This document shows, piece by piece, positions 1 through 64,000 of a DNA stretch of 64,000 nucleotides (position 1 is the stretch's first letter; the number at the start of each line of letters is the position of its first letter). The stretch is from assembly GCA_019058445.1 (NCBI GenBank), contig JAHPZA010000010.1, positions 186,001-250,000 on the forward strand, given 5' to 3'. The notes beneath the pieces were generated by a model. The model was not told the origin of the DNA and did no database searches. It saw only the letters and a list, made by a program, of their open reading frames with translations. Source of the DNA: Promethearchaeota archaeon (GTDB taxonomy: Archaea; Asgardarchaeota; Lokiarchaeia; Sigyniarchaeales; SOKP01). A program made the position numbers and the translations under genes.

Positions 1-2
1 GA

Positions 3-2702
3 TATAAAATCCTCTGGAATCCTATTTTTGATATGAATATTGAAGATATTATTACATTCTATAATGATTATAATCTTTGGAATATTTATCGGAGTATATA
101 TTTTGATAATCCATTTGATCCTGATAAAGCCTCTATGAATGCTCTAAATACGTATTATAATTTAACTGAAATATACAACCAGCAAGAGGGTAAGTATTTT
201 TATGATAGTAAGGTTAAACAAAATATTATTTCAGCAGGATTTAACGTAGAAAATTATTCCATAATTCATATCCCGAAACCTTATAACGTGAGTTTTGGAA
301 TTTTTATAGCAGATTATATGGTTTCTGATATTTTATATACTTCTGTATCTGAATTTAAAGGAAAATTAACCTATAACAAGAATATTACAGAATTTACACC
401 AGGTTCTATTAATGACTTTGATAATAATGATGGAGGGAGTAATTTCAAATTAAATATTGATTTATGGGAATTTATTGATACCATTAATCAGTCAGGAAGT
501 TTGAATGACAATGATTTATTAAACTATTTCAATAATACTTTAGTTTCACTAAGAAATCCCATAGATATTAAAATTTACCATCAAGAAGCTTTATTTTATA
601 CATTAGTAATCCATGTTGAGGATATAGATAATAACCCCGTTAATCAAGCCACAGTTTCTCTTTATAACTTGACGAATAATGGAAATATAGATCAATGCAT
701 ATCAAAACAAAAAACAAGTTTAGGGGGTAATACTACTTTTAAATATCTCAAAAACGATACTTATACTGTAAATTTAACCTATGAGAAGTATGGTCAACCT
801 GCTTTTCAGGTTATTCATAATCCTGTTAATATAACAGTAAATGAAACAAACTCAGACAGATTTGGTAAAATTACTTACAATTTCTACAATGTAAGTCTTA
901 CCTCTCTCAAGATGAAAGTGCAAAGAATTGACCCTGATACACATGAAATTAAAGAGCCTGTTGTAAACGCTAATGTATCATTTTGGATCAATAATGGGAG
1001 TGGGAATAAACATATAGGTTATGAGTTAACTGATATTTCTGGTATGGCAATATTTCAGTGGAGAAATTTTTCCTCTGCTAACGATGGAAATATCACTTTT
1101 GCGATAATCTGGTATGACAATCCACATAATATTTCTACAGAGGGAGATTTACTTAAAGAAAATTCAACTCATATCACGTTATATTTTTATAGGGGAAATA
1201 TTATTGTTGTCAATTTGACATCTTATAAATTTGCAACCGCTCTTGTGGAATCTATCCCTGATGGTGTATACATTGGAGATGAAATAACCTTCCAAGTGAA
1301 CTATTCTTATACCATAAATTACACGGATATAAAACCTATAGAAAATGCAAGAGTATATTATTATATTAAGATCGATAATACAAATATAAGTTCAAAATTA
1401 ATCGAATTCAATGAGACAACAATAAAGGGGACTTATAGTACAAAGATTAATACTTCTAATCCTGAAGATCCAAATATTAATTTTTTAGCAGAAATTTCCT
1501 ATAGGATGGTTATTCACGCTTCTAAAGCAGGATATATCCCTACTACGACAATTATATTATTTGAACTCTTATTTAAAAGCACCAATTTAACCTCTGATCA
1601 AAATTATAGAGAAGTTGTTTGGAATGAAAATTTTACTTTAGAAGTATATTATGAAGATATACATAATTTACCTTATAAAGGAATTGATGGAGCTTCAGTT
1701 AATTATTCGGTTATTGGAATGCCGAATATTAATGGTTCTATTTTCCCAAATGGAATAGATGGGTGGTATCAACTTGAATTAAATAGTTCAATTTTTAATA
1801 TTACAGGTGAATATGATATAAAGATTACAGCAAATAAAAAATTCTATGAATTTAAAACTATTTTTATTGAAATAAAAATCTTAGCAAGACCGACTTTAAT
1901 TAATGGGAAACCGCAGTTACAAAACAAGATATATAACTTGTATTTTGGGGAAATGAGAAATTTTACTATATCTTATACAGATGAGTTTTTAAATGAGACT
2001 ATTATTGACCTTGATGATCAGTCATATATATGGAAGATATATGATGTCGATTTTAAATTAATTGCTCAGGGTGAAAGAAATCTAATTTTAAATGAAGAAA
2101 ATCTTTATGTTTTAGATTCTAAGGATTTCCGTAATTTTCTTGGAACAATTACTTTTGAAATAATTTTATTTAAAATGAACTATGAAGAAAAAGAAATTAA
2201 ACTTATATATAATATTGTTGAAAATGAATTTGAATATGAATTAAGTACAGGTTTTAAAGAGAAGAATATAGAAATGGAAAAAGACATTTCGAAAAAATTA
2301 AGAATTAAGCTTTTTACTCCTTCTTTAGGAAATGTTCCTTTAACTGGAGCAAAAGTTATTTTGAATATTAAAGATAAAGATTATGATTTTATAGAAATTG
2401 AGGATGGCTTATATGAATTAGATTATAAACAAGAAGAAGTTGATACAACTTTTTTTAAATCTGAGTATTTTCAAGGTAAAATAGATATAACTATATATGG
2501 ATATGAAGATAAGAATATCAATGTAAATATTATTATTAAAAGAGAAGAGATTTTTCCAGGAGTACCTATATTTTACTTTTTGCTATTTTTAGGGGCAATC
2601 TTTTTTGTATTAGGAATTACCATAATAGATAAATTAATCAAAATAGAATCTTTTACTATATTAATAAAGAAACTTAAAAAGAATAACGTAATGAAAAAAT
2701 AA
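3..2702 (+). CDS. Large surface protein with repeated Ig-like/carboxypeptidase-regulatory-like segments and C-terminal TM anchor (5' end lies outside window)
   Basis: Frame is open from base 3 (YKILWNPIFDMNIED...) to stop at 2702; repeated motifs NPVNQATVSLYNL, PVVNANVSFWI, PIENARVYYYI, GIDGASVNYSV, PLTGAKVILNI; C-terminal IFYFLLFLGAIFFVLGITII then Lys-rich tail. Confidence 0.85.
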   Translation, partial: YKILWNPIFDMNIEDIITFYNDYNLWNIYRSIYFDNPFDPDKASMNALNTYYNLTEIYNQQEGKYFYDSKVKQNIISAGFNVENYSIIHIPKPYNVSFGIFIADYMVSDILYTSVSEFKGKLTYNKNITEFTPGSINDFDNNDGGSNFKLNIDLWEFIDTINQSGSLNDNDLLNYFNNTLVSLRNPIDIKIYHQEALFYTLVIHVEDIDNNPVNQATVSLYNLTNNGNIDQCISKQKTSLGGNTTFKYLKNDTYTVNLTYEKYGQPAFQVIHNPVNITVNETNSDRFGKITYNFYNVSLTSLKMKVQRIDPDTHEIKEPVVNANVSFWINNGSGNKHIGYELTDISGMAIFQWRNFSSANDGNITFAIIWYDNPHNISTEGDLLKENSTHITLYFYRGNIIVVNLTSYKFATALVESIPDGVYIGDEITFQVNYSYTINYTDIKPIENARVYYYIKIDNTNISSKLIEFNETTIKGTYSTKINTSNPEDPNINFLAEISYRMVIHASKAGYIPTTTIILFELLFKSTNLTSDQNYREVVWNENFTLEVYYEDIHNLPYKGIDGASVNYSVIGMPNINGSIFPNGIDGWYQLELNSSIFNITGEYDIKITANKKFYEFKTIFIEIKILARPTLINGKPQLQNKIYNLYFGEMRNFTISYTDEFLNETIIDLDDQSYIWKIYDVDFKLIAQGERNLILNEENLYVLDSKDFRNFLGTITFEIILFKMNYEEKEIKLIYNIVENEFEYELSTGFKEKNIEMEKDISKKLRIKLFTPSLGNVPLTGAKVILNIKDKDYDFIEIEDGLYELDYKQEEVDTTFFKSEYFQGKIDITIYGYEDKNINVNIIIKREEIFPGVPIFYFLLFLGAIFFVLGITIIDKLIKIESFTILIKKLKKNNVMKK

Positions 2703-2730
2703 AAAAAATTCCCTCAAAAAATTAGATTTC

Positions 2731-4881
2731 TTATCCCGAAGCTAACTTTCGCAAACTAAAAAATGTACCAAAAAATAAGAAGAGAATAATAAAGGTGATT
2801 AAGTATTGCTTCTTTTTCTTCATGATCTCCTTAAAATAAGTATTCTGAATAATGATTAAATTAAATACAATTAAAAAAGGTAAAAATCTGGAGTTTAATA
2901 GATAAAATGCAGTAAAAACCTCTCCAGCTAGAAATATAGCGACCATAATAGACGCAGTAGCTAATATTGATAAAATGTAATAATTTTGTTTTAAGTTATC
3001 TTTTTCATAAAAACAAATGCCATAAAAAAATAAAAATAAATTAAATATAATGATAGAATAATTTAATATTAATTCGATTATTACTAGTAAAAGTTCTTTT
3101 TCAAGTAGAAATTGGAAAATGAATTGATTAATAAAGAGAATTATAAAAAAAAATATCGGGATTATTGTATACCTAAGATACTTATTATTGTATAAGTATT
3201 GTATTATATTATGTATTTTTTTCAAAAAAGAAAAGAAAAATCTAAAAAAATAATTTAAGAGATTATAAAATTTAAGTATAAGTAAATAACAACCTATAAT
3301 ATAAAAGATTACTAAAAGCGTTATAATCATTATTATTATTAAACTAAAAGAGAAACCTCCTTTTAATAATGGCAGATCTATAATCACAATAAATAAGTAA
3401 CTCTCAAATAAAGAGGAAAGAAAGGGAATTACCTTAAATAAATAATAAGAGATATGAGCAAAAAATTCTTGAATAATGTACCATAAAATTGTTAACATAT
3501 ATAATAAAATTCCATTTGCTAATAAATTATATTTTAGTTTTTTACTTGAAAACCAATATATATTGTTTTGTTTTAATTTTCTTACGCCAAAAAAAAGAAA
3601 ATAAAAATTATAAATTACCACTAAAATAATAAAATAAATAGGTTCTTCAAAGTGTGATAAACAAAGAAAAAAGAAAAGTAAAAATATCATTCCACCCCCT
3701 ACAATTTTAAGTTTAAATTTCTTAATTAAATTAAAATCATAAAACTCAGAAATTAAAACGAAGAAAATAAACATAGTCAATGGTTTTCCTGTAGCATAAC
3801 GGGCAGATTTAGCAAATTGGGAAATAAAAAGCACAATAATAGTTAGGAATATTAAATTTTTATTTTGTTCAGCATTTTCCTTTAAATTTTTTTCGAATAT
3901 TGAATAAATAAAAAATGGTAATGACAGATAAACTATTGGAAAAATATACCACATAACAAAATAGAGATTCATTTTCGTAGATTCCATAAGAATTATTATA
4001 GTAAAAATTCCTGTAGTATATCTATATGGATAAATTATATTAGGATCATATGCGGTTAAAAAAAAGTTATAATCTGAATTAGCATTAATTCCCCTCTTCT
4101 TATACCCATGTAAAGCAATGGAATTTAAATAAGCATCCCAAGATAAATTGTTTTTAACTTGAAGATGAGGTAGAATCCATAAAACATAAATGAATAAAAA
4201 AATAGAGATTAAAATTAAATACTTGTTTTTGGAAAAAAAAATAAGTGAAGTCAAGGAAGATATTGAAATTACTAAAAAAATATAAAATTGGATAGGTATT
4301 CTTCTGAAAAAAGTGAAGTTATCCTGGTAATCGCGATAATTTTGAGAATAATCATTATTTGGTAAATAACTATAAAAAGCTGATAAACACATAAAAAATA
4401 ATGATACTAAAAAAATTGATAAAATAAATAAAATCTTTAAATTTATTTTTTCTCTTATTATGTTAAATTTAAATCTTATCTCGTAAGAAGAATCTTTTCT
4501 CTTTTCAATATTATATTCAGAAAAAAATATTAAGGATAAAATAAAAATTAAATTCAGAATCTGAATTGATGATATTAAATAAATACCTTCGAACTTAAAA
4601 CCAGTATTGCCGCCCGAAAAATAATTGTAAAGAAGAAGATAACTAAAAAACATAAAAATATTTATAATTGCTAGACTAAGAACTGTCGAATAGCCTATTT
4701 TTTCAATTTTACTTGATTTAGGTCTAATTATTGCTATAAAATTATAGCCTGGTAAAAATAGGGTACATAGAATTCCTAAAATAAGGATTATTGGTTGTAA
4801 AAGGATTGAAAATAAGATAAGATACCAATAAATAAATACTATGAGAATCTCAATATATAAAAACCTTCTATAAAAATTCAT
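2731..4881 (-). CDS. Large multi-TM membrane protein, possible GT-C/DUF2206-like glycosyltransferase
   Basis: 716 aa, many hydrophobic helices, FLPGYNFIAIIRP motif near N-terminus, extracytoplasmic SWDAYLNSIALHGY loop. Confidence 0.65.
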   Translation of the reverse strand: MNFYRRFLYIEILIVFIYWYLILFSILLQPIILILGILCTLFLPGYNFIAIIRPKSSKIEKIGYSTVLSLAIINIFMFFSYLLLYNYFSGGNTGFKFEGIYLISSIQILNLIFILSLIFFSEYNIEKRKDSSYEIRFKFNIIREKINLKILFILSIFLVSLFFMCLSAFYSYLPNNDYSQNYRDYQDNFTFFRRIPIQFYIFLVISISSLTSLIFFSKNKYLILISIFLFIYVLWILPHLQVKNNLSWDAYLNSIALHGYKKRGINANSDYNFFLTAYDPNIIYPYRYTTGIFTIIILMESTKMNLYFVMWYIFPIVYLSLPFFIYSIFEKNLKENAEQNKNLIFLTIIVLFISQFAKSARYATGKPLTMFIFFVLISEFYDFNLIKKFKLKIVGGGMIFLLFFFLCLSHFEEPIYFIILVVIYNFYFLFFGVRKLKQNNIYWFSSKKLKYNLLANGILLYMLTILWYIIQEFFAHISYYLFKVIPFLSSLFESYLFIVIIDLPLLKGGFSFSLIIIMIITLLVIFYIIGCYLLILKFYNLLNYFFRFFFSFLKKIHNIIQYLYNNKYLRYTIIPIFFFIILFINQFIFQFLLEKELLLVIIELILNYSIIIFNLFLFFYGICFYEKDNLKQNYYILSILATASIMVAIFLAGEVFTAFYLLNSRFLPFLIVFNLIIIQNTYFKEIMKKKKQYLITFIILFLFFGTFFSLRKLASG

Positions 4882-4986
4882 TTATTTGAATATTCTCATT
4901 TTATAGCTTTAAAATATTAAATGTTACTTAGTTTTTATATTATGGATATTAACTTAGATAGTGTTAATTTAATTAATCTAATGATT

Positions 4987-5682
4987 TTAATTGGATTTTT
5001 TTTGGGCAACAATTACACAACATTTACCAAAAATATGAAATCTCTTTCTTAATAAAACAGAATTTATAAAAGGAAATTCTACAGCCTCTACTTGGAGTAT
5101 TCTTAAACCAGTATCTCTAATCATTTTCATCCATCCAAAGGATGAATGTGAAAATATATGATAAGGAGATTTACCAATACGTATTTTAAACTTTTCAAAT
5201 AGTCCCGGACCGCTAAAAATTAATATACCATTATTTTTTAAAAGATGATTTATTGAATTCAATACTTTGCAAGCATTCTTTTCTGAAAGATGTTCAAGCA
5301 CATCTAAAGCAGTAATATAGTTAAATTTCATATTATTAAATAACTTGTCAATCTCAAGTATATCTCCCCTTATTATTTTGAAATTTTCCTTTTGAAATTT
5401 TTTTATACACATGTTTATTGATTCTTTATCTAAATCTATTCCATAAATCTCTTCAAATTTATTTTTTACTAATTCTATTAACGCACCAGTTCCCATTCCC
5501 AAATCTAAGAGATTTTTAGATTTCTTGATATAAGTATTGACAATCCTTATTTTTTTATACATTAATTTATTTTTTTTTTTGTAATTCTTATCTAATTGTT
5601 TAAGATTTAATTTTTTAAATGTCATCATCAACAATTTTTTTTTCTTTTTTTTTATATTCAAAAAAAAACTAAAAACATTCAA
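4987..5682 (-). CDS. Class I SAM-dependent methyltransferase
   Basis: LLDLGMGTGALIELV motif I, ALDVLEHLSE. True start probably MMTFKKLN or MTFKKLN downstream of the listed start. Confidence 0.75.
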   Translation of the reverse strand: MNVFSFFLNIKKKKKKLLMMTFKKLNLKQLDKNYKKKNKLMYKKIRIVNTYIKKSKNLLDLGMGTGALIELVKNKFEEIYGIDLDKESINMCIKKFQKENFKIIRGDILEIDKLFNNMKFNYITALDVLEHLSEKNACKVLNSINHLLKNNGILIFSGPGLFEKFKIRIGKSPYHIFSHSSFGWMKMIRDTGLRILQVEAVEFPFINSVLLRKRFHIFGKCCVIVAQKKSN

Positions 5683-6937
5683 TTTGTTTTAACAGCAATT
5701 TAAGTTTCTCAATATCAACTAGAATATTATTTCCTATACTGTAATCTTCCCTATTTTTTGAAAGCGGTCTTCCTTCACCAAGAAGATAATAATAATCTAA
5801 GTTTATTTGATTACTTAAAGCAAAATAACAAGTATTTATATATCTGGGAAAAAAAATTTCGATTACTCGCGTTTTTGGTTTACAAAATACAAGATTAACC
5901 AATCCAGCTCCATGGGGGGCAATAATAATTTTGGCGGATTGAAAAATTTCTACTTGTTTTATAAATTCAATATCCTCAAGAAAGACTTTCTTAAATCCAT
6001 ATCTTGATAAAAAGTTAAAAACCCTTTCTTCATTTATAATTTTTCTTTTAGTTGCTTTATTTCTAGAAATATAAATTCTTTCAAATGACTTGTCATAATT
6101 TTTAATTTCTGGTAAGAATTTTTTACGTAAAAATTCACATGCCCAATCAGGCATATTGCCAGAAACATTATTAATCCATGATGGAACAATCAAAATTGAT
6201 GCTTCAAGATATAAGTTATCATCACTTGGAATAATTTTTTCTTTATCAATACCTAATATTTTTAGTGTTTGATCCTGATATAATTTGTTGGAATAATTGA
6301 TGATGTATTTATCAATCTTTAAATCTATATAATCTATTAGATATAATCTTGGTAATACATCAAAAAACCAATGAAAAAATGTATCACCTCTGTCGGTTGC
6401 TAAAACTCCTACAACATTTTTTGTTTTAATTAATTTTGGAAGTTTGAATCTCCTGAAAATACGATTTTCAATTATTCTTGATCCTAATTGCTTAGAGACA
6501 TCCGATAATAATTTTCCATCAGGAGTTATAATTATAGCATTTTTTCCCCACACCCTTCCATTAGGCATAGAAAAAACATATGTTGCGCTTAATTTTGTTT
6601 GAAGTTCATCACGAAATTTCCAGTGAATTTTCTTTTCTAAGCATTTTGGTTCTTTCCTTTCAATGATTTTAGAAGGAAAAATATCTATTAATTCTAAATT
6701 GTAATTTTCCTTATTTATCTCAATCCATTTCTTAGAATGATAAATGTCAATCGGGAACGGTAATATTATTTTTAAAAAGGGAAATAAGGAATAAATTAAT
6801 TTTCTAATGAAAAAAGCAAGTCTAGTTACAAATTTGACAAAATTAATATAAAATTTTACTAAAGGATTAAAAATTGGTTTCTCGAGCATAATATTTTCCA
6901 TTAACTGCATAAGTCTCATGATCCGTCCCATTCTCAT
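5669..6937 (-). CDS. DUF563 / GT61-like glycosyltransferase
   Basis: GVLATDRGDTFFHWFFDVLPRLYLID and IIIAPHGAGLVNLVFCKPKTRVIEIFFP signatures. Confidence 0.8.
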   Translation of the reverse strand: MRMGRIMRLMQLMENIMLEKPIFNPLVKFYINFVKFVTRLAFFIRKLIYSLFPFLKIILPFPIDIYHSKKWIEINKENYNLELIDIFPSKIIERKEPKCLEKKIHWKFRDELQTKLSATYVFSMPNGRVWGKNAIIITPDGKLLSDVSKQLGSRIIENRIFRRFKLPKLIKTKNVVGVLATDRGDTFFHWFFDVLPRLYLIDYIDLKIDKYIINYSNKLYQDQTLKILGIDKEKIIPSDDNLYLEASILIVPSWINNVSGNMPDWACEFLRKKFLPEIKNYDKSFERIYISRNKATKRKIINEERVFNFLSRYGFKKVFLEDIEFIKQVEIFQSAKIIIAPHGAGLVNLVFCKPKTRVIEIFFPRYINTCYFALSNQINLDYYYLLGEGRPLSKNREDYSIGNNILVDIEKLKLLLKQIECF

Positions 6938-7077
6938 TTAAATTTCTGTTTCTGTTATACTTAATCCTATATAATCATATAATAAAACAATTCTAAATCA
7001 TATGGATTTGCCAAATTAATAAATATTTTTTGCATTTTTGTTATTTCATTTTATAATATATTAGTCTTATTTAAGTA

Positions 7078-8169
7078 TCAGTAATTAATATTCTCAAAGA
7101 CTCTTAGACTTTCTTCAATAACTTGATCCATATTATAATATTTATATTGGGCTAAACGACCAACAATAATAAGATTCTTAATCTTATCTGCTTCCTTTTT
7201 ATACATTTCAAATAGTCTATAATTTATATTTCGTGGTATGGGATAGAAAGGTTTTCCATTAGTGCATGGAAATTCTTTTACAATAGTTGTTTTAGAGTTT
7301 TTTTGACCAGTTGCATGCTTTATTTCAATAATTCTTGTAAATTCATAGTTATTTGGATAGTTAATTTGAACCCAATCCTGGTAATATTCTTTATCATAAT
7401 TTTCATGTTTAAATCTTAGAGATCTATATGGTAGCTTACCATATTTATAATTAAAGAATTCATCAATACGTCCCGTATAAATTAAATATTTATATTTGAT
7501 TTTATTTTTTATTTTCCAATAATTAGTATTTAATTTTATTTTGATATTCGAATTATTTAATAAATTTTGGAATAATTCATGATATCCATTAAGTGGCATA
7601 GCTTGTATTTTATCTGTAAAATATCGATCATCATTATTAATTCTAATAGGAATTCTTCCACAAACAGAAGGATCTAATTGTTTTGGATTTAATCCCCATT
7701 GTTTTATAGTATAATTTTTAAAAAATTTTTTATAAATTTCCCAACCAACTTTTGAAATTACCTCTTCTTCTGAATTTTGAGGATTTTCAATGTCAATCCT
7801 CTTTTTCTTCAAAAATTCTTTAGCTTGCTTTTCAGTTTTTAAATTAATTTTAAAAAATTTATTTAGTGTTTCCCTATTTATTGGAATTGGATATAATTCA
7901 CCATTCACATAAGTTCTTATTTTATATTCATATGGCCTCCATTTCGTAAATTTTGATAAGTAATTATATACTTTCTTTGAATTTGTTCTGAAATAATGAG
8001 GGCCATATTTATGTACTAAAATGCCTATATCATTATAATAGTCATAACAATTACCACCTAAATGATTCCTTTTATCTATTATTAAGACCTTTTTATCTAA
8101 CTGAGAACTAATGCGTTCTGCTAAAACTGATCCTGCGAAACCTGCACCAACAATTAAAAAATCATACAA
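7078..8169 (-). CDS. glf: UDP-galactopyranose mutase
   Basis: MYDFLIVGAGFAGSVLAERISSQLDKKVLIIDKRNHLGGNCYDYYNDIGILVHKYGPHYFRTNSKKVYNYLSKFTKW...; C-terminal RLAQYKYYNMDQVIEESL. Confidence 0.95.
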   Translation of the reverse strand: MYDFLIVGAGFAGSVLAERISSQLDKKVLIIDKRNHLGGNCYDYYNDIGILVHKYGPHYFRTNSKKVYNYLSKFTKWRPYEYKIRTYVNGELYPIPINRETLNKFFKINLKTEKQAKEFLKKKRIDIENPQNSEEEVISKVGWEIYKKFFKNYTIKQWGLNPKQLDPSVCGRIPIRINNDDRYFTDKIQAMPLNGYHELFQNLLNNSNIKIKLNTNYWKIKNKIKYKYLIYTGRIDEFFNYKYGKLPYRSLRFKHENYDKEYYQDWVQINYPNNYEFTRIIEIKHATGQKNSKTTIVKEFPCTNGKPFYPIPRNINYRLFEMYKKEADKIKNLIIVGRLAQYKYYNMDQVIEESLRVFENINY

Positions 8170-8170
8170 A

Positions 8171-9103
8171 TTACAAAAATTCTCTCTTTACAATTTCAAT
8201 TAAATCATTAGAATTATCAACATGAAATATTTTAGAACCTGATAATTTATGATACCAATTATAGGAATTGTATTTTAATTCAGCTCCTCTCATAGCTAAG
8301 ATTATATTTTTTCCGCCAAAATAACTAGTGAAAACGCAATTACCTCCTTGAACAGAAATAAATCTGTTACAATTTGCATAAATCATCATCTGAATTTGAT
8401 TATAGGATAAATCTTTATTATTTTTATTTAAATTTTGCATTGTAATAACATATGGAAATTGTTCTTTTAATATTGCAAAATCCTGAAAATTATGATCTCT
8501 TTGTTGATCTTCTGCTATATCTATTGAAGTTGGTCTATTATATATAATTTGATATTTTTTCTGAAGAATTTTAAATAATTCTTTTAAAATTTCAAGTGAA
8601 ATATAATTTACAGGTGGACCACTCCATTCAACAGTATATTTATTACCTATAACACAAATAGGATTATCCCATACAAAACGATTATTTTTATATATTTTTT
8701 TATATGGTGGAGGTTCCCACATTTTTTTATTAATTTTTTTTTTATGTATATGTCCAATTGGAAAACTTTTAACGTTTAAACATAATCTTTTTTTATCAAG
8801 TTCTGAATGATTTTTAGAGAAATAATATAAACATTTTGTATCTTTAACACCTCTAGTAAAAATTAATTTATTTCTTTTAAATAACCAATAAGCATATGGA
8901 ATAACTGCTATAAGTTCATATCCAAACTCTCCATAAAATTGTACATTTCTTCTTTTAAATATCTTCCAATAACTAAATATTAATGGTTTTATTATTATTC
9001 TAGGTAAATTTCTCCATAAAAATAAGATCTTCCATAAAAAAGTCCCAGGATTATTTTTATTAAAAATTAGTGTTTGTATCCTTTCAATTTTCCCTAATAT
9101 CAT
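8171..9103 (-). CDS. Uncharacterised GT-B-like protein directly coupled to glf
   Basis: 310 aa; NGxxGYE-like FYGEFGYELIAVIPYAYWL; C-terminal RFISVQGGNCVFTSYFGGKNIIL; 1-nt spacing to glf on the same strand. Confidence 0.55.
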   Translation of the reverse strand: MILGKIERIQTLIFNKNNPGTFLWKILFLWRNLPRIIIKPLIFSYWKIFKRRNVQFYGEFGYELIAVIPYAYWLFKRNKLIFTRGVKDTKCLYYFSKNHSELDKKRLCLNVKSFPIGHIHKKKINKKMWEPPPYKKIYKNNRFVWDNPICVIGNKYTVEWSGPPVNYISLEILKELFKILQKKYQIIYNRPTSIDIAEDQQRDHNFQDFAILKEQFPYVITMQNLNKNNKDLSYNQIQMMIYANCNRFISVQGGNCVFTSYFGGKNIILAMRGAELKYNSYNWYHKLSGSKIFHVDNSNDLIEIVKREFL

Positions 9104-9543
9104 TTTAATTATATAATTTTTGTTTCTAAAAGAGTTTTAATTTAGATTAATTAAAGTTTAAATTGTTTTTAAACTATTGTACATGAATTTTTTACACTAT
9201 CCAATTGAGCTATTTTAATAGAGAATTCTCCAAATTCAGGTTCTAAAAATTTCTCTTAACTTAAACGTAAAAAATAAAGGATATCTTGCATTATATAATT
9301 AATATGTTATTGATTTAATTTTAAATTAAGCAGGCTAATAACTTTCAAACAGATAATATTTACTTATTAACTGTCTAAAAGAACGAAGCATTTCATTTCA
9401 GATCAATATGATTTGATATTACCTTTTTTTCTTCATTTTTTTGACTATTAAATTAATAGAAATAAAATAGGATTTGTTTTTTTCAGTAACGAAATACTCA
9501 AGAAATGCATACTTTAAATATTTTTATCAAAAAAAGGGAAATT

Positions 9544-11037
9544 TTAACTTATTTCTTCTTGAATTGTCCTATTTCTAAATAATTGAACTAAACTGATAAT
9601 TTCTTGCCATTTTAATTCCTGAAGTAAAAATAGTATAAGAGTAAAAAGCCCTAGACTAAATACTGATAAAACAAGAAAAAGAATTATTTGATTATCAAAT
9701 AGAAGAATAAAAATTTGATTTTTTATAAGGATAGTTAAAAGAATTATAAATAATGCTAAAGGTAAATGTAAAAAATTTCGCATACGCGGTTTTATTTTGA
9801 AAATTCTATATGAAAAATAATAACATAATAAGCACCATAAAATCCATGGAATAGTATTAGCAATAGCAAATCCAATACCACCCAAACCCAATGTTTTTAC
9901 ATGCCAAATAGATTTAGGAATTAGTATTATCATTAATGTTATTATTAAAATTTTTATTAATGAATTTATAATAGCATAAAGCTTTTGTCTTTTCCCTGAA
10001 AGAAATAGATATACTGTAGGGCGTGATAATCCAATAAAATAGGGAACAAAAATCATGATATTTAATATAGGGATAGAATTAGAATAATTTGGTAAAAAGA
10101 TGGAAAAGATGAATTCAGCATTTATTATTACTATTATTATAATCAATAAATAGAAAATTGAAAAATATTTTTCAATTTTATTTTTTAGAATGGTAATTGA
10201 ATTATAATCATTTTTTTCAAAATATTGAGAAGATAATACTAAATATAAAGGGACTACACTTGCCGATATTGATAGTAGTATCATTATTATATAACTGTCA
10301 ACTAGACTGACGTAGCCAAGAGTTTCATAACCAAACGAATAAGCAATAATAAAATTTCCGATATTGGCACATATGATAGTTATTATACAATATATAATCA
10401 ATGGATTTGTATCTTTTAAGAAAGTTATAATTGTTTTTTTTTCAGGTTTAGTAATCTTTATCTCATCCTTAGACAATATGATTAAACAGAGAAAAATTGT
10501 GAGATTAAGTATGAAATAAGAGAGAGAAAGAAAAAATAGCATAAAAAATGAATTTATATTGAGATTTACTAAAAAAATAATAAGTATGCTATGAATTGTA
10601 TTAGTAATTAGATATGGAAGTTCGGCTTTATAAACTTTAAAGCAAGTTTTTAAATGAGTAATAAATATGATATTAATAGCTACGAAAATCTTCGATAGTA
10701 GGATAAAAATACAAAACAGAAAGAATTCTGTTTTATAAATACTAAATATGAATAATAAGGAAATAGAGATGCTTATATTTAATAACAAAAAGAAAATTTT
10801 TAGTGTAAGATAAGAGCTAAAGGTTTCAGAATAATTTTTTTTTCCAGAATATTGATAATATATATTATCTAAGCCAACATCTATAAATAGAAAACCTATA
10901 TTAATAATACTATTTAAAAAAATCCAGAGTCCCAAAAAAGCAGGTGAAAAATTTAAAATAAGCAAATAAAAAGATATTATAGTTAAAATTCTAACTATTA
11001 GATTTGTAAAAATGGAAAAAATAAATTTATCTAACAT
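9544..11037 (-). CDS. Wzx-like polysaccharide flippase (MOP superfamily)
   Basis: 497 aa, about 12-14 hydrophobic segments, N-terminal LIVRILTIISFYLLILNFSPAFLGLWIFLNSIINIGFLFIDVGLDN typical of Wzx/RfbX. Confidence 0.8.
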   Translation of the reverse strand: MLDKFIFSIFTNLIVRILTIISFYLLILNFSPAFLGLWIFLNSIINIGFLFIDVGLDNIYYQYSGKKNYSETFSSYLTLKIFFLLLNISISISLLFIFSIYKTEFFLFCIFILLSKIFVAINIIFITHLKTCFKVYKAELPYLITNTIHSILIIFLVNLNINSFFMLFFLSLSYFILNLTIFLCLIILSKDEIKITKPEKKTIITFLKDTNPLIIYCIITIICANIGNFIIAYSFGYETLGYVSLVDSYIIMILLSISASVVPLYLVLSSQYFEKNDYNSITILKNKIEKYFSIFYLLIIIIVIINAEFIFSIFLPNYSNSIPILNIMIFVPYFIGLSRPTVYLFLSGKRQKLYAIINSLIKILIITLMIILIPKSIWHVKTLGLGGIGFAIANTIPWILWCLLCYYFSYRIFKIKPRMRNFLHLPLALFIILLTILIKNQIFILLFDNQIILFLVLSVFSLGLFTLILFLLQELKWQEIISLVQLFRNRTIQEEIS

Positions 11038-11170
11038 ATTTTTAGTTTAACCAAGCATTTATTATATTATTATATTCATAAATATACTTTGGAGCATTTT
11101 TATTATTAGCAGCTTTCTATAGCCTAAGAAAACTGAGCTATAGTTAAAGAATTGATGCCATTTTTTTTAA

Positions 11171-12346
11171 TTATTTTTCTAAAATTTTTTTATATAATTC
11201 ATAATGTTTCTTAGCATTAATTTCCCACGAGAAGTTACTTTTGACATATTCTCTAGCATAATCACCCATTTTTTTTTTGAGTTCCTCATTACTTAAGATA
11301 AGAATTAATTTCTCTTTCATTTCTATAATATCACCAAATTCAATTAAAAATCCGTTTTTCCCATTATTGATTATTTCTCTTGGACCCCAATGGTTTGATG
11401 CGATAACTGGGGTTTTACAAGCATTAGCTTCTAAAGCAACAAGTCCAAAAGTTTCAGATTTAGCTGGCATAACAACTACATCTGCCATAGAATAAATTTC
11501 AGGGAGATATCTCTTAGGTAAATGTCCTAATATTATAACGTCATGTTTTAAATTCATTTTTTGTATTAGATTCTCTAAGGTTGATTTATAACCAAAATCT
11601 CCGCCAGCTAATAATAATACCGTATCTGAGATTTCTTTTTTTAATAAAGAAAATGCATTAATCAAAATATCTATTCTCTTGTCCTTGAAAAGACGTCCAA
11701 CATATAAAACAATCTTTTTTTTTTCTAAATTGTATAATTTAATGAAATTAGAAGAATTTGAATGTTTAAAATGATTAATATCTATTCCATGTGGAATTAA
11801 ATAAATATTTTCTTTAGCAATTCCAAATCTTATTAAATATTCTGCTTCAAATTTAGTTACTACAATATAATTTATATCTAAAAAGGTATTTTTTATATTA
11901 CCTAAAGAAAGATCAATAATTCTTTGGTATAAATGCTGAAAATAATTTAAACTAAGAGTTATTCCTCCATGAGATGTAATAACTAACTTTTTTTTGTTTT
12001 TAATTAAAGCGACTAAACTTCCCATATCTTCTTGATAAGATCTTGGTGCATGAGAGTGAAAAATATCTATATTTTTACTATCTTTTAATAACTCTTTAAA
12101 TAATCCAAATGAAACTCTGTATTCCCTAAATCTCAAATATGAATTAAATCTTTTTATTATTAATTTTGGAGATACTTCATGAATTTTAGGAGCTTTTTTC
12201 GTTTCCTTAAAATCTAAAGCATTTGTTGTATAAATAATATTTCTAATAGGAAATGGTTTAAGAAATTTAGTCAACTCATTAATATGGACTGCTGGACCTC
12301 CATATTGACGAGAATAAATAGGAATTAATCTAGCTATATTTATCAT
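11171..12346 (-). CDS. GT4 family glycosyltransferase
   Basis: N-term RLIPIYSRQYGGPAVHINEL; ILYVGRLFKDKRIDILINAFSLL; VVMPAKSETFGLVALEANACKTPVIASNHWGPREII. Confidence 0.9.
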   Translation of the reverse strand: MINIARLIPIYSRQYGGPAVHINELTKFLKPFPIRNIIYTTNALDFKETKKAPKIHEVSPKLIIKRFNSYLRFREYRVSFGLFKELLKDSKNIDIFHSHAPRSYQEDMGSLVALIKNKKKLVITSHGGITLSLNYFQHLYQRIIDLSLGNIKNTFLDINYIVVTKFEAEYLIRFGIAKENIYLIPHGIDINHFKHSNSSNFIKLYNLEKKKIVLYVGRLFKDKRIDILINAFSLLKKEISDTVLLLAGGDFGYKSTLENLIQKMNLKHDVIILGHLPKRYLPEIYSMADVVVMPAKSETFGLVALEANACKTPVIASNHWGPREIINNGKNGFLIEFGDIIEMKEKLILILSNEELKKKMGDYAREYVKSNFSWEINAKKHYELYKKILEK

Positions 12347-12416
12347 TATAGGTTATTAAATTAAAATTAATATATTCTTTAATATTAGCAATTTTATAAT
12401 TAATATAAAATGTTTA

Positions 12417-14126
12417 TTATACCTTAGTAATTAAATAATTTCCTAACGCAATTCCATCCAATTTAGAATTATTAAACACCCATAATGCATTTTCTGGGGA
12501 ACATACTATAGGAAAACCATGCAAATTAAAACTTGTATTTAATACTGCTCCAATTCCAGTAATCTTTTGAAATTCCGAAATTAATTTATAATATGAGGGA
12601 TTCCAACTTTCCTTTAATACTTGAGGTCGACAAGTTTCATCATATGGATGAATTGCTGCAACTATTTCATCTCTTTTAGGTGTAGTATCAAATGCATCAA
12701 TCATATAAGGCGCGAATACTGGATCATTAAGATAATCATTTACCCTTTCAAATAAAATTGATGGAGCAAAGGGCATCCACCATGTTCGGTGTTTGATCAT
12801 CTCATTAATTTTTTTTATTTGTTTAATGTTACTAGGATCTGCAATGATGGACCGATTTCCCAATGCTCGTGGACCCCATTCCATTCTTCCAGAAAATCTG
12901 GCATATATTTTACCTTTTGCAATAGATTCTGCTAAAAATTCCCCAATATTTTGCATTTTTTCATAGTGATATTTATTCTTATATGTCTCTAGGTACTTTT
13001 CTATAAAATTATTATCATACTCAGGGCCAAAATAAAGATCTCTTAATTTTTTTTTTTCATACTTTATTTTCTTAAATCTACAATATTGATAATAAGCTTC
13101 TAAAGCCGCTCCTAAAGAAGTACCTCCATCTCCCGCAGCAGGATATACGAAAATATCTTCAACTTCTTTTAATTCACGTAATTTTTTATTTGCTTTAACA
13201 TTTAAAAATACACCCCCACTAGCAGCAATTTTATGAATATCTGTCTTTTTTATCGCATTTTTAACCCATCTTGTTAATAAATCTTCGAAATGTTTTTGTG
13301 TTGCAGCTGCTAAATTATCGAACCTTTGTTCTTTTAATTTTTTCTGAAGATATCTTGACATTGCGTACATCCAATGTAACGTATTATTCTTAAATTCTAA
13401 TGGATTTCTTTTATCAATTTGAATGATTTTATTAATAAGATGAATTGAATATTTATAGTTGCCATAAGGAGCAAGCCCCATTAATTTATATTCATCATTA
13501 TCCCTCTTCATTCCTAAGTACCCCGTCATTTCAGTATAGAATCTACCTAAACTGTTAAAGAAGTTAGATTCAGCAATAGTTTTTATCTTATTATTATAAC
13601 CAATCGAAACTGTTGCGCTCTTTCCATCTCCCGCAGCATCTGCTGTGAAAATTAAAACTTTTTCATCCTCATCCCATGGGCAGTTTCTATAAGCACTGCT
13701 TGCATGAGCTAGATGATGATCAATGAAAACGATTTTATTATTTGAAAGTCCAAAATTATTTAAAATTTTTAATAAATCTTTTTGTTTTCTCATACGTCTT
13801 AAGATTATATTAAAAGCTTTGTTTACTGGTTTTAATTGAATTATTTTAGCAGATCTTGAATAAGCTTTAATATAAAATGGGACTGGAATTTCACTAGGAT
13901 TATATGTTCTTACTAAACTTACAATTCCAATTAAATTTATATCTTCAGGTTTAATAGAAAAATTCTTGAAAAGGTAATTAAGCGAAATAGAAGGGACTCC
14001 TGAATAATGTTTGATATTTCTCAATCGCTCTTCCTCAACTGAAAAAATAACATTACCATTTTCCAATAAAGTAATAGAAGAATCATGTCCATCATTAATA
14101 GCAAGGATATAATTTTTAGATTTCAT
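12417..14126 (-). CDS. NodU/CmcH/TobZ-family carbamoyltransferase
   Basis: ILAINDGHDSSITLLENG, IDHHLAHASSAYRNCPWD, ASGGVFLNVKANKKL, GPRALGNRSIIADP signatures. Confidence 0.93.
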   Translation of the reverse strand: MKSKNYILAINDGHDSSITLLENGNVIFSVEEERLRNIKHYSGVPSISLNYLFKNFSIKPEDINLIGIVSLVRTYNPSEIPVPFYIKAYSRSAKIIQLKPVNKAFNIILRRMRKQKDLLKILNNFGLSNNKIVFIDHHLAHASSAYRNCPWDEDEKVLIFTADAAGDGKSATVSIGYNNKIKTIAESNFFNSLGRFYTEMTGYLGMKRDNDEYKLMGLAPYGNYKYSIHLINKIIQIDKRNPLEFKNNTLHWMYAMSRYLQKKLKEQRFDNLAAATQKHFEDLLTRWVKNAIKKTDIHKIAASGGVFLNVKANKKLRELKEVEDIFVYPAAGDGGTSLGAALEAYYQYCRFKKIKYEKKKLRDLYFGPEYDNNFIEKYLETYKNKYHYEKMQNIGEFLAESIAKGKIYARFSGRMEWGPRALGNRSIIADPSNIKQIKKINEMIKHRTWWMPFAPSILFERVNDYLNDPVFAPYMIDAFDTTPKRDEIVAAIHPYDETCRPQVLKESWNPSYYKLISEFQKITGIGAVLNTSFNLHGFPIVCSPENALWVFNNSKLDGIALGNYLITKV

Positions 14127-14269
14127 AACTTATCCGAAATTTTTCTTTGAATTTAAATAAATATTTTCTATTGTTAAAATATTTCGAAAAACAAAACCTT
14201 CAAGATAAATAACAATGAGACTATAAAAAAATTGCTTGCTCAGATTTTACTACCTAAATCTTTCAATTG

Positions 14270-15322
14270 TTAATTTATAATTAGATTTTTTATACCAATT
14301 ATTAATCCTAACCCCCAAGCGAATCCACGCATATGATGGAGCAATATTGTTTCTAAAAATGTTTTAATTTTATTTTTTTTAGAATAAGCAGCAGTTTGAT
14401 ATGCTGGAATAAGTCCATATATAAATAATAAAATGATTGTTATTAATATAAGCCAAAACCAAATAAATATTAAATTATTAAAAAGTAAATTCGAGAATAG
14501 GGGTAAAAGAAAAATATTATATAACAAAAACATGATAAATAACAAAATTCCTGAAGACATTAAAAATAAATAAAGAAAAGGTAAAATGTATATATCATAA
14601 GGAAAATACCAAGTAGAATTGAATTTATTACGGAGAGAAGTTTTAAAATGATGCTTTGAAACTCTACAATATGCCGTTCCGTCTCGGATACCTTTACGAA
14701 TCAATCTACAAAAACCACCATCTGCTACATGATATGTTATAGCATCATTTACTTTAAGGATTTTATAACCATTTTCAATAGCTATAAATGATATTTCAGC
14801 ATCTTCTCCGTAGACCCATTCAGGATCAAATCCATTAATTTCGTCTAATAGTTTTCTTCGAAACATTGAACAAGGACCACCAGCCCATACAACCTCCTCC
14901 TTTTTAATATTATTGTATCGTCTTGAGAATTCGAGACTTCTATAAATAGAACTAAATCTATCGTCAGTTCTAAATATTGTTGTACCCCCAACTATACCAA
15001 CTTTATCATCTCTAAAACCTTTTAATAGATTTTTAGTCCATAATGGATCTAATTCACAATCTCCATCCGTAAATGCTATAAATTTACCTGATGAGTTTTT
15101 ATAACCGAGATTTCTTGCATTGGAAATTCCTAATTTTTCTTTTATTAGTTTAATGGGATATTTTCTAATTATTTCAACGGTTCGGTCTTGAGAACCTCCA
15201 TCTATTACAATTATTTCTTTATTAGGATAGTCTTGATTTATAATTGACTCAATTGTCATTCCAATAGTATTCTCCATGTTTTTAACGCCAATTACATAAC
15301 TAACTAATGGTTCTTCGCTTAT
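14270..15322 (-). CDS. GT2 glycosyltransferase with C-terminal TM segments; proposed start at ATA 15322..15320
   Basis: ORF-track start at 15277 cuts off the first GT-A strand; upstream in-frame codons give ISEEPLVSYVIGVKN before MENTIGMTIESIINQDYPNKEIIVIDGGSQDRT; in-frame TAA immediately precedes ATA. Confidence 0.8.
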   Translation of the reverse strand: MSEEPLVSYVIGVKNMENTIGMTIESIINQDYPNKEIIVIDGGSQDRTVEIIRKYPIKLIKEKLGISNARNLGYKNSSGKFIAFTDGDCELDPLWTKNLLKGFRDDKVGIVGGTTIFRTDDRFSSIYRSLEFSRRYNNIKKEEVVWAGGPCSMFRRKLLDEINGFDPEWVYGEDAEISFIAIENGYKILKVNDAITYHVADGGFCRLIRKGIRDGTAYCRVSKHHFKTSLRNKFNSTWYFPYDIYILPFLYLFLMSSGILLFIMFLLYNIFLLPLFSNLLFNNLIFIWFWLILITIILLFIYGLIPAYQTAAYSKKNKIKTFLETILLHHMRGFAWGLGLIIGIKNLIIN

Positions 15323-15410
15323 TTAAAACACCTATTAGTATATTTTTAACATACTTTTGTTAATACTAAACAAATTTGATTTCCACGATGTTTCGTAAAA
15401 AAGGTATCCA

Positions 15411-15632
15411 TTAATTTAACCTAACTCGACTGTAAATTGATTGACTATTTTCAATTCTTCCCTCTGAAATATTTTTTCTACATGACGGAATTCACATATA
15501 TCGGATGAAGTATATTTTTTCATCATGATTATGAGATATTTTGTAGATTCATACTTCAAAACCTCTATTTCTTAATTCTTTAACTATAGTTTATGTAATT
15601 TTATCAAGCTCTACAGACACAAGAAATTTCAT
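15411..15632 (-). pseudogene. Possible decayed ORF with DUF5615/PIN-like N-terminus
   Basis: Minus frame reads MKFLVSVELDKIT*TIVKELRNRGFEV*IYKISHNHDEKIYF... with three internal stops. Confidence 0.3.
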
Positions 15633-15764
15633 CGTTTAATTAAAGATGTAAAGAATTATTGTATAATAATTTACTTGTGAGTATTATTAAATATTAATTT
15701 TTTGAATAAATAATTTTAGGGGGTTGATGATTTACACTTTTTAGATAAATTATATGAGAAAACA

Positions 15765-16569
15765 ATTATGGTAAAACTCTTTTTATTTTTAATTTCTTCA
15801 TTTTACAAACAGTAATACAAGAATAAATTGCTTTATTAATTCTAATTATTTAAATATGGTATGAATTCTATTCTTTTTTATTTATCATAGTCGGAAATTC
15901 TAAGATTCTATAGATTTTATATAAAGTTTTAAATAACATTTCCGTGCAAAATCAAATCCTTTATAAATCATACCATCAAATATCTCTAAGCATCCTTTAG
16001 AAAAATTTCGATAATTTCTTTGATTATTTGAAAATTTTTGATGAAAAAGGAACCATAACCATTTCATTATGATAAATTCTCTAAAACGAGTATGAAAAGG
16101 TACCTAATATTCACTATTACCTAAATATTTTAAACTAGCTACTATCTCTGCTTCAATATTGATAATCGGTTTAAATAATTTTAATATTAACTTAGGATTG
16201 TGTTGTTCATCTGGGTTTAATATATTGGTGATATTTCCTATAGTTTATCGAATGTCTGATAATAATCTTGCGCAATAACCTTTATTTTTATAATGCTGGA
16301 TGAATTAGATATTTTGATTTTTAAAATCTTGTATTTTTTTGACACAATCATCAAAACAGCTATCATAAACGACAAAAATTTCATTTTTGTAATGGTTAGG
16401 GATTCTATGAGGCAGATTCTTGATTGAATTTTCCTCATAAAATGCTAGTATTACGAGAAAGAGTAATACATTTTCATTGTTAATTTAATTAGTATTTTGG
16501 GTATTTATTTTGTAGCATCCGATGTCTTTTATCACTATTTCTCTCAAATAATTAATCTTGGACATTCAT
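15765..16569 (-). pseudogene. Decayed copy of the DPM1-like GT2 at 19505..20374
   Basis: One minus frame reads EENSIKNLPHRIPNHYKNEIFVVYDSCFDDCVKKIQDFKNQNI*FIQHYKNKGYCARLLSDIR*TIGNITNILNPDEQHNPKLILKLFKPIINIEAEIVASLKYLGNSEY*VPFHTRFREFI, collinear with the intact gene; DNA similarity includes the start region (gacattcatat...atattaggattttt). Confidence 0.88.
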
Positions 16570-16852
16570 ATTTGCTTTCTATATTAGGATTTTTGTATTC
16601 TAAATTATTATAATATAATTTACGGTAAGCATTTATCGGTAATCTAGTTTATTAATTATTTACTGCCTTTTGTATATAATTAAATCTAAGTTTTGCAGAT
16701 TTGTCAATCTTGACAAATGTGAAATTGAATTAAGTTTTTAGATAAATTTCTAAAATTATTTAAGTATTTCGAAAGTATCAATAATTAATAAAAATGAAGA
16801 AATTGAAAAAAATAGTCTTATTTATATTTTCAATTTTTTGTGGGACATTTAA

Positions 16853-19408
16853 ATGTATAGAAATTTAAGCAGTAGTATTTTTATTTTGATATTTACACCT
16901 TTCTTTTTGATTTGTTGGATTTATATATACTTAATTCCAATGGGATTAAAAGTATCATATGTGTTATTAGTAGGTTTTGCGGTTTTAATTATTGGGTTTT
17001 ATGCTTTCGTTAATTTAAATCAAGAGGATGGGAGCGTTATCCTATTTAAGATAAAGGGATTATCTGAAAACCATTTAAAGATTTTTTTATTTATAACAAT
17101 GATTATTGCAAGCTTTATCCCTCCAACTTTAGGGTCAAAAACAGTAATTTTGTGGAGTCGAGTTAGTTTTTTGAATTATTTTAAAGCTATAGTTTTTATT
17201 ATCGGATGTGCTTTCCTTCCCGGTGCTAATATATACAGTTCTTTTTTTCATAAAAAAAATTTACATGAGCATTTTAAGGTTGAATCTTATTTCTTAAAAT
17301 TAACTCTTTATCCCCTTTTGTCGTTTTCTTTTATCGGAGTAATAGTTTTATTACTCGATCAACTTAATTTTACCCGCGAACTAATTTTGTTTCATTTAAT
17401 CTTTTATATTACCATCTTATTCTTTTTTGATTTAATAAAATCGAGAATTAGAAACCATAGTATTAATTATACAAAAAAACCAATAAAGATCTCAAAAAAT
17501 TCTACTATAATTCATATTTTTACATTGGGTATATCATTAATTTCTATAGGTTTTTTTTTTAAGACTTTATATCTCATTTCGAGTGATAGTTGGACAGGTT
17601 TGCATATAGTTTATTATATTGGAGATCCAAACTTAAATCCTATAGAAGATAAAATTTATTTTGAGAATTATCCTATTTTTTGGAGTTATATTATTTATGG
17701 TTTAAGCATTTTAAGCGGATTACCTTATATTAATGTGAACGCTATGTTAGCCCCTTTTTGTTATTTATTTGTTACTACAATGTATCTATTAATAAAGGGA
17801 ATATTATATGATTTTGAAGAAAAATATGCAGTATTATCTACTATTTTTGTCTCAACTTTTTCAAATCTAAATTTTCTCTTTTCTAATTATACAGGTAATA
17901 TTGATAGAGTGGGATTGATAGTAATATGCGAATTTTATTTCATCTATAAAAGTTTTTCATATTGCTTATTATTTTTTTCATTGGCTTTATTTGTGGTTTT
18001 AATAAATAATGATGATGATAGTAATTTTAGTTTCAAACAACTTTTCAGAAATGAAATTTATAAGTATTTAATTTTAATTTCTTTTCTATTAATTGTCTCT
18101 TATATGACTTATATGTTCCCTCTATTACTGGGAATTCTGTTGATTTTTATTTTTAGCATTTTTTTAAATAAAAGAAAAAATTTTCAAAATTTCTACTATT
18201 ATTCTCTCTTATATTTCCTTTTGGTAATACTTTTCATAGTGTTCGATGTTCTAATGAATTATTATCTTAGTATCTCTTTAATTTTTAGATTTTTAATCTT
18301 TTATAAAATAGAAGAAATAATTAAACTAGAAGAAACTATGTCTTGGCAATATTTAGTATATTCCTTTTTATTAGTGACTTATATGATTAGTTCAAGCTTT
18401 CTTTATTTCTACTCTAAGATTTATAATATATTATGGAAAAAAGAAAGAAAGGATTTTTCCAATAATTTTAATTCTAAGAATAAAATAAAGACATATTTCA
18501 GAGTAGGAATATTTATTTTTTCAATTCTTTTAATAATTGAAATAATTAGTAAAATATATGAATTTATTTTTGGTTTTGATAAATTTAGAAGGAATTACTT
18601 CTTTTTCTTCTATTTAGATACATTAATTCTAAGCTTTGGCGTTATTGGTATCAGCGCAGTATATTTATCGTATTTTTTTTTTAAAAAAAATAAAAAAATA
18701 TTTATACTGTTAACATTTTGGATTTTTTTAACATTTTCGATTGCATTTTTACTTCTTATAAGAGCTAACATAGAATATTCCAATAAACTTCCCAAAACTA
18801 TCCCATTTAGAGATTATCATCTAGCTATTACTTGGTTTGAACGAATTTGGTTTTACTCTATTCCACCGTTATGTATTATCTCATCAATAGGAGTATTTGA
18901 TGTAGTAAAGAAGCTAAAAGCTTACAAAATTTTTAAGAACTATAAGTATTCGAAACCATGTTTTAAACATATCACATTCTGCTTTTTAATTTTTTTAGTA
19001 CTCTCTGGTTTGATTACATCTGGAATGTGGTATGGGAGTGATAAATATAGAGTAAGAAATAATAAAATTAGAATAATTGGATATGTGTCTGAAAATATAC
19101 CTCATAAGTCGAAAATTCTAACAGAGGATGACCCTCATATAATGCAGGGCTTATATTCAATGACATCATGTAGACCATTTAAAATAAGCGAACATATTAA
19201 AGAAGAATATAATGAAATACAACTAAATGATAGAATTCAGAGTTTTAAAAATCATGAAATTAAGTATCTAATCGTCTCCGAAGATTTATTGTCTCAAACC
19301 ACTAATGTATCTAGATTTATTAAAAATCGTTTAATTCCAGAGTTTTATAATGAAACTGAATATGAAACTAGTGACTGGACGATATACTATGCTCCCTATT
19401 TTGAATAA
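16853..19408 (+). CDS. Large multi-TM membrane protein, possible GT-C-like
   Basis: 851 aa, many TM segments, FLPGANIYSSFF motif, loop SDSWTGLHIVYYIGDPNLNP, C-terminal soluble domain (SKILTEDDPHIMQGLYSMTSCRPF). Confidence 0.65.
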   Translation: MYRNLSSSIFILIFTPFFLICWIYIYLIPMGLKVSYVLLVGFAVLIIGFYAFVNLNQEDGSVILFKIKGLSENHLKIFLFITMIIASFIPPTLGSKTVILWSRVSFLNYFKAIVFIIGCAFLPGANIYSSFFHKKNLHEHFKVESYFLKLTLYPLLSFSFIGVIVLLLDQLNFTRELILFHLIFYITILFFFDLIKSRIRNHSINYTKKPIKISKNSTIIHIFTLGISLISIGFFFKTLYLISSDSWTGLHIVYYIGDPNLNPIEDKIYFENYPIFWSYIIYGLSILSGLPYINVNAMLAPFCYLFVTTMYLLIKGILYDFEEKYAVLSTIFVSTFSNLNFLFSNYTGNIDRVGLIVICEFYFIYKSFSYCLLFFSLALFVVLINNDDDSNFSFKQLFRNEIYKYLILISFLLIVSYMTYMFPLLLGILLIFIFSIFLNKRKNFQNFYYYSLLYFLLVILFIVFDVLMNYYLSISLIFRFLIFYKIEEIIKLEETMSWQYLVYSFLLVTYMISSSFLYFYSKIYNILWKKERKDFSNNFNSKNKIKTYFRVGIFIFSILLIIEIISKIYEFIFGFDKFRRNYFFFFYLDTLILSFGVIGISAVYLSYFFFKKNKKIFILLTFWIFLTFSIAFLLLIRANIEYSNKLPKTIPFRDYHLAITWFERIWFYSIPPLCIISSIGVFDVVKKLKAYKIFKNYKYSKPCFKHITFCFLIFLVLSGLITSGMWYGSDKYRVRNNKIRIIGYVSENIPHKSKILTEDDPHIMQGLYSMTSCRPFKISEHIKEEYNEIQLNDRIQSFKNHEIKYLIVSEDLLSQTTNVSRFIKNRLIPEFYNETEYETSDWTIYYAPYFE

Positions 19409-19504
19409 CTTGTAATTTAAATCTCATATAATTTCACTTACTACTAATTTTTTAAAGTAGAATAAAAACCTTAGATGTATAAAGTAGAGATTAAATGAAG
19501 TTAT

Positions 19505-20374
19505 TTAAAATATTTTTTTAAGATAATCCAATATAATAGGATATAACCTAAGGGTAATTTTTTTAGGGAATATTCTATTTATTTTTAACTTCTTCATTGT
19601 ATAAAATACTATACAAGAAGCAATTGCTTTTATAATTCGGAGTATTTGAACATAAGAAGTGCCATGTTGTCGTTTATATATCGTAATAGGAACCTCAGTA
19701 ATTCTAAAGTTTTTGTATGAAGCTTTAAACAATATTTCAGTACAAAACCCAAATCCAGTGTGAATCATGTCTTCAAATATTAGCTGACAGTCTCTTGTAA
19801 ATGCTCTATACCCACTTTGATTATTACCTACTTTTTGATTAAACACTAACCATAGGCAATTTCTAACAACAAATTCTCCAACTCGTGTATGTAAGGGTAC
19901 TCTATACTGACTTTTACCTAAATATCGTGAACCAACAACAATATCTGCTTTATTCTTAATTATAGGTTTAATCAGTTTAGGAATTTCCTCAGGATTATGT
20001 TGTCCATCTGAGTCCAATGTTATTATAATATCTCCTTTAGCTTGTTTGATTCCAGTTAATAATGCTGCTCCATACCCTCTGTTTTTGAAGTGTTTGATTA
20101 ATTTGATATTGCGATCCTCAATTTCATTTATTCTCTCAACACTATTATCAGATGATCCGTCATCGACTACAATTATTTCCTTTTTATGATGATTAGGAAT
20201 TTTAGAAATAACTTCCTTAATGGTGGTCTCTTCATTAAAAACGGGAATTATAACAGATACTAATAAATTATCGTCTATAAAAGAATCCGAATATTTATCT
20301 TCTATTATTTCTAATTTGAAATCTTGTTCGATATTTAGAGCCTTATTCTCTAACAATGATTCTTGGACATTCAT
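19505..20374 (-). CDS. DPM1-like GT2 (polyprenyl-phosphate sugar transferase type)
   Basis: LVSVIIPVFNEETTIKEVI, KEIIVVDDGSSDNSVE, NRGYGAALLTGIKQAKGDIIITLDSDGQHNPEEIPKL, VVGSRYLG. Confidence 0.9.
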   Translation of the reverse strand: MNVQESLLENKALNIEQDFKLEIIEDKYSDSFIDDNLLVSVIIPVFNEETTIKEVISKIPNHHKKEIIVVDDGSSDNSVERINEIEDRNIKLIKHFKNRGYGAALLTGIKQAKGDIIITLDSDGQHNPEEIPKLIKPIIKNKADIVVGSRYLGKSQYRVPLHTRVGEFVVRNCLWLVFNQKVGNNQSGYRAFTRDCQLIFEDMIHTGFGFCTEILFKASYKNFRITEVPITIYKRQHGTSYVQILRIIKAIASCIVFYTMKKLKINRIFPKKITLRLYPIILDYLKKIF

Positions 20375-20647
20375 ATGAGCATTTAATATTAGGATTTTTG
20401 CACTTTAAAATGTTATGCAATTGTTTAAAATATTATGGATCGAAACTCTCGTTTTATAATATTCTATTATATATGCCTAATATTTAATACTTATGATTTT
20501 ACATGTCTGTATATTATAAAAACAAGAGGGATTTTTTTGAAATAATCGAAATCTTTATTTCTAATAAGATAAACTTAGGTTATATTTTGCGAATTAATTT
20601 CCAAACAACTAATTTAAGAAGAAGTGTTATAATTAGTTCAATTGGAT

Positions 20648-21925
20648 TCAATTATTTTGTTGAAATGGGAGAATTTGTGGTCCATTTGGCAAGATTAAGA
20701 TTTTTGCTTCATTTCCATGCTTATTTAAACTCACTTCAATTGCCTCTTCAACAGAATTAGCGTATTTTAACCCAATATTGCCAATTTCGTCCTTAGTTAA
20801 TTTGGAAACTATATAGATCTCAGCTTTCATCATTATCCTTGTTAAAACTTGGATTTCCCATTGATCAGGAATAATGATTTCTTTGTTTAGGATTTGGTTA
20901 TAGATTGTTTTAGGAGTCTTACCCGAATAAATTAATTGTTTAAAATTATCGTGTCCAATACCATCAGAAAGTTCATTAACAGAAATGATCGTTCCATTTT
21001 TCTTTACAGCCAATTCTCCTATGGCCATGCTTTTCACTGCCTGGTAAAGATTAAGATCTAAAGGGTATCCTCCATTCCCGCAAATTACAATGTCATACGG
21101 TTCTGCGATTTCTTTAAATACTGTAGTAAATTGGTAATTTACGAGTTGTTCATGAACGGCCTCCAAATCACCGGAAGCAACTTGCGTGATTTCATGATTT
21201 TCATTAATACACACATTCATTACGAAATCAGCTCCAATTAATTTCGATATTTCCATGGAAATTTTATGCATTGGATTTTTCTTATAGATCCCAAAGCGAG
21301 CATAAGGAGAGGCAATGTTTTCAGCAGAATGATTCGCTTGTATAGTTTCTTCACCAGCTATTCCTGGAACAATAGATTTTCTACCCCCAGAAAAGCCTAA
21401 GAAAAAATGAGGCTCAACATAGCCGGTTAGGATCTTTAAATCGCTTTCACAGTAATGTTTGTTTATATAGATTGGAATATTATCTGAGGTATCTCCGAAA
21501 TACTTCTGCGAATCTTTATCAGTTGCATCATGATCTATTACTTTCAACCGGCTCCTTAAATCTTTACCTAGTATTCTAATTATTTCTTCCTCGCGAGATT
21601 GACGGTGGAGTCCTGTCGCAAATAAGATTAATATTTTGTCGTCTTGTATTCCATATTCATTTAATTTTTTAATTAAGCCCTCAAGGATTATATGAGAAGG
21701 CACAGGACGCGTAGCGTCATTGACCACTATACAGACCCTATTTATTTCCTTTTTTTTTTTAATAATATCGTTTAAAGGAAGGCATCCAATTGGATTCTCT
21801 ATTGAATTCATTATTTTTTGAACAGGATTTTTTATAACTACTTGCTCCTTTGGATGGATGATTGTAACATTCCAAGAGGGATCAATTCCAATTTCCAATC
21901 CTTCTTCACCATAATCAAATTTCAT
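20648..21925 (-). CDS. larA: LarA-family nickel-dependent lactate racemase
   Basis: NDATRPVPSHIILEGLI, ATGLHRQSREEE, ILTGYVEPHFFLGFSGGRKSIVPGIAG, NHSAEN. Confidence 0.9.
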   Translation of the reverse strand: MKFDYGEEGLEIGIDPSWNVTIIHPKEQVVIKNPVQKIMNSIENPIGCLPLNDIIKKKKEINRVCIVVNDATRPVPSHIILEGLIKKLNEYGIQDDKILILFATGLHRQSREEEIIRILGKDLRSRLKVIDHDATDKDSQKYFGDTSDNIPIYINKHYCESDLKILTGYVEPHFFLGFSGGRKSIVPGIAGEETIQANHSAENIASPYARFGIYKKNPMHKISMEISKLIGADFVMNVCINENHEITQVASGDLEAVHEQLVNYQFTTVFKEIAEPYDIVICGNGGYPLDLNLYQAVKSMAIGELAVKKNGTIISVNELSDGIGHDNFKQLIYSGKTPKTIYNQILNKEIIIPDQWEIQVLTRIMMKAEIYIVSKLTKDEIGNIGLKYANSVEEAIEVSLNKHGNEAKILILPNGPQILPFQQNN

Positions 21926-21937
21926 TGGTGTTTTACC

Positions 21938-23677
21938 TCAATTTGAATTATGAATAATCTCTCGAGCTTTTTCGAAAATTTGGTAGGTTTCAACGCCCGC
22001 AGGACATTTTTCCATGCAAAGACCGCATAGAGTACATGAATGAAAAATATCATTAATTAAACTAGTTAGCTTGAGATCGTCATAGACTAATCCATATAAA
22101 ATACCCAATCTCCCTCGTGGGCTATATGCCTCCGATTTATAATTAATTCTCGAGGGACAGGTTGCTATACAAAATCCACATCCCATACAATTTAGTTCTA
22201 AGATTTTATCTTTTTGATTTTTTAATCTCCTTAGTATTTTGGTTGTTTTAATGGGAATTCCATCAGCTTTACCTTGTCCGGGATTCAAAATCATATTTGG
22301 ATCAAATAGTCGTTTCAAGTTGTACATAATATCTAAAACTTTTGGATCGTGCTCTAACTGGAGATAATGTGTTTTAATTTTTCCAATTCCATGTTCACCG
22401 GTTATAGTTCCACCAACAGGAGTAATAACCATTGTATATAAGTAACTTAAAGCAACATGATAATTTTCTACGTCATTTTCATTATTTTCATTGAATAAGA
22501 AAGTAGGGTGTAGATTTCCCTCCATATGTCCGAAAGTTGCAATTTTAATATTTGGTAGGTTTAATTTTTCAGGGATTATTTCTATCTCTTTGACAACTTT
22601 CGCAAAATCAGTTATTTGAATGGTACAATCCTCTAAACAGGCTGTGGGACTAATCCTCGCCAAAGCTGGTAAAGCATTTTTTCGAGCTGTTATTAATTCC
22701 TCTCGTTCCTCATAATCAGAAGCAATCTTATGCAGGATGGGTTCCCTTTCAAGCAGAATATCATTTAATTTTGAGAAATTTTCACTGATTTCTTTTTCAT
22801 TGTTCCCATCAATTTCAGCTAAGAGAACATAACCTTTTGGATAATTCTCAAATTCCCCACCTAAATATTCAAACACTGCCTGTGTAGTAAGCCGATCTAA
22901 AAATTCTAGTAAATTAGGTATAATACCTTCTTTTCTTAGTTTAATAACGGACTGACTAATATCTTCAATATTTTTAAAAATATAGAAGCCAAGTTTCCTT
23001 CTCTTTGGCAATGGTTTTATTCTTAATCCTATTTTAGTAATAATTCCCAAAGTTCCCTCTGAACCTACAATTAAATCTTTTAAATTATAAGAAGAAACCG
23101 ATTTAAGAACTTTTGAACCTAAATTTATGATCTCCCCATTTGCGAGAATCATTTCTAAATATAAGACATAATCTTTTGTCACTCCGTATTTAAAGGCTTG
23201 AACTCCTCCTGAATTGGTAGCGACCATTCCTCCGACGGTACAAACTGTACTAGACGCGGGATCTGGAGGGAAAAAATATCCAAAATCTTTTAATTTTTCA
23301 TTTAGATCATCGCAAATTACTCCCGGTTCTACTTCTACTAAATTATTCTCAATATCAATAGAAATGATTTTATTCATTGCGCTTAAATCGAGGATGATTC
23401 CTCCATAAGCGCTTTTGGACCCGGCGGATAAGCTAGTACCGCTTCCTCTAGGGGTAATAGGAATTAGATATTCATTGGCTAATTTGACAATCTCTGAAAT
23501 TTGTTTAGCAGTTTGGGGCATGAGGATTAGTTCAGGAATCCACTCTTTTTCAAAAATAGTACTTCCAAAAGCATAACTCCATCTTATTTCATAATCTGAA
23601 AAGCAATTAGTTTCTCCAATGATTTCCTTAAACTTCTGTAGGAGTTCATCGGTAATTTTCTGATAACATGAAGTCAT
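21938..23677 (-). CDS. GlcD/D-lactate dehydrogenase-type FAD oxidoreductase fused to a 2x[4Fe-4S] module
   Basis: ITPRGSGTSLSAGSKSAYGGIILDLS FAD-binding motif; GEHGIGKIK; C-terminal CMGCGFCIATCPSR and CTLCGLCMEKCPAG cysteine motifs. Confidence 0.9.
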   Translation of the reverse strand: MTSCYQKITDELLQKFKEIIGETNCFSDYEIRWSYAFGSTIFEKEWIPELILMPQTAKQISEIVKLANEYLIPITPRGSGTSLSAGSKSAYGGIILDLSAMNKIISIDIENNLVEVEPGVICDDLNEKLKDFGYFFPPDPASSTVCTVGGMVATNSGGVQAFKYGVTKDYVLYLEMILANGEIINLGSKVLKSVSSYNLKDLIVGSEGTLGIITKIGLRIKPLPKRRKLGFYIFKNIEDISQSVIKLRKEGIIPNLLEFLDRLTTQAVFEYLGGEFENYPKGYVLLAEIDGNNEKEISENFSKLNDILLEREPILHKIASDYEEREELITARKNALPALARISPTACLEDCTIQITDFAKVVKEIEIIPEKLNLPNIKIATFGHMEGNLHPTFLFNENNENDVENYHVALSYLYTMVITPVGGTITGEHGIGKIKTHYLQLEHDPKVLDIMYNLKRLFDPNMILNPGQGKADGIPIKTTKILRRLKNQKDKILELNCMGCGFCIATCPSRINYKSEAYSPRGRLGILYGLVYDDLKLTSLINDIFHSCTLCGLCMEKCPAGVETYQIFEKAREIIHNSN

Positions 23678-23812
23678 AGCTAAGATCTATTTTGTACAAT
23701 ATTTATTATTTTAAACAATTCTGGCTTAAAATTATTACTTATTATGAATATTAGATACTTCTATTTTAAATGAATTAAAATTATTTAAAATTCACTCGAA
23801 TCAAAAACAATT

Positions 23813-24745
23813 TTATATAGAGTGAGTTTTCATATACTGCAATCCATCATCTAAACTATAAACTTTTAATTCTGAGCCGAGGAGTGTTTTAAGTTTGCTG
23901 ATATCTAATCCCGCATTTTTGGGACGTACTGCTTGCTGCTTTAGAGATGCTAAGGGGGAGATTAATGATTTATTAAGATTAAAAACATCCGCACAATGAA
24001 TAGCCATCTCATATCTATTTATAGCCCCATCTCCTGCTGTATGGTATATTCCTGTTGCCTCTTTTTCAATGAGTTTTAAAATTATTTCCGCTAAATTTTT
24101 CACAAATGTTGGAGAGTTTATTTGAGTAGTTACAATGGAAATTGGTTCATCTAGTTCCAATTTCTTTAAAATCCAAGTTATAAAATTTAATTTGGATTTA
24201 TTCCAGCCATATAAGACAGCAGTTCTGCAGATAAGATAATCGAGATTTGAATTAATAATTGCTAATTCGGCATCATATTTTGTTTTGGCATAAAATGAAA
24301 GCGGATTTGGAGTATCAGTTTCATTATATAATCCCTCTTTTTTAGTCCCATCAAATACAAAATCAGTAGACATAAAAATTAGTTTTGAATCAGCTGTTTG
24401 ACATGCTTTAATTACATTTTGAGGGCCCTCAGTATTTATTTTTTTAGCTAACTCTTTATTCACTTCGCATTCATCAACATCGGTCATCGCAGCTGTAAGT
24501 AGGGTAATGTCCGGAGATATATTTATTATTTTCTTTACAGCATCATCTGCATTGGTAATATCAATATGATAAAAAGGCATTTTAGGATTAATATTTGAAT
24601 TGGATATGTCAGCGGTAACAAAATGAAATTGATTTTCGGATGTTTCGTATTCCTCTTTGAATCGGAGTAAATTTGTGCCTAAGAATCCATTAGCACCAAT
24701 AATCAATATTTTCAAGGTATCATCTGTTAAGGTATTGTTTTTCAT
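23813..24745 (-). CDS. rmlD: dTDP-4-dehydrorhamnose reductase
   Basis: ILIIGANGFLGTNLLRF, TAAMTDVDECE, STDFVFDGTK, YAKTKYDAE. Confidence 0.9.
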   Translation of the reverse strand: MKNNTLTDDTLKILIIGANGFLGTNLLRFKEEYETSENQFHFVTADISNSNINPKMPFYHIDITNADDAVKKIINISPDITLLTAAMTDVDECEVNKELAKKINTEGPQNVIKACQTADSKLIFMSTDFVFDGTKKEGLYNETDTPNPLSFYAKTKYDAELAIINSNLDYLICRTAVLYGWNKSKLNFITWILKKLELDEPISIVTTQINSPTFVKNLAEIILKLIEKEATGIYHTAGDGAINRYEMAIHCADVFNLNKSLISPLASLKQQAVRPKNAGLDISKLKTLLGSELKVYSLDDGLQYMKTHSI

Positions 24746-25742
24746 AAAAAGTTAAATATTCTTTGGTGATTATATTATTAAGCCAGTTTTTATTGTCCAA
24801 ATACCATTGGACAGTTAATTTTAACCCTTCCCTGAAATTAACTTCTGGTTTCCAATGCAATTCTTTCCGAATTTTATTATAATTGATAGCATATCTTAGA
24901 TCGTGGCCAGGTCGATCTTTCACGAATGATATTAGCGATTCTGGTTTATTAATTATTTTTAATAGCTTTTTAATCAAATTAATATTGGAGTATTCACAAT
25001 CAGCTCCGATATTATAAATCTCTCCTTCCCTTCCTTCTATTAAGACTTTTAAAATTGCAGAGCAATGATCAGTAACATATATCCAATCCCTTACATTTAT
25101 CCCTTGCCCATATACAGGCAGTTCCTTATCTTGGAGTGCATTATTTAACATTAATGGAATTAATTTTTCAGGGAATTGGTATGGGCCATAATTGTTTGAA
25201 CAACGAGTTATGTTCACTGGGAGTTGAAATGTTTTAAAATAGGCTCTTACTAAGAGATCCCCAGATGCCTTGCTGGCAGAATAAGGACTATTAGGTTTTA
25301 ATCGATTATTCTCCTCAAATGGAGGATCATCGAGGCTTAGTGATCCATACACCTCATCTGTGGAGATTTGGATATATTTCTTTATCTTGTTTTTTCTAAC
25401 TGCATTTAATAAAGTCTGCGTTCCAATTACATTGGTTTGGACTACTACATTCGGGTTGTCAATTGACCTATCCACATGAGACTCCGCTGCGAAATTGATA
25501 ATAAATTCAATCTTTTCCTTGTTAATTATTTTGTCAACTGTCTCAAAATCATTTATATCCGCTTTGTAAAAATTGTATCTTTCAGGATAAATTTGTTCAA
25601 TATCTTTTAAGTTTTCAGGATTTCCGGCATATGTCAATTTATCTAGATTGACAACTTTAAAATCGTGATTTAGATTGAGAATGTATCTAATGAAATTGCT
25701 TCCTATAAAGCCCATTCCCCCAGTTACTAAAATTGTCTGCAT
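24720..25742 (-). CDS. rmlB: dTDP-glucose 4,6-dehydratase
   Basis: ILVTGGMGFIGSNFIRY, AAESHVDRSIDNP, STDEVYGSL, YSASKASGDLLVRAYF, TRCSNNYGPYQFPEKLIPL. Confidence 0.95.
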   Translation of the reverse strand: MQTILVTGGMGFIGSNFIRYILNLNHDFKVVNLDKLTYAGNPENLKDIEQIYPERYNFYKADINDFETVDKIINKEKIEFIINFAAESHVDRSIDNPNVVVQTNVIGTQTLLNAVRKNKIKKYIQISTDEVYGSLSLDDPPFEENNRLKPNSPYSASKASGDLLVRAYFKTFQLPVNITRCSNNYGPYQFPEKLIPLMLNNALQDKELPVYGQGINVRDWIYVTDHCSAILKVLIEGREGEIYNIGADCEYSNINLIKKLLKIINKPESLISFVKDRPGHDLRYAINYNKIRKELHWKPEVNFREGLKLTVQWYLDNKNWLNNIITKEYLTFYEKQYLNR

Positions 25743-25775
25743 AAATAACCAAATTTTAAAGTTTAATTGCTTAAT

Positions 25776-26237
25776 TTAACCCATTTTTATTTCCCAATCA
25801 TATTCTATTTCATCTGTATCGTAAGGCAATCGGTATTCATCGGGATTTTCATAATTATATAGTTCTGTAGGAATATTTAATACAACTATTTTTTCTCCTC
25901 CAATTGCTTTAAAACCATGCCAGATATTATTTGGAACAGTGACTAAAAGAGGATTTTTTTCACCAAAAAAGATTTCATTAATTAGTTTATATGTTGAGGA
26001 GCTCTCTCTTCCATCATATAATACAAGTTTTGCATTACCTACTAAACATATCATATTATCTGTTTGGATCTTATGTTTATGCCAAGCTTTCACAACATTC
26101 GGAAACGCGATAGTTATATAAGCTTGACCAAATTTTTGGAAGATTGGCCAATCAGAACGCAAGCATTCTTGTAAATACCCTCGTTCATCAAGAATTGGTT
26201 TTAAATTTCTAATTTTAACACCTTCAATCAAGTCCAT
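25776..26237 (-). CDS. rmlC: dTDP-4-dehydrorhamnose 3,5-epimerase-like protein
   Basis: Cupin-like sequence LKPILDERGYLQECLR, VVKAWHKHKIQTDNMICLVGNAKLVLYDGR, VPNNIWHGFKAIG; sits between rmlB and rmlA. Confidence 0.85.
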   Translation of the reverse strand: MDLIEGVKIRNLKPILDERGYLQECLRSDWPIFQKFGQAYITIAFPNVVKAWHKHKIQTDNMICLVGNAKLVLYDGRESSSTYKLINEIFFGEKNPLLVTVPNNIWHGFKAIGGEKIVVLNIPTELYNYENPDEYRLPYDTDEIEYDWEIKMG

Positions 26238-26274
26238 ATTATTAACCTAAAACACTTTTGATTTATAATCAATT

Positions 26275-27021
26275 TCATTTGACTTTATTAATTTTTTGCG
26301 ATTTTATAAAATTGCTTGATTTTAATAATGTATCAAATTTACCTGCATCGGACCAAAACCCCTTAATAATTACTGATTTTGTTTTTCCATTTTTAATATA
26401 ATAATTATTAACATCTGTAATTTCTAATTCATCCCGTTTAGAATAACCAATCTCCTTATTTACCTTTTTTATCACATTAAAGATATTCTCATCATAAAAA
26501 TACAATCCTGTAACAGCGTAATTCGTTTTAGGCGATTTTGGTTTTTCCTCAATTGATTTTATTGTTCCGTCCTCATTTAATTCTGCAACACCAAATCGTT
26601 CTGGATCTTCTACTTCTTTTAGAAATAAATAACATTCGAAATCAGTTGAATTTTTAAATTCATAAAGTTCAGAATCAAATGAATCTTCGAAGATATTATC
26701 TCCTAATATTACTGCTACTTTATTTCCTTCTATTATCTTTCTGGTAAGGAACAATGCTTCGGCAATTCCGCCTGCTCTTTGCTGATACACGTAATTAAAA
26801 TGTGCCTGAAATTCGCTACCATCTCCGAGTAATCTGATAAAATCTCCTACACTTTCACCTCCTAAAACAATGGTGATATCGGAAATTCCTGAATTCGTCA
26901 GAGTTCTTATCACTTTATATATCATTGGCTCATCATAAACCGGTAATAAATGCTTATTCGTGACATTTGTTAATGGTGATAGTCTTGATCCAGTTCCACC
27001 TGCCAAAATAACGCCTTTGAT
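26275..27021 (-). CDS. rmlA: Glucose-1-phosphate thymidylyltransferase; proposed start at ATC 27021..27019
   Basis: AGGTGSRLSPLTNVTNKHLLPVYDEPMIYKVI; the conserved [M]KGVILAGGTG beginning is encoded upstream of the ORF-track TTG start as ATC AAA GGC GTT ATT TTG. Confidence 0.9.
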   Translation of the reverse strand: MKGVILAGGTGSRLSPLTNVTNKHLLPVYDEPMIYKVIRTLTNSGISDITIVLGGESVGDFIRLLGDGSEFQAHFNYVYQQRAGGIAEALFLTRKIIEGNKVAVILGDNIFEDSFDSELYEFKNSTDFECYLFLKEVEDPERFGVAELNEDGTIKSIEEKPKSPKTNYAVTGLYFYDENIFNVIKKVNKEIGYSKRDELEITDVNNYYIKNGKTKSVIIKGFWSDAGKFDTLLKSSNFIKSQKINKVK

Positions 27022-27159
27022 ATAAATCCACCGGAAAAATTATAAAAATTGTATAAGTTAACGTACTATAATTGTACTATAATATTTTATTAGTTTTTAA
27101 TTATTATTTTTAAGAAACTTCGCTTAATACTCAATATTCTAATGATATATAATATTATG

Positions 27160-28776
27160 TTAAGAGGGAAGCTCGTATAATGCTAATGTAATATCTAACC
27201 TATAATTATACTCTTTAATTTCCTCTAAATCATATTCATCAACAATCATATCGTCTGTTTTATCTTTAGGATCTCGATAGCTTTCCCAAAAAGTAATAAT
27301 CCAAATTCGAGTAATATTATCTTTAGTGATATCTTCAAAGAATTCCTCTATTTCATCTTCATCATATATTACTTCTTCAAAATTGTCGTCTAAGTCAAAA
27401 TTATTCAAGTCACTATAATATTCCATAACATCGGAGTAGGGTCCTCCAGGATAACATAAAATAATGATATCATGGTTTTTAAATTTCTTTTTGAGTTGTT
27501 TGATACAGCCATCCCAATCTGGCTTCTGTAGATAATAAGCTCTAAATAGGGGGTAAATTGAAATATTTGTTATTAAGAAGACTGCTATAATTGAATAGAG
27601 TAATCTTTTCGATAAATGTGCTCTAATTATTGTAAGAATCTTATTATTGCTTACTATTAAATTCTTATTTGAAAATAGATGATAAAGTCCAATAGCTTCA
27701 AGGATATGTATAGGAGTCAAGACGCCAATTAAATTTTTCGCAGTAAAAGAGTTTATCACAATAAATCCAATTATGATTGTAATTCCAAATAATAATACTG
27801 GTATTACGATTATAAAGAATAATAATTCTTTAGAATTGAAAGAATCTATATCTTTATAAGTAAAAATTAGTCCAATTACAGAAATAATCGATAGAATCAT
27901 CAATGGTATATTAAGTAATAACGTTAAAACAATTATTTTGTAGACATATGGATCATTAATATTTGAGGGAACGGGTCCTAAAAATAAATTGAAAGCCCAG
28001 TAGAAGAGATATATTAAATTTAATTCCCCTCCAGCATATCCATGAGCGCCTCCCAAGAAATCTTGAACAGCATAAGGTAACCAAGGAATATAACTTGCGA
28101 CAGTAATCAGTATGGTTAAAATAACTTTTCTATATATTACTTTTTCTTTTCTATTAAAAATTAGCAATCCAATTAATAGAATACCAAAATAAATAAATCC
28201 TATATAATGGGTATATATTAGAGTTGCTCCTGTTATACTAAGATAAAGATAATTCCTAAGCTTAATTGGATCTTTTATACAAAGTATCGCAAAATAGAGA
28301 CAAATTGTAAATAATAAATGAATTAAGGAATAAGCTCGAACTTCATTTGCGTAGAAAATGGAAAAAGGAGATAAAGAATAGAGAAAGATGACAATTAATC
28401 CCAGTTTTTCATCTTTAATTTCTTTACCAATTAAATATAAAACAGGAAAAGTTAGAATACTAAATAGAACAGATAACAATCTTGTGGAGAATACTGATTT
28501 TCCAAACAGTATAATCCATCCTCTTAAGATAAGGTAATACAATGGGGGGTGAATATCTCTTATAATGACATTCCAAAAGCTATTGTTTGGAGCACTCGCA
28601 ATAGCAATACTTATAGCCTCATCTTCCCATAACTGTTCAGAAATTATATTAATTACTCTTAGGTACGTGGTAATGAATAAGAGAATTAAAAAAAGATTTT
28701 TTGAATTAAATAAATCTTTATAGTTCATTATATAACATTCGTACAATTTTGACTTATTATTATTACAACATTTCAA
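27160..28776 (-). CDS. PMT_2/ArnT-like GT-C membrane glycosyltransferase
   Basis: WEDEAISIAIA...IRDIHPPLYYLILRGWIILFGKSVFSTRLLSVLFSI, many TM helices. Start more likely at internal MNYKDLF. Confidence 0.8.
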   Translation of the reverse strand: MKCCNNNKSKLYECYIMNYKDLFNSKNLFLILLFITTYLRVINIISEQLWEDEAISIAIASAPNNSFWNVIIRDIHPPLYYLILRGWIILFGKSVFSTRLLSVLFSILTFPVLYLIGKEIKDEKLGLIVIFLYSLSPFSIFYANEVRAYSLIHLLFTICLYFAILCIKDPIKLRNYLYLSITGATLIYTHYIGFIYFGILLIGLLIFNRKEKVIYRKVILTILITVASYIPWLPYAVQDFLGGAHGYAGGELNLIYLFYWAFNLFLGPVPSNINDPYVYKIIVLTLLLNIPLMILSIISVIGLIFTYKDIDSFNSKELLFFIIVIPVLLFGITIIIGFIVINSFTAKNLIGVLTPIHILEAIGLYHLFSNKNLIVSNNKILTIIRAHLSKRLLYSIIAVFLITNISIYPLFRAYYLQKPDWDGCIKQLKKKFKNHDIIILCYPGGPYSDVMEYYSDLNNFDLDDNFEEVIYDEDEIEEFFEDITKDNITRIWIITFWESYRDPKDKTDDMIVDEYDLEEIKEYNYRLDITLALYELPS

Positions 28777-28961
28777 TACTTATTAAAATTAAGTTTGTCT
28801 AGAACTAATAATTAATTTTTAAGATTTATCCTTTTATTAGATCTTAATTTTAGTAAATCCAATTCACTATTGACTTAATCTGCCCATTTTAGTTTTGAGC
28901 TTAATAACAAGTATTCACAAGTTTATACTGATGGTTATATATGGGTAATGGCATTTGCTAA

Positions 28962-29183
28962 CGGATTACAACAGATAGTATACAGGATCCTTTTAAAATT
29001 TATCATCAAAAACATCATAAAAGGGGACGTGCCACGCACCCCGGAATAGAGTATAACCAATACCAAAGAGATGTAAAGCGAATATTAGATACCAGAGAAC
29101 TATTAACTTTTAATAGTGAGGATTGGGGTCTCAAAAATGAAATTTTATCAGAGGATCTCATCAATTTTGATGAGATAAATTAA
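28962..29183 (+). pseudogene. Orphan C-terminal-type ORF fragment without start codon
   Basis: 73 open codons after a TAA: RITTDSIQDPFKIYHQKHHKRGRATHPGIEYNQYQRDVKRILDTRELLTFNSEDWGLKNEILSEDLINFDEIN*; no ATG/GTG/TTG near its beginning; not in the ORF track. Confidence 0.4.
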
Positions 29184-29343
29184 GTTTCCATGGTAAGTGG
29201 AGCTTTTTAATTTATCAAAATTTCAAATTACAATTAAGAAAATAACGTATTTTCATTCTTTAAATAATTACATATATTATCTCAACTTATACAAATTATT
29301 CATTATAGTTTAAGATTAATTACAATACATCTTGAGAAGTTAA

Positions 29344-30357
29344 ATGAGAATATTACATGTAGGTGTTTTTTCTGATCCAGCATCGACAAATATTCAAATG
29401 GCATTAGCTATTAAAAAAAAAAAAAATAATGTTCTATGTTTTGATTATCGATATAAGAAGAAAAAAAAGGAGTTTAATCATTTTCATAAAATATTCTTGG
29501 AGAAAATAAGCAAAATTAAATTACCTTTTTTTGAAAAAATTATTGATTTTCATAGATATTATCTCTTAGGAAATTGGAAAGTAAACAGACAATTGTACTC
29601 TGAAGTAAAGAAAAATAAATATGATGTAGTATTCTTTTCGAAAACTGACATTATAAACTATAACAAAATTTCTCAATTAAAAAAATATACGCGAACTTGG
29701 TATTATTTTATGGATCCATTAAGGAATGCGATTAATATAAAAGCTCAAAAATATGCTTTATCGAGTACTTGGAGTAGCGCTACTTTTTCTAGTGTAAGTG
29801 CTTTATTTAGAAGAGAGGGTGCGAATAGTTATCATATAACAGAAGGTTATAATCCGAACATTTTTAATCCTGGTGAAAGAAATATAAAAAAATCTGTAGA
29901 TATTATTTTTGTTGGATCTAGTAGCTCTAAACGTAAAAATTATATAAATTATTTGACAAAAAACAAAATAAATATTGAATGTTTTGGTCCTGGATGGAGA
30001 AATAAATCAATTTTTATCGATGATTTAGCAGTTGTATATAGGAGAACTAAAATTATATTAAATTTTACTAGGGATAAAGTTGGTTTTTCTGATAGAGTAT
30101 TTCACGCACTTGGATCCAGAACTTTATTAATTAGCGAATACTGCCGTGATTTGGAGAAATTTTTCAAAAAAGGTTTTCATTTAGAGTGGTTTAAGACTCC
30201 AGAAGAACTTTTAAAATTAGTCAAATTTTATCTCAAGAATGAAAATTTACGAGAAAAAATTGCTATTCAAGGGTATAATTATGTACTTAAATATTTTACT
30301 TGGGAAAAAATAATTGAGAAAATTTTCAATATTATTCAAAACAAAAAGGATAATTAA
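29344..30357 (+). CDS. CgeB-like glycosyltransferase
   Basis: YHITEGYNPNIFNPGERNIKKSVDIIFVGSSSSKRKNYI..., HALGSRTLLISEYCRDLEKFF, C-terminal YNYVLKYFTWEKIIEKIF. Confidence 0.75.
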   Translation: MRILHVGVFSDPASTNIQMALAIKKKKNNVLCFDYRYKKKKKEFNHFHKIFLEKISKIKLPFFEKIIDFHRYYLLGNWKVNRQLYSEVKKNKYDVVFFSKTDIINYNKISQLKKYTRTWYYFMDPLRNAINIKAQKYALSSTWSSATFSSVSALFRREGANSYHITEGYNPNIFNPGERNIKKSVDIIFVGSSSSKRKNYINYLTKNKINIECFGPGWRNKSIFIDDLAVVYRRTKIILNFTRDKVGFSDRVFHALGSRTLLISEYCRDLEKFFKKGFHLEWFKTPEELLKLVKFYLKNENLREKIAIQGYNYVLKYFTWEKIIEKIFNIIQNKKDN

Positions 30358-30405
30358 TACAATAAGATTTAGAAAATTACTTTTAAAACTAGGACTCTTA
30401 TCAAA

Positions 30406-31674
30406 ATGGATATCGTACTCATCACGGATGATTTTTATCCTAATTTAGGCGGAGTGTCTCATACTTTAATGAATCTATATAAGATGGTTCGCAATAAAGG
30501 ACATTCTCTACATGTCTTTAATCCATATTCTAAAGGTGAAAATATATACAAAACAATTACATTTTTAGAAGATTATACATTTAGAGATTTGATTAATTCC
30601 ATACGCTCTAAACGATTTTTATCCCTTTTACTTCTTAGTTTTTGGAAAATATTCAGAGATAAGAAAATCTCTTTATCTCATAGATTAAAAATAATTATCT
30701 ATTTTATTTCAAATCCAAGAATCTTAATCTGGGTTATAGAAAATAATATTATTTTATCTCCGTACCTCAATAGAATTAATTTTGATATCTTTTTAGGCAG
30801 TAATTTGGATGTATTACCATTACTTTTTGTATTGTCCAGGAATTTTGATAAAAAAATTGTCATATTAGCACATGGCATTGACTTTCTCATACCACATTCA
30901 ATAATCTTTAAATCATTATATTTTAAGACATATTTAATAAGAAATATCGAAAAAATCATTTTAAGCAATAATATAATGAAAAAACTTATTAAAAATATTC
31001 ACCATTTAGATGAAAACAAGTTAGAAGTTATATATAGAGGAATAAATCCGAGAGAATCAGAAGTAAAAGAAACTAGAGAGGAAATAAGAAAAGAGTTTAA
31101 TATCCCAGACAATCAGTTTGTACTTTTAAGTGTTGGACGTCATATTTCACGAAAAAAATTTGATCTAGTAATAAAAGCTGTGCGAGAGATTAAAACACTG
31201 AGACCATCTTTAAATATTAAGTATTTTTTAATAGGAGAAGGGGAGCAAACCCCATTTTTGCGTCAATTAACCAAAAACTTAAATTTAGAGAAAGAAGTAG
31301 AGTTTCTTGGACCAATTAGCATTGAAAAAAGAAATAAATTCTATAAATTATCTGATATTTTTCTCATGCCTGTAAATCCAAACAGGGACGATATTGAGGG
31401 GTTTGGAATTGTATTTTTAGAAGCAAATTATTATAGAGTTCCAGTAATAGGTACAGCGACAGGAGGGATTCTTGAGGCTATCCAAAATAAAAAAACCGGT
31501 TTTTTAATAAAACCTCACGATATAAATGATTTAATTAACAAAATTTTATTTTTACATGATAATGAAAGTATCAAAAAGGAAATGGGTGAAAAAGGTTATA
31601 GTAGGGTCATTAATGAATATACCTGGGATAAAATTGTTATGGATTATATAAAAGTTTTTAAAAATGTCATTTAA
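30406..31674 (+). CDS. GT4 family glycosyltransferase
   Basis: DFYPNLGGVSHTLMNLY, LLSVGRHISRKKFDLVIKAV, GFGIVFLEANYYRVPVIGTATGGILEAI. Confidence 0.9.
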   Translation: MDIVLITDDFYPNLGGVSHTLMNLYKMVRNKGHSLHVFNPYSKGENIYKTITFLEDYTFRDLINSIRSKRFLSLLLLSFWKIFRDKKISLSHRLKIIIYFISNPRILIWVIENNIILSPYLNRINFDIFLGSNLDVLPLLFVLSRNFDKKIVILAHGIDFLIPHSIIFKSLYFKTYLIRNIEKIILSNNIMKKLIKNIHHLDENKLEVIYRGINPRESEVKETREEIRKEFNIPDNQFVLLSVGRHISRKKFDLVIKAVREIKTLRPSLNIKYFLIGEGEQTPFLRQLTKNLNLEKEVEFLGPISIEKRNKFYKLSDIFLMPVNPNRDDIEGFGIVFLEANYYRVPVIGTATGGILEAIQNKKTGFLIKPHDINDLINKILFLHDNESIKKEMGEKGYSRVINEYTWDKIVMDYIKVFKNVI

Positions 31675-31773
31675 ATCCTCATTATCATATCAGATATGAA
31701 ATGAACGCATAAAAATGCCAGCTAATATGTGTAAAATTAAAAAATTATTTTCATTATTATCATATATAAAAGG

Positions 31774-32556
31774 TTGTTCTCTATGAGAGATATATTACTA
31801 AAGTGGAAAAATCTAATTATATTTATTCGAAAAAATAAAAAGCAGATAATTAATTTATCCAGTTTTACTCAAGCTCCTTATAAATTTATTGATTATTTCA
31901 GAGATTGGAAAAAATATTCAAAAATGGAAGGAGCAGAGCGAATTGAATTAAAACATGCACAGCCCTCATTACATGACAAAACTTTAACTAGCGGTTTTGA
32001 TAAACACTATTTTTATCAAGATATTTGGGCTTATAAAAGGATTCTAGAATCAAACTGCGATTATCATGTTGATGTAGGGTCAAATGTATACTTTGTTGGA
32101 TTTTTAACTGCGATTACAAAAGTACAATTTATTGATATCCGCCCTCTAAAAGCAAATTTAGAAAATCTTAAATCAATAAAAGGATCTATTCTTTCAATGC
32201 CATATGAGGATAATTCAATTTCCTCCTTATCTTGCTTACATGTAGCTGAACATATTGGTTTAGGACGATATGGGGATCCGCTCGATCCATTAGGGACTAA
32301 AAAAGCTGCGAAGGAATTATCAAGGGTTTTGGCACCTAATGGAAACTTATATTTTTCATTACCTATTGGAAAACCTAAATTATGCTTTAATTCTCATCGA
32401 ATCCACTCTACAGAACAAATAATGAACTACTTTTCGAGCTTAGATCTTGTAGAAATCTCCGGTATCGATGATAGCGGAAATTTTATAAGAAATATTGACG
32501 GGAGCATATTAGATTCTTGTAATTATGGATGTGGATTGTTTTGGTTTACTAAATAA
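31774..32556 (+). CDS. DUF268-like SAM methyltransferase-fold protein
   Basis: YHVDVGSNVYFVGFLTAITKVQFIDIRP, LSCLHVAEHIGLGRYGDPLDPLGTKKAAKELSRVLAPNGNLYFSLPIG. Start probably at 31783 (MRDILLK). Confidence 0.75.
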   Translation: MFSMRDILLKWKNLIIFIRKNKKQIINLSSFTQAPYKFIDYFRDWKKYSKMEGAERIELKHAQPSLHDKTLTSGFDKHYFYQDIWAYKRILESNCDYHVDVGSNVYFVGFLTAITKVQFIDIRPLKANLENLKSIKGSILSMPYEDNSISSLSCLHVAEHIGLGRYGDPLDPLGTKKAAKELSRVLAPNGNLYFSLPIGKPKLCFNSHRIHSTEQIMNYFSSLDLVEISGIDDSGNFIRNIDGSILDSCNYGCGLFWFTK

Positions 32557-32572
32557 AAAATATCACATTTTA

Positions 32573-33244
32573 TTAAAGAGAATATTTCTTATGAATTCTA
32601 ATAATGTTTTTCTTTACTATAATGGTAAAGTCAGGACGCTTAGAAAAAACCATTGTTTTTAACTCATTTATAGTTGGATAATCATTTTTTCCGATAAAAA
32701 GATTTGCATCATCTATTAAAATAACATGATTAAGATTCGAAATATTTAAAATATGTTCTAATTCTTTTTTAATAGGGGTTTCTAATTCACCTTTAGCAGT
32801 TATTCCGCCTGAAAAATGGGCATCAAGCCAAAAAACACAGGGTGATATAATATCAGGTAGGATTTTAGGCAAAATCTTACTACTATCTCCTTGAAATAAA
32901 GTAATATGATTATATCTAGAAAATCTCATCTTAGCTTTTTGATAAAGTGTCTTGTCAAGTTCAATTGAGTAAATACGATTAAAGACTCTCTTAGTTGCAT
33001 TTACCATATTTCCTCCAAATGTTCCCGTTTCAATTAAAACATCAATTGAAAATATCTTCGCATATTCTTTAACAATTTTCTGTTTTAAGTATGGAGGAGT
33101 TGGTCCTTTCATACCATTTTTTGCCCACTTCCTTAAATTATTTATGTTCCAAACTCTAGTATAAATTTTTTCAATAATTATATACCTAAGGGTTTCTATT
33201 ACAGATTTTATCATAGATTTTAGAATTTTACTCATATAAATCAA
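32573..33244 (-). CDS. SAM methyltransferase-like protein
   Basis: VLIETGTFGGNMVNATKRVFNRIYSIELD, FQGDSSKILP, FWLDAHFSGG, VILIDDANLF. Confidence 0.65.
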   Translation of the reverse strand: MIYMSKILKSMIKSVIETLRYIIIEKIYTRVWNINNLRKWAKNGMKGPTPPYLKQKIVKEYAKIFSIDVLIETGTFGGNMVNATKRVFNRIYSIELDKTLYQKAKMRFSRYNHITLFQGDSSKILPKILPDIISPCVFWLDAHFSGGITAKGELETPIKKELEHILNISNLNHVILIDDANLFIGKNDYPTINELKTMVFSKRPDFTIIVKKNIIRIHKKYSL

Positions 33245-33532
33245 AGTCCATATACTTCTTCTAATTAAATCTAATTTATTATAGTTCTCAAATTATATGG
33301 TATTGAATATACTCTAAATAAACTTTCGAAGAGATTTAAATAGCAAGTGAGAATATACTTAAAGTTTGAATGTAGTTGGTTTACTACAAGATCAGACTAA
33401 GGATTGTAAAAAAAATTTACTTAATAGAAAGGATCTGAAATTTTTTAGACTGAAGAGATATTCTATTAGGATTTTTATGATTAAGTATGAATCTATGGGG
33501 ATATATAAAAAAAACTGTTAATATAAGAAATT

Positions 33533-35089
33533 TTAAAAGTTAATGTGGTGGGGTTTTACTAATATTTTTATTGTTTTGTAATACAAATAATTAATAAAAT
33601 ATTTTATTTTGAGTGAATAAACAATTTTGGCAAAATTGTATTTAATATAACAAGTTTTTAGATACCTCATTATTTTCATAATACTATACTTATTCAAATT
33701 TAAATGGGATTTTAGCACCCGTCGATTGGGAATGGTTTTTAACCATTTTCTATTAATAAAATCTCGAATAACCCATTTATTCCCATTAGTTAATATACCA
33801 AAATTAGGAATGCTCAGATCAATATTTTCAGTCAAATATACGATTTTCTCCAACTCATTCCATTCTTTTAAATTTATATTATTTTCAGAAGATATTAATT
33901 TTATAACCATCATTATTTTTCCTTTTATTTCAATAAAATAATAATTCTTTAGATTTGGTTTATAAAAGAAGGGCCTTTTCTTCCAACATAATATTTTGAT
34001 TGATCTTTTGGTTTTTAAATCTTTTTTTGTATTAAATCCCAAATATTTTAATATGAATGCAAAATCTCTTTGATTCAAATTATCGTCAGCAAAATCTTTC
34101 ATTCTATTAATTGTATTTTTACCAACTATTCTATCAATTCCCCTGATATATTTTGTAAAATCGATAGAAACATCTTTTTTTTTTAAAAAAGTGCTAATTT
34201 CTTCAAACCTCTTTGACCATGTATGATCTTCAATTGCTCTCCGATAACCGTTTTTTGCTATTTTATCCCTTTCAATTGGATTTTCTAAATAATATAATAT
34301 TTTTTGAAATAGATCTTTTTTTTTTTTCCAACAAATAATTTCTTTATCTATTTCAAAATATTCTTCTAAACAGGGGGAATACTGCATTAATTGAAAACCT
34401 CCAGACATACTTACTTCAAATGTTCTTAAATTAACAATTCTTCTATTAGAAAATGGTACTGATTCTTTGGTAGCAAATGTAATATTGATTTTTGTCTGAT
34501 TATAAAATCTATTTATATCTTCATAACTCCAAGGCATATCTACTCCATGACCGATTGGAAATTTATAAATTAAATTGTGCTTTTCACAAAATTTTCTTAT
34601 TAAATTAAGCCAATAACCTCGTTCTCCGTAGAATTGTCCAAAAAACCCAATGTCATAAATTTTATTAATATTTTTGGGGTAAAACATATAAGGATTTGCC
34701 GCCATCCCTTTATACATAAGATTCTCTCTTTTATAATATTCCATTAAAGGTTTAGCATATTTCTCAACATACCATACTTTTGTAAAAACCGACATTTTAG
34801 CAATATAGGGTCTATTTATAGCATTTTCAGAAAACTTGATTAATGGAATATTAATCTTACGATCTTCCAACCATTCAATTATATAAGGGAAATTAGCGGG
34901 AAAATCAAAAATAAAATCAATGTCTTTGTTTTCTTTAACGCATTTTTCTAACGCATCTAAATCTATTTTTGCATTTTTATTAGATGCATCTTTATAATTT
35001 TCAGGGAGGATTAGCTCATAATGTCTTATTAACTCATCATAAATCTGCGAATACCACATCGCAATATTATTATTAAAAATGATCTTCAT
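33533..35089 (-). CDS. CgeB-like glycosyltransferase with C-terminal extension
   Basis: YDIGFFGQFYGERGYWLNLIRKFCE, RIVNLRTFEVSMSGGFQLMQYSPCLEEYFE, GYRRAIEDHTWSKRFEEI. Confidence 0.7.
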   Translation of the reverse strand: MKIIFNNNIAMWYSQIYDELIRHYELILPENYKDASNKNAKIDLDALEKCVKENKDIDFIFDFPANFPYIIEWLEDRKINIPLIKFSENAINRPYIAKMSVFTKVWYVEKYAKPLMEYYKRENLMYKGMAANPYMFYPKNINKIYDIGFFGQFYGERGYWLNLIRKFCEKHNLIYKFPIGHGVDMPWSYEDINRFYNQTKINITFATKESVPFSNRRIVNLRTFEVSMSGGFQLMQYSPCLEEYFEIDKEIICWKKKKDLFQKILYYLENPIERDKIAKNGYRRAIEDHTWSKRFEEISTFLKKKDVSIDFTKYIRGIDRIVGKNTINRMKDFADDNLNQRDFAFILKYLGFNTKKDLKTKRSIKILCWKKRPFFYKPNLKNYYFIEIKGKIMMVIKLISSENNINLKEWNELEKIVYLTENIDLSIPNFGILTNGNKWVIRDFINRKWLKTIPNRRVLKSHLNLNKYSIMKIMRYLKTCYIKYNFAKIVYSLKIKYFINYLYYKTIKILVKPHHINF

Positions 35090-35267
35090 TTCTTAAAATA
35101 ACAATTAGTAAAAATATAAAACTTAATAATTGCAATAAAGTGGTAAAAAATTAATATTTTAAGCAAAAAGATCAATAATTATGGTTTACAAAATAATAAT
35201 ATAAAACTAATTAAAAACCTAGAATATGAAATACAAAATTAGTAATATTTACTAATTTATTTTAAAA

Positions 35268-36065
35268 CTATAGTGCTCGTCGTGAGAAAAATGTAAAATA
35301 AATACCATAAGCACGTTCATAAATTCTATTAAGAAATCCAATTTTCGGAATTATCATTTCAAAAAGATACCATATACTCCATAATTGCCTTATACCTTTT
35401 TCTCGTATGTAATATTTTTTATTTTGGGGCAGAGTCCTTGCAGCAAATATATTAAGTTCGTCGAATTGCTTTTTTGAGATAAATTCACTACTTTTTTTTT
35501 TAAAAAATGCTACAAATATCATTCTGCTTTTAGGTATAGGAGGATTAAAAGCATTCTGTATTTTTAACATTATGACTTTATAATCACACAATCTTGCTAA
35601 TCTAGAAAAAAATTCCTTTGGGTAATAATAAAGACAATGATCTGGGAAATTATTAGGGAGCGGGAGAGTATGAATCATAATACCATTAGCTTTACACATA
35701 TCATGTACATTTTTAAAAACCTGAAATTGATTTTCAACATGTTCTGACGTTCCATAATCAGTGATTAATTGAAATCTATCTATTAAAGATTCAGGAACAG
35801 GAAAATTTAAGTCTACAACTAAAGATCCAAACATTCCATTTAAATCTAAAGATACATGTTCTAATACTTTCTTTATTTCAGTATAATATTTTTTTGCTAC
35901 TATATGACTTTTATAAAATATTTGATCGCCAAGTTCACACATTCGCACATCTTTCCACTTAAGATTTATTATTTTAAGAACCTTATCTTGGAAAGCAAGG
36001 ATATTATATGTTAAACCCATTCTCAACATCCCTTTTATTTTATAAGTGAAATAAGAATTTCGCAA
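35268..36065 (-). CDS. SAM methyltransferase-like protein
   Basis: VDLNFPVPESLIDRFQLITDYGTSEHVENQFQVFKNVHDMCKANGIMIHTLPLPNNFPDH. True start may be internal (MGLTYNIL). Confidence 0.55.
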   Translation of the reverse strand: MRNSYFTYKIKGMLRMGLTYNILAFQDKVLKIINLKWKDVRMCELGDQIFYKSHIVAKKYYTEIKKVLEHVSLDLNGMFGSLVVDLNFPVPESLIDRFQLITDYGTSEHVENQFQVFKNVHDMCKANGIMIHTLPLPNNFPDHCLYYYPKEFFSRLARLCDYKVIMLKIQNAFNPPIPKSRMIFVAFFKKKSSEFISKKQFDELNIFAARTLPQNKKYYIREKGIRQLWSIWYLFEMIIPKIGFLNRIYERAYGIYFTFFSRRAL

Positions 36066-37165
36066 ATCTTTATAATATCTTGATCTTTCAACCCACTATA
36101 TAAAGGAAGACATAAAATTTGGGTGGTTATCTTTTCGGCAATAGGAAGTTGATAATCTCTATCCTTTTTAAAGAACAAATAATCTGTACATAAGGGATAG
36201 AAATATTTTCGTGTAAAAACATTATATTTTTTAAGCAAATCATAGACTTTATCTCTATTATTTCTTGATTTTTTTTCATCAATTAATAGAGGAAAATATT
36301 GATAATTGTACATGACATTCTGTTTCTCAACATTAAACTTTAATCCATCAACATTTTCAAGATTTTCTCTGTAAACTTGAGTTAAATGTTTTCTCTTTTT
36401 AATCTCATCTTCAACAAGTTGTAAATTTAAAAGTCCTATCGCTGCCTGTAATTCGTTTAATTTACCATTTGTTCCGGGCAGAAGGATTTCATATTCATCT
36501 TTAGTTCCATATCCGAAATTTTTTAAAAGATACAAGAGTTCCTTTAATTCAGAATTATTGTATGTAAGAGCTCCACCTTCTATAGTATGAAAGATTTTAG
36601 TAGCATGGAAACTAAACATACTAATATCTCCATAATTTCCAATCCCTTTATTTTTAAAATTAACACCAAAACAGTGAGCAGCATCATATATAACTTTAAC
36701 TTGGTAATTTTTGGCAATCTTCTCAATTTTTTCAACGTCACATGGATTACCAAATACATGAACCCCAAGTATAGCAGATGTATTAGGAGTTATCAAATCT
36801 TCGATTGCATCACTGTTGATATTAAAATCATCTGGATTAATGTCGCAAAAAATAGGCTTTAAATTCTTTTGAAATAACGAAGTTACGGTCGCGGGAAATG
36901 TGAAAGGAGTCGTGATTACTTCTCCTTTTAATTCAAGTGCTTGTAATGCTATTTCTAAAGCAATTGTACCATTACAAAAAAGAGTGAGATTATCCACATT
37001 TAAATATTTTGTAAGTTCTGTCTCTAACGCTTTATGTTGATTTCCGTGATTTGTGAGCCATTTAGATTCCCAAATCTCATCAATCTTTTTATAAACTTGA
37101 ATTAATGGAGCTAAAACAGGTCGAATTATATAAATTGGTTCTTTAAAAGGTTTAATTTTAGTCAA
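36035..37165 (-). CDS. DegT/DnrJ/EryC1-family PLP aminotransferase
   Basis: FCNGTIALEIALQALELKGEVITTPFTFPAT, VKVIYDAAHCFGVNFKNKGIGNYGDISMFSFHATKIFHTIEGGAL. Confidence 0.9.
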   Translation of the reverse strand: MTKIKPFKEPIYIIRPVLAPLIQVYKKIDEIWESKWLTNHGNQHKALETELTKYLNVDNLTLFCNGTIALEIALQALELKGEVITTPFTFPATVTSLFQKNLKPIFCDINPDDFNINSDAIEDLITPNTSAILGVHVFGNPCDVEKIEKIAKNYQVKVIYDAAHCFGVNFKNKGIGNYGDISMFSFHATKIFHTIEGGALTYNNSELKELLYLLKNFGYGTKDEYEILLPGTNGKLNELQAAIGLLNLQLVEDEIKKRKHLTQVYRENLENVDGLKFNVEKQNVMYNYQYFPLLIDEKKSRNNRDKVYDLLKKYNVFTRKYFYPLCTDYLFFKKDRDYQLPIAEKITTQILCLPLYSGLKDQDIIKICEILISLIK

Positions 37166-37535
37166 GCAGCAAAACCATTTTCGATAAAAAAGTCTTTCGT
37201 CAAAATTATTCTATAGAATTATTTAAAAAATATTAAATTTATTTAATTTATTCATACTTCTAATTTATTCGATTTTCTGATTCAAATAACTATTTATTAC
37301 TTCCATTATTAATGTTAATTAAGCTTTTATTAATATGAAGTTTTAGATGGTATTAAATTAATATTTAAAGTCTGATACTAATAGTATTAATAGAAAAGAT
37401 AAAATTAAAACGAATTTTAGGAGATTACGTTAACCGTATTATTTTAGATAATAAAATGGGTCTCAATCTTATACGAAAAATTAGAGAAATCAGAAGATAT
37501 GGTTTTATTTAACAATTGGTTAAGAGGGGAAAAGA

Positions 37536-38783
37536 ATTAAAGTTGCGATAATTCAACCTTATTATTTTAATATTTGGGAAGCAATTGGTCCTGCGTATAT
37601 AATTTCTTATTGTAAGAAAAATTATGAGGGTGCCCTCGATTTTAAATTCTTTCAAAGCTATTTCGATTCTGATAGTTATATCATAGAAAATTGTAAAGAT
37701 TGTGATATTGTCGGCTTTTCTTGCACTTCTCCAACTTTTAAGCATGGCGTAAAATTAGCGAATAACTTAAAAGAGTTAAATCCAAACATTAAAACTGTAT
37801 TTGGTGGATATCACGTATCTGCATTAAAAGATCTAATTACAGATGAATGTATCGATCAAATTGTTGTCGGAGAGGGAGAATATGCCTTTTTAGACATTCT
37901 TAATGGTAATAATAATCATATTGTATATGGAAAGCGTCTAGATTTCAAGGAACTTCCCTGGCCTGATCGGGATGCAATTAAAAACGAAAGAACTATTAAT
38001 CTTTGTGAAGAAATGGCGAATCAACGGATAACTGGATTTCAAGCAAATAGAGGGTGTCCTTTCAGATGTACATATTGCGCTGAAAGATGTATTACCGGTA
38101 TTATTAACAGGAATAATCCGATTAGATCGAGGAATTTGCCCGACCTTTTAAATGAAATTGAATTTGTTGAGAATAAATATAATTTGGACTATTTTAAATT
38201 TGTTGATGCAACTTTTGATGTATCATCGAAATATGTTACTGATTTTTGCAAGGAAAAAATAAAAAGAGATTTGACTATTGAATGGGAGTGCATGATTCAT
38301 GCTAGTATTGCTAAAGAAGAAATGTTTCCATGGTTAAAAAAGGCAAATTGCAATCAAATCAATGTTGGCTGTGAGAGTGGTAGTCCAAAGATTTTAAAAG
38401 AAATTAGAAAAGGGGTTTCAGTCGATAAGATAATTAAAGTTTTTGATTGGGGTAAAAAATACGGAATAAAACGACGAGCATTTTTTTTAATAGGTACTCC
38501 TTCAGAAACATTAGAGGATATTAAACTAACAGAGAAGCTTATAGAAAGAATAGATCCTGATTTTTTAGGTGTTACAATATTATGTCCATACCCTGGAAGT
38601 GATTATTATAATCATGAGAAAATGAAAGATATTGATTGGTCCTTTACTGATGAGTATTCTAATGATTTTTGGCATACAGAATATTTTTCCAATCAAGATC
38701 TAAAAAATATTCAAAAAGAGTTAACAGACAAATTTAAAGAAAGATTAGTCTGGCACCAAACAAAAATATTAGGAAATGAATGA
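37536..38783 (+). CDS. B12-binding-domain radical SAM protein; proposed start at ATT 37536..37538 (415 codons)
   Basis: ORF track begins at 38013, but the same frame is open upstream: IKVAIIQPYYFNIWEAIGPAYIISYCKKNY...VGFSCTSPTFKHGVKLANNLKELNPNIKTVFGGYHVS...IVVGEGEYAFLDIL; radical SAM motif CPFRCTYCAER. Confidence 0.88.
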   Translation: MKVAIIQPYYFNIWEAIGPAYIISYCKKNYEGALDFKFFQSYFDSDSYIIENCKDCDIVGFSCTSPTFKHGVKLANNLKELNPNIKTVFGGYHVSALKDLITDECIDQIVVGEGEYAFLDILNGNNNHIVYGKRLDFKELPWPDRDAIKNERTINLCEEMANQRITGFQANRGCPFRCTYCAERCITGIINRNNPIRSRNLPDLLNEIEFVENKYNLDYFKFVDATFDVSSKYVTDFCKEKIKRDLTIEWECMIHASIAKEEMFPWLKKANCNQINVGCESGSPKILKEIRKGVSVDKIIKVFDWGKKYGIKRRAFFLIGTPSETLEDIKLTEKLIERIDPDFLGVTILCPYPGSDYYNHEKMKDIDWSFTDEYSNDFWHTEYFSNQDLKNIQKELTDKFKERLVWHQTKILGNE

Positions 38784-38864
38784 AGAAAAATTAATAAAAA
38801 ATGAGTATTCCCTATTTTAAATTAAAAATTTTATGCTAATTATAATAAATGCACTGAATGAAAG

Positions 38865-39638
38865 ATGAATTCACAAATTTTGAATAATTCAAATAAGAAT
38901 CAGAAGTTATTAGTAATCACTCGATGTGATGAGAAAATTAAGCCTGTAACAGACATAACTCATCCAATTATAAAAAAATTTGCTAAAGATTGGAATGCAG
39001 ATTTTTTGAAACTCGAGGAATATGTGGATTGTCCTGATGATGGCAAATACCATTATAGGATTTTAGAGTTTTATGATTTATTAGAGAAATATGATAGAAT
39101 ATTACATATAGACTCGGATATACTTATAAACAAAAACTGTCCAAATGTCTTTAAAATTGTACCTGAAAATAAAATTGGAACGATTTATGAAGATAAAGGA
39201 AGCAGAACTGAAGCCAGACGCAAGTTAATAATTGAAATTCAAGAAGCTTTTGGAGATGTAGGTTGGAAATCAGGATATATAAATACAGGTTTTTTTTTAG
39301 TTTCCAAGCAACATCAAAAAATATTTGAAAAAATAAATGGTAAGCTATGGATGGATATTGGTTGGGACGATGTTCATTTAGGTTATAATGTCCACAAATA
39401 TAACTTTGAGGTTTATGAATTACCCTATCAATTCAATCATATGACTATGTTTTCAGAACCGTGGAATGGAAATGCAAACCGTTTTGATTCTTATATCATA
39501 CACTATGCTGGTAAGGGAATTTTTGATATAAAAAAATTTAGAAAGTTTACACCAAAAGCAAGAATAAAACAAATTAAACGGGATTTTAAAAAAATTTATG
39601 GAAAGAATAAAAATAAATCACTTAAATTGAAACAATAA
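38865..39638 (+). CDS. GT8-like/nucleotide-diphospho-sugar transferase
   Basis: YDRILHIDSDILINKNCPNVFK (DxD), GWKSGYINTGFFLVSKQHQKIF, FIIHYAGK-like IIHYAGKGIFD. Confidence 0.65.
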   Translation: MNSQILNNSNKNQKLLVITRCDEKIKPVTDITHPIIKKFAKDWNADFLKLEEYVDCPDDGKYHYRILEFYDLLEKYDRILHIDSDILINKNCPNVFKIVPENKIGTIYEDKGSRTEARRKLIIEIQEAFGDVGWKSGYINTGFFLVSKQHQKIFEKINGKLWMDIGWDDVHLGYNVHKYNFEVYELPYQFNHMTMFSEPWNGNANRFDSYIIHYAGKGIFDIKKFRKFTPKARIKQIKRDFKKIYGKNKNKSLKLKQ

Positions 39639-39700
39639 AAAACTAAAAATATTTGTGTCTATATTAAATTTTTAAATATATCATTGATGAGGGTAAAATT

Positions 39701-40294
39701 TTGGATGATCACAAATTGAATTTGAAAGATATTGCCATAATTGATGCACTTCCTGTTTATAATACTGATAATTTAATATTGGAAGTCGGGTGTGGACAAG
39801 GGGGGATAGATTTTCGTTTAATGGAAATGGGATATAAAGTTTATGCTACTGACTACAAAAGACATGATACTTGGGAGGATATTGAGAATGAAAAAGGATT
39901 TATAAAATTTTTTGAGGCAAATATTTATGATCTTAAATCATTTCATGATATCAAAGCGCCAGTTGTTATTTGTAGTGAAGTTTTAGAGCATCTGACTGAT
40001 TATAAGATAGCATTAAAGAATTTACTTAAATTAGCTCAAGTAAGATTAATTATAACTATTCCTCATGAAGAATCTTTCGGGGGAAGGTTTGCCCCTCCTC
40101 CAGAAGGGCATTGTAATTTTTGGAGTGATACACGAAAATTTTGGAAATATAAAAAAGTTAGTGAATTTCATAAATTATGTCACCCTTTTAGTGTAGCGAT
40201 ATCTAAAATTAGAACAAAAGCTAAGGATGTACAGATGAAGCAATATTGTTATTTAATTGTAGTAGATATGACTCAAAACCTAATATATGATTGA
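39701..40294 (+). CDS. Class I SAM-dependent methyltransferase
   Basis: LILEVGCGQGGIDFRLMEMGYKVYATD, PVVICSEVLEHLTDY. Confidence 0.8.
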   Translation: MDDHKLNLKDIAIIDALPVYNTDNLILEVGCGQGGIDFRLMEMGYKVYATDYKRHDTWEDIENEKGFIKFFEANIYDLKSFHDIKAPVVICSEVLEHLTDYKIALKNLLKLAQVRLIITIPHEESFGGRFAPPPEGHCNFWSDTRKFWKYKKVSEFHKLCHPFSVAISKIRTKAKDVQMKQYCYLIVVDMTQNLIYD

Positions 40295-40418
40295 AGTTAT
40301 GGATTTTTTTATTATATTGATTAACTTCAATTTAAAATCATAAATTTTCATTTATAAATATCAATTTGAAATGATCCTTTTTGTATCTGGTTATAATAAG
40401 TTAAATTCATCAAGATAC

Positions 40419-41420
40419 TTAATGGAAATAGTCTCTAAAAAAGCGAATAACCCTTTCTCTTATATTGGAAATACTGAAGTAATAATTTATCTGTACTAAT
40501 TTTTTTTTTATATTAAACTTCTTTTTTTTAACGATTAATTCTTTCATTATTATGAGATAGTTCTTATAATTTGGTTTCTTCTTCATATAAACCCTAAAGT
40601 CAGAGATCTTTTTTAAGGGACTATTCTCTATAATTTCTGGATGAACACCTTGAAATGTAAAGAGTCCATGTCCATTTTTTTCAATACATGAATCATCATT
40701 AAGAAAAAATCTATATTTTCCGGTTATCTCCTCATTTTTTTTCATCCAAAAATCTTCATGTAATTTATCAAATTTTTTATAAATTTTAAAGTACCAAGTA
40801 ATTTTATCATAAAATTCACTGGATAGCCAATAAATCATTTTTAATGGCTCCCCAGTTAAGAAACTGTAATGAAACATTGGATTTGTCTCAAGTAATTCAA
40901 CTTCTTTTTTTCCGATGGGATGGAAATGCTGAGTAGGGGTAAAATAACAATTTTTTGTTTTTATTTTGAATAATCTAATATTACTCGCTTCAAAATAATA
41001 ATTAAAATTTATACAAAAATAACGATTTCTTAAATAGATAACATCAAAATCTTCATTAGAATTGAGGAAATTATAGATCTCTTCTAAAGATTCCTTAGAA
41101 TAAAATTCATCTGAATCCAAAATCCAGATTACATTATTCTTCTCAATATTTTGACTAACTTCAAGCATTTTATTTAGAGTAGAACACTTATTCCCATCTA
41201 CATTTTTTTTTGGATCACATATAGCGGGGATAAATTTAACTTTCTCGTTTTTTAAGTATTTTTGAGCTTTCTCAAATGTTCTATCTTCTATACCTTTAAA
41301 ATAAGGACTAAATGCTCCAATACTGATAATTAATTCATCTACTAATTGTAGGGCTTGGTCTATTGAATATTCAATCCAATCTTCACATGCCCAAGCAGTA
41401 AATAAACCTATTGTCTTCAT
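40419..41420 (-). CDS. GT2-like glycosyltransferase
   Basis: NVIWILDSDEFYSKESLEEIYNFL; LVDELIISIGAFSPYF; FYFEASNIRLFK-like region. Confidence 0.6.
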   Translation of the reverse strand: MKTIGLFTAWACEDWIEYSIDQALQLVDELIISIGAFSPYFKGIEDRTFEKAQKYLKNEKVKFIPAICDPKKNVDGNKCSTLNKMLEVSQNIEKNNVIWILDSDEFYSKESLEEIYNFLNSNEDFDVIYLRNRYFCINFNYYFEASNIRLFKIKTKNCYFTPTQHFHPIGKKEVELLETNPMFHYSFLTGEPLKMIYWLSSEFYDKITWYFKIYKKFDKLHEDFWMKKNEEITGKYRFFLNDDSCIEKNGHGLFTFQGVHPEIIENSPLKKISDFRVYMKKKPNYKNYLIIMKELIVKKKKFNIKKKLVQINYYFSISNIRERVIRFFRDYFH

Positions 41421-41868
41421 TCTAAAGTATTTTCTTTTCTCAACTATTTATCTTAAATTATTCTAAATTAAACGGTAAAAATAGATGTTTTTATTGATAT
41501 AAAGAGTATAGACTATTATAAAAATTTGCTTTTAAGATAATATTTGCAATATTCAATTGGAGTAATAAGTTTTATTGAAATTTAAAAATTACAGTAAATT
41601 TATAATTAATGAATTAAGGTTTAATGATTTAGAAAGATTCATCTACCTAATTCAGGAGAAATAAATGATGCTGTACTAGTTGAAAGGAATAAAAATAAAT
41701 AAGACTTAAGAGTTTTTCTAAAATCTAACAGTTAAAATATCACTTCTTAGACTTATAATAAAAATTGAAAGCGTTAATTTTAAGGTTATAAAATTATTCT
41801 ACTGAAATCCTATTTTGATAAAGTTTTTTAAAAAGATTTTTTAATTTGAAATCATTTTATGAATAGGA

Positions 41869-43023
41869 ATGATTCGTACAGATTGCCTATATTATATTGG
41901 TCAAAAGCCATGCCATTTTCACAAGGAATACAAAGTAGAATGTAATGATCAATGTACTTACTATAAAAAGATTGGATTACGAATTTTAATTATAAAGAAA
42001 GCTGCTCTCGGAGATGTGTTAAGAACTACACCAATACTACATTCAATTAAAAAAAAATATGGTGAAAATACTCATATCACTTGGTTAACAGATCCATCAT
42101 CTTATGACTTATTAAAATTTAATAATTTGATTGACCGAGTTTATAAATTTGATTTTAAATCTGTTCTTATTTTGGAAATTGAAAAATTTGATATAATGTT
42201 TAATTTAGATAAGGATCATGAGGCTATAGCTTTAGCAAGTAAGATTATAGCAAAAAATAAATATGGTTTTACCATGAATAAATATGGTAATTTGGAAACA
42301 TTTAATAGGACAGGTAAATATGCTCTTGAATTGGGAATTTCTGATACCATAAATATGAAGAATGAAAAAACATATCAAGAAATTATATGCGAATTTTCTG
42401 AATTACCTTATTCAAACAACTTTAAATATATTTTAAATATTCCTGAAAAAACTAAAATATTAGATAAATTAATAAATAGAAATAAAATTCCTAATGATGC
42501 CAAAATAATTGGATTAAATACTGGGGCAGGTCAATGGGCTTTAACGAGAAGATGGGGAAAAGAGAATTTTACAGAATTAGGTATAATGTTAATAAAAGAA
42601 AAAAAATATACTATTCTCTTATTTGGAGCGGAATCAGAAAAGGAAATTAATGAATATATTTATAGCACAATCCAAAATTCCTTACCAGAAAATTTGAAAT
42701 CCTGTATTATCGATACTGGCATTAATAACTCTGTTTTAGAATTTGCTTGTCTTGTTTCTTTAACAGATGTTCTTTTCACAGCAAATACATTAGGGTTACA
42801 TTTTGCGATAGCCTTTGAAATTCCCTCTGTTTCAATTTACGGCCCTTTAAATCCAAATGAAATTGATTTATATGGAACAGGCATTAAGATAATTGCTAAA
42901 TCACCATGTTTAGGATGTTATAGACAATCGTGCAATTACCATACTTTTTGTTTATCTACGATAAGACCTGAATTTGTTTATGAAAAAATTATAGAATTAT
43001 TAGAAAATAAGAAAGTAAATTAA
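41869..43023 (+). CDS. GT9 (heptosyltransferase-like) glycosyltransferase with N-terminal Cys-rich segment
   Basis: DCLYYIGQKPCHFHKEYKVECNDQCTYYKKIGLRILIIKKAALGDVLRTTPILHSIKKKYG; GLNTGAGQWALTRRWGKENFTEL; SIYGPLNPNEIDLYGTG. Confidence 0.85.
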   Translation: MIRTDCLYYIGQKPCHFHKEYKVECNDQCTYYKKIGLRILIIKKAALGDVLRTTPILHSIKKKYGENTHITWLTDPSSYDLLKFNNLIDRVYKFDFKSVLILEIEKFDIMFNLDKDHEAIALASKIIAKNKYGFTMNKYGNLETFNRTGKYALELGISDTINMKNEKTYQEIICEFSELPYSNNFKYILNIPEKTKILDKLINRNKIPNDAKIIGLNTGAGQWALTRRWGKENFTELGIMLIKEKKYTILLFGAESEKEINEYIYSTIQNSLPENLKSCIIDTGINNSVLEFACLVSLTDVLFTANTLGLHFAIAFEIPSVSIYGPLNPNEIDLYGTGIKIIAKSPCLGCYRQSCNYHTFCLSTIRPEFVYEKIIELLENKKVN

Positions 43024-43040
43024 TATTGTGTTTTTGGGTA

Positions 43041-43922
43041 ATGAAAGTTTTTAATATTTCTGGAACTATAGGAGACACTTATGCTGCATGTTGCAAACTA
43101 AACGATTTGAAAGAACCCATCAAAATATTTCATATTCAACCATATCCACAATTTAACAATATCATTCGGAAGATTTATGCTTTAATTCCTAACATTATTG
43201 AGGTAAACATTTTAAATACAGATGATTATTCTAAATTTGACCCCAAAATTCCGATGATTGATGCTCATTGTAAACGGCATCCAGTTGACCCTGATTATAT
43301 AAAAATGAATTTTTTTCCTAATTTTGAATTTGAATCAAATGAAAAATTTAATTTTGAATTTCCTTACATAGTTCTTCAACCAAAAGCAGGTCGAACCGAA
43401 CAGTTAAGAGAAATGAGATTAAAAACAGTTAAGAAGATAATAAAGAACTCAAAATATAAGGTGGTATTAGTTGGTACTTCAAAAAAATATGAGAATGTTG
43501 ATAATTGCATCAATTTGATAAATAAAACTACCTTATTTGAAGCATTAAATATTATTAAAAATTCTAGATATTTTATTGGACTTTTTGGAATTATGACGAT
43601 GGTTGCATTGAGTCATAGAATTAACTGTAATTATATCTATAATGATGATCTTGAAATGAAAGCTATGATTTATAACATGCCATGGGAAAAATATAGCCAT
43701 AAAAAAATATCATTAGAAGACTATTTGAAAAGTGGTTATTCCATCAGGAGAAAAATAAAAACCCTGTTTTTTGAGTTTTTAAATATAATACTTAAAATGA
43801 GACATCGTATTTCAATAAAAAATTTATTTCAACCTCTAAAAGTACTTTCAATTTTAAATAATGATAACCAAAATCCTCGGATCCGCTTAATATTGAATTT
43901 TTTTATGGAAGAAAAAAAATAA
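43041..43922 (+). CDS. GT9-like glycosyltransferase homologue
   Basis: MKVFNISGTIGDTYAACCKLN; YIVLQPKAGRTEQLREMRLKTVKKII; NIIKNSRYFIGLFGIMTMVALSH. ORF track starts at TTG 43026; ATG 43041 preferred. Confidence 0.6.
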   Translation: MKVFNISGTIGDTYAACCKLNDLKEPIKIFHIQPYPQFNNIIRKIYALIPNIIEVNILNTDDYSKFDPKIPMIDAHCKRHPVDPDYIKMNFFPNFEFESNEKFNFEFPYIVLQPKAGRTEQLREMRLKTVKKIIKNSKYKVVLVGTSKKYENVDNCINLINKTTLFEALNIIKNSRYFIGLFGIMTMVALSHRINCNYIYNDDLEMKAMIYNMPWEKYSHKKISLEDYLKSGYSIRRKIKTLFFEFLNIILKMRHRISIKNLFQPLKVLSILNNDNQNPRIRLILNFFMEEKK

Positions 43923-43981
43923 AAAGAAAAAATTAAAAAATTTTTATCTATGGCTTTTATTATTTTAATAAAAATTTGGGT

Positions 43982-44899
43982 TTAAATATATCTCAAAAAT
44001 AAATCTTCAAGGTTTAAATCTATTTCTTTAACTTTTAAAATGTGATACTTACTTAAAGCTAAAAGAAGATCTTTATAATAATCTCTGCTTTTAATTTGGA
44101 TAATTAGCTTCTGTTTATCATCCACAATATCAGAAATAAAATCTAGATGACTCAAATCGCTTTTTAAATCATCTCTATTTTTAAGAACTTCTACTTCAAT
44201 TTTAATTGCTGATTTACTTATCTGTTTAACCTCCTCTTGAGATCCTATCATTATTATATTTCCTTTATTAATGAATGCGACACGGTCGCATAATTTCTCA
44301 ACTACACTCATATTATGGCTTGTTAGAAAGATTAAACCTTTAAAGTCTTTTAATTTTTTAATGATAAATGCTCTTGTTTTTATATCTAAACCTAGTGTTG
44401 GTTCATCTAAAATTAGAATTTTACGATCTAATAGTATACTTCTAAATAATGCAAGTTTCATCTTCATTCCATTAGAATAATTTTCAACATACTGGTTAAG
44501 CCAACCATCTAATCCAAAATCTTTAACAGAGTTAAGAATTTTTTCTTTATAATTTGGAACGCCATATAATTTACAAAAAAATTTTAAGTTATCATAACCA
44601 GTTATTCTAAAATAGAGCATTTGATGATCCATCATAAGAGATATTCTTGATTTAGCAAAATTAGGCTCTTTAATTACATTATAGCCGTCAATAATAGCGT
44701 ATCCGCTTGTAGGTTGTTGTAATGTGGTTAAGATTTGAATTAAAGTTGTTTTTCCTGAACCATTTGGTCCTAATAATCCAAAAATTTCACCTTCTTTAAT
44801 TTTTAGATTAATATCATTTAGTGCTTTAATTGTCCTGTTTTGTCCTTTTAATTTATAGATTTTTGATAAATTAAAGGTTTCAATTATATTTTCTACCAT
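43982..44899 (-). CDS. ABC-2 type transporter ATP-binding protein
   Basis: GLLGPNGSGKTTLIQIL Walker A, YSNGMKMKLALFRSILLDRKILILDEPTLGLD signature/Walker B. Confidence 0.95.
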   Translation of the reverse strand: MVENIIETFNLSKIYKLKGQNRTIKALNDINLKIKEGEIFGLLGPNGSGKTTLIQILTTLQQPTSGYAIIDGYNVIKEPNFAKSRISLMMDHQMLYFRITGYDNLKFFCKLYGVPNYKEKILNSVKDFGLDGWLNQYVENYSNGMKMKLALFRSILLDRKILILDEPTLGLDIKTRAFIIKKLKDFKGLIFLTSHNMSVVEKLCDRVAFINKGNIIMIGSQEEVKQISKSAIKIEVEVLKNRDDLKSDLSHLDFISDIVDDKQKLIIQIKSRDYYKDLLLALSKYHILKVKEIDLNLEDLFLRYI

Positions 44900-44904
44900 T
44901 TTTA

Positions 44905-45726
44905 TTAGTATCCTACAATCCCGAATTTTTTATAGACTTTGTTAAATATAATAACACCAATTAAAGGAAACGTAATTGCGCATAGAACTAAAATTAAAAA
45001 ATGAAAAGGATGTGATGAAATAGAAAATATTATATTATCTTCAATCCACGCTAACCGCAAAATATCAAAGATATAGTAAAGGGGATTTAAACTAATTATA
45101 TCTTGAATTCTACTAGGAAATAATTCATATGGATATGAAATGCAGCTAACCACGAAGAAAAGACCAATAGCAAATGTAAATAAGCTAGATAAATTTTCTT
45201 TAGATATAGAAAATATACCAATAAAAAGACCAATTCCACTAAACACAAGTATAATAAGAATATATATTCCTAGTACAAATAGAACCGTAAGAAGCGAAAT
45301 AGGATAATAAATATAGCATATTATAAAAAAAATAGTAAATGGTATAGAGATTGTAATTAAAAAGGAAAGAAGATGCCCCAATAATAAACTAGATCGACGG
45401 AATGGAGCGATAATAAGGGCAGGTAAAGTTTGCCAATATTTTTCACGTAGTAAATGACCAGGAAGGGCTGTAATTATCCTTTGTAATAATAAAATATTTA
45501 AAGCTATAAATTGATAAACAAGAAAATTATTTTTAGTCCAAGGCCCATAATTTTCGTTAAGGGTAAAAAATTTATCCATTAAAATTATTGGCATTATTAG
45601 CCCTAAAATGGGTGCTAAAAAAGTAAGGAAAAGGGCGATTTTAACTCTCATATCTAGCTTTAAATTTTTTTCCGTTATCGCAAAAATTTTAGAAATGCCT
45701 TCCTTAATAGCTCTGGATGATATCAT
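44905..45726 (-). CDS. ABC-2 type transporter permease
   Basis: 273 aa, six or so TM helices, adjacent to the ATPase; FVVSCISYPYELFPSRIQDIISLNPLYYIFDILR typical of ABC-2 permeases. Confidence 0.9.
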   Translation of the reverse strand: MISSRAIKEGISKIFAITEKNLKLDMRVKIALFLTFLAPILGLIMPIILMDKFFTLNENYGPWTKNNFLVYQFIALNILLLQRIITALPGHLLREKYWQTLPALIIAPFRRSSLLLGHLLSFLITISIPFTIFFIICYIYYPISLLTVLFVLGIYILIILVFSGIGLFIGIFSISKENLSSLFTFAIGLFFVVSCISYPYELFPSRIQDIISLNPLYYIFDILRLAWIEDNIIFSISSHPFHFLILVLCAITFPLIGVIIFNKVYKKFGIVGY

Positions 45727-46054
45727 TATTTTAGATAAAATCTTTTTCTAACTGTTAAAATAATTTCAGTTCTTAATCAATATTAATAAATAACTGAATT
45801 AATATTTTCCGAAAATAATGGAATCCTAAATTTAAAAACCTTAAATCTTCTTACAATGACTTATAATACTAATATTTTGTAACACTTAGGTTTTAGGAAG
45901 TTTTGAATATATAGGAATCAGTTCAAATGATCCTTCTTATAAAAAGATTATTTTGAAAAAATTTAATTCTTACAAGAAATAATAAAATTAATAAAATTAA
46001 CATTAATAATAAATTTAATTTACTCATATCTAGTAATAACAAGTGTAATTATCG

Positions 46055-46993
46055 ATGATGGAAAAAGATTCTAAAATTTATGTTGCAGGTCATAAAGGAT
46101 TAGTAGGTTCTGCTATTACAAGAATTTTAAAGAAGCAGAACTATTCTAATCTATTAGCAAAAACCCACAAAGAATTAGAATTAACAGATCAACATGCTGT
46201 TAATAGTTTTTTTAAGAGAACAAGTCCGGAATTTGTTTTTTTAGCTGCTGCAAAAGTAGGTGGAATTTTAGCTAATAGTACATATCCAGCGCAATTCATT
46301 TATAGTAATTTAGAAATTCAAAATAATATCATTCATGCTTGTTATGAATATAATGTTAAAAAATTGTTATTTCTTGGAAGCTCATGTATCTATCCAAAAT
46401 TTGCTCCTCAGCCAATTCCTGAAGACGCGCTTCTCGCTGGAAAATTAGAGCCTACAAATGAAGCATATGCGGTTGCAAAAATTGCGGGTATAATAATGTG
46501 TCAATCATATAATAAAGAATATAATACTAATTTCATTAGTGTTATGCCTACTAATCTTTATGGTCCAAATGACCATTATGATTTATATAATTCTCATGTA
46601 TTACCCGCTACAATAAGAAAAGTACATGAAGCCAAAAAAAAGAAGTTAAAGTTTGTTGAAATATGGGGAACAGGTAAAGTAAAACGAGAATTTCTTTATA
46701 TTGATGATTTAGCTGAAGCGTGCATTTTTTTGATGAATAATTATAATGATAGTGAAATAATAAATATAGGGACAGGAAAAGATGTATCCATTAAAGAACT
46801 TTATGAGATAACTAAAGAAGTTATTGGTTATAAAGGAGAGTTCCGATTTGATACATCTAAACCAGATGGAACTCCTAGAAAATTATTAAATGTGGATAAA
46901 ATAAATAAACTCGGATGGAGAGCAAAAATTGATCTTAAAACAGGAATAAAATTAACCTATGATGATTATTTACTTCGATTTGATTCGACTTAA
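46055..46993 (+). CDS. fcl: GDP-L-fucose synthase-like epimerase/reductase
   Basis: [98 protein letters not shown]. Confidence 0.93.
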
Positions 46994-47060
46994 TTAGTTA
47001 GGTATTTTGATATAAATATTTTCTTAAATTTTAATGATGTATTATTGAGAATAAGAATTT

Positions 47061-48215
47061 ATGCCCAAAATTCATTTATCTTGTCAATACAAGTACAACG
47101 GAAAGAGTAGAACCGATTTAACACCAAATCAAAAAAAAATTAAAAAGAAAATAATTTCAGATTTTAAGAATGGAGTTATTAAATGGGAAAAAAATAAATG
47201 CAGATGTTCGGCGAATAACGATTTAATCGTCGCAAATAAGGATCGTCTCGGATTTAAGCTGAGAATTGTTTTATGTAAAGAATGTGGTTTGGTACGAGCA
47301 GATCCCCGAATTTCGGAGAAAGACATTGGATTATTTTATGAAAAATATTATAGAAAATTATTTACATATGGTATAAATGAGAAAATTCAGGAAGAAATTC
47401 TCTTAAACAATTTTAATGGTGAATTAAAAAGAGGAAGGGACATTTTATTTAATTTTGTTAAAAAGCACACGCCATTAACCAATGGAGTAGTATTCGATTT
47501 TGGAGCGGGAACGGGAGGAATGTTAAAAGTCTTTAAAGATGCTGGTTTTGAAACGTTTGGAGTGGATCTAAATGAAAATTATTTAGATTATGGGAGAAAA
47601 ATGGGCTTAAATTTAAAAAAGGGTAGTATAGATGAATTGAAAAGTTTTCATAAAAAAGCTGATTTAGTTATTGCATCTCATATTATAGAGCATTTACATA
47701 GAATTGATATTTATTTAAAAAAAATCTGGGAATGTTTAAAGGATAATGGTTATTTATATGTGGAACTCCCCGGAATCTTTAATCAGAGGGATTTTTCAGA
47801 ATTTTTTGTAATAGAACATTTATATTATTTTACATTAAAAAATCTAAAAAAAATCTTAGGAGAAAATAGATTTCATTTTATTGCAGGTAATGAAATAATT
47901 AGAGCATTATTTCAAAAATCGTCGCAAAAATATAACTTAAAAATTACAAAGCAACATATTAATGATATCTTAGTTTTTTTTAGAATAGGTGATATTCCTA
48001 TACCAATAAATGGTTTAAATCTTATTAAGAATAAGAAAAAGTTAAAGAATAAAATTATACTGATTACTGTTTCAATACTCTATAAAACAAGGTTTGTTAA
48101 TATAATAGTCCAATTGAAAAATATATTCCTTAACTTGCAGTTAAATAAATTATATGTATTTAAATTATTTCTTAAACAATTTTTTTCTTATGCTAGCCCC
48201 AGAATAAATGAATAG
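47061..48215 (+). CDS. SAM methyltransferase with N-terminal zinc-ribbon-like segment
   Basis: KCRCSANND...VLCKECGLVRADPRISEKDIGLFYEKYYR; VVFDFGAGTGGMLKVFKDAGFETFGVDLN; LVIASHIIEHLH. Confidence 0.8.
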   Translation: MPKIHLSCQYKYNGKSRTDLTPNQKKIKKKIISDFKNGVIKWEKNKCRCSANNDLIVANKDRLGFKLRIVLCKECGLVRADPRISEKDIGLFYEKYYRKLFTYGINEKIQEEILLNNFNGELKRGRDILFNFVKKHTPLTNGVVFDFGAGTGGMLKVFKDAGFETFGVDLNENYLDYGRKMGLNLKKGSIDELKSFHKKADLVIASHIIEHLHRIDIYLKKIWECLKDNGYLYVELPGIFNQRDFSEFFVIEHLYYFTLKNLKKILGENRFHFIAGNEIIRALFQKSSQKYNLKITKQHINDILVFFRIGDIPIPINGLNLIKNKKKLKNKIILITVSILYKTRFVNIIVQLKNIFLNLQLNKLYVFKLFLKQFFSYASPRINE

Positions 48216-48267
48216 ACTGGAAATTTTTACATATTAAAGTATAGAAAAAGTTGAATGGAATACGATT

Positions 48268-49455
48268 CTAAAATATTTGTTTTGAGGATACAAGGGTTTT
48301 AATACTATCTTTAATCTTATATTCTTCTATATGAAGATCTTTTTTCAGAAGAGAGCGAAGAGATCTGCCTCTTCGAGTGTAGATTTTGAGTTTTCTTCCA
48401 ATACAGTCATCTATAGTGTGGATAATATCAAATAAGGTAACTTTTTCATTACAAATGCTCCCTCCAAATTTATTTTCAGGGAATTTTACAAGCAATGGAA
48501 TTTCTTTTTGTATTTCATAGCCTCCACTATGAAAAAAACGGACAAAATCCCATTTAGAAAGGTATATTTCTTTTAATTTAGGAAGAAATCTAAAACCTTT
48601 CTTAGATATTATCTTATTATAATTATTATAAAAACTTCTCTTAATATAGCAATATAAATTATGAAATCTTTTTGTAAAATGTTTTCCAATATCCCCTAAT
48701 CCTTCACCATGATCAGAAGTAATTATAATTAAAGATTCATCATATATGCGATTCTTTTTTAAAATTTCAATAAATTCTCTAATATAATTATCTACTATTT
48801 CGTATATTCTTTGAGTATATACTTTTTTTACAAATTTTTCAGTTAAATCCTTATTCATCACTCTCTTTATTAAATTAATGCCAAGTTCTTTATAACTCTG
48901 ACCTGTGATTTTATTTTCTAAATGAGAGTTTATAAGATAATTATGATGGGTGTTCCAGAAATGTAAGAATACAAAATTTTTAGTTTCATTGATATTACTT
49001 AAACTTTTTTTCCAAATTTCTGGTATTCCATTTTTAACATCATCAGCGCTTCCATTATAATCTTCAAGTGAATTTCCAAAATGGCTTCTATTCCATACAT
49101 ATTTAGGATTAATTCCTAAATCATTGATGATATCCCCACGATAAGGTATTTGATTATTTAAATTAAGTTGAATGGAATCTTTAAGAGGATATGCTAAAAT
49201 AATTGATCCATTACAGAAAGATCTTATATTATATCCATTTTTCTTTAATTGAATGGGAAAATTCTCATTTTTAGATTTTCCAAAATAATCACCATAAAAA
49301 ATTGTATAGTGAGAAAGACATGTTGAAGTGTATAAGGAATAGCAATTATTAAATCCGACAAAGTCCTTTTCCAATTCTCTTAATTTATTTTTTATTGTAT
49401 CGAAAAAGAAATCCCGCCTAACACTATCAAGAACTAATAAAAATATGTTTTTCAT
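48268..49455 (-). CDS. Sulfatase/alkaline-phosphatase-superfamily protein
   Basis: NIFLLVLDSVRRDFFFD, STCLSHYTIFYGDY, LIIITSDHGEGLGDIG. Confidence 0.8.
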   Translation of the reverse strand: MKNIFLLVLDSVRRDFFFDTIKNKLRELEKDFVGFNNCYSLYTSTCLSHYTIFYGDYFGKSKNENFPIQLKKNGYNIRSFCNGSIILAYPLKDSIQLNLNNQIPYRGDIINDLGINPKYVWNRSHFGNSLEDYNGSADDVKNGIPEIWKKSLSNINETKNFVFLHFWNTHHNYLINSHLENKITGQSYKELGINLIKRVMNKDLTEKFVKKVYTQRIYEIVDNYIREFIEILKKNRIYDESLIIITSDHGEGLGDIGKHFTKRFHNLYCYIKRSFYNNYNKIISKKGFRFLPKLKEIYLSKWDFVRFFHSGGYEIQKEIPLLVKFPENKFGGSICNEKVTLFDIIHTIDDCIGRKLKIYTRRGRSLRSLLKKDLHIEEYKIKDSIKTLVSSKQIF

Positions 49456-49666
49456 TTAAGAATACTACTTTCATTAACGCAATTAGATGTTAATTTATAT
49501 AAGATATAATACAATTAAGAGTTTTCTTATTATGTTTAGGCTAAAATTATTAATTGGAAAAAATCAATTAATCTTTCTGATAACTTAATATCTGGCAAAA
49601 TAATTAATTAAAGATTGAACTTAAAAAAAATAATCAATATGTTTTATCAGATTTCTCATAAGTAAA

Positions 49667-50857
49667 TTAGGAAGATAATTCAATTATCATTTCACATTTT
49701 TTTTTAAAAGTTTGATTTTTTGCTTTATTATATGCGTTTTCTATTAATTTTTTTTGAAGTTCAGTGTTATTCACTAATAAATTAATTTTTTCACATAAAT
49801 CAATAGGATCGTCTGGTTTAACGAAGAGACATTCATTATTATTACATATATCTATATTCCTTCCTATTTTAGTTGCTATGAAAGGGGTTTTAGAAGCCAT
49901 ATATTCAATAATTTTTACAGGAGACATAAAATCTAAGGTGGGACAATTTGAATTAAAAGTAGCCAATAGTACATCCGCTGCTTTTAAGTAATATGGGACG
50001 ATCCTTTTTTGTCTCATTCCTAAAAAATGTACATCAGATTTAATTTTTTTGTGAAGTAAAAATTTTTTCCATTTGTTATTATTTCTATTATTTCCACCAA
50101 TGAAGTAAAAAGAGAATTTTTTTTTATTTAGAATTTCAGAAGCGTATAAAATAGTATCAATACCCCTATCATCCTGTAAAGTTCCTGAATACAGTATGAT
50201 GATTTTATTAAGAGATAAATTTAGTTTTTTTCTTATTTTTATCTTGTCGTAATTAATCGAATCAAATCTAGCGATATCTATAGCATTGTCCATAAATTTG
50301 ATTTTTTTTTCAGGGAATCCGAAATTTATGAGTTTTTGTTTCAAAAAATCATTTAAAGTTAAAATTCCTCTGAAACTATCATTGTCTTTAATTTGTATCA
50401 AATAATCGGCTTCATAAATGTTTCTATATCCATGTATATCGATGATAGTATGGATTTTACTATTAATAAGTTTATAAGCTGCCTTAAAGGTATCCCTACA
50501 AATAACTAAGTCAAATCTATTTTTTATACAATAATCACTTACTTCAATTTCAGGATCTATACGATTATGTAGTTTTGGAAATAAAGTTAAAAAATTAATG
50601 ATCCCGCGAAATAATTTTAATTTTCTAAAATAATACAAAAAAGAACCTTTGAAGTATTTAATCTTAATTTTGTAATTAAGATCAAAAAATCTATGGATAT
50701 CACCTATTTTACTTTTCCATAGATCATTTTTCAATTCTTTTATACCTAAAACTTCAACTTCATGATTGAGATTATAAAGACCTTGAGCCAAACTTAAAGT
50801 ATTAATAATATCGGCACTAGGAGTTGGGATTGCTTTCTTTATAATAGCAATTTTCAT
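49667..50857 (-). CDS. GT4 family glycosyltransferase
   Basis: IILYSGTLQDDRGIDTILYASEIL, FLGMRQKRIVPYYLKAADVLLATF, MSPVKIIEYMASKTPFIATKIG. Confidence 0.87.
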   Translation of the reverse strand: MKIAIIKKAIPTPSADIINTLSLAQGLYNLNHEVEVLGIKELKNDLWKSKIGDIHRFFDLNYKIKIKYFKGSFLYYFRKLKLFRGIINFLTLFPKLHNRIDPEIEVSDYCIKNRFDLVICRDTFKAAYKLINSKIHTIIDIHGYRNIYEADYLIQIKDNDSFRGILTLNDFLKQKLINFGFPEKKIKFMDNAIDIARFDSINYDKIKIRKKLNLSLNKIIILYSGTLQDDRGIDTILYASEILNKKKFSFYFIGGNNRNNNKWKKFLLHKKIKSDVHFLGMRQKRIVPYYLKAADVLLATFNSNCPTLDFMSPVKIIEYMASKTPFIATKIGRNIDICNNNECLFVKPDDPIDLCEKINLLVNNTELQKKLIENAYNKAKNQTFKKKCEMIIELSS

Positions 50858-51063
50858 GATTCTCTTAGTTAAATATAGCCAAACTGTTTTAATATATTAA
50901 TACTCAATAATTTATTATTAAAAAATATTGCTGAATACAAATTTTTACATAAATAAGCGTCTAAATTGAAGTTATTATTTAAATGGATTAAATATAATAT
51001 CAATATCGCTAATGGGTTTAATTAATAAAAAATTTTTATTTAAAATTTAAAGAACCAATCTAT

Positions 51064-52206
51064 TTAAGGTAATGTTAAAATTTTTTTATATATTTTAAGG
51101 TAATATTGTTTTGTTATCTTCTCCCAGCTATAGTCCTTTATTGATTCTAAAGCATTATGAATAATTTTTTCTCTTACATCTTTGTTTTCTATTATTTTTG
51201 TTGAGTATTCAAAAAGTTGATTAATATCATCGATATTTGTTATAAATCCATTAATGCTATTATTAATAACTTCTGGAGCCATCCCAACTTTGGTTGTTAT
51301 TACTGGTACTCCTGTTGCCATAGACTCTAATAATGCTAAAGGACCTCCTTCTACTCTGGAAGTTATTAAATAAAGATCCAATACATTATAACAATAAACC
51401 ATGTCCTTATAGTTATTTAAAAAAATATGTGTATAGGGAATATGGTATTCATCTAATCTTTTTTTAACAAAAATCCTACCGGGTCCTGTGAGTAGCACAT
51501 GAATATCAAATTGTTCACTTAAACGTTTCAAAACTTCACATAAAATATCTGGTCCTTTTCTTTCTACAGGGGTTCCATTTTTCCAGCAATCTTGTTGGAA
51601 GGACCCAATTATAATCTTGTTATGAGGTAAATTAAAATTTTTTTTTATTTTTATTCTTAAATCATTATTAAATCTTTTAAATTTTGAAAGATCAACGCCT
51701 AATGGAATAAGTATAATTTTACTTTCCTCAAAACCATATTCAATTAATTTCTGTTTTGCTATGTTATTTGAAGTATGTATTAAATCTAACTTCTGATTAA
51801 GATAATATAAAATTGATTTAATATTATCATATGAAGGAATATGGTATAAAGTTAGTATATTCTTATTTGATTTTCTCATTCCCAAAATTGAGTTATCTCT
51901 TATTAAACATGTGATCTCTCCATAGTGAATAATTTTATTTCTAGCGAAATATTGTGATGCAATTTCGGCGTTTATCGAATATAATTTCCGCAAATAATAT
52001 GTGATGTAATTTCCAACCCATTCGATTGCCCAATTAGCCTCTTCGACCAAATAAATTAATTTAGCTTTGAAAGAGAGTATAATCCGCTTTAAAATCCTTA
52101 ATGATACTATTTTCTTTTTTAAAAGAATAAAATCAATTATTTTAATTATAATGTCTAAAGAATGATTAATAATACCCGTTTTTAAGTGGACAATCTTTAA
52201 GTACAT
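51064..52206 (-). CDS. GT4 family glycosyltransferase
   Basis: VHLLLTGPGRIFVKKRLDEY-like region, DLYLITSRVEGGPLALLESMATGVPVITTKVGMAPEVI. Confidence 0.87.
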   Translation of the reverse strand: MYLKIVHLKTGIINHSLDIIIKIIDFILLKKKIVSLRILKRIILSFKAKLIYLVEEANWAIEWVGNYITYYLRKLYSINAEIASQYFARNKIIHYGEITCLIRDNSILGMRKSNKNILTLYHIPSYDNIKSILYYLNQKLDLIHTSNNIAKQKLIEYGFEESKIILIPLGVDLSKFKRFNNDLRIKIKKNFNLPHNKIIIGSFQQDCWKNGTPVERKGPDILCEVLKRLSEQFDIHVLLTGPGRIFVKKRLDEYHIPYTHIFLNNYKDMVYCYNVLDLYLITSRVEGGPLALLESMATGVPVITTKVGMAPEVINNSINGFITNIDDINQLFEYSTKIIENKDVREKIIHNALESIKDYSWEKITKQYYLKIYKKILTLP

Positions 52207-52502
52207 CTATTATTTTACCATATATTTAACTAAGATAAGAGGATTATAAGTTTAATTTGATCCCTAATAATTATGACTAAAATTTCTATTCTAATTATTC
52301 TGATTAACTTACTAATAAAAAATCTACTTTAGTTCTTAAAGTTTCATAAATTAAAAACAGTATATGAATATTTAGTGGTTAGATATGCTTGATGAAATGG
52401 ATTTAGTACGAAATTTTCAATTAAATTTAATATGGAGAGAATTTTACATAACATAATTTTGATATATCTTTTCATTTCTCTTAAAAAAGTCTGATTTTCA
52501 AA

Positions 52503-53711
52503 TTGAACAAAAAAGTACTTTACTTTATTTACAAAGATCGCCATCCTGCCTTTAGATTACTCTATGAAAAACCCCCAATTAATATTAAGAACATTTTTAA
52601 AGAAAATATTAATGATATATCTTTTGAATCAAAAACTTCTGAAAACCAGTTTAGCAAGAGGTCTAGTCTCAAAAATTTAAAAATTACGATTAAAAACCTA
52701 TTCTCTGGATTATTCAATTTATTAAAACTACCCATTATCATTCCGGTCTTACCATCGAGAAGAATTTCTTATGATTATATATTTAGCGATAAACTAGTGG
52801 TGAGTAAAAAACCATTTATATGTTATGTTGATTATATTGGGAATTTAGTCAATTGGAATGATTTATTATTAAAATCAACTCTATGTTTAAGTATAATTAA
52901 GAAATTTTTTTTAAGTAAACGCTGTAAATATGTCTTTAATTGGAGTAAGTCGGCAAAAAATCAACTAATTCAGGTTTTGAACATACCTAAAAGCAAACAA
53001 CATAAATTTAAAACAATTTATCCCTCGATTGAAGGAAAAGTTAAAAGTGTGAGAAATGATAATTTAGTCCGGTTATTATTTATTTCTTCTGTCGCTAAAT
53101 TTGACAAAAATTTCAATTTTTATATGAAAGGTGGAAAATTAGTTTTGCAATCCTATGAAAAATTAAAATCAAAATACAATAATCTTCAATTAACGTATAT
53201 AGGTTATATTCCAGAAGAATATAAGCATTTTGAGCAACTTCCCGATGTGGATTTTTATCCAAGAGTATCTTATGCACATTTAATGGAATTATATAGTAAT
53301 ACCGATATTTTTTTATTTCCAACTTATGCAGATGTTTTCGGTTTCACTTTTATAGAGGCTATGGCTTATGGATTGCCAATCATTTGCATAAATAATAATT
53401 CAACAGCTCCAGAATTAGTAATAGATAATAAAACCGGATTTGTTGTTGAAACATCCCAGAAATTTCTATACTTTCCCTTATCAAAGTATTGTCCCGACTG
53501 GATATCTAAGATGAGGTATTACGATAACCTTAGGAATTATGACGATTCAAGAGGTTTGAATAATTTTATTGAAAAATTGGAGCTTTTAATAGTAAACAAA
53601 GAGTTAAGAGAGGAATTAGGAAGAAATGGTCGAGAAAGAGTTGTTAATGGAATATTTTCATTAGAATATAGAAATAAAAAATTATTTAATTTATTCAACA
53701 ATTCAAATTAG
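52503..53711 (+). CDS. GT4 family glycosyltransferase
   Basis: YSNTDIFLFPTYADVFGFTFIEAMAYGLPIICINNNSTAPELVIDNKTGFVVE. Start TTG. Confidence 0.85.
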   Translation: MNKKVLYFIYKDRHPAFRLLYEKPPINIKNIFKENINDISFESKTSENQFSKRSSLKNLKITIKNLFSGLFNLLKLPIIIPVLPSRRISYDYIFSDKLVVSKKPFICYVDYIGNLVNWNDLLLKSTLCLSIIKKFFLSKRCKYVFNWSKSAKNQLIQVLNIPKSKQHKFKTIYPSIEGKVKSVRNDNLVRLLFISSVAKFDKNFNFYMKGGKLVLQSYEKLKSKYNNLQLTYIGYIPEEYKHFEQLPDVDFYPRVSYAHLMELYSNTDIFLFPTYADVFGFTFIEAMAYGLPIICINNNSTAPELVIDNKTGFVVETSQKFLYFPLSKYCPDWISKMRYYDNLRNYDDSRGLNNFIEKLELLIVNKELREELGRNGRERVVNGIFSLEYRNKKLFNLFNNSN

Positions 53712-53733
53712 GTTTCTTCATCTGAATTATCAT

Positions 53734-54540
53734 TTAATAGCATTCACATAGAATCATGATAAAGTCATGATACAAAAATGAAGCTAATTTAGGAGAAAAA
53801 CGAAATAAATTTAAGGAGATGGTATTTAATAATATATCTTTGAAATTCATATTTTTTCTATAATAGGGTGTATTCGATAAAAATTCGAAAACATTCGTGA
53901 AATTATACTCCAAGATAGTACCAGCATAGGATTCAATTTGGTGTTTTAAATTGTAAAAGTTATAAAAATTAATATGTCCTGAGTTTTGAGTAAAGAATTG
54001 TTTTCTTTCTTCTTTTTTCAGAAAATTCCAAATTCTGTAGTAGAAATTATCTTCTATAGGTACTTTAAATATAATAAATTCTGAGATCCGCTTAAGTTCT
54101 TTAAGGGCAAGGTGAGGTTTAGGAATATGTTCTAAAACGTCAATCATCAGGCAAAGATTTATTTCTTTATTCTCTAAGGATGTATTGCGAATATCCTCAT
54201 TTAAAGCTTTTTTCAAATCAGGATTTCTCTTCTTTTGAACCTCGAGAATTTCAGGACTTAAATCTAAGGCATATTTTTTTACAGAGATTTGATAATATCT
54301 TTCAATATAAACTGATACTCCTTTCAGGATTAATCCTGCCCCGCCTCCAACATCTAAAAGGGTAATATTATCCTTTTTATAATTATTCATAAATTTATCT
54401 ATAAACGGAATGATCTTTTTTAGCTTCCATGGTGAGTCAAATTCATGAAGTTTCGGAATCTTTTTAAGATACCCGTCTTCAATATAAAGCTTTTTTATTA
54501 AATCCTCTAACTCATTTTCATTCCTATCTGAAAAATTCAT
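53734..54540 (-). CDS. Class I SAM-dependent methyltransferase
   Basis: ITLLDVGGGAGLILKGVSVYIERYYQISVKKYALDLSPEIL, LCLMIDVLEHIPKPHLALKELKRI. Confidence 0.8.
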   Translation of the reverse strand: MNFSDRNENELEDLIKKLYIEDGYLKKIPKLHEFDSPWKLKKIIPFIDKFMNNYKKDNITLLDVGGGAGLILKGVSVYIERYYQISVKKYALDLSPEILEVQKKRNPDLKKALNEDIRNTSLENKEINLCLMIDVLEHIPKPHLALKELKRISEFIIFKVPIEDNFYYRIWNFLKKEERKQFFTQNSGHINFYNFYNLKHQIESYAGTILEYNFTNVFEFLSNTPYYRKNMNFKDILLNTISLNLFRFSPKLASFLYHDFIMILCECY

Positions 54541-54722
54541 ATATTTACAATTAGTTAATTATCTAATAAATGAATTATTCATTTCTACTTTTACCTCTTC
54601 ATCATAAAACCTAAAAAAATCAAAAAATAATATGCTATTAAAATTTTCTAAAATACCTAAATAGAAAAGATTATTTGAAACTCTGTATTTATATATAGAA
54701 ATTATAGATTAAATGATTCTTC

Positions 54723-55667
54723 TTGATTAAAAAGTTAACAGAATTTGGATACGAGAAATATAAGAAAATTCGATATAAAATGAATAAGGTAATTGTGAAA
54801 AGAAAGTCAAGACATATCGAATTGGATGATATTATTACTGATTTAAAAAATATGGGTTTAAAACAAGGAGATATTTTATTGGTACATAGCTCATTGAAAA
54901 AAATAGGTTTTGTGAAAGGTGGTCCTAAAACAGTTATAGATGCGATGATAAAACTTCTTGGTCCAGAAGGTACCCTTGTTATTCCAACATTTCCATTACA
55001 TAAAACCATGTACGAGTTATGCACAATGGACAAGTATATATTTGATTACAAAACTACTCCGACAGGCTTAGGTGCAATTCCCGCAGAATTTCTGAAGTAT
55101 GAAGGTATTTATAGAAGTATTCATCCAACACATTCTATTTCTGCTATCGGAAGATATGCGAAACAAATTACTGAAACACATCATTTAGGTAATAAAACAT
55201 ATGGTGAAAATTCACCATGGGCAAAAGTTATTGAATTAGGCGGAAAAATTCTAGGAATTGGAATTGATTTAGCATGGACTACCCAGTATCACCATGTTGA
55301 AGATATAATGGGAGATGAATTTCCAGTTAAAGTAAAAATTGATGAAATCTTTAAGGTTAAATGTAAAATGGATAATGATGAGTTAATCGATGTAGCTGTA
55401 CAACCCTTAGATCCAGAGGTAGCAAAAACTAGGATAGAGAAGAACCCATTTATCAATAAATATTTCTGGGAAATATATGAAAAATTAGCGATTTTAAATA
55501 TAGGACAAATAGGAGAAGCTTCCTCCTGGTGGGTAGATGCAGATAGATTTTGTGAGATGTTAAAAGTATTAGCAAAGTTAGGAATAACAATATATTCAAC
55601 AGAAAAAGAGATAAAAAGCAAAAATCTTTACCCATATGAAATAATTAAAAATAAATTAATTGAATAA
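54723..55667 (+). CDS. AAC(3)-like N-acetyltransferase (likely sugar acyltransferase)
   Basis: GDILLVHSSLKKIGFVKGGPKTVIDAMIKLLGPEGTLVIPTF, RSIHPTHSISAIGRYA, GENSPWAKVIELGGKILGIGIDL. Start may be ATG 54780 (MNKVIVKRK). Confidence 0.88.
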   Translation: MIKKLTEFGYEKYKKIRYKMNKVIVKRKSRHIELDDIITDLKNMGLKQGDILLVHSSLKKIGFVKGGPKTVIDAMIKLLGPEGTLVIPTFPLHKTMYELCTMDKYIFDYKTTPTGLGAIPAEFLKYEGIYRSIHPTHSISAIGRYAKQITETHHLGNKTYGENSPWAKVIELGGKILGIGIDLAWTTQYHHVEDIMGDEFPVKVKIDEIFKVKCKMDNDELIDVAVQPLDPEVAKTRIEKNPFINKYFWEIYEKLAILNIGQIGEASSWWVDADRFCEMLKVLAKLGITIYSTEKEIKSKNLYPYEIIKNKLIE

Positions 55668-55714
55668 TCAGATATTTAATACTTTTTAAAATGAGGATAC
55701 TTAGGTGAACTGCC

Positions 55715-56404
55715 ATGAAAATTATGATAGCAGGAGCGAGTGGAGGAATTGGTCAATACTTGACTAAGGAATTTGATAGAGAAGAAAACGAATTAATACT
55801 AACATATAATACATCAAAAGAAAGGATTTATAAGACTGCTAAAGCACGATCTACTATTTTCAAATGTGATTTTACAAGAAAGGCAGAAGTTATAGATATT
55901 TTTTCTAAAATTGAATCACTAGATGTACTTATTAATGTAATGGGGTATGTAGAAAATAATTTAATATGCAAAATGGAAGAAAAAGAATGGGATCGGGTAA
56001 TCGACTCAAATCTAAAGACAGTCTTTTTTTCTTGTAGATATGGAGTTGAAAAAATAGTTGAATATGGGCATATAATTAATGTTTCAAGTGTTTTAGGATG
56101 TACAGGAATGATTGGTGCCACAAATTATGCAGCATCTAAAGGGGGGGTAGAATCTTTCACGAAATCATTTGCATTAGAATGCCTTCATGATAGAAAAGTT
56201 TTTGTTAATGCCATTGCTTTAGGATATTTTAAAATTGGAATGGGTTTAAATTTAAATGCAAAAATAGAACAAATGACTAAAGAAAGGATTCCTTTAAAGA
56301 TGTTTGGAGAGCCAGAGGAGATTTTTAAATTGATAAAATATATTATCTCATCCAGGTATTTAGCAGGGCAAATAATTCATTTAAATGGTGGTTTAAGAGT
56401 ATAA
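55715..56404 (+). CDS. Short-chain dehydrogenase/reductase (FabG-like)
   Basis: IAGASGGIGQYLTKEF, NVMGYVENN, INVSSVLGCTGMIGATNYAASKGGVESFTKSFALE; SD-like aggtg 7 nt upstream of ATG. Confidence 0.9.
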   Translation: MKIMIAGASGGIGQYLTKEFDREENELILTYNTSKERIYKTAKARSTIFKCDFTRKAEVIDIFSKIESLDVLINVMGYVENNLICKMEEKEWDRVIDSNLKTVFFSCRYGVEKIVEYGHIINVSSVLGCTGMIGATNYAASKGGVESFTKSFALECLHDRKVFVNAIALGYFKIGMGLNLNAKIEQMTKERIPLKMFGEPEEIFKLIKYIISSRYLAGQIIHLNGGLRV

Positions 56405-56427
56405 ATTTTAAGGTATTTAAAATTTTT

Positions 56428-57591
56428 TTAGTTTTTATCTGATAATATTTTTAATTCTAACATTAAAGCATCGCAAAAGAATTTAGTAGCCCAATTAGGA
56501 AAACTAAACATGTTATAAAAACCCCATACAGGATCCGAACCTTTTATAGCACCATCAATGTCTTTCCATCTTGGATCTAAAACTTGAGTTGATTTTAGAT
56601 AACGATTTAACTTTATCGCATTAAGTAAGAGGGTTTTATCTTTATAAATTTGATATAATTTTAGCCATATAATAGATAATTGAGCATCTCCAGTTAAACA
56701 ACTGTAAAAATCTGTACTTTGCCAGTTCGAATCAAAAGTAGCTGGCAAAAAACTTGATTTTTCATATGCTTCTAATAATTTTAAAGAAGCATTTAGAGCC
56801 ATTTTCTTATATTCAATATTATCTAAAATGATACCGGATTCTAGAAATCCTCTAATAGCATAAGAGATAGTATGCAAAAGAGGATTTTGACTTTTTTTAA
56901 ATGCATTATTATAAAACCAATGATTTGTATTTGATTGTTTCAGTGCCCAATTCAAATTTTTGATTGCGCATTCTCGATATTTTTCTGAATTAGTCATCAA
57001 AAATAATTCTAACAAAGCCCAAGCTACTCTAACATTATAAGTATGAGGAAGATTATTGAAACAGTGAGTTGTCCAATTACCGTCTTTATCCTGAACTTTG
57101 ATTAAAAAATCCCCAGCTTTAATAGCTGAATCTAGATATCTTTTATCTTTTAATTCCTTATAGGATCTAACTAATCCTAAAATTACTTGTCCAGTATTAA
57201 ATATTGTAGTTTTTTTTGATTTTGTAATAACATCACCTTGAAATCCTCCATCATCTAATTGTAAGGAACATTCCCAATCGGCAATTTCTTTGCAAATCCT
57301 TACATATTTTTTTTCTTTTGTCAAGTGATAATAATCAAAGAGTGTAGGGATAATATATCCAGACGTTTCAGGGTAGGAAGCCCCCCAACCGAATAATAAA
57401 GAATAGCTTGATGACACTCCTCCATCCTCAGTCATATTTTGAGCTTTAACTATCCAATCTATTGCTTTGTTAAGATGGTATTGAGAGGAGTATATTTTCC
57501 TCTTTGATTTTACCACATCAATAAAAAACAATTTGGGTAATAAATAACAACGACTTAATACCCCTTTATAAAAAACTCTTTTAAACTCCAT
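56428..57591 (-). CDS. Alpha/alpha-toroid protein (polysaccharide-associated, function unclear)
   Basis: Repeated helical units AIDWIVKAQNMTEDGGVSSSY, CKEIADWECSLQLDDGGFQGDV, AIKAGDFLIKVQDKDGNWT, AIKNLNWALKQSNTNHWF. Confidence 0.6.
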   Translation of the reverse strand: MEFKRVFYKGVLSRCYLLPKLFFIDVVKSKRKIYSSQYHLNKAIDWIVKAQNMTEDGGVSSSYSLLFGWGASYPETSGYIIPTLFDYYHLTKEKKYVRICKEIADWECSLQLDDGGFQGDVITKSKKTTIFNTGQVILGLVRSYKELKDKRYLDSAIKAGDFLIKVQDKDGNWTTHCFNNLPHTYNVRVAWALLELFLMTNSEKYRECAIKNLNWALKQSNTNHWFYNNAFKKSQNPLLHTISYAIRGFLESGIILDNIEYKKMALNASLKLLEAYEKSSFLPATFDSNWQSTDFYSCLTGDAQLSIIWLKLYQIYKDKTLLLNAIKLNRYLKSTQVLDPRWKDIDGAIKGSDPVWGFYNMFSFPNWATKFFCDALMLELKILSDKN

Positions 57592-57841
57592 AGAATAGTT
57601 AAATCCTTTATCAGTAATTTTTATAAAAACCTAAGTTTAGAATCCCAAATTAAATTTACCGATTCTTAGAGTTTTGTCGAATAAGCCTCATTCGATTGAT
57701 CTAGTCTTTTAAATGAAAGAAATCTACTTTTTTATAGCAATATATTTTAAGAAATTTTTTTTTTTTAACCAATATTCTAGCAATAATAAAAAAACATCTT
57801 AAAACTTAATATTTCGAAAAACTTTATATCTTAGTAAAAAA

Positions 57842-59683
57842 ATGTGCGGTATATGCGGTTTTAATTTTGAAAATAAGGCGCTAATCAAACAGATGTGTAC
57901 TTTAATTGAGCATAGAGGTCCGGATGATGAGGGATATTATATAGACTCTGCTGTTTCGATTGGTATGAGAAGATTATCCATCATAGATTTAAATACAGGG
58001 AATCAACCTCAGCATAACGAAAATAATGATATGTGGATCGTTTTTAATGGTGAAATTTATAATTTTAGAGAATTAGGAGAACATTTAGAAGAAAAGGGAC
58101 ATAAGTTTTATACAAAATCAGATACAGAAGTTATTTTGCATTCATATGAGGAATGGGGTAAGGATTGTGTTAAAAAACTAAGGGGACAATTTTCTTTTTG
58201 TATATATGATGCAAATAAGGGGTTATTATTTTTGGCTAGAGATCATATGGGATTAAAACCGCTTTATTACTATATTGACGATGAGAAATTCATTTTTAGC
58301 TCTGAAATTAAAAGTATATTAACACACAGTATAGAAAGAAAAATCAATTTTAAGGCATTAGACTTTTATCTCTCGCTTCGATATGTCCCTTTCAATCTTA
58401 CTCTATTTGATGGAGTTTTCAAGCTACCACCGGCTAGCTATATGATTTTTAATTTGAAAACTAAACAGATTAATGTAAAAAAGTATTGGGATATAAACTT
58501 TGATACTTTTAACAACAAATCCATTGATGTATTGGCAAAAGAACTACAGATTTTAATTGAAGATAGCGTTAAAGTAAGACTTATTAGTGACGTTCCTCTA
58601 GGAGCATTTTTATCAGGGGGGTTAGATTCTTCCGCAGTTGTAGCATTTATGTCAAAGTATATGAATTCTCCCGTTAAAACATTTTCTGTACGGTTTGAAG
58701 AGGGCGCTCCAATAGACGAATCAAAATACTCTCAATTCGTTGCGGACTATTACAACACAGATCATACGGAATTGCTCGTAAGATTTCCAAGTTATAATTT
58801 ATTACCAGAATTAATATGGCACCTTGATGATTTAATTGCCGATGCTGCGATAATTCCTGTTTACCTAATGGCGAAATATGCCAAAGAAAAAATGACTGTT
58901 GCTTTAACTGGAGACGGAGCAGATGAGGTATTTGCAGGATATTCATCAGAATACCGAGCTCAGAGATATGAATTATTTAAATATATACCTCAGAATCTTC
59001 TTGATTTTTCTTTAAAATTTTATGATCATATCCCATTTCATAAAATGCAACTCTTTCTCTCTTACCTTTATTCCTCTAAAAGTGAAATGGACCGTTATTT
59101 TAGATTTATTTTAAAAGTTCCAGATGAAGAAAAAAGGAATATGATCCCATTTAAAACTATTAACATGAAACAATTGATTACAGACAAGCTTCCACGAAAT
59201 TTGGACCTAGTTAATAAATTCTCTTTATGGGATTTAAAATATCAATTACCAAGTCAGTATAATATGAAAATAGATAAAATGACAATGGCCGCATCATTAG
59301 AAGCTAGAACTCCTTTACTGGATCAAAAAATTATTAGTTTTTCGACAACTATCCCGTCAGAGCTAAAATTTAACGGTAAGATAGATAAATATATCTTTAG
59401 ACTCGCTATGAGAGATATTTTACCATCCACTATTTTAAAAAGGAAGAAAACTGGTTTTGGTACCCCCGTAAGTTTTTGGCTAAGAAAAGGCTTAAAAGAA
59501 GTTTCAGGTTCTATTTTAGAAAGCCTAGAAAAAAGAAAAATCTTAAAATCTAGATATATCAAAGTGGTTAAAAGAAATCGATCGAATCACTTATATATGG
59601 ATAGAGCCTGGAATCTTATCATGTTTGAATTATGGTATGAGACATTCTTAGAAAATGATGCAGTGAAACCAATTAAGTTTTAA
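57842..59683 (+). CDS. asnB: Glutamine-hydrolysing asparagine synthetase family
   Basis: MCGICGFNF (Cys2 nucleophile), EHRGPDDEGYY, VFNGEIYNFRELG, LSGGLDSSAVVAFM, TGDGADEVFAGYSSEYRA. Confidence 0.95.
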   Translation: MCGICGFNFENKALIKQMCTLIEHRGPDDEGYYIDSAVSIGMRRLSIIDLNTGNQPQHNENNDMWIVFNGEIYNFRELGEHLEEKGHKFYTKSDTEVILHSYEEWGKDCVKKLRGQFSFCIYDANKGLLFLARDHMGLKPLYYYIDDEKFIFSSEIKSILTHSIERKINFKALDFYLSLRYVPFNLTLFDGVFKLPPASYMIFNLKTKQINVKKYWDINFDTFNNKSIDVLAKELQILIEDSVKVRLISDVPLGAFLSGGLDSSAVVAFMSKYMNSPVKTFSVRFEEGAPIDESKYSQFVADYYNTDHTELLVRFPSYNLLPELIWHLDDLIADAAIIPVYLMAKYAKEKMTVALTGDGADEVFAGYSSEYRAQRYELFKYIPQNLLDFSLKFYDHIPFHKMQLFLSYLYSSKSEMDRYFRFILKVPDEEKRNMIPFKTINMKQLITDKLPRNLDLVNKFSLWDLKYQLPSQYNMKIDKMTMAASLEARTPLLDQKIISFSTTIPSELKFNGKIDKYIFRLAMRDILPSTILKRKKTGFGTPVSFWLRKGLKEVSGSILESLEKRKILKSRYIKVVKRNRSNHLYMDRAWNLIMFELWYETFLENDAVKPIKF

Positions 59684-59764
59684 AAATATACACTCTCAAA
59701 AATAATGTTAAAATGAAAGGATCAATTTAATCTATTTAATATTGATTGATTTTATTAAAGTAGT

Positions 59765-61195
59765 ATGAAAATTTTAATATTAAATCTGCCAAGATATAAG
59801 AATTTTTCAGTGACTAGGGAAGGACGTTGTGAATTAACATTAAATCATCGTGTTGATACCCCGGCAACTCTTTTAATCATCGCAGCTTTATTAAAAGAAA
59901 AAAATTATGATTTTGACTTTATTGATGCTAATGGATTAAATTTAAGCTATTATCATATTTTAAATCAAATAAAAAGTCAAAGGTATGATATTATTGTCTT
60001 TACATTTGTATCGAGTATTATTGATCATGAATTAAAATTTTGTGATCTTGTAAAAAAAATAAATCCTTCATGTGTTACTATTGGATATTCATGGTGGGCA
60101 AGAAATTATGGGAAGGAAATCTTAAACGAATACCCTAGCTTAGATATCCTGATAATGGAAGATCCATTCTCGATCATAGAGGATTTAGTCGCTCATTTAA
60201 CTGGATATCGCGACTTGAGTAATGTAAATGGGATTGCATTCAGAGATTTCAACAACAATATAAAAGTTAATTCAGAATTAAAATCAAGAAAAAATTTTGA
60301 TGATTTACCTTTACCTGCGTATGAATTACTAGACACCTTTGAACCTTACTATATCTATTCCCCTTTAATGAAACCTTATGCATTGATTTATTCTGGTAGA
60401 GGGTGTCCCTTTGGGTGTAAATATTGTAATGTAGCGAGAACCAAATATAGTGGGAGATCTGCGAAAAATATTATAAAAGAGTTAAAACTGTTGAAAAAAC
60501 TTGGAAAAATTAAATATGTGTGGTTTTTTGATGAAATTTTTCCGATGAAACGAAAGAGAATTGTAGAAATTTGTCAAAGAATGATCAAAGAAAAAATAAA
60601 AATCAAATGGTTATGCGATTCAAGAGCAGATTTAGTTGATAGAGAACTGCTACAATTAATGAAAAGGGCAGGGTGCATTGGAATTTCCTACGGTATTGAA
60701 TCTGGAAGTCAAACAATATTAGATAATATGAATAAAGGCATTAAAGTAGAACAAGCTAAAAAAGCTTTAAAATGGACAAGAAAAGCTCATATTCCCATTC
60801 AATTAAATCTGATTTTTGGATATATCGGAGAAACTAGAAAGACATTGAAAGAAACTGAGATGTTTGTACGGGAGACACTTCCAGAATTCATACAAGTTAA
60901 CCCAATGTTAGCTTTGACTGACACAGAATTTATAAATTTAGCCATAAAAAGCGGATGGTTAAGTGAAAATATAGATTGGAAAACTAATTTAACAGTACCA
61001 TATAAAAAACTTAATAATTATAAACCTTATGAACTATCTCTGTGGAAGGAGATAGTATATTTAAACAAAATATTGCACAGTGATATAAAATGGTGGATTA
61101 CCATTATCAAAACTTTAATTTGGAATCCAAAGTTGATTTTACCTATTATTGGAATTTTTCTAAAGAAATCTGAATCAATTAACTTATTTCTATGA
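59765..61195 (+). CDS. B12-binding-domain radical SAM protein
   Basis: N-terminal MKILILNLPRYKNFSVTREGRCEL; radical SAM motif GRGCPFGCKYCNVAR; ISYGIESGSQTILDNMNKGI. Confidence 0.92.
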   Translation: MKILILNLPRYKNFSVTREGRCELTLNHRVDTPATLLIIAALLKEKNYDFDFIDANGLNLSYYHILNQIKSQRYDIIVFTFVSSIIDHELKFCDLVKKINPSCVTIGYSWWARNYGKEILNEYPSLDILIMEDPFSIIEDLVAHLTGYRDLSNVNGIAFRDFNNNIKVNSELKSRKNFDDLPLPAYELLDTFEPYYIYSPLMKPYALIYSGRGCPFGCKYCNVARTKYSGRSAKNIIKELKLLKKLGKIKYVWFFDEIFPMKRKRIVEICQRMIKEKIKIKWLCDSRADLVDRELLQLMKRAGCIGISYGIESGSQTILDNMNKGIKVEQAKKALKWTRKAHIPIQLNLIFGYIGETRKTLKETEMFVRETLPEFIQVNPMLALTDTEFINLAIKSGWLSENIDWKTNLTVPYKKLNNYKPYELSLWKEIVYLNKILHSDIKWWITIIKTLIWNPKLILPIIGIFLKKSESINLFL

Positions 61196-61207
61196 ATTAG
61201 AATTTAA

Positions 61208-62020
61208 TTATTTAGTATCGCTTCTTTTAAATAAATACCAATTATTACCTATATCAAATCTCTGCTTTAAATTAATTAATTTATAATTCGGAAATTTAAT
61301 TTTCATATATTTTAATATTTCATTAACAGATGCAAATTCGTATGGATATCCACCAAGCCAATCAATGATATCAACTCGATAGTTCATCCCTCTTTTTTTT
61401 TTATAATTTTTCATAAATTTAATAGGATTTTTAAATCTAATCAATAATCCTCCGATATCATTTAAGATATAAGCAATCTGAATAATTTTTTTCAATATTT
61501 TAGGGGATTTGTTATAGAATTTCTTTATTTTTAGCCAGAAATTAGAACTTTTAAATCCCTCAACCTTGTTATATATGGTAAAAAATAAATATCCATTTTG
61601 ATCAACTAATTTTCCAGCATTTTCAATTGCCCGCCACATCTGACCAGTATGATGAAGCACTCCCCATGAATATACAATATCAAATTTTCCTAGATTTGAG
61701 TAAAATTCATCATTTAATATGGAGCCGCTAAGTATTTCCCATTTTTTTGGATTTTTTTCAATTTTCCAGAGATATTTACAGCACTCTACAGAAAATTGAT
61801 CAACATCAAAACTTATTATTTTATTAGCGTCGAGAAGAAAAGCGGCATATGAGAAAATTCCACTGCCACAACCTATATCTAAAAAACTTTTACCATCAAG
61901 AGTATTCATCCCTAAAAATTCAAGCATAGAAGTTTTTGCAGTTTCTATTCTTTCTTTATTGAGGAATTTCAAGAAACTCTGCCAGTTTTTACCAAATGAA
62001 AATGTAGGTTTGTCAATCAT
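61208..62020 (-). CDS. Class I SAM-dependent methyltransferase
   Basis: FLDIGCGSGIFSYAAFLLDANKIISFDVD, FDIVYSWGVLHHTGQMWRAIENAGKLV. Confidence 0.85.
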   Translation of the reverse strand: MIDKPTFSFGKNWQSFLKFLNKERIETAKTSMLEFLGMNTLDGKSFLDIGCGSGIFSYAAFLLDANKIISFDVDQFSVECCKYLWKIEKNPKKWEILSGSILNDEFYSNLGKFDIVYSWGVLHHTGQMWRAIENAGKLVDQNGYLFFTIYNKVEGFKSSNFWLKIKKFYNKSPKILKKIIQIAYILNDIGGLLIRFKNPIKFMKNYKKKRGMNYRVDIIDWLGGYPYEFASVNEILKYMKIKFPNYKLINLKQRFDIGNNWYLFKRSDTK

Positions 62021-62327
62021 GTTTTTTAGGTTTATTTAAACTCAAAAATCTTATTTTTATTAAGCTAGCATAATATTAAAAACAATTAAAGATATTGTTT
62101 TCTCATATTTTAACAATATAAGTACATTAGTATTATAATGATGTGGAATATTTGATTATATTGCTCCTATTAATTCTTCCAATTGTTAACCATTCTTATC
62201 GCTAATCTTCATATTTAAGAATTAATTAATTATTTAATAGATGAATTATTTCTTCAGAAAATGCTAGTTTATGTTTTTTTAAGTAAAAAAATACAGTTCT
62301 AAATAAATTCTTCAAAATCTTTAAGAA

Positions 62328-63473
62328 ATGAAACGAAAAATACTATTTTTAATCGAAAGTTTAGAGATTGGAGGGGGAGCAGAAAGAATTACCTCAATGT
62401 TAACAAGAAAAATTTCTGAAAGATTTGAGGTATTTATTTTGACTTTAAAGCATTTTAACAAAATTTATCCATATAGTGGTACTTATTATTCTCTAAATAA
62501 TAATCAAAATTCTTCAAGAATCTTTAATTTTTTAAAATTGAGCAATATTACATATTCAATCAAAATATATAAAAATATTATATCAATTTCTCCAGACTTA
62601 ATAATATCGATTACAGATTATACAAATCTAGTGATGATTTTAACTAAAACTTTATTTCGATTAAAAATTCCTCTAATTTCTGCGATACACTGCAATCCTA
62701 GTCTTGTCTATAAAAAAAATATGCCACATTTCAATTTTTTATTAAAAATATTCTATCGGTTTAATTCAGTCAACAAAATTATATCCATATCAAAAGAGGT
62801 CGAAAATATATTAGAAAAGGAATATCATATTAGAAAAGATAAATTAAAAACAATCTATAATGGGATTGATCTCGCATATATTAAGAAAATGACAAAAGAG
62901 AACATATTAGATTTTAAAAATATCTTTTATGATAATTCTATAATAAAGTTCATTACTGTGGGAAGGTTAGATATTGTCAAAGGACATAAATATCTTATAG
63001 AAGCATTCTCAAAAGTTAAAAAGAAAATTCATAATTCAAAATTATTCATTATTGGAACTGGACCGTTAAGGGATAAATTAGACTTAGTGGTTAAAGGAAA
63101 AAAACTAGAAAACGATATAATTTTTTTAGGATTTAAGGATAATCCATTTAAATATATAGCGAAATCAGACATATTTGTCTTATCATCTATTATGGAGGGC
63201 CTCCCAATGGTTTTACTTGAAGCCTTAGCATGTGGGATTCCAATTATTTCCACGGATTGTGAAACAGGTCCAAGAGAGGTTTTAGGTAATGGACGTTATG
63301 GAATGTTAGTGAGAGTTATGGATTCAAATGATTTAGCAGATAAAATGCTATTATTAGCATGGGATAGCAAATTGAAAGAAAAATATTCGAAATTATCTTT
63401 AGAAAGAGCTAATAAGTTTGAAATTAATAAGTTTGTCAATCAATGGATTGATTTGATAAATAGCTTAATATAA
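62328..63473 (+). CDS. GT4 family glycosyltransferase
   Basis: LIESLEIGGGAERITSMLTR, FITVGRLDIVKGHKYLIEAFSKV, VLSSIMEGLPMVLLEALACGIPIISTDCETGPREVL. Confidence 0.92.
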   Translation: MKRKILFLIESLEIGGGAERITSMLTRKISERFEVFILTLKHFNKIYPYSGTYYSLNNNQNSSRIFNFLKLSNITYSIKIYKNIISISPDLIISITDYTNLVMILTKTLFRLKIPLISAIHCNPSLVYKKNMPHFNFLLKIFYRFNSVNKIISISKEVENILEKEYHIRKDKLKTIYNGIDLAYIKKMTKENILDFKNIFYDNSIIKFITVGRLDIVKGHKYLIEAFSKVKKKIHNSKLFIIGTGPLRDKLDLVVKGKKLENDIIFLGFKDNPFKYIAKSDIFVLSSIMEGLPMVLLEALACGIPIISTDCETGPREVLGNGRYGMLVRVMDSNDLADKMLLLAWDSKLKEKYSKLSLERANKFEINKFVNQWIDLINSLI

Positions 63474-63522
63474 ACTAAAAATAAATTATTTCTTAAAAAA
63501 CATGAGGATAGATTTAATTTTT

Positions 63523-64000
63523 TCATAAATTTGATTTTAAAAACCTATACATCTTATTTGATATAACTTCAATATCATAATTTAATTTAATTTCCTCTAG
63601 CGCATTATCTAAAATCTGATTTACCAGTTCACTGTTGTTTTTATAGTAGTTTAACTGCTTCAATAAATCATTCTCAATATTTAGATCATATAATAATCCT
63701 GTTACTCCATGTTCTATCAAATCTGTATTTCCTTGAACCTTTGAAGCAATTACAAAAGTTCTCGTTGCCATTGCCTCTAGAATCACATTAGATATTCCTT
63801 CTCCATATGAAGAGTTAATTAAAACGTCTAAGTTAGGATATATTTCTTCTTTTTGTTTTTCAAATCCGATTAAAAGTACATTCTCATTTAAATTGTAGTG
63901 GTGGATAAAACGTAGAATAATATCCTTTTCAGGACCCTCGCCATAAATTAGTAGTTTATCTTCAGGGTATTTAGAAAAATATTGTTTAAAGACCTGTAAT
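63523..64000 (-). CDS. GT4 family glycosyltransferase, 5' end beyond window
   Basis: Frame stays open through the right edge: VFKQYFSKYPEDKLLIYGEGPEKDIILRFIHHYNLNENVLLIGFEKQKEEIYPNLDVLINSSYGEGISNVILEAMATRTFVIASKVQGNTDLIEHGVTGLLYDLN. The ORF-track GTG start is internal. Confidence 0.87.
   Translation of the reverse strand, partial: LQVFKQYFSKYPEDKLLIYGEGPEKDIILRFIHHYNLNENVLLIGFEKQKEEIYPNLDVLINSSYGEGISNVILEAMATRTFVIASKVQGNTDLIEHGVTGLLYDLNIENDLLKQLNYYKNNSELVNQILDNALEEIKLNYDIEVISNKMYRFLKSNL

Follow-up and report, generated by a model that had tools for sequence, protein, structure and literature searches.

In this archaeon, the gene encoding a B12-binding radical SAM protein at 37536 very probably starts at AUU, as one instance of a trait of the archaeon's family, in which AUU, AUC and AUA codons (AUH) placed by a Shine-Dalgarno (SD) motif serve as starts in addition to AUG, UUG and GUG. 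This conclusion draws on comparisons between the 64,000-nucleotide stretch of DNA that was analysed (the window) and other genomes, and supports the original prediction that translation begins at an ATT. Two lines of argument favour AUH initiation. Firstly, homologous starts alternate between NTG and ATH codons across many species, several of which have no alternative start. Secondly, the use of AUH is strongly linked to the presence of an SD motif.

The reading frame of the radical SAM gene, on the forward strand, follows a TAA stop codon at 37521-37523 and is open from 37524 to 38783; as had been predicted, it is open upstream to this stop, and it is coding from its first codons. From 37524 it reads GAG GGG AAA AGA ATT AAA GTT GCG, placing the ATT at 37536-37538, and there is no ATG, GTG or TTG between the upstream in-frame stop and the conserved N-terminus. 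The first such codon in the frame is the internal ATG at 38013-38015, the start chosen by ordinary ORF callers, which lies 159 codons past the ATT, in agreement with the claim that this number of codons had been cut off in the ORF track. The proposed full coding sequence (37536-38783) spans 415 amino acids, in which a B12-binding domain precedes a radical SAM domain, and its translation contains CPFRCTYC, an example of the CxxxCxxC motif. The cobalamin-binding domain predicted for the upstream part was recovered as a match to PF02310 at residues 54-125 (37683-37898, E=8.9e-14), wholly upstream of 38013, meaning it would be lost if translation started there. The radical SAM domain (PF04055) covers residues 176-339 (38049-38540, E=1e-20). 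The protein is probably made from the ATT at 37536, with a methionine at its N-terminus.

A scan of public genomes identified three close relatives of this gene, with products 67, 65 and 55% identical over their whole length, in metagenome-assembled genomes titled Ignavibacteria, Nitrospirae and Deltaproteobacteria (L021-L023), all of which are bacterial. Similarity to all three begins at the window's ATT-AAA, exactly where each of them begins ATG-AAA, and the homologue alignment thereby points to the same apparent start codon as the original prediction. Of the 163 residues before 38013, 108 (66%) are identical to the L021 orthologue. In related genomes, identity to the best matches is only around 30%, making it likely that the gene is bacterial in origin and was probably acquired by transfer; its start would then probably have changed from ATG to ATT after the acquisition. 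The window's gene resembles these B12-dependent radical SAM proteins of polysaccharide clusters both in its whole-length identity and in adjoining a DegT aminotransferase gene, as also seen in L021 and L022, but differs from the bacterial copies in their use of an ATG start. The DegT gene lies at 36035-37165 on the reverse strand in the window, and is on the same strand as the orthologue in L021 and L022.

This gene had been described as the third AUH start in the window, and the other two were also upheld: an ATC at 27021-27019 and an ATA at 15322-15320, both on the reverse strand, and each with GGTGG or AGGTG 5-6 nt upstream. The ATC would start a gene for RmlA (glucose-1-phosphate thymidylyltransferase; 26275-27021) that lacks a canonical start ahead of its conserved N-terminus, the first TTG of the frame falling inside the nucleotide-binding LAGG motif. 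It lies 5 nt after an SD-like GGTGGA (27032-27027), its isoleucine aligns with Met1 of the solved RmlA 4ho0 and with the methionine at chain residue 25 of 3hl3, and the PF00483 match runs from profile position 1. The ATA would start a gene for a family-2 glycosyltransferase (14270-15322), being positioned directly after an in-frame TAA and 6 nt after the SD motif AGGTG (15333-15329), and the PF00535 match begins at residue 9 (profile position 2). The first ATG comes only after that point, within the first conserved segment. The SD-like stretch predicted upstream of the radical SAM start was also found, as AAGAGGGG (37522-37529), but it is weaker than had been implied: its single exact core match is the 4 nt GAGG (37524-37527), with 8 nt between its end and the ATT. 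Hence an SD is present at the usual spacing, but it is among the weakest of the AUH-start set, in which most others extend to at least 5 nt.

The wider sample comprised 1.26 Mb of the window's genome (G000), a draft of 10 contigs that is 92.6% complete, and parts of the relatives G004, G022 and G030; its gene content included Arf- and Ras-like GTPases, a ubiquitin-conjugating E2-like protein and an archaeal aIF1, which make it very probable that the source is an Asgard archaeon. Simple tallies of the codons opposite a homologue's ATG suffer from noise, as N-termini shift, and the analysis retained only genes in which no canonical start precedes the conserved region. Homology identified more of these in the sampled sequence, with ATT, ATA or ATC at the position of the homologue's ATG (or TTG). 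A first SD-anchored enrichment over all candidate codons was dropped as powerless, TTG itself being raised just 1.4-fold. The test that replaced it, which did not depend on homology, used genes in which the upstream in-frame stop overlaps the SD match, such that the start must be just downstream, and counted the codons at SD spacing in those with no canonical start there. ATH codons were observed 14 times against 5.9 expected in G000, three against 1.2 in G004 and nine against 1.8 in G022, all members of the family, and twice against 0.4 in G030, from outside it. Pooling the three family genomes, ATH accounted for 26 of 83 codons, compared with 8.9 expected (p=3e-7). A small E. coli control (nine codons) contained no ATH, with 0.7 expected. 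The excess amounts to around 17 of 172 such genes, which as a rough figure is one in ten.

Start codons were then compared across species through pattern searches in which the first codon could be any of the 12 DTN codons. Across 79 genomes of the order, the E2-like gene began with ATG in 26 cases, TTG in eight, GTG in two, ATT in 12 and ATC in 11, and GTT, GTC, GTA, TTT, TTC and TTA were never found at this position in these genomes; inside genes of the sampled sequence, the same six make up 51% of DTN codons. This tally excludes seven matches that were visibly other genes (TTTCGAGAAAAATGG and the like, plus the match in G033). NTG and ATH starts were exchanged within genera: in one (g8) there were four ATT, 11 ATC and one TTG, in another (g5) two ATG and one ATT, and in a third (g3) there were two ATT and one ATG. 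A canonical start before the conserved region is impossible in G022, where the frame reads TAA-AAA-ATT, and the frames of 170-171 codons for this 169-codon gene in G017, G009, G018 and G007 imply the same. Among 18 matches, from 16 genomes, to the gene for an N-terminally extended Arf-like GTPase, 16 began with ATT, ATA or ATC, the others being one ATG and one ACG; in G000, this gene lacks any canonical start ahead of the conserved region. The ACG is at G010:C72:22105, where nearly all relatives have ATH. Among strict matches to RmlA-type genes, ATH was the start in 11 of 14 from the window's family, compared with one of 18 from the rest of the phylum (p=3e-5), a contrast that also serves as a control for the pattern-search method. 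The start of a GPN-loop GTPase was mostly ATT or ATA in the family.

The link to the SD motif is evident in the AUH starts fixed by alignment, all 12 of which have an SD of at least 4 nt, as against 68 of 176 ATG starts (p=2e-5); an SD of at least 5 nt precedes eight of the 12, and 35 of the 176 (p=0.001). The low rate at ATG starts fits the reported rarity of SD motifs in Lokiarchaea (PMC7531240, PMC12993045). The simplest model consists of two modes of initiation, in which AUG would be sufficient alone, and an SD would let the weaker UUG and AUH codons serve. In the SD-led mode, the motif would position the ribosome such that the ordinary initiator Met-tRNA is held over the weak codon and initiates at AUH. 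The anticodon of this tRNA (CAU) would read AUH with a third-base mismatch, with the protein still beginning with methionine, and discrimination against these codons has presumably been relaxed in the lineage.

Archaea are not known to have IF3, and use aIF1. The Sulfolobus aIF1 has been reported to discriminate against non-canonical starts (PMC6237735). Inspection of the initiation factors had been proposed as a check, and here the aIF1 of G000 (L024; G000:C10:8878-9090) proved divergent: of the 58 Asgard genomes in which SUI1 had a match, G000 scored lowest, and conserved residues are changed (CACGGT to LGSGGV, and LQGDH to VRGDH), but the comparison showed no substitution recognised as a known start-stringency mutation. 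A tie between this divergence and relaxed start discrimination is suggestive only. Tentatively, and with rather more doubt than confidence, it can be proposed that the family has lost strict third-base discrimination, such that AUN behind an SD is a regular start in around a tenth of SD-led genes, with AUH fixed across genera in some of them, such as the Arf-like GTPase; the machinery would have changed through a divergent aIF1 or a modified initiator tRNA, and a separate AUG mode would operate mostly without an SD.

An unusual initiator tRNA, its anticodon altered or modified such that AUH becomes a cognate start, is an unlikely explanation, although the best placed of the alternatives; the protein might then begin with isoleucine instead of methionine. 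The occurrence of AUA, AUU and AUC alike would suit such a tRNA, and neither ARAGORN with introns allowed nor a pattern search found the initiator tRNA in the sampled sequence, but the continued majority of ATG, TTG and GTG at the E2-like start is as expected with a normal initiator. Without introns, ARAGORN identified no tRNA in 0.8 Mb of the sampled stretches, and with them three in the 1.26 Mb of G000; nearly all of the tRNAs detected in the sampled genomes are intron-bearing. The window's genome gave no match to the archaeal SSU rRNA model.

Translational coupling to a short upstream frame is also possible at 37536. The 13-codon out-of-frame ORF MVLFNNWLRGEKN (37499-37540, forward strand) ends in a TAA at 37538-37540 that overlaps the ATT by one base (AUUAA, 37536-37540), and ribosomes terminating there could restart at the AUU, a scheme in keeping with several other AUH genes being directly behind a stop codon. 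However, this mini-ORF is without homology support, and the genes in the enrichment test were chosen for having a stop nearby, meaning their stop proximity is a selection effect; hence coupling is judged improbable as the explanation, by a little more than the unusual tRNA. Initiation placed by the SD continues to be the preferred reading, and two further proposals can be largely set aside. A sequencing or assembly error, or a private ATG to ATT loss-of-function mutation in the radical SAM gene alone, is very improbable. The ATT is one base from the orthologues' ATG, and the assembly is a draft, but there are three AUH-start genes in the one window, and the change from G to H at the third start base is seen again at matching start positions in genomes of several genera that were assembled independently, so a read error at 37536 itself is unlikely to matter. 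Errors in ATG would equally generate AAG, ACG, AGG and CTG, none of which had an excess comparable to that of ATH. Least probable of all is that the 256-aa product given by standard ORF callers is the only one made, from the ATG at 38013, since the 159 open upstream codons, which would then be a decaying remnant, retain their identity to the L021 orthologue and the B12-binding domain, and the product would keep the radical SAM half alone, starting around 12 residues before that domain.

AUU start codons are known from E. coli infC, which encodes IF3, and pcnB, both of which similarly combine AUU initiation with an SD motif. These are a handful of genes, with infC autoregulated through IF3, whereas AUH starts here involve many unrelated genes in many species, and the genes concerned (encoding a radical SAM protein, RmlA, a glycosyltransferase, an E2-like protein and an Arf-like GTPase) are not of the infC-type autoregulatory kind. 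The start list of NCBI translation table 11 includes ATT, ATC, ATA and CTG; AUH starts are therefore formally allowed, but treated as exceptional, and common gene finders use only ATG, GTG and TTG. The GTC start codon of Streptomyces sigR (PMC5472188) likewise represents a tolerated third-base deviation from NTG, although in a single regulatory gene of a bacterium. The archaeal starts named in a review are AUG, GUG and UUG, rather than AUH (PMC7531240); UUG and GUG are likewise near-cognate and function whether or not an SD is present, but involve a change of the first base only. A search of open-licence papers outside bioRxiv found none that describes AUH starts in Asgard archaea, an absence that is weak evidence. 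Rare bacterial genes are known to initiate at AUH, and routine use of such starts across an archaeal family was not found in the literature searched. This archaeal group probably comprises close relatives of the ancestor of eukaryotes. If AUH starts are as common as proposed, these archaea would have an appreciable fraction of their genes annotated too short or missed, including the eukaryote-like ubiquitin E2 and Arf-like GTPases used in arguments on eukaryote origins. They would also provide a natural system for studying the evolution of start-codon stringency, which is kept by eIF1 and aIF1, and cultured Asgard archaea would allow a direct test of the claim, provided that one of the cultures is a member of the window's family.

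Several start positions in the wider dataset were of other kinds. Some AUH genes carry an in-frame GTG within the SD (AGGTGA), which is a candidate alternative start. In the gene for a FAD-linked oxidase (L042, approximately 12755-14323, reverse strand), a CTG aligns with the homologues' ATG, 5 nt after AGGTGA, and again an in-frame GTG inside the SD is the alternative. The GPN-loop GTPase position is TTT in four genomes of one genus (G024, G109, G114 and G117), where the sister G103 has TTG, meaning this position is not exclusively NTG or ATH everywhere; either UUU is used as a start in these genomes, or the start is elsewhere. In family f17, nucleotidyltransferase-like genes start with ATT, ATC or ATA in nine genomes (G075, G124, G128-G130, G135, G137, G139 and G140), mostly followed by K-A-F-I-L-A-G-G, and with GTG in G069. 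This may mean that a second family of Asgard archaea uses AUH starts, or that the codon concerned is internal to the gene in f17.
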